IMG/VR virus record: IMGVR_UViG_3300020455_000108
Coordinates: 1 to 20,718 of that record
DNA length: 20,718 bases
Strand: one strand, 5' to 3'
Origin: a virus
In this document: positions 1 through 20,718 of the stretch, one piece after another
Numbering within the stretch: the first letter of the stretch is position 1
Layout: every line of letters starts with the position of its first letter
Notes under the pieces: model-generated
Databases searched by the model: none
Told to the model about the DNA's origin: nothing
The model's input: the letters and a program-made list of their open reading frames with translations, nothing else
Made by a program: the position numbers and the translations under genes

Positions 1-2111
1 AAGTTGGTCGTACAGAAAGAAACAGAGCTAGTGTTTTTCGTAAGCTGGTCCAGAAAGAAATTACTAAGCATGAGAAAAGAGACAATGAGTGGCAATTAGA
101 TATTGGTCGAGAATATGTATTTCAGGCAATTGCTTGTCTCAAGGATATATTTTGTCTCAAGTTTTTTATGAAAAATGGCAAAAAGAATTATCAGGTTATT
201 TACACAGAATATGCGAAAAAGCAGTTAGACATTATTAGTCTAGAAAAAGCACTCCACAGACCTCAGTTCTACCCTATGCTGGTTCCACCGAGAAATTGGG
301 AATCTGTTACTGGTGGATGTTATTTAACAAAAGCAGTTTCTAAAAATGTGAACCTTGTGACGAAAGAAACTCAAGGTCAAAGAAACTTACTGAAAAATAA
401 TCTTCTATCTTCAAAATTAAAACCATACCTAACTGGTGTCGATATTTTAGGTAAAACTCCATTAGCAATTAATTCCAGAATGATTGAGGTAATTAAGTTT
501 GCCTATGAAAATAATCATGCTCTAAAAATTAAAAAATTTATTGTTGATGAAAAAGTAGAAATTCCTGAAAAGATTAAAGGTGATAGAGAGAACTTTTTTA
601 ACAGATTAAAAGCACTGGACCTAAAACACTCAATTGAGAGCCAGAGGTCACAGTATCATCAGGATATTCACACTGCTAAAACGTATTCAGGTAAAGTATT
701 TTATTTACCTCACAGAGCTGATTTCCGAGGTAGGGTTTATCCTATTTCCCCTTTTAGCCATCATCGTGGTGACCACATTCGTTCCCTCATTTGGTCGGCT
801 GTAGGTAAGCCTCTCGGAAATCAAGGTCTTTACTGGCTAAAGTATGCTGTAGCTACAAGTGGAGACTTTGATAATTGCACAAAAAAATTACCAGACGATA
901 GAGTTAAATGGACTATGGACAATCTGGAATTTATTTTTGATTGTGCTGAACTTTGGAGAACTAAACTAGATTGGTCTAAAGCAGATAAGCCATTTACGTT
1001 TTTAAATTACTGCATGGAACTTACTCTAGCTTTAATGTCCGATAATCCAGAAAAGTATCACTCAAAAGTTTTTATGAACTTTGATGGCTCATGTTCTGGT
1101 CAGCAACATTTCTCAGCCTCACTAAGATCAGAGGAAGGTCTACTTGTAAATCTAGGTCCAGCAAATAAAGTTGGTGATCTGTATAGTGCTGTAGTTGAAC
1201 AATCAAATGAGTATCTAAGTCGAGCTTGGTCTCAAAAAGCACAATTTTACCAGCAATGGGAGAAACCCATTTTAAAGCTCATAGAGGCTGGTTATCTCAC
1301 TCGTAGCATAGTTAAACGAAATACCATGACTTTCGGCTACAGTAGCAAAAAATTCGGCTTTAAAGAGCAAATTCTGGAAGATTTAATGAGACCTCTCGAA
1401 ACTCAGGTTAGAATGGGTCTAATTGAGGAAAATCCATATGCAATTGGTGATGATGGTGGCTTTGCAGTTGCTGGTCTAATTGCTGAACTAAATTGGAAAT
1501 CAGTTAACAAGGTGGTCCAAGATACATCTGATGCCATGACATGGCTCACACAAGTAGCTGGAGCACTTGCTCATGAAGGTAAACCTTTAATTTTTAATAC
1601 ACCTTTAGGCTTTCCAGTGGTCCATGCATACTACCAATGGCAAACACACAGAGTACGAGGTATTTTTGGTGGAGCTGAGGTTCCAGTCATGAATTTAAAT
1701 ACTGGTAATTACTCAAACATCACTCAATTGAGCATGTTGGCTAAACTTAGACCTACAGAGATTATTCTGAAAGACAAAGCTAAGAGTTCAGTTGCTCCAA
1801 ATGTAATACACAGTATGGATGCAACTCATTTAATCATGGTCACCAAAAAAGGTGCTCAAGCTGGCATACGAGACCAGCTACACATTCATGACAGTTTTGG
1901 ATGCTTGATGGCTGATGCAACTCAGTTTCAAGATGTAATCAGGTCCAGCTTTGTAGAACTGTATGAAAAATACGATATTTACGATGAACTTTTGTCCATC
2001 GCACAGAACAAAATCAGTTCGAGAAATAGACACCGACTCCCTTCTGATATTCCAGCCAAAGGCTCATTGAATATTAGAGGTGTGCTGAAATCGAAATTCG
2101 CATTTAGTTAA
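1..2111 (+). CDS. T7-like single-subunit RNA polymerase (5' partial)
   Basis: DNA-dependent RNA polymerase that transcribes phage genes from phage-specific promoters. The frame is open from base 3 to the stop at 2109-2111, giving 702 visible residues; T7 RNAP has 883, so about 180 N-terminal residues lie outside the window. The ATG at 168 is internal, not the start. Seen directly: the palm motif FDGSCSGQQHFS with the metal-binding Asp codon at 1083; the O-helix motif KRNTMTFGYSSKKFGF with the Tyr codon at 1338; the second metal Asp in HIHDSFG at 1890; APNVIHSMD just before it; and a C-terminal FAFS that matches the FAFA foot of T7 RNAP. One oddity is Ser after the O-helix Tyr where T7 has Gly640. 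The promoter-recognition loop region (around 1620-1690) is unlike T7's, so promoter specificity should differ. The SSB gene follows 11 bases downstream. Confidence 0.97.
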   Translation, partial: VGRTERNRASVFRKLVQKEITKHEKRDNEWQLDIGREYVFQAIACLKDIFCLKFFMKNGKKNYQVIYTEYAKKQLDIISLEKALHRPQFYPMLVPPRNWESVTGGCYLTKAVSKNVNLVTKETQGQRNLLKNNLLSSKLKPYLTGVDILGKTPLAINSRMIEVIKFAYENNHALKIKKFIVDEKVEIPEKIKGDRENFFNRLKALDLKHSIESQRSQYHQDIHTAKTYSGKVFYLPHRADFRGRVYPISPFSHHRGDHIRSLIWSAVGKPLGNQGLYWLKYAVATSGDFDNCTKKLPDDRVKWTMDNLEFIFDCAELWRTKLDWSKADKPFTFLNYCMELTLALMSDNPEKYHSKVFMNFDGSCSGQQHFSASLRSEEGLLVNLGPANKVGDLYSAVVEQSNEYLSRAWSQKAQFYQQWEKPILKLIEAGYLTRSIVKRNTMTFGYSSKKFGFKEQILEDLMRPLETQVRMGLIEENPYAIGDDGGFAVAGLIAELNWKSVNKVVQDTSDAMTWLTQVAGALAHEGKPLIFNTPLGFPVVHAYYQWQTHRVRGIFGGAEVPVMNLNTGNYSNITQLSMLAKLRPTEIILKDKAKSSVAPNVIHSMDATHLIMVTKKGAQAGIRDQLHIHDSFGCLMADATQFQDVIRSSFVELYEKYDIYDELLSIAQNKISSRNRHRLPSDIPAKGSLNIRGVLKSKFAFS

Positions 2112-2122
2112 AGGAAAAATTT

Positions 2123-2644
2123 ATGGATACGAAACCAAAATCGAAACCACAAAAAATGAAATTAGAAAATGTAAATGTTATATTTAATGACCTCAGAGGT
2201 GAACAATTTAATGAGGCAAGAAAAGCAATTAAATTTTCTCTTCAGCCAGCTGACTCCAAATCAGTAGATAAGGTTGTCGATAAGATTAACAAAGAAGAGT
2301 TTGGTGGTACTGGACACAATGCAGTCATGAAAACTCTAGAAGATGGCACAATTATGTACAAAGCTATGACCTATGATGTCGAAAAAGTTTGCTTTGTGGA
2401 TGGTTCAGCTAAACGCATCAAATCAGATATTAACTTTGGTTCTGGTGCAAATTTAAACTTAATAATCAAAATTAAATCATACGACTCTAGAGGTCAAAAA
2501 GGTATTAAAGCCTACCTAGAGGGAATCCAAATCCTCAGTAGAGGTGGCAACGTAGTTAGCGAAGATGATTTTGAAAAAGTCGAAGGAGCTTACGTTGCAT
2601 CCGAAACTACACAAACAAACACTGAAACTCAGGTCGAATTTTGA
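2123..2644 (+). CDS. Single-stranded DNA-binding protein, T7 gp2.5-like
   Basis: Likely coats single-stranded DNA and coordinates the phage replisome. It has 173 residues and a good ribosome site (AAAGGAAA) before the ATG. The first 25 residues are basic, the middle alternates beta-type segments as expected of an OB fold, and the end is acidic and polar (from about residue 145) and finishes in VEF. T7 gp2.5 also ends in an acidic tail with a terminal Phe that contacts the polymerase and helicase. I have no strong core motif, so the call rests on position (between RNAP and endonuclease I, as in T7), size and the tail. The last 50 bases are shared with the endonuclease gene in another frame. 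Confidence 0.72.
   Translation: MDTKPKSKPQKMKLENVNVIFNDLRGEQFNEARKAIKFSLQPADSKSVDKVVDKINKEEFGGTGHNAVMKTLEDGTIMYKAMTYDVEKVCFVDGSAKRIKSDINFGSGANLNLIIKIKSYDSRGQKGIKAYLEGIQILSRGGNVVSEDDFEKVEGAYVASETTQTNTETQVEF
2582..2588 (+). promoter_or_regulatory. Shine-Dalgarno that fixes a TTG start
   Basis: GAAGGAG lies six bases before TTG at 2595 and inside the SSB reading frame. The only upstream in-frame ATG (2565) has no comparable site. This supports a TTG start for endonuclease I at 2595. Confidence 0.7.
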
Positions 2645-3038
2645 GAAACGTGTTATCGATGAGCTGGATTGTGATTTCAAATATGAAGAATACAAAATTG
2701 ATTTCATAGTTCCAGCTCGTCAATCTTTTTACGTACCAGATTTGATACTGCCCAATAATGTCATAGTTGAAATTAAAGGGTTATGGACAGTTCAAGATCG
2801 TCACAAGCACTTGCTACTGCAAGAGCAATATGAGGACTTGGATGTACATTTTTTGTTTCAAAATCAAAAGACGAAAATTCATAAGAAATCGCAGACTACT
2901 TACCAAGCCTACTGCGAAAAGTTCGGATTCACTTACTCGGAAAAGAAGATACCAGCTGAATGGCTTGAGAAACCGAAACGACTATTACCGAACTATGTCG
3001 TTGCTCGAAATTCACATGCAAGAAAAGGAAGAAAATGA
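2595..3038 (+). CDS. Endonuclease I (Holliday junction resolvase), T7 gp3-like
   Basis: Resolves branched DNA and helps degrade host DNA. From TTG 2595 it has 147 residues, close to T7's 149; starting at ATG 2565 would add 10 residues with a poor ribosome site. Landmarks shared with T7 gp3 include the YEEYKI segment, a VPARQSFYVPDLILPN stretch holding Asp49, VEIKGLW with Glu59 and Lys61, the helix DRHKHLLLQEQ, then CEKFGFTY and IPAEWLEKPK. Glu17 (in NFEKRV) matches T7 Glu20. The position I align with T7 Glu35 is Lys29, with two glutamates close by at 31-32. The gene overlaps SSB by 50 bases, and its stop overlaps the next start (ATGA at 3035). Confidence 0.95.
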   Translation: MHPKLHKQTLKLRSNFEKRVIDELDCDFKYEEYKIDFIVPARQSFYVPDLILPNNVIVEIKGLWTVQDRHKHLLLQEQYEDLDVHFLFQNQKTKIHKKSQTTYQAYCEKFGFTYSEKKIPAEWLEKPKRLLPNYVVARNSHARKGRK

Positions 3039-3325
3039 AAAAAGTAAATCCAAGGCAATGGCAAGCAATGTTAGCTCTGAAACTGGGGATGAAGAAGGAG
3101 ATATGGGTACCGATGAAACTCCTGAACAGCTTTCTGAATAAACCAGTTTTTCAATCCACTTTAGATACTCTTCATTTCAGTTTTGGCTTTGTTGAAAAGA
3201 CACAATTGGGAATGGAAAGCACTGGTGCTTGGGGTCCACAAATTAGACAAATGAACCACTACCGACTGACTAAGGAAGGTAATGAATATTTGGTAGGAAA
3301 ATTGAAAGGAAATGAAAATGAGTGA
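3035..3325 (+). CDS. Small protein, possible winged helix
   Basis: Function not recognised. It has 96 residues, starts in an ATGA overlap with the endonuclease stop, and has AAAAGGAA five to six bases before the ATG. The second half contains GAWGPQIRQMNHYRLTKEGNEYL. The YRLTKEGNEYL part is the kind of segment that forms the wing of winged-helix DNA-binding proteins, though the first 60 residues give no clear recognition helix. There are no cysteine clusters and no strongly hydrophobic membrane segment. The next gene encodes a helix-turn-helix protein and overlaps its end, so the pair may be co-translated DNA-binding or regulatory proteins. That functional link is inference only. Confidence 0.72.
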   Translation: MKKVNPRQWQAMLALKLGMKKEIWVPMKLLNSFLNKPVFQSTLDTLHFSFGFVEKTQLGMESTGAWGPQIRQMNHYRLTKEGNEYLVGKLKGNENE

Positions 3326-3611
3326 GAGAGAAGTAAAACAACTCCATGAAATTATAAAAAAGTCAAAGTTAACTCCGAGAGCCATAAGAGTTTTAAATTA
3401 TATGACAAAGTATGGCTCAATCAGTCCACTAAAAGCACTCCATGAACTTGGAGATTTTAGGCTAAGTGCAACTATTTTTGAACTTAGACAGCACTACGAA
3501 ATCGATATGAAATTGAAAAAGAGCTTTAATGGGAAAAGATATGGAGAATACACTTTCAAGAGACCAGTCAAACCTACTCAGGAAAACCAGCTGTCTCTCA
3601 TGCTCCAGTAG
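3318..3611 (+). CDS. Helix-turn-helix domain protein (HTH_39-like)
   Basis: Putative DNA-binding protein of 97 residues. The stretch LTPRAIRVLNYMTKYGSI, then SPLKALHELGDFRLSATIFELR, has the pattern of small phage proteins with a helix-turn-helix: a first helix, a turn at YGSIS, and a recognition helix around RLSATIFELRQ. I chose ATG 3318 over 3312 because GAAAGGA (3304-3310) is seven bases from 3318 but only one base from 3312. The start lies inside the previous gene and the end overlaps the primase-helicase gene by 83 bases. It could be a phage regulator acting on non-coding dyads elsewhere in the window, or a replication accessory; the sequence does not decide. Confidence 0.78.
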   Translation: MSEREVKQLHEIIKKSKLTPRAIRVLNYMTKYGSISPLKALHELGDFRLSATIFELRQHYEIDMKLKKSFNGKRYGEYTFKRPVKPTQENQLSLMLQ

Positions 3612-5208
3612 TGATGCCAGAGCAATTTATGACGATGGGCACAGCTATTGTTTCAGCTGTCAAACTTATTTTCAAGATGATGAAAAGGAACTACCGACAA
3701 TGACAAAAAAAGTTCCAGTGGACCTTATTAAAGATGGTCAAATAACTGCATTGAAAAACAGAAAAATCTATCAGGAAACTTGTGAGAGATACCATTATCA
3801 AACTGGTATTGATGCCCAAGGTGTCGGCTGTCACATTGCCAACTATTTTGATAAAGATGGCATTAGAGTTGCTCAGAAAATCAGATACGCAGATAAGCGA
3901 TTTACATGCCTTGGAATTGCCAAGGATATGCCTCTTTATGGGTTGCATACAGTTAACAATACGAGAGACAAGATAGCCATTACTGAGGGCGAAATTGATT
4001 GTCTTTCACTTAGTCAATGTCTAGGTGGCAAACACAATGTTGTAAGTCTACCTAATGGCATATCGAATGTCGGAAAGGTCATGAAAAATCATTATGAATT
4101 TCTTGATCAGTTCGATGAGATTGTGCTCTTTTTCGACTCGGATGAGCATGGTCAATCTGCTATTGCTGACGCAGTACAATTCCTCCCATCAAATAAAGTA
4201 CGTATTGCATCACTTAGCAGAAAAGATGCCTCTGAATGTCTTACATCTGGAGACAGTCAGGAGCTGGTTGATGCTTTTTATAAAGCAAAAGCCTATAGAC
4301 CCTCAGGGATAACAGATTTTTCCAGTTTGCTACCTAATCTGCTGGAGAAATCTCAGTCTGGAATAAAAACTCCATTCTCAACTCTCGACAAGATGATTGG
4401 TGGGTTACGACCCTCTTCTCTGACAGTCATCAGTGCTGGCTCTGGTGTAGGCAAAAGCACTTTTTGTCGAGAAATTGCCTATGACCTTGGTTTCGGCTCC
4501 AATGCCAAGGTCGGCTTAATGATGCTTGAGGAATCGGTGACAACGACTGCTCGGTCACTGATTTCAATTCATCTTGAGAAAAATGTTGTGATTAATTCAG
4601 ACATCCCTGAGGACTTAATTAGACAAGCTCATTCAGCTTTAGCTCAAACAAATAATTTTGTTTTATTTGATAGTTTTGGGTCAATGGAAATCAATGACCT
4701 TTTAAGTCGAATACGATTTATGGTCACTGGACTTGAGTGCCAAGTTGTAGTTCTGGACCATATTACAATTGCCAGTTCTGGCATGCTGGACCGAATAGGT
4801 GATGAAAGAAAAATGATAGATGCCACAATGACCAAACTTAGGTCCATTGTTCAGGAGCTAGGCTTTCATCTAATCGTTGTAACTCACTTGAGGAGACCTC
4901 AAGGTGAAAAAGGTTACGAAGATGGTCTTAGGGTGTCATTGCAGAGCTTGAGAGGCTCACACAGCCTCGTACAGCTGGCTGACAATGTAGTCAGTCTAAA
5001 TGTAGTTGGAAACGATAAAAATTTTAGAAACTTAGAGGTCCTGAAAAATCGTTGGTCAGGGATAACTGGTTTTGCTGGTTATCTGAAATACGACAAAGAT
5101 TCAGGAAGATTATGGGAAACAGACGAAGAGCCAGAAGGAGAAAATGTATGGACCCAAGATACCAAGGAAGAAAGTATGTCATTGACATCGAAACCAATGG
5201 ACTTTTAG
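3529..5208 (+). CDS. Bifunctional primase-helicase, T7 gp4-like
   Basis: Primes lagging-strand synthesis and unwinds DNA at the fork. It has 559 residues (T7 gp4A has 566). The N-terminal zinc module has Cys22, Cys25, Cys41 and Cys44, the same spacing as T7 Cys17/20/36/39. A TOPRIM fold follows with EGEID (Glu153, Glu155) and LFFDSDEHG (around 201-209). The RecA-type helicase has a Walker A GSGVGKST with Lys309, a Walker B-like VVVLDH and the motif VVTHLRRP. The protein ends in acidic sequence and MDF; T7 gp4 also ends in an acidic tail with a terminal Phe that docks the polymerase. Start is ATG 3529 or 3541; both leave about 16-21 residues before the first Cys. The last 61 bases overlap the DNA polymerase gene. 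Confidence 0.97.
   Translation: MGKDMENTLSRDQSNLLRKTSCLSCSSSDARAIYDDGHSYCFSCQTYFQDDEKELPTMTKKVPVDLIKDGQITALKNRKIYQETCERYHYQTGIDAQGVGCHIANYFDKDGIRVAQKIRYADKRFTCLGIAKDMPLYGLHTVNNTRDKIAITEGEIDCLSLSQCLGGKHNVVSLPNGISNVGKVMKNHYEFLDQFDEIVLFFDSDEHGQSAIADAVQFLPSNKVRIASLSRKDASECLTSGDSQELVDAFYKAKAYRPSGITDFSSLLPNLLEKSQSGIKTPFSTLDKMIGGLRPSSLTVISAGSGVGKSTFCREIAYDLGFGSNAKVGLMMLEESVTTTARSLISIHLEKNVVINSDIPEDLIRQAHSALAQTNNFVLFDSFGSMEINDLLSRIRFMVTGLECQVVVLDHITIASSGMLDRIGDERKMIDATMTKLRSIVQELGFHLIVVTHLRRPQGEKGYEDGLRVSLQSLRGSHSLVQLADNVVSLNVVGNDKNFRNLEVLKNRWSGITGFAGYLKYDKDSGRLWETDEEPEGENVWTQDTKEESMSLTSKPMDF
3685..3702 (+). promoter_or_regulatory. Possible internal start for a zinc-less helicase isoform
   Basis: AAGGA at 3685-3689 is followed ten bases later by in-frame ATG 3700, which is Met58 of the primase-helicase and lies just after the zinc module. 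T7 makes gp4B from Met64 at the same relative place. The spacing is a little long, so this is a candidate only. Confidence 0.45.
5133..5140 (+). promoter_or_regulatory. Shine-Dalgarno of the DNA polymerase inside the helicase gene
   Basis: AGAAGGAG is seven bases before ATG 5148 and lies within the codons for the acidic tail of the primase-helicase. It places the polymerase start at 5148 rather than at the upstream in-frame ATG 5052. Confidence 0.8.
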
Positions 5209-6968
5209 ATACTGTTTCCAAAATTCATACAATTGTTTTAAGAGAAATTGCATCCGATAGTGTTATCAGGTGCAATACAAGTATGCCCAGTCAAGCATGG
5301 ACTGACATGATATTGACCATGTCAAATGCTGACGAACTAATTGGGCATAATCTAGTAGCTTTCGATTTGCCTTGTTTAGAAAAGCTATTAGATTTTAGAC
5401 CATCAGACACATGTACAATAACTGACACCATGTTGATGTCTAGAGTGGTCTACCCTGACATCTACAATCAGTACGATGTTAAGTCTGAGGTTATGAGACA
5501 ACATCCACGTAATTGTGGTTCTCATAGCCTCAAGGCTTGGGGTCTCAGACTAAGAGAACATAAAGGTGACTATGATGGTGGCTGGGAAGAATGGTCAGTC
5601 GAAATGGAAAAATACTGCGTTCAGGACACCAATGTTACTAGACTGCTATACATGAGCTTAAAGCCAGAGCTTAGAGAAAATGGCTGGGATTGTTACCAGA
5701 TGATTTTAGAGCTGGCTCAGGTGACTTTTAAAATGGAGCAAGAAGGATATCCATTTGATATTGAAAAAGCCACAAAATTGGTTGCTGAACTTAGAGGAAA
5801 AAACACAGTTTATATTGAAAAGTTAAAAGACTTTTTTGGTAGCTGGTATGAGAACAAAGGTGAGTTTATTCCTAAGAAAGATAACAAAAGATTAGGATAC
5901 TCTGAAGGTGCTCCACTTACTAAAATTGCACTAACTGAATTTAATCCATCCAGTCGGCATCACATTGCTAGATGCCTGAAGAATAAATATGACTGGAGAC
6001 CTCATCAGTTTACTCCAAGTGGACTTGCAGAAATAAATGAAAAAATTTTAAAAAAACTACCTTTTCCAGAGGCACAAGATTTAGCTGAATGTTTCTTACT
6101 GGAGAAAAGGTTAGGTCAACTGGCTGATGGAAATAATGGCTGGTTACGAATACAGAAAAATGGAAAAATTCATGGGCACATATCATTGCACTCAACTGCA
6201 ACTGGTAGGTCCAGCCATAGAAATCCAAACCTCGGTCAAGTGACTGGAGTTGGAGCTAAATATGGCAAAGAAATGAGAGAACTATTTCACTCTAATGGGT
6301 GGACTCAAATCGGCTGTGATTTGTCAGGAATTGAACTTAGAATGTTAGGTCATTTCTTGGGAAATTACGATAGTGGCGATTATGGTCGAGAGGTTGTTGA
6401 AGGTGATATTCACACTAGAACTCAGACAGCCACTGGATTACCTGATAGGGCATCAGCAAAAAGATTTACTTATTGTGTTCTTTATGGTGGTGGTCCAGCC
6501 AAAATAGGTGAAATTGTAAATGGTGGTGCTAAGGAAGGAGCTAAGTTAAAAAAAAAGTTCTTTTCAGCAATACCAGCATTTAAGAAACTAACTGATGATC
6601 TATCCAGAGTAATCAAAAAACAAGGTTACATAACTGGAATTTTAGGTCATCGAATACCGATAAGGTCCGAGCACTCTGGATTAAACTTTTTGCTACAAGG
6701 CAGTGCTGGAACATTATCAAACATCTGGCTCCTGAACTCATATAAAGAATTAATACAAATGGGTTTTGAGCATGGATGGTCTAAAGATTTTGTACTGCTA
6801 ATGCATGTACATGATGAAATCCAACTAGCAGTACGAGATAAAAAGAAAGCAGATCAAATAGGTCAAGTGCTGTGTAAAGTTGCACAAAATACGGGAATCC
6901 AATTGAAACTTAGAGTACCGATTAATGCCGAGTACAAATTAGGGGGAAATTGGGCTGAGTGCCATTGA
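5148..6968 (+). CDS. Family A DNA polymerase with 3'-5' exonuclease, T7 gp5-like
   Basis: Replicates phage DNA and proofreads. It has 606 residues from ATG 5148, while T7 gp5 has 704. The exonuclease starts at once: VIDIETNGLL gives Asp13 and Glu15 (T7 Asp5, Glu7), followed by IGHNLVAFDLP and YCVQDTN. Polymerase motif A is CDLSGIELRMLGHFL, motif B is SAKRFTYCVLYGGG and motif C is MHVHDEIQ. The Tyr of motif B sits where T7 Tyr526 lowers discrimination against dideoxynucleotides. The region between FGSWY and FNPSS is about 30 residues; in T7, as I recall its sequence, it is about 68 and carries most of the thioredoxin-binding loop. An upstream start at 5052 would add a basic, unmatched extension and is rejected. 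The small zinc gene overlaps its end by 10 bases. Confidence 0.97.
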   Translation: MDPRYQGRKYVIDIETNGLLDTVSKIHTIVLREIASDSVIRCNTSMPSQAWTDMILTMSNADELIGHNLVAFDLPCLEKLLDFRPSDTCTITDTMLMSRVVYPDIYNQYDVKSEVMRQHPRNCGSHSLKAWGLRLREHKGDYDGGWEEWSVEMEKYCVQDTNVTRLLYMSLKPELRENGWDCYQMILELAQVTFKMEQEGYPFDIEKATKLVAELRGKNTVYIEKLKDFFGSWYENKGEFIPKKDNKRLGYSEGAPLTKIALTEFNPSSRHHIARCLKNKYDWRPHQFTPSGLAEINEKILKKLPFPEAQDLAECFLLEKRLGQLADGNNGWLRIQKNGKIHGHISLHSTATGRSSHRNPNLGQVTGVGAKYGKEMRELFHSNGWTQIGCDLSGIELRMLGHFLGNYDSGDYGREVVEGDIHTRTQTATGLPDRASAKRFTYCVLYGGGPAKIGEIVNGGAKEGAKLKKKFFSAIPAFKKLTDDLSRVIKKQGYITGILGHRIPIRSEHSGLNFLLQGSAGTLSNIWLLNSYKELIQMGFEHGWSKDFVLLMHVHDEIQLAVRDKKKADQIGQVLCKVAQNTGIQLKLRVPINAEYKLGGNWAECH

Positions 6969-7150
6969 AAATTAATGATGAAATTGCTCATATTCCATGC
7001 CCAACTTGTGATGCAAAAGGTAAAGTCTATTTGCAAGTTGAACTTGGAGATGAGCCACTAATAGCTAATCGCTGGGTCACATGTCCAGATTGTAGAGGCT
7101 ATAAAACACTTACAATCGAAGAGTTCGAGAAAGTAGAGTATTTACATTGA
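6959..7150 (+). CDS. Small zinc protein with DnaJ-like CxxC pairs
   Basis: A 63-residue protein with two CxxC pairs, CPTCDAKG (first Cys at 14) and CPDCRGYK (first Cys at 42). These resemble the cysteine-rich repeats of DnaJ and probably bind one zinc ion. It starts at GTG 6959 inside the polymerase gene, with AGGGGG 12 bases upstream; nearby ATG codons are out of frame. No J-domain is present, so chaperone function should not be assumed. It could bind nucleic acid or a replication protein. Its stop overlaps the next start (TTGA). Confidence 0.75.
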   Translation: MPLKINDEIAHIPCPTCDAKGKVYLQVELGDEPLIANRWVTCPDCRGYKTLTIEEFEKVEYLH

Positions 7151-7347
7151 CAGATTTCACAACTTGGCTGTCTCCAGAATGTCTCTGGCTGGCAGTCTTT
7201 ATCTATTTCTTAGGTGTACTTTTTGTATGGGAAATAGTCGAAGTCGAAGAGCCTGACACTGAATGGAGAGTAGCCTTATTTTGGGGTTATTGTGCCATCA
7301 TGCTGATCTATCTCCGATTGATAGGAAAACATCCACCAAAAAAATAA
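7147..7347 (+). CDS. Two-TM membrane protein, holin candidate
   Basis: A 66-residue protein with two hydrophobic segments, about residues 12-30 (LWLAVFIYFLGVLFVW) and 43-60 (ALFWGYCAIMLIYLRLIG), separated by an acidic loop (EIVEVEEPDTEW) and followed by a basic tail HPPKK. The start is TTG 7147, overlapping the previous stop. Size, two membrane spans, charged tail and position 11 bases before an endolysin-type peptidase fit a class II holin, which would form inner-membrane lesions that release the endolysin. This is inference from topology and place; I do not recognise a holin family. It could also be an unrelated membrane protein. Confidence 0.68.
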   Translation: MTDFTTWLSPECLWLAVFIYFLGVLFVWEIVEVEEPDTEWRVALFWGYCAIMLIYLRLIGKHPPKK

Positions 7348-7358
7348 AGGAGACCTAA

Positions 7359-7775
7359 ATGGGTTTTGTTTTAAGCAAACGATCTCTAAGAAATTTAGAG
7401 GGAGTTCATGAAGATTTATGCAAACTAATTAAACTGAGCATAACAGATTCACCTCATGATTTCATAATTATTGAGGGTCTAAGATCGAAAGAAAGACAAC
7501 GTAAACTTGTAGCTGATGGTGCATCAACTACAGAACGATCTAGACACATTACTGGGCATGCAATTGATTTTGTAGCTTGGGTTGATCACGATGGTGATGG
7601 CAAAAAGGAAATCAGCTGGCACTGGGGTTATTACAAGAAAATAGCTAACCATATGAAAGCCATTGCCGAGGCTAATGACATTGACGTTGATTGTGGTGCT
7701 GACTGGAAAAAATTTCCAGATGGACCTCACGTACAGCTGACTAGATTTACGTATCCAGCACCTGATGGTCAATAA
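7359..7775 (+). CDS. M15-family peptidase, endolysin candidate
   Basis: Zinc peptidase that likely cuts peptide cross-links or stem peptides of peptidoglycan (L-alanyl-D-glutamate or D,D-type) at lysis. It has 138 residues and an excellent ribosome site (AAAGGAG). The motif SRHITGHAIDF supplies His63 and Asp70, and DGPHVQL supplies His124; these are the three zinc ligands of the family. Asp121, three residues before His124, corresponds to the catalytic Asp130 of phage T5 endolysin by the same spacing. There is no signal peptide, so it would need a holin. Between the ligands is DHDGDG (76-81), an EF-hand-like acidic loop. T7 instead uses the gp3.5 amidase. The next gene overlaps its end by 11 bases. 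Confidence 0.9.
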   Translation: MGFVLSKRSLRNLEGVHEDLCKLIKLSITDSPHDFIIIEGLRSKERQRKLVADGASTTERSRHITGHAIDFVAWVDHDGDGKKEISWHWGYYKKIANHMKAIAEANDIDVDCGADWKKFPDGPHVQLTRFTYPAPDGQ

Positions 7776-8064
7776 AAGTAACGCAAATGTTGCGACTAAG
7801 ATGGCTGTAGATGCAGAACTGTTAGAAAAAGATATCGTACAGCCATCCCACTACTCTAGATACGTCATAGAGCCTTTAGATTTCATAATGGAAAATCAAC
7901 TGCCTTTTTGGGTTGGTAGCATTGTCAAATATGCATGCCGAGCTGGGTACAAATTAAACCATCCAGATGAAAATCGGCTAGAGGCTGAGGTCAGAGATTT
8001 AGCGAAAATTATTAGATACTGCGAGGTCCGAATGAGCTGGCTTAATCAGAGGTTAAAAAGATGA
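7765..8064 (+). CDS. DUF3310 protein
   Basis: A 99-residue protein with the DUF3310 pattern: QPSHYSRYVIEPLDFI near residue 26, then LPFWVGSIVKYACRAG, then a helix rich in charge (EVRDLAKIIRYCEVR). DUF3310 is found in many phage proteins, including part of T7 gp1.7, which is reported as a nucleotide kinase. Here the protein is mostly that domain and carries no P-loop, so kinase activity is not shown. The start is ATG 7765 inside the peptidase gene or ATG 7801 just after it; neither has a strong ribosome site. It ends in an ATGA overlap with the exonuclease, which together with the reductase downstream suggests a role near nucleotide supply. Confidence 0.85.
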   Translation: MVNKSNANVATKMAVDAELLEKDIVQPSHYSRYVIEPLDFIMENQLPFWVGSIVKYACRAGYKLNHPDENRLEAEVRDLAKIIRYCEVRMSWLNQRLKR

Positions 8065-8831
8065 AAAATTTGTATCTGGTGGATGCTGATATTCCAGTAT
8101 TCAAAGCCAGTGTAATTGCCCAGCAAGTCAATCCTTTTACTAATGAGGTTGACGATGCAAATATAGATTTAGCAATAGATTCTATTAAGGAACAACTTGA
8201 GCCTTATTTGAAATTAGGGAATGTTATTCTCTGTTTCAGCGAAGGTAAAAGTTTCAGGTATTCAATCCTGGATTCTTATAAGCATAATCGAAAAAATACA
8301 GAAAAGCCGATATTGCTTAATGAGGTCCGAAAATACTGCGAAGATAACTATAAAAGTTTAAAATACGAAGGTCTAGAAGGTGACGATGTTTGTGGCATCT
8401 TTGCGACCAAACCTGAGGTCCAGAAAGCATATGACATTACAGTTGTGTCAGATGATAAGGACCTTAAAACTGTGCCTTGTAAACTGATTAGACTGGATAA
8501 CCCAGTAGAGGAAATTACACCTCAGCAAGCACATTACAATCATATGTATCAAACCTTGGTAGGTGACCCTACAGATGGCTATGGTGGCTGTCCTCAATGG
8601 GGAGACAAGAAGGTCACAAAGTTACTAACTCAGCCTCTCCGAAAAGATGAGACACTCTGGGGTCGTGTTTGTGACACTTATTACTCAAAAGGTCTGACAA
8701 AAAACGATGCCTTAATTCAGGCAAGATTAGCAAAAATATTAACATGGTCCTTTTGGGATTCGAGCAACAAAAAACCAATAATGTGGGAGTACAATTTAGA
8801 TGGACACTTATCAGAACTTTATAGCAATTAG
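8061..8831 (+). CDS. 5'-3' exonuclease, T7 gp6-like (FEN/RNase H family)
   Basis: Removes RNA primers and degrades DNA from 5' ends, recycling nucleotides and aiding recombination. It has 256 residues. Metal-binding acids appear as VDADIP (Asp8, Asp10), EGLEGDDVCG (around 105-113) and VVSDDKDLK (around 129-136). An arch segment YSILDSYKHNRK is where the 5' end is threaded. The helix-hairpin-helix region reads GDPTDGYGGCPQWGDKK (around 167-185), the DNA- and potassium-binding part of the family. The start is in an ATGA overlap with the DUF3310 stop, with AGAGG eight bases upstream. The end overlaps the ribonucleotide reductase by 32 bases. Confidence 0.93.
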   Translation: MKNLYLVDADIPVFKASVIAQQVNPFTNEVDDANIDLAIDSIKEQLEPYLKLGNVILCFSEGKSFRYSILDSYKHNRKNTEKPILLNEVRKYCEDNYKSLKYEGLEGDDVCGIFATKPEVQKAYDITVVSDDKDLKTVPCKLIRLDNPVEEITPQQAHYNHMYQTLVGDPTDGYGGCPQWGDKKVTKLLTQPLRKDETLWGRVCDTYYSKGLTKNDALIQARLAKILTWSFWDSSNKKPIMWEYNLDGHLSELYSN

Positions 8832-10707
8832 TCGATATGCAAGGTGGTTACCTGAGAAGAAAAGAAGAGAAACTTGGAGTGAAACTGTCGAGAGGTATTT
8901 AGCCAATGTAGTCGATACCAGCTTAATGGAGTGTTTTAAGGATTATAGAGACCTAAGAAGTACCCTGAAAGTGGCTATTGAAGAACTGGATGTATTACCA
9001 TCAATGAGAGCCTTAATGACAGCTGGTCCAGCTATGGATAGAGATAATACATGTGCTTACAATTGTAGCTATGTAGCTGTCGATGACCCTAGAGCTTTCG
9101 ATGAGGCAATGTTTATTTTGTTGTGTGGAACTGGTGTAGGATTTTCAGTAGAGAGACAGTACATTGATAAGTTACCAATAGTTCCTGAAAAGTTAAATTT
9201 TAGCAATGACACTATGGTCATCCAAGATAGTAAGGAAGGTTGGGCAGATGCTATTAGAACTCTTTTTTCTATGGTTTTCGATACTGGCACAATACCACAA
9301 TATGATTTCAGATTTATACGACCAGCTGGCTCTAGACTTAACATTTTTGGGGGAAGAGCATCAGGTCCTGAACCTCTCATTGATTGTATAACTTTTATTA
9401 CTAAAACACTTGAAAAAGCAAAAGGTCGTAAGCTCAATTCTATAGAGTGTCATGACATCATGTGCATGATAGGAAAATCTGTAGTTTCAGGTGGTGTAAG
9501 AAGATCAGCTATGATTTCACTAAGCAACTTTTCTGATCAACGTATGAGACATGCTAAAGATGGTGAGTTTTGGAAACATAATGACCATCGATCATTATCT
9601 AACAATTCGGTAGCTTACACAGAAAAACCTGACAGTGTAAACTTTATGAGAGAATGGCTTTCGTTAGCTGAAAGTGGAACTGGTGAAAGAGGTATAGTTA
9701 ATCGTGAGGCACTAAAAAAACGTGCATCATTAATTGGTCGAAAAGCTCATGACTTTGGTGTTAACCCTTGTGCTGAAATAGCATTACAATCTAAGCAATT
9801 TTGTAACTTAACTGAGGTGGTTGTCAGGGAACATGACAATCTAGAAACATTAAAGTACAAAGTTCGTTTAGCAACGATTTTGGGCACCATACAAGCTACT
9901 AAAACGTACTTTCCATACCTCAGAAATGAGTGGACCGATAACACTCGTAGTGAGGCTTTGTTGGGTGTCTCATTGACTGGTATTATGGATAACGAAATGA
10001 TGTCAGGCATGTCTAAGAAATATAACTTGAGACAAGTTCTTCAGGAGCTAAGACAAGAGGCTAGAAAAACTAACCAAGAATATGCCAAAAGGCTGAATAT
10101 TAATGAAAGCAAAGCTATTACAACTGTAAAGCCATCAGGAACTGTAAGTCAGCTGGTCGACTCAGCCTCAGGTATTCATCCAAGATATGCTAGGCACTAT
10201 ATTCGTACTGTACGAGGTTCTAATGATGACCCAGTGACCAAACTGTTAAAAGATCAGGGTATTAAGCATGAACCTGATGCAATGGCTCCTGATAGAAATA
10301 CAGTCTTTAGCTTTCCTAAAAAATCTCCAGAAGATTCTACAATTACCAGAAATTTATCTGCTATCCAGCATTTAGAAATTTGGAAAACTTATGCTCGTTA
10401 CTGGACTGAGCATCAACCCAGCATCACAGTCAATGTGAGACCTGATGAATGGATAGAGGTTGGAGCTTGGGTCTATAATAACTTTAATATGGTCTCAGGC
10501 ATCTCATTTTTGCCACTAGAAGATCATGTTTACCAGCAAGCACCTTATCAGGAAGTTGAGGCACTTACCTATCATGATCTATCTAGAATAACTCCAAATA
10601 AAATAGATTGGTCCAAGTTATCTGAATATGAAACTGAAGATCAAACAGCTGGCAGTCAGACATTAGCTTGTAGTGGTGACACTTGTGAACTGGTGGACCT
10701 GACATGA
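8800..10707 (+). CDS. nrdJ: Class II (adenosylcobalamin-dependent) ribonucleotide reductase
   Basis: Makes deoxyribonucleotides from ribonucleotides for phage replication, using adenosylcobalamin to form the active-site radical. It has 635 residues and resembles the monomeric reductase of Lactobacillus leichmannii. NPCAE carries the likely radical Cys324 and Glu326; FCNLTE carries Cys335, and the 11-residue spacing from Cys324 equals the Cys408-Cys419 spacing of that enzyme. NCSYV carries the partner Cys89. The C-terminal pair Cys624 and Cys629 (ACSGDTC) has the CxxxxC spacing of its 731/736 shuttle pair. FILLCGTGVGFSVE and TVKPSGTVSQL are further reductase motifs. No separate beta subunit gene or glycyl-radical motif is seen. 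GGAG lies ten bases before the ATG. The gene overlaps both neighbours. Confidence 0.95.
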   Translation: MDTYQNFIAISRYARWLPEKKRRETWSETVERYLANVVDTSLMECFKDYRDLRSTLKVAIEELDVLPSMRALMTAGPAMDRDNTCAYNCSYVAVDDPRAFDEAMFILLCGTGVGFSVERQYIDKLPIVPEKLNFSNDTMVIQDSKEGWADAIRTLFSMVFDTGTIPQYDFRFIRPAGSRLNIFGGRASGPEPLIDCITFITKTLEKAKGRKLNSIECHDIMCMIGKSVVSGGVRRSAMISLSNFSDQRMRHAKDGEFWKHNDHRSLSNNSVAYTEKPDSVNFMREWLSLAESGTGERGIVNREALKKRASLIGRKAHDFGVNPCAEIALQSKQFCNLTEVVVREHDNLETLKYKVRLATILGTIQATKTYFPYLRNEWTDNTRSEALLGVSLTGIMDNEMMSGMSKKYNLRQVLQELRQEARKTNQEYAKRLNINESKAITTVKPSGTVSQLVDSASGIHPRYARHYIRTVRGSNDDPVTKLLKDQGIKHEPDAMAPDRNTVFSFPKKSPEDSTITRNLSAIQHLEIWKTYARYWTEHQPSITVNVRPDEWIEVGAWVYNNFNMVSGISFLPLEDHVYQQAPYQEVEALTYHDLSRITPNKIDWSKLSEYETEDQTAGSQTLACSGDTCELVDLT

Positions 10708-10904
10708 TTATTACAAGAACATCTCCAATGACTGGTAAGGTCCACAATATGGATATTGATGTCTCAGAAGATCAATTAGAAAAGTGGAAATCTGGAGCAT
10801 TAATCCAAATGGTAATGCCAAACCTCTCTCCGAGTGAAAGAGAGTTCATAATGACTGGGATTACCGATATTGAGTGGAAAGAACTCAACGATAACCAAAT
10901 TTGA
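10704..10904 (+). CDS. Small conserved phage protein
   Basis: A 66-residue protein with no known function. It starts in an ATGA overlap with the reductase stop, so it is probably translated by coupling. The pattern KVHNMDIDVSEDQLEKW, then GALIQMVMPNLSPSEREFIMTG, is of a type I have seen repeatedly in small phage proteins: a short beta hairpin at the start, then helices with PxLSxxEREFxMTG. The composition is acidic with no cysteines or membrane segment. It marks the end of the replication and nucleotide block, since a non-coding gap follows. Confidence 0.8.
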   Translation: MIITRTSPMTGKVHNMDIDVSEDQLEKWKSGALIQMVMPNLSPSEREFIMTGITDIEWKELNDNQI

Positions 10905-10911
10905 CGCATTT

Positions 10912-10991
10912 TAAGCCTCACTGAGTGCCCATATCGACATGCTCTAGTATGATTGTCTACAAATGGTAACTATTGTGCTCTGTGAGGCTTA
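10912..10991 (+). ncRNA. Long imperfect stem-loop, possible processing site or leader RNA
   Basis: TAAGCCTCAC (10912-10921) pairs perfectly with GTGAGGCTTA (10982-10991). After a T-T mismatch, the stem continues with GAGTGC (10923-10928) against GTGCTC (10975-10980), two of these pairs being G-U. The result is about 16 base pairs around a 46-base loop. In T7, imperfect hairpins between genes are RNase III sites; this is a reasonable analogue. It sits in the leader of the gene at 11020. It lacks a T-arm and is not a canonical tRNA. Confidence 0.6.
10952..10964. promoter_or_regulatory. TTGTCTACAAA dyad, copy 1
   Basis: TTGT-CT-ACAA is an inverted repeat. The 11-mer TTGTCTACAAA here (10953-10963) recurs exactly at 12176-12186 in the other main non-coding gap. 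It could be an operator or part of a phage promoter. It rests only on repetition and symmetry. Confidence 0.3.
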
Positions 10992-11019
10992 TTCTGGCTC
11001 TAAGCAAAAAGGATAGAAA

Positions 11020-11214
11020 ATGACCAAAAGTAGATTTAGCAAAAGATTAAACTGTCAAATTGGACAATATGAACGATGGAGAGGACCTAAGGTCCAAGTC
11101 TCATTAGCTGAGTTCAAGCCTCGTAATCCAATAGTTCGAGACAATTGGAATACCATGACAACTCAGCCTCATAGAAATAAAAAGAAAGACTGGAGACCTG
11201 ATGGGGAAACGTAG
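11020..11214 (+). CDS. Small basic hypothetical protein
   Basis: Not recognised. It has 64 residues, strongly basic, with many Arg, Lys, Asn and Gln and no cysteines or hydrophobic stretch. AAAAAGGA lies upstream at good spacing, which supports translation. The composition (RWRGPKVQV, HRNKKKDWRPDG) suggests a nucleic-acid-binding or disordered protein. It is the first gene after the stem-loop leader and overlaps the methyltransferase gene by 14 bases, so the two are probably translated together. Confidence 0.65.
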   Translation: MTKSRFSKRLNCQIGQYERWRGPKVQVSLAEFKPRNPIVRDNWNTMTTQPHRNKKKDWRPDGET

Positions 11215-11746
11215 TTCTGGATTTATTAGACGAGAACGAGACTATTATCCGACTCCGATTAAAGCTGTAGAACCATTAATCAGGCACATAGAAACATATC
11301 AGACCTATGCAGAACCAATGGCTGGCAATGGTGCACTAGTTAGAGCACTGGACCAGCTATCAGACCTCAAGTGTACTTGGATGAGTGACATAGACCCAAA
11401 GTCTGAGGATATCTATGAGGCTGATGCATTTAACCTGACACTATCCGATTATGGCATAGGAACTGACCTGATAATCACCAATCCAATGTGGGATAGAACA
11501 GAGCTACATCGAACTATAGAATACTTGAGTGCCATTAGACCAACTTGGTTACTCTTTGATGCAGACTGGATACATACATTGCAGTCTAGACCTTACCTGA
11601 AACACTTACAGAAGGTCCAGAGTGTTGGTCGTATTAAATGGATAGAAGATACTACAATGACTGGTAAGACTGATTGTTGCTGGTATTTATTTGAACACAA
11701 GGAAAAGAGAGAACATGACAGATTCAAAATGTATGGAAGGACCTAA
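11201..11746 (+). CDS. SAM-dependent methyltransferase, DNA adenine-type
   Basis: Probable DNA methyltransferase of 181 residues. The N-terminus RRERDYYPTPIKAVEPL is typical of phage-borne DNA methylases. Motif I is YAEPMAGNGALVRAL (Glu38 to Gly44), the SAM-binding loop; SDIDP (around 62-66) is the acidic motif that binds the SAM ribose. Motif IV is ITNPMW (Asn94-Trp97), a variant of NPPY/NPPW with Met in the third place. There is no recognisable target-recognition domain, so sequence specificity may be low or unusual. GGAG five bases before ATG 11201 supports the start. No restriction enzyme gene lies next to it, so it is an orphan, perhaps protecting phage DNA from host restriction. Confidence 0.8.
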   Translation: MGKRSSGFIRRERDYYPTPIKAVEPLIRHIETYQTYAEPMAGNGALVRALDQLSDLKCTWMSDIDPKSEDIYEADAFNLTLSDYGIGTDLIITNPMWDRTELHRTIEYLSAIRPTWLLFDADWIHTLQSRPYLKHLQKVQSVGRIKWIEDTTMTGKTDCCWYLFEHKEKREHDRFKMYGRT

Positions 11747-11894
11747 AGTGTACACACTTGAACACTACAGATCACAGCCAGTTCCTAAGTGTTCTAGTTG
11801 TATGCAGAAGGAGATTGTTGTCACTGATTGTGGTGGATTATGCTCTGAATGTGCTGTCAAAGTGTTATTAAGAAACACAGTTGTAAGACGTTGA
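11715..11894 (+). CDS. Small zinc-ribbon protein
   Basis: A 59-residue protein with two CxxC pairs, KCSSCMQ and LCSECAV, 14 residues apart, plus a Cys between them (TDCGGLC). This arrangement is a small zinc ribbon. I chose ATG 11715, preceded by AAGGAAAAGAGAG, over the upstream in-frame TTG 11691. It overlaps the methyltransferase gene by 32 bases and is the last gene before the long non-coding junction. Its function is unknown; zinc ribbons of this size in phages often bind nucleic acid or host polymerase, which is only a guess here. Confidence 0.68.
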   Translation: MTDSKCMEGPKVYTLEHYRSQPVPKCSSCMQKEIVVTDCGGLCSECAVKVLLRNTVVRR

Positions 11895-11923
11895 ATCTAA
11901 GTGGTTATTCGACCTACCCTATC

Positions 11924-11946
11924 AAATGTGTACATTTATAGAAGAG
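11924..11946 (+). promoter_or_regulatory. Candidate promoter (phage RNAP or host type)
   Basis: AAATGTGTACATTT (11924-11937) is a perfect dyad with a two-base centre, followed directly by TATAGAAGAG (11937-11946). From memory, TATAGAAGAG matches the start region of SP6 promoters, where the G is +1; here that G is base 11941. The upstream part does not match SP6, as expected for a different polymerase. A weaker host-type reading is TTCGAC (11908) and TACATT (11931) with a 17-base spacer. Confidence 0.42.
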
Positions 11947-12023
11947 AGAGGTCCTTGATGACCTCTAACTACTATTAAGACTACATGCAAAGACTAGGTA
12001 CTGCATGTAGTCGTATTTTTTTT
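11941..12023 (+). ncRNA. Putative small RNA: hairpin plus terminator
   Basis: If transcription starts at G11941, the transcript would be about 83 bases. It would hold a hairpin with AGAGGTC (11947-11953) paired to GACCTCT (11960-11966) over a six-base loop, a short linker, and the intrinsic terminator. Promoter, structured body, terminator and no open reading frame is the layout of a small-RNA gene. Alternatively it is simply a transcriptional stop after the replication block that happens to follow a promoter. Confidence 0.4.
11979..12023 (+). terminator. Strong intrinsic terminator
   Basis: GACTACATGCA (11979-11989) pairs perfectly with TGCATGTAGTC (12002-12012), giving 11 base pairs with a 12-base loop. 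GTA then eight Ts (12016-12023) follow. It is the only clear intrinsic terminator in the window and closes the replication block. Confidence 0.9.
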
Positions 12024-12096
12024 AAAAGACTTTTTTGCCCTGAGCTGAAAATGACCACAAAGCAATATGTCTAGAAATTTTCTTTGTCTTAATGTC

Positions 12097-12146
12097 TAAG
12101 CCACCTGATCTACAATCAGTTGTGCTACCCAATAAAATAAGGCTTA
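12097..12146 (-). other. tRNA-like fragment (Tyr-type anticodon arm), no T-arm
   Basis: Read on the minus strand, this has TAAGCC and GGCTTA as outer arms, a D-loop-like TTGGGTAG, and an arm CTGA-TTGTAGA-TCAG with a seven-base loop. That loop has U at position 33 and GUA at the anticodon place, as in tRNA-Tyr. The T-arm is missing and the D-stem does not pair, so it is not a working canonical tRNA. It could be a decayed tRNA gene, an attachment-site copy of part of a host tRNA, or chance. Confidence 0.35.
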
Positions 12147-12153
12147 TGTTGCT

Positions 12154-12171
12154 TGGGAGTAATCACTCCCA
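12154..12171. repeat. Compact inverted repeat (hairpin)
   Basis: TGGGAGT (12154-12160), a four-base loop AATC, then ACTCCCA (12165-12171). The seven pairs are perfect. No T-tract follows on either strand, so it is not a terminator. It could be an operator, an RNA stabiliser or part of a processing site. Confidence 0.6.
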
Positions 12172-12174
12172 TCG

Positions 12175-12186
12175 TTTGTCTACAAA
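12175..12186. promoter_or_regulatory. TTTGTCTACAAA dyad, copy 2
   Basis: TTTGT-CT-ACAAA is a near-perfect inverted repeat and shares the 11-mer TTGTCTACAAA with 10953-10963. Both copies are in non-coding gaps, upstream of a downstream gene block. Confidence 0.3.
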
Positions 12187-12265
12187 AAAGAGCCTCTCCT
12201 AAAGATATCATAAGCATAAAAACACACTAAAACCTTTGTTGTTCAAAAATGTTGTTAAAGGGTTT

Positions 12266-12283
12266 GTTGTTGTTGTTGTTGTT
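12266..12283 (+). repeat. (GTT)6 trinucleotide tract
   Basis: Six perfect GTT units in non-coding DNA, preceded by more GTTGTT runs at 12238 and 12251. It lies about 40 bases before the first virion gene and could affect spacing or RNA structure in its leader. Confidence 0.9.
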
Positions 12284-12284
12284 C

Positions 12285-12302
12285 GACCTTTTTAATGAGG
12301 TC
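12285..12302 (+). repeat. Small inverted repeat before the virion block
   Basis: GACCT (12285-12289) pairs with AGGTC (12298-12302) across an eight-base T-rich loop. The same GACCT/AGGTC arms occur in the hairpin at 11947-11966. It is short and not followed by a T-tract, and lies 23 bases before the ATG of the first virion gene. Confidence 0.45.
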
Positions 12303-12325
12303 TCCATTTTAAAAAGGATTATATA

Positions 12326-13450
12326 ATGGTTTGGAATTTAATTTTGCCAGCACTCGTAGGTGGTGCTATGTCTGCATTAAGTAGACCCAAGGCTCCTACT
12401 TACAATGCTCCACCACAAGAGCAAGCAATGATACCTTATATGCAAGAGGCACTCCCTCTTTACAAAGATGCTGTAACTGGAGCAATGCAACAAGGTCCAT
12501 ATAGTGGTGCTACATATGCTCCAATGTCTGGTCTACAGCAAGGCAATCTCAATAACTATTTAAGCTATCTTTCAGGACAAGCTGGAACAGCAAATAACAT
12601 ATCCAACATGGGTACAAATTTGGCTATCAATAATGCTGGTGCTTATCAGGGAGCTGTTAATCAGCTGGGTAACTTTAATTCAGGAATGACCAATGTAGGT
12701 CAGAATGTTGCTGATGCGTCAGCCTATGCTTTTAACCCAATGACATCTGGCATAATTCAAAATGCTATTAATGCATCCAATAAGGTTCTAGGTAGACAAC
12801 AAGCTGGTCTAGATGTTTCAGCATCACCATCAGGAAATCTTAATAGTTCCAGAACTGGAGCACTTGAGGCTAATCTGATTTCTGATGCTCAGGACCGAGT
12901 AGCTAATCTAACAGCTGACGTTTATGGCAGTCAGTACGATAAAGGTCTCAGTACAGCCATGACAGCTAGAAACCAAGCTGAGGGAAGAAACCTTAGTGCA
13001 CTAAATAATTATCTAGGTGCTACTGGTCAGGCTATGGGTACTGGTGTTGACCTCATGGGAACTGGATTGCAAATGGGCACTGGTCTAATGGATAAAGCCA
13101 TTGGTGTTGGTCAAATGCAACAAGGTGAACGTCAGAATGTATTAGATGCTAGTATGGCAGATTATGAACGTAAACGTATGGACCCAGTCAACATGACTGG
13201 AGCTTATCTATCCAGCACTATGATGCAACCTAGAGGTACATTTAGTGCTCCACAGCCATCGATGTTCCAAAGATTTCTAGGTGGTGCCTCAGCTGGTCTA
13301 GGCTTTGGCAATCAGTTTCCAAATATGTTTGGCAACTTTGGTTTTGGTGGAAGGTCATATGGTGGTGCACCAGCTAGTTATTCAACTGGTTATGTAGGTC
13401 CAAATATGAGTTCACCTTACACAGACTATCGTGGTTATGGAGTTGGTTAA
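12326..13450 (+). CDS. Putative internal virion / DNA ejection protein
   Basis: Probably a virion protein released during infection. It has 374 residues, rich in Gly, Ala, Asn, Gln and Met. The first 18 residues are hydrophobic (LILPALVGGAMSAL), followed by a Pro-rich linker, an Asn/Ala/Gly-rich helical body, an SSRTGALEANLISDAQDR segment (around residue 175) of a type seen in podophage ejection or pilot proteins, and three MGTG repeats at 237, 244 and 250. The C-terminus is Gly/Tyr/Ser-rich from about 320. The ribosome site AAAAAGG precedes the ATG. It fills the place of the small T7 internal virion proteins (gp14-type), though I see no direct T7 match. It is the first gene after the control region. 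Confidence 0.68.
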   Translation: MVWNLILPALVGGAMSALSRPKAPTYNAPPQEQAMIPYMQEALPLYKDAVTGAMQQGPYSGATYAPMSGLQQGNLNNYLSYLSGQAGTANNISNMGTNLAINNAGAYQGAVNQLGNFNSGMTNVGQNVADASAYAFNPMTSGIIQNAINASNKVLGRQQAGLDVSASPSGNLNSSRTGALEANLISDAQDRVANLTADVYGSQYDKGLSTAMTARNQAEGRNLSALNNYLGATGQAMGTGVDLMGTGLQMGTGLMDKAIGVGQMQQGERQNVLDASMADYERKRMDPVNMTGAYLSSTMMQPRGTFSAPQPSMFQRFLGGASAGLGFGNQFPNMFGNFGFGGRSYGGAPASYSTGYVGPNMSSPYTDYRGYGVG

Positions 13451-13452
13451 AC

Positions 13453-15120
13453 ATGGCAGAGAGAGTACTCAATATCTCTCCAGCTGAACGTGAGGCACTA
13501 ATTAGAACTGTTCTTGCCGAGGCTGGTGGAGAAAATCCTATTGGTCAAATTGCAGTAGCTAATGTTATTCTTAATAGAGTTAAGTCTGACCGATACCCTA
13601 ATACAATCCAAGGTGTTGTTAGTCAGGATAAACAATTCAGTTCCTATAAAAATGAGTTGTGGAACTCGGACCTCAATAGTCCTGATGCTCAAAAAATTGT
13701 CCAGAATGTTGACATGCTTTTGAGTGGCAACTGGCAAGGTGGTGACCCAACACAAGGTGGTACACATTTCTATAGTACCAAAATGATGAAAGATGCACCT
13801 TACTGGTGGGAAGGTGAATCCCAAAAAGGTTCGGTCCAGATAGGTGGTCACAAGTTTGCCAAGGGTGGACTGAAGAACAGTCAGGAGAAAGATGGCTGGA
13901 AATTTGATTTAAGCTCATTACTTGGTAGTCCAGCTGAGGCTAGTACAATCCAAACTGCATTAAATAATGACCCACAGAACAAAGCCTTTCCAAATAAATT
14001 TATGAACTCTGATAAGAGTATCTCAGCTACGATTATGGATATTCCTGAATGGCTTATTCAGTCTGGAATAATGCCACCAAACGCAAATCAGAATTATGCA
14101 AATTTTCGTCAGACAGCAAACATGCTGATGGAAGATGGAAACATGGTTCCAGTCGATAACGACAGAACACAGAATATGCCTGATGTCGATTACGAATTTG
14201 ATGCTCTTACAATTAAAAATCCAAATAAGGGAAACACTATGGTTGATACAAATATTGATGGGGGGTCGGACACAGAGTCTGACAAGCCCTTTCGATTTAC
14301 TGCTAGTCAGTCTAATCTTCTTGCTAATCTTAGTAGGGGTTTGCTTACGCAACCTGATATATCGAGTGCTCTGGCTAAGGCACAAGAGCTGACTCAGGAC
14401 CAAACTTTTGGCAATACTCAATTTGCTCAAAAAGGTTTTTCAATGGGTCAGACTTATATAGACCCTATGGGTCAAACTTATGAGGCTGTGTTTGATAAAG
14501 CTAAAGGTATGATGATGTACAGAAATACATCAACTGGGCAAATGCAAGCAACGATACCACCAATGTCTAAGCCTTATTCCCAAAGTGGTGAGGCTAGTTT
14601 TGCAGTAACATCTGGTAAGAGCCTAGCTGAATTTCAAACAGCTATTTCTGGCATACCTAATCAAATGCAAAACATTAAAAGTTTAAGAAATCTTTTGGCA
14701 AGTAGTGGTGAACAATTTGTCGGCACAACTCTGGTGAATAGCATAAGAAGAAGTCTTGCTACTAACTTTGGTCTAGAATTTGGTGGTAGCCTTGATGATC
14801 TTACTGAGGCTAATCGATCTTTAAAAGACATGATGGTCGAAAGTGCTAAAAGACTTAGTGGTCAAGGTCAGATTACTGAGAACGAAAGAGAAATGCTTAA
14901 ACAAGCTATTGCTAACATAGATACGATGACACCAGATTCATTAAGAAAAGTTTTAGATATGTTAGAAAAAGGTCTTGAAGGTCAAATGTCAAAATCTGAG
15001 GCTTGGTTAGCAAGTGGTCTACGACCAAATCAATGGTCCGATTGGTCACACAGATGGGATTTAAAAAAAGCACAAAGAGAATTTAAGAACGCATCTGATA
15101 TCTTAGACGAGATTGATTAA
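13453..15120 (+). CDS. Virion protein with N-terminal SleB-like cell-wall hydrolase domain
   Basis: Residues about 10-140 match the SleB/CwlJ-type cell-wall hydrolase pattern: LIRTVLAEAGGENPIGQIA, then VANVILNRVKSDRYPNTI, then VVSQDKQFSSYK, then THFYSTK and PYWW. Glu23 in the AEAGGE motif is the likely catalytic acid. Such enzymes cut peptidoglycan glycan strands. The remaining 415 residues are Asn/Gln/Ser-rich and end in charged helices (EREMLKQAIANIDTM and on to the C-terminus), unlike an enzyme and more like an ejection protein. It has 555 residues in total and lacks a signal peptide. Two bases separate it from the previous gene. It is likely the counterpart of the T7 ejection protein that carries a murein hydrolase at one end (gp16), but with an unrelated catalytic fold. 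Its job is inferred from domain and place. Confidence 0.8.
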   Translation: MAERVLNISPAEREALIRTVLAEAGGENPIGQIAVANVILNRVKSDRYPNTIQGVVSQDKQFSSYKNELWNSDLNSPDAQKIVQNVDMLLSGNWQGGDPTQGGTHFYSTKMMKDAPYWWEGESQKGSVQIGGHKFAKGGLKNSQEKDGWKFDLSSLLGSPAEASTIQTALNNDPQNKAFPNKFMNSDKSISATIMDIPEWLIQSGIMPPNANQNYANFRQTANMLMEDGNMVPVDNDRTQNMPDVDYEFDALTIKNPNKGNTMVDTNIDGGSDTESDKPFRFTASQSNLLANLSRGLLTQPDISSALAKAQELTQDQTFGNTQFAQKGFSMGQTYIDPMGQTYEAVFDKAKGMMMYRNTSTGQMQATIPPMSKPYSQSGEASFAVTSGKSLAEFQTAISGIPNQMQNIKSLRNLLASSGEQFVGTTLVNSIRRSLATNFGLEFGGSLDDLTEANRSLKDMMVESAKRLSGQGQITENEREMLKQAIANIDTMTPDSLRKVLDMLEKGLEGQMSKSEAWLASGLRPNQWSDWSHRWDLKKAQREFKNASDILDEID

Positions 15121-15195
15121 TCTTTTTATCGTTATCTATTTCATCTGTTTAGCAGTCCAGATCACAATGCTGGTCTATCTTTATAAGGAATAATT
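15121..15195 (+). other. 75-base non-coding gap
   Basis: No gene is seen. It is T-rich and has only weak pairing (CCAG with CTGG around 15157-15173). It ends in the ribosome site ATAAGGA before 15196. I see no terminator. Confidence 0.7.
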
Positions 15196-17979
15196 ATGTT
15201 TCAAATACCATTGTCAGGCGAAGGAAACCAAAACTGGCTCCAGCCACATATGGCTCATGCTCAAAGTCAGAATTTTGATTCTGTCATGCAACCTGACTTT
15301 CAAAAAAAGATACAAGGCTATACTGAAGATGAGCTAACAAAAAAAATTGAAAAATTATATCAGACAGCTCCTGATGAAACCTTTATGCTCAAAGCTCTTG
15401 GTTATGAACTTTGGAAACGTGGTGGTCAGGATAGAAAACCTAGCTTTATAGATAGCTGGGAAAAGCAAATATCCGAATATCAGAGTGCAGATAAAAAAAA
15501 AGAAGAAGGTGGAAAAGAGTCTCCACTTAAAACAAATACCTCTTGGTACAATACTATTAAACAAGCAATGGATAATCCTACTGAGGGTTTAGCCAGCACG
15601 TTTAAGGCATTTGGCTGGGATGGTACATCTGAGTGGTTCTCGGACCTTATAGAGCAAGATGAGAATTATAAAAATGCTTTTGAAGGGTTTTTAAATGGTG
15701 ATGGATTTAGAACTGGATTTGATGTTACCGAATTACCAAGAGCAACTTTAGAACAATCTGGTGATTTAGTTACCAGTATTTTGACCAGAACTGTAGGTCT
15801 AGGAGTTGGAGCTGGTATAGGTGCATTAATTGGTGGTCCAGCTGGTTTAGCAATGGGTGCAACTATAGGAGCTGTAAGTGCTCCAGCTGGTTTTGCATTT
15901 GTTAGACATTTAGGTCCAATTGTTTGGGAAAGAGCCAAAAACGATGGTCGGCAATTTCCAAATAGAGAAGATTGGGCATGGGCAATTGGAACATCAGCTG
16001 GTATCGGAGTCATGGAATCTATCGGTGTCAATTATGGTGTCGGTATTGCGAGCTTTATTAGAAAAATGTTTACCGAAGGACTTACTGAAGGTCTACAGTC
16101 CTTTACTGAGCAAGTAGGTACAACTTTACAAACTGACAAAGGTTTAAATGTAGAACTCAAGCAGATTCTAGCTGAGGCTACATTAGGTGCATCCTCAAGA
16201 GGTGCTGTCGATGCTACTGTTTCTACAGCAAAGAATGTAGCAACTTTAGGCAAATCAGGAGCTGATGCAAAGTCGGCTCAACAATTTCGTCAAGATCAGG
16301 ACCACTTTAAATCACAAGTTCGTGTAGGTCAGCTTTTTGAAAATGAGGTAAATTCTTTAAAAAAAGCTCAAAAATTTGAAAAAGGTTTTGTAGGCGAAAA
16401 TCGTGTTTTTAAGAATTTAAGACAAAAAGTAAAAGATCAATATTTAGCTACAATTCGTTCTTTAGTTGATAATGGTTCACTGGACCCAAAAGAAGGTGCT
16501 GAATTAAGAAAACTTACTGGCTTTGCATTTAATACTCAAAGAGCTGTAGGTGATCAAGAATTTGCTAATGCTATAAATGTTTTAGAAGGTACTAGTTTAA
16601 ATGACGAGGCTAAAAATACTCTTATTAATTCATTAAGAGATTTAGACAACGTCAGTGAGGCAAGTGTCTCAAAAAGAAACAGAGGATTTTTTCAAGAAAT
16701 TTTGACCTCTGGTGGTCGTATGATTGGAACTGGTGCTCCACTTACAGCAATAGGTCCAGCTGGTGCTTTAGCTAGTATTGGTGGCTATTCAGTTGGTGGA
16801 AAAATCGGTGGTTCTATTGGTGCTGGTATCGATAAATTAACTGGTCTACATACACCAGTCGTATTGAAAAGATATGCTAAAAAACGATCTTATTTAGAAA
16901 GCCAAGGTGTAGATTTTGGTAACACTTTAGGTGACCTTACAAAATTAGCTAATGAGGCTCACCAAGGTAAAAAATTTATCAATAAAGCCAAAATTCAACA
17001 AGTAATTGCTGAGGGTCGAGCCAGAGCTGAAAGAAGAGCTAAAAATAATGAAGGTCTCGGTGGTTACGATTTTAAAATATTTAACGAGGTAGGTCTTAAA
17101 CCAGCTGAGGTCGATAAAGCATTAGAGATACTTTTAGCTAATGGCGAGGTTGAACAAAGTACAGTTGATAAGTTCTATGATGACCCTAACCTATTCATGG
17201 TTAATGATGAGGGCATTAGATCAAGAGAAGGATTAAATCTTTTAGATAAACTAAAAGGTCTAATGCAAGAAAATGGTCTAGCAGATTTCACTGATTTAGA
17301 AATCTCATACGAGCCAAATCAAGGTCCAGTACGAAAAGAAGGTGAAAGATCAATTGTTGGTGATGGTAAACCTAGATATCCAAGTGATAAATTTAATTTA
17401 GCTTTATCCAATATGGGTCCTCTAGAAACTGACCCTGATATTGGTCCAGCTCCCTCATTAGGTGGTGCTGAGGCTGGAGCTGGTTTAGGTGCACCACCAC
17501 TTGGTGGCTATAAGGATTTACAGAATGAACCAGTGGGTTCTAAAGTCGAGCCAGTATCCAGAAAAGCCTTTTTCACTAATCATGCTGGATATTCAGCTGA
17601 CCTTAAAGAAAGAGCTACTGAAATTAAGAATAAATTAGCTTATGAGGCATCAGCTAGAGGCAAACAAGAACGATATACAAATGCTGTTAACAACATCATG
17701 AGTGCTGAGGGTATTCGACCTGATGTTAAAAGCTATTTAGGTTCCACATTGTCTCCTATTGTCGATTTTCCTGACTATAAGTCTGCAAAGTCATTAGCTG
17801 ACCTAATAGTTGGTAATTTAGATATGAATGAACGTGCTTTAGTATTGCCACATTTAAACCAAATATTGGCTGAAAAAAAAGGTGCTCCCAAAGGCACATT
17901 AGATAACCAGTTTGAAGGTATTAAGCCAAATGCAAACTGCGATTTATCAAAAATTTTAGGAAAAAAAGGTCCTAGATAA
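15196..17979 (+). CDS. Large putative internal virion protein with glycine-rich membrane-type stretches
   Basis: A 927-residue protein, the largest in the window. Residues about 195-237 are a long Gly/Ala hydrophobic stretch (VGLGVGAGIGALIGGPAG and on), 260-290 a second (WAWAIGTSAGIGVMESIGV), and 505-548 a third (GAPLTAIGPAGALASIGG). Helical charged regions lie between them, and the C-terminal 250 residues are Pro/Gly-rich and then charged. These Gly-zipper-like stretches fit a protein that inserts into the membrane as an ejection channel, the job of T7 gp16 (1318 residues). T7's hydrolase domain is not found here; a hydrolase domain is on the previous gene instead. No enzyme motif is seen. 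The call is inference from size, place and composition. Confidence 0.65.
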   Translation: MFQIPLSGEGNQNWLQPHMAHAQSQNFDSVMQPDFQKKIQGYTEDELTKKIEKLYQTAPDETFMLKALGYELWKRGGQDRKPSFIDSWEKQISEYQSADKKKEEGGKESPLKTNTSWYNTIKQAMDNPTEGLASTFKAFGWDGTSEWFSDLIEQDENYKNAFEGFLNGDGFRTGFDVTELPRATLEQSGDLVTSILTRTVGLGVGAGIGALIGGPAGLAMGATIGAVSAPAGFAFVRHLGPIVWERAKNDGRQFPNREDWAWAIGTSAGIGVMESIGVNYGVGIASFIRKMFTEGLTEGLQSFTEQVGTTLQTDKGLNVELKQILAEATLGASSRGAVDATVSTAKNVATLGKSGADAKSAQQFRQDQDHFKSQVRVGQLFENEVNSLKKAQKFEKGFVGENRVFKNLRQKVKDQYLATIRSLVDNGSLDPKEGAELRKLTGFAFNTQRAVGDQEFANAINVLEGTSLNDEAKNTLINSLRDLDNVSEASVSKRNRGFFQEILTSGGRMIGTGAPLTAIGPAGALASIGGYSVGGKIGGSIGAGIDKLTGLHTPVVLKRYAKKRSYLESQGVDFGNTLGDLTKLANEAHQGKKFINKAKIQQVIAEGRARAERRAKNNEGLGGYDFKIFNEVGLKPAEVDKALEILLANGEVEQSTVDKFYDDPNLFMVNDEGIRSREGLNLLDKLKGLMQENGLADFTDLEISYEPNQGPVRKEGERSIVGDGKPRYPSDKFNLALSNMGPLETDPDIGPAPSLGGAEAGAGLGAPPLGGYKDLQNEPVGSKVEPVSRKAFFTNHAGYSADLKERATEIKNKLAYEASARGKQERYTNAVNNIMSAEGIRPDVKSYLGSTLSPIVDFPDYKSAKSLADLIVGNLDMNERALVLPHLNQILAEKKGAPKGTLDNQFEGIKPNANCDLSKILGKKGPR

Positions 17980-17994
17980 ATTTAAGGAAATTAC

Positions 17995-20028
17995 ATGTCT
18001 CAAAGGTCTAAGACTTGTCCATTTGATATGGATGGTGCTCTCGAATATTTTGGTGATTTTACCAGAAAAGTCAAAATGCAGAATTTATATGAAACTGTAC
18101 CTACCCTTAACGATGTAGATTTATCAGAATTAATAGATAAAAAAGCAGTTCCTATCATTGCAGACAAAACAGCTGGTGGTTTTACATTTAATGGAACTTT
18201 TGAAATTATAGCTGACCCAACTGAAGGGCAAGGTGGAACTACTTTTGCTTTATTTCAGCACAATGCTGATGAAGGTGTCTTATGGGCAAATCAAGGTAAC
18301 GCAATAGCTGGTAAAAAATTTGCTAATGCTCCTGATTATGGAGTTATTGTGGTTATGGGTCAGGACAGCCACCAGTCTAATGCAACTGTGTCTCAGCATT
18401 ATATGTCAGCTGTTATGAACGCATTAGAAACTGGAAAATTAGACAGTGCTAAACTCAAAGAACTTAGTCAGTTTGTTAGAGAAAATGCATACCAAGGTAA
18501 AGACAATCCATTTGAAGATTTACAGAATATGCCTGATATGGATTCTCCTGAATTTAAGCCTTGGTTACAAAATGAATTGGGTAGTTTTGAAGATACCAAA
18601 AGATTAATGGAATTACTCAGTAGATCAGAAATTAAAGACTTAGATGTTTTACCAAATTTAGATGCACTTTTAGAAAATACCAGAGATGTCCACCAAGATG
18701 GATTAGACTGGGGTTCTTCAGCCTTATTAGTCAAATTTGATAGAGAAGGTTCTGTAAATGCTGATGGCACTCCTAAGACTTTAGAGCAACATGGAGTTCC
18801 ACCTCATAAATCTTATAAATATGGAATAAAAGGTGAAGTCATAGGTAAGTTTGGCAGACCCATACACTGGACCTCACTTTGGGGTGATTTTACCGAGTCA
18901 TTTTTGTATGGGGGAAATCCAGAATACACAGTTGGTACTGGTAAAAACCAAAAAACTAGAGTGGGAGTTAGAAATGAACTTAAACCTATTTTCAAAAAAG
19001 ATGAAAAAGGAAAACTTATCAGAGACAGTGAAGGAAACAAAATTGAAACTGGTGAGTTCATTAATAAAGGGGGTAACCTTACCGATCAGGAAATTATTGG
19101 GTCTAGTGGCAGACGTAGTTATGAGCTTAACATGCCGATTACAACTCTTACTAAAGAACGTATCGACATTGCCAAAACGAGTCCTTTCAAGGCTATCAAA
19201 TCGCAAGAACAATTAAGAGATGTTGTAAATGCTGGTGTCGGTAATTTTATCGACAAAAAAGTACCAGCTAATCAAGATGGTATTAGTACATCAGTAGCTA
19301 TTGATAATATTAAATTTTCAAATGCCAGAGGTATTCATCAAATCAAACCAGAAGATGTCATGATATTGTCAAAAACCAAAGATGGCAAAAGAGCTTATAA
19401 ATGGAAACCCAATATAAATATTTTTGGTCTACCAATTGGTGGTTCAGGAGCTGGTGCAAGTAATCCAAAAGCAATGTTTGCCATTGTAGATACTGACACA
19501 CAAACAATAACTGGTGTTGTTAATAATAAACGTAATAACGAATACCTGACACCAGTATTAATTCTTAACGCAGTGGATAAAGGAGCTAGACATATCGAGT
19601 TTCCAGAGTTCAGTGTTACAACCGATACTTTATTAAATAGGCTAGGCTTTAGGAGAGTAGATAATGGTCAAGGAAAAGTTAGATATAGCATTGCCGATAA
19701 TGGCGAACTTGATGGAAACAGAGTACAACAATATTTTGACCAAGGTCTCCGAGGTCTATCCCTCGAAGATGCTAAACAATATGTCGCAAACAGAGATAGA
19801 GGACTTGGGGAGAGACATCAGCTCCTTGATAAACTCTTTGGGAGTGGATCTGCCTATCTCGGCAATAAAGGAAATGAAGGTGGCTCAAGAGACCTATTTC
19901 GGCAACAATCCCTTGCGAACACTCTTCTCGAAACCTCGATGATGTCACCTGAAGAGGCTGGTCAAATAAATGTAGACCCAGCATTAATTCAGCAAGCTCA
20001 ACAACGAACTGGATTATTGAATGAGTAA
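17995..20028 (+). CDS. Large unknown protein, possibly virion-associated
   Basis: A 677-residue protein with no confident family. AAGGAAA precedes the ATG and the gap from the previous gene is 15 bases. It has no signal peptide, no coiled-coil fibre repeats and no tail-fibre-type N-terminus, although it sits where T7 has its tail fibre gene. A region around residues 495-560 (VLILNAVDKGARHIEFPEF, then LLNRLGFRRVDNG) looks like the end of a GNAT-type acetyltransferase fold, as seen in large multi-domain phage polyvalent proteins; this is a weak resemblance. The N-terminal 130 residues look globular (FALFQHNADEGVLWANQGN, YGVIVVMGQD). The C-terminus (SMMSPEEAGQINVD) is helical and overlaps the terminase small subunit gene by 8 bases. 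Confidence 0.6.
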   Translation: MSQRSKTCPFDMDGALEYFGDFTRKVKMQNLYETVPTLNDVDLSELIDKKAVPIIADKTAGGFTFNGTFEIIADPTEGQGGTTFALFQHNADEGVLWANQGNAIAGKKFANAPDYGVIVVMGQDSHQSNATVSQHYMSAVMNALETGKLDSAKLKELSQFVRENAYQGKDNPFEDLQNMPDMDSPEFKPWLQNELGSFEDTKRLMELLSRSEIKDLDVLPNLDALLENTRDVHQDGLDWGSSALLVKFDREGSVNADGTPKTLEQHGVPPHKSYKYGIKGEVIGKFGRPIHWTSLWGDFTESFLYGGNPEYTVGTGKNQKTRVGVRNELKPIFKKDEKGKLIRDSEGNKIETGEFINKGGNLTDQEIIGSSGRRSYELNMPITTLTKERIDIAKTSPFKAIKSQEQLRDVVNAGVGNFIDKKVPANQDGISTSVAIDNIKFSNARGIHQIKPEDVMILSKTKDGKRAYKWKPNINIFGLPIGGSGAGASNPKAMFAIVDTDTQTITGVVNNKRNNEYLTPVLILNAVDKGARHIEFPEFSVTTDTLLNRLGFRRVDNGQGKVRYSIADNGELDGNRVQQYFDQGLRGLSLEDAKQYVANRDRGLGERHQLLDKLFGSGSAYLGNKGNEGGSRDLFRQQSLANTLLETSMMSPEEAGQINVDPALIQQAQQRTGLLNE

Positions 20029-20524
20029 TGAAATAAATCCATTAACCAATAGAAAACGCATTGTAAGAATGAAATCCAAAGTGCGACCTCTTGAGGAAGA
20101 TGGAAAGCCAAAAAACATTATGGCTTGGCGAATGAAAAATGACCCTGAATTTGTCAAAATGATGCATAAAAAGCAACGAGATAAAAGGACAAAAACTGGT
20201 CGCAAAATGGGTGTTCCCAATGGGGTTACAGTTACTCAATTTCGTAAAAGTCAAAAAATTGCAAAAAAAGAGGCGAGGATTATCGTGAGTAAAATTACAA
20301 AAGCTGATGAAGATAATTATGCAAAAGAGGCATTAGAGACTAGTGTCGAAATTTTGCGTACACCTGAACTTAGTGTGGACCATAAATTAAAATCAGCAAA
20401 GATTATATTAGATTTCACAAAGTCTAGACCAGCAACCACTACTGAGCTGACCATACACAAAGCTGAGGCTTTTCTGGAAAGTGTATTAGACTCAGAGGAA
20501 GATAATGGACAAAAAATTAATTGA
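20021..20524 (+). CDS. terS: Terminase small subunit
   Basis: Probably recognises phage DNA and loads the large subunit for packaging. It has 167 residues. The N-terminal 95 residues are very basic (IVRMKSKVRP, KKQRDKRTKTGRK), suited to DNA contact. The C-terminal part, EALETSVEILRTPELSVDHK, then LKSAKIILDFTKSRPATTTE, then KAEAFLESVLDSEED, has the pattern of small terminase subunits in T7-like and marine podophages, where a helix KxxAAKxxLDFTKxxPA precedes a short acidic tail. It starts inside the preceding gene and overlaps the large subunit start by 20 bases, the usual TerS-TerL order. Confidence 0.8.
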   Translation: MSNEINPLTNRKRIVRMKSKVRPLEEDGKPKNIMAWRMKNDPEFVKMMHKKQRDKRTKTGRKMGVPNGVTVTQFRKSQKIAKKEARIIVSKITKADEDNYAKEALETSVEILRTPELSVDHKLKSAKIILDFTKSRPATTTELTIHKAEAFLESVLDSEEDNGQKIN

Positions 20525-20718
20525 AGTTCGTAAAAGATTACGAGAAGATTTTCCACTTTATTCAAAACATTCATTAAAAATCAGAACTAAAGATGGAACC
20601 ATTGAGCCACTTATTCTAAATCCAGCACAGAAAATTTTACAAAAAGCTGTCGATAAACAATTAAAATCTGAAGGTAAAATTAGAATAATAATTTTAAAAG
20701 CTAGACAGCAAGGATTGT
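20505..20718 (+). CDS. terL: Terminase large subunit (3' partial)
   Basis: Start of the ATPase-nuclease that packages phage DNA. The visible 71 residues run to the window's edge without a stop. They include LNPAQKILQKAVDKQ (the adenine-binding or Q-motif region of terminases) and end in IIILKARQQGL, the beginning of the Walker A loop of the large terminase family. AGAGGAAG lies just upstream of ATG 20505, inside the small subunit gene. The ATPase core and nuclease are beyond the window. Confidence 0.9.
   Translation, partial: MDKKLIEVRKRLREDFPLYSKHSLKIRTKDGTIEPLILNPAQKILQKAVDKQLKSEGKIRIIILKARQQGL

Follow-up and report, generated by a model that had tools for sequence, protein, structure and literature searches.

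A dyad, hairpin and terminator at the replication/late boundary of a marine integrase-carrying T7-like phage: possible head of an attenuated late operon

Introduction

Temperate T7-like phages have now been reported from several hosts, and the question is how a phage with a strong polymerase of its own holds its late genes silent. A locus that may bear on this question lies in the window, by which we mean the whole 20.7 kb virus record analysed. In it a perfect dyad, a hairpin and a terminator stand in a row between the replication genes and the late genes. The initial annotation described this row as a promoter followed by two structures, with the layout of a small-RNA gene, and offered as a simpler reading a terminator for upstream transcription next to an unrelated promoter.

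Genome context and host

The window belongs to a T7-like phage from the sea that carries an integrase. Its left, replication part contains T7-type RNA polymerase, SSB, primase-helicase and DNA polymerase-like frames, a ribonucleotide reductase and a methyltransferase. The single-subunit RNA polymerase (RNAP) gene (positions 3..2111, + strand; phrog_414, E = 4e-141) is truncated by the window edge, and the full protein is present in contig L074 (9276-11804, minus strand). The final replication-side gene ends at 11894, directly before the stretch studied here, and after a 431-bp gap genes for an ejection protein, an endolysin-like protein and the terminase follow rightward, the first late gene (12326..13450, + strand) encoding a DNA ejection protein-like product (phrog_4287, E = 1.3e-10).

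Two pairs of contigs, from two samples, continue the window. In window positions, L018 ends at 11677 and L003 starts at 11675, the corresponding end of L019 being at 11367 and the start of L002 at 11464; because the ends abut and the sample is shared, we infer that each pair represents one genome. In the left parts of these genomes there is an attP together with genes for an integrase and a MarR-like regulator, with a predicted transcriptional regulator adjoining the integrase (phrog_9665, E = 3e-21). The portal and capsid proteins encoded in the right parts are of SU10 type; together with the T7-like genes they make the phage a mosaic. A structure model of the MarR-like protein was not used, being of low confidence (pLDDT 54) and without a solved relative. 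The attP core is the 3' part of a tRNA-Thr(TGT) found in alphaproteobacterial genomes, including those of Paracoccaceae, and the hosts of the phage are Paracoccaceae-type Alphaproteobacteria. The RNAP profile had matches in 3 of the 395 host-family genomes. One alphaproteobacterial single-cell genome, SAG AG-359-I23 (G016), contains seven attP-like or tRNA-Thr-derived matches (C10, C19 and C3), and the phage RNAP was not found in it; these matches are probably scars or satellites of related integrating elements.

The dyad motif and its second copy

The perfect dyad AAATGT-GT-ACATTT occupies 11924-11937 and is followed by ATAGAAGAG; with its right flank it occurs a single time in the window (0.00 expected). 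It lies inside a 17-mer, CAAATGTGTACATTTAT (11923..11939, + strand), the core of a putative phage-RNAP promoter, and a 17-mer differing by one change, CAAAAGTGTACATTTAT, precedes the RNAP gene in L018, L019 and L102. Sites of the form CAAAwGTGTACATTTAT were found in only two places in the phage group, before the RNAP gene (L018, L019, L102) and at the late boundary (window, L002, L003). The two copies point the same way and agree in the AT that follows the dyad on its right, and within approximately 36 kb of the L019/L002 genome there was no third mismatch-free copy of the 12-mer core GTGTACATTTAT. A motif repeated before several transcription units is the mark of a phage-polymerase promoter, and here there are two copies, a small number but one that phage Syn5 shares.

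When all of IMG/VR was searched for exact matches to the 17-mer CAAAwGTGTACATTTAT, eight contigs were recovered, five of them from this phage group. The other three encode none of the eight phage proteins tested (contig DNA examined) and were set aside as chance occurrences, as were four outside contigs carrying the 17-mer AATGTGTACATTTATAG, for which none of the eight proteins was found on the DNA examined. As the matches comprise five group contigs and only three unrelated ones, the second motif copy is, on this sequence comparison, not attributable to chance.

A putative start region, AGAAGAG (11940..11946, + strand), with G11941 as +1, is proposed by analogy with T7 TATAG only: the window copy of the motif is followed by TATAGAAGAG, the T7 counterpart being TATAGGGAGA. 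The copy at the RNAP gene lacks TATAG and reads TATGAACA, and the segment common to both copies is barely longer than the palindrome itself. A promoter scan of 11900-11945 found no sigma-70 -35/-10 hexamers at 16-18 bp spacing, and a sigma-70 promoter was therefore rejected. The promoter named in the initial annotation thus gains support for its role from the copy before the RNAP gene, but not as a sigma-70 promoter. In the interval from the terminator to the late genes, motif and promoter scans found neither a second copy of the motif nor a good sigma-70 promoter. A further perfect dyad, AAGTGT-AC-ACACTT at 11746-11759, does not vary in three genomes; it lies where the methyltransferase gene ends and within the small cysteine-rich frame that follows that gene.

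The leader hairpin and terminator

The start region is followed by a leader hairpin, AGAGGTC-CTTGAT-GACCTCT (11947..11966, + strand; 7 pairs, 6-nt loop), predicted by folding, and then by an intrinsic terminator (11979..12023, + strand), identified by folding and a scan, with an 11-pair stem, a 12-nt loop, GTA and eight T. The terminator has the form GACTACATGCA-12 nt-TGCATGTAGTC at 11979-12012, the arm at 11979-11989 pairing with that at 12002-12012, and its T-run is at 12016-12023; inspection of the sequence shows that two extra pairs beyond an A.G mismatch extend the stem to the T-run. Sequence and folding thus reproduce exactly the dyad, seven-pair hairpin and 11-pair terminator with eight T, in the order first described. 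A stock terminator scan missed this terminator because of its long loop (12 nt) and the 3-base gap before the T-run. In a strict scan for at least 9 perfect pairs followed by a T-run it was the only one in the window, with 0.03 expected from + strand shuffles. The stable stem with its T-run is therefore beyond chance, and the loop and 3-nt gap are atypical.

The candidate short leader RNA, a putative transcript of approximately 83 nt (11941..12023, + strand), folds at -27.5 kcal/mol (z = -4.15), with 0 of 200 shuffles as good, and both stems have pair probabilities of 0.96-1.0, save the innermost terminator pair at 0.82. Strong folding by itself is not rare in the window, as 26 of 4128 sampled 83-nt stretches, 11941-12023 included, fold equally strongly, many of them in genes. 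The stretch was correctly described as having no reading frame: flanking genes aside, only frames of 22-36 codons are present on either strand, none of them conserved. There was no Rfam match to the stretch at the gathering score, and two sub-threshold hits were rejected as chance.

Two other structured stretches were observed nearby. One, at 10910-10995, is a second structured intergenic stretch, TAAGCCTCAC...GTGAGGCTTA (z = -3.7), conserved in L018 and L019, and L074 15770-16056 contains a block, CATTTTAAGCCTCA, similar to one within it. The other, at 12266-12302, consists of a (GTT)n run and a GACCT...AGGTC hairpin immediately 5' of the first late gene's ribosome-binding site.

Conservation in relatives

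The region is present in two further genomes, L002 and L003, which are very close relatives, giving three with the window. Over 11895-12023, L002 is identical to the window and L003 differs by four changes, at 11917, 11975, 11983 and 12008. The changes at 11983 and 12008 turn A-T into T-A, a compensatory swap within the terminator stem; given four changes, we estimate a probability of approximately 0.01 for a chance change of the exact partner to the exact complement. The first hairpin does not vary in the three genomes and so provides no covariation for or against it. The comparison with relatives that had been proposed for both stems thus yielded, in these three close genomes, one compensatory pair in total, in the terminator stem. 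The intergenic gap as a whole is 97% identical, compared with 73-99% for third codon positions in the late genes, and the remainder of the gap is therefore under constraint too. An IMG/VR search for distant relatives with the first late protein and a 677-aa late protein returned just the same two contigs, the first late protein had no match in the genomes searched, and more distant methyltransferase relatives have unrelated flanks. R-scape-type statistics were impossible because these searches found no more distant relatives with the region.

Repeated sites shared with the lysogeny region

An inverted pair of TGGGAGTA-type sites, TTGGGAGTAATCACTCCCA, is located at 12153..12171, and the same type of site flanks the motif copy at the RNAP gene. 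There are about seven repeats of TGGGrGTA around attP and before RNAP (L018 85-556; L074 11813-12278), and in L018 copies at 417-425 and 548-556 stand on either side of the motif at 477-490. L018 and its partner L003 have the TGGGAGTA variant both around attP/RNAP and at the position of the window pair, and L019 and its partner L002 have mostly the TGGGGGTA variant in both places. Since sites 12 kb apart change together, their sequences suggest that a single DNA-binding protein, integrase or regulator, acts at both regions. The shared sites link the control region of the late genes with that of lysogeny.

On the minus strand, 12098-12171 has an att-like order of elements, namely a TGGGAGTA site, CTTATTTTATTGGG and a sequence like a tRNA anticodon, CTGATTGTAGATCAG; the attP region of L018 and L102 looks similar. 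This may be a relic, or a second site of recombination where the T7-like and SU10-like modules meet. A duplication of the whole attP-like region was suggestive but weak, and was not retained, as its best alignment was equalled in 8 of 300 shuffles.

Comparison with known systems

In phage lambda, the pR'-6S RNA-tR' unit places a promoter between the replication and late genes, followed by an intrinsic terminator with the late genes behind it; this late leader is transcribed by the host RNA polymerase with the antiterminator Q, and its RNA is approximately 194 nt. The present stretch is similar in having a promoter-like motif at the replication/late boundary, a putative short structured RNA with an intrinsic terminator, and late genes downstream. 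It differs in that the phage has its own polymerase, that no antiterminator was named among the genes scanned, and that the RNA would be approximately 83 nt. The T7 late promoter phi10 also gives a transcript with a 5' hairpin, as is proposed here, but in T7 the terminator comes after the capsid gene, and the leader has none.

A closer parallel in gene order is the cultured Roseobacter phage CRP-403 (OR420752, L110), which shares the order MarR, integrase, RNAP, SSB, endonuclease and has a repeated motif at matching places. Its motif, TAACCsTTACTAGA, has 4 matches (0.43 expected), with sites at 3265, 5816 and 13170, of which one precedes RNAP, one follows it and one is near the boundary of the replication and virion genes. 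The sites carry no annotation in the CRP-403 record and, judged from their sequence and placement, are likely phage promoters. Unlike the window, CRP-403 has a different motif, an RNAP that is 29% identical, and T7-like virion genes, and its boundary copy stands in a gap of only 34 bp, hence without a leader terminator.

In the T7-like phage LUZ100, which shows temperate features, a phage promoter stands immediately 5' of the RNAP gene, next to a MarR regulator and an integrase (PMC10134795). The present phage group likewise combines a candidate promoter of phage type in that position with an integrase and a MarR-like regulator. LUZ100 differs in having eight promoters with another motif, and the part of that report drawn on here describes no late leader with promoter, hairpin and terminator (PMC10134795). 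Cyanophage Syn5 has just two promoters for its RNAP, the 15-bp promoter ATTGGGCACCCGTAA containing the short dyad GGG-CA-CCC (PMC3950665); the two copies per genome and the internal dyad are alike in both phages, and the sequences are unrelated.

Alternative readings of the locus

The placement of the motif copies, their shared orientation, and the parallels with CRP-403, Syn5 and LUZ100 argue for a promoter of the phage polymerase, which we hold to be rather probable and favour over an operator. A point against a promoter is that the shared part coincides with the palindrome, a shape no less suited to a repressor that binds as a dimer. The dyad might then be the operator of a phage regulator (e.g. 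the MarR-like one) that silences RNAP and the late genes in the lysogen, with promoters elsewhere and with the hairpin and terminator merely ending upstream transcripts. The perfect palindrome, the predicted regulator beside the integrase, and the MarR-RNAP link proposed for temperate T7-like phages (PMC10134795) would all suit an operator. TGGGrGTA, which flanks the RNAP-gene copy, is a better operator candidate, however, the dyad copies are oriented alike with AT to the right in both, and no promoter-like sequence was found for an operator to control; we therefore regard an operator as rather doubtful.

It is improbable that the stretch is a plain terminator of the replication operon that lies by chance beside an unrelated promoter-like sequence. 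Such a terminator would stand directly after the last replication-side gene and stop its transcripts, but the motif has two placed copies, which chance does not account for, and it points into the terminator, not away from it. This is the "simpler reading" of the initial annotation, and it leaves a terminator downstream of a start site unexplained. We consider a trans-acting small RNA gene regulating host or phage mRNAs quite improbable. The start signal, two stems, terminator and near-invariant sequence across three genomes, together with the size and the lack of a reading frame, do have the layout of a small-RNA gene. A function of its own is unsupported, as there is no Rfam relative or conserved target, and the position ahead of the late genes points to a role in cis, a leader or attenuator fitting the position at least equally well. 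Pairing of the linker ACUAUUA with the start codon of the first late gene was rejected as not conserved, being broken by a T-to-C change in L003.

A proposed attenuated late operon

Promoter, leader hairpin and terminator together may form the head of the late operon, in which attenuation yields the short RNA and read-through reaches the late genes, a reading to which we give roughly an even chance. The motif would be recognized by the single-subunit RNAP, and transcription would start near G11941. Most transcripts would end near 12023, giving the short structured RNA, and a minority would read through, or be made to read through, into the late genes from 12326, by leakage, by the phage polymerase ignoring the stop, or by means of a factor. 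The same terminator would stop transcripts from the replication genes and so insulate the late genes from upstream transcription by the host polymerase. Attenuation is proposed because any start here meets a stop after approximately 80 nt, and a purposeless stop would be odd for a late promoter. A further step, in which a factor bound at the TGGGrGTA sites (also present around the RNAP promoter and attP) would choose between the short RNA and the late operon through attenuation of the phage's own polymerase, is unlikely. The parts are ordinary and follow known phage control logic; their arrangement is a new version of it.

Should the stretch be no more than an operator with an adjacent terminator, it would still locate the control sites for a group of uncultivated phages. 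If the attenuated late operon is real, a genome with two promoters for its polymerase and a terminator within the late leader would offer a simple explanation, open to testing, of how the late genes of such phages are kept silent, and would add a new polymerase-promoter pair.
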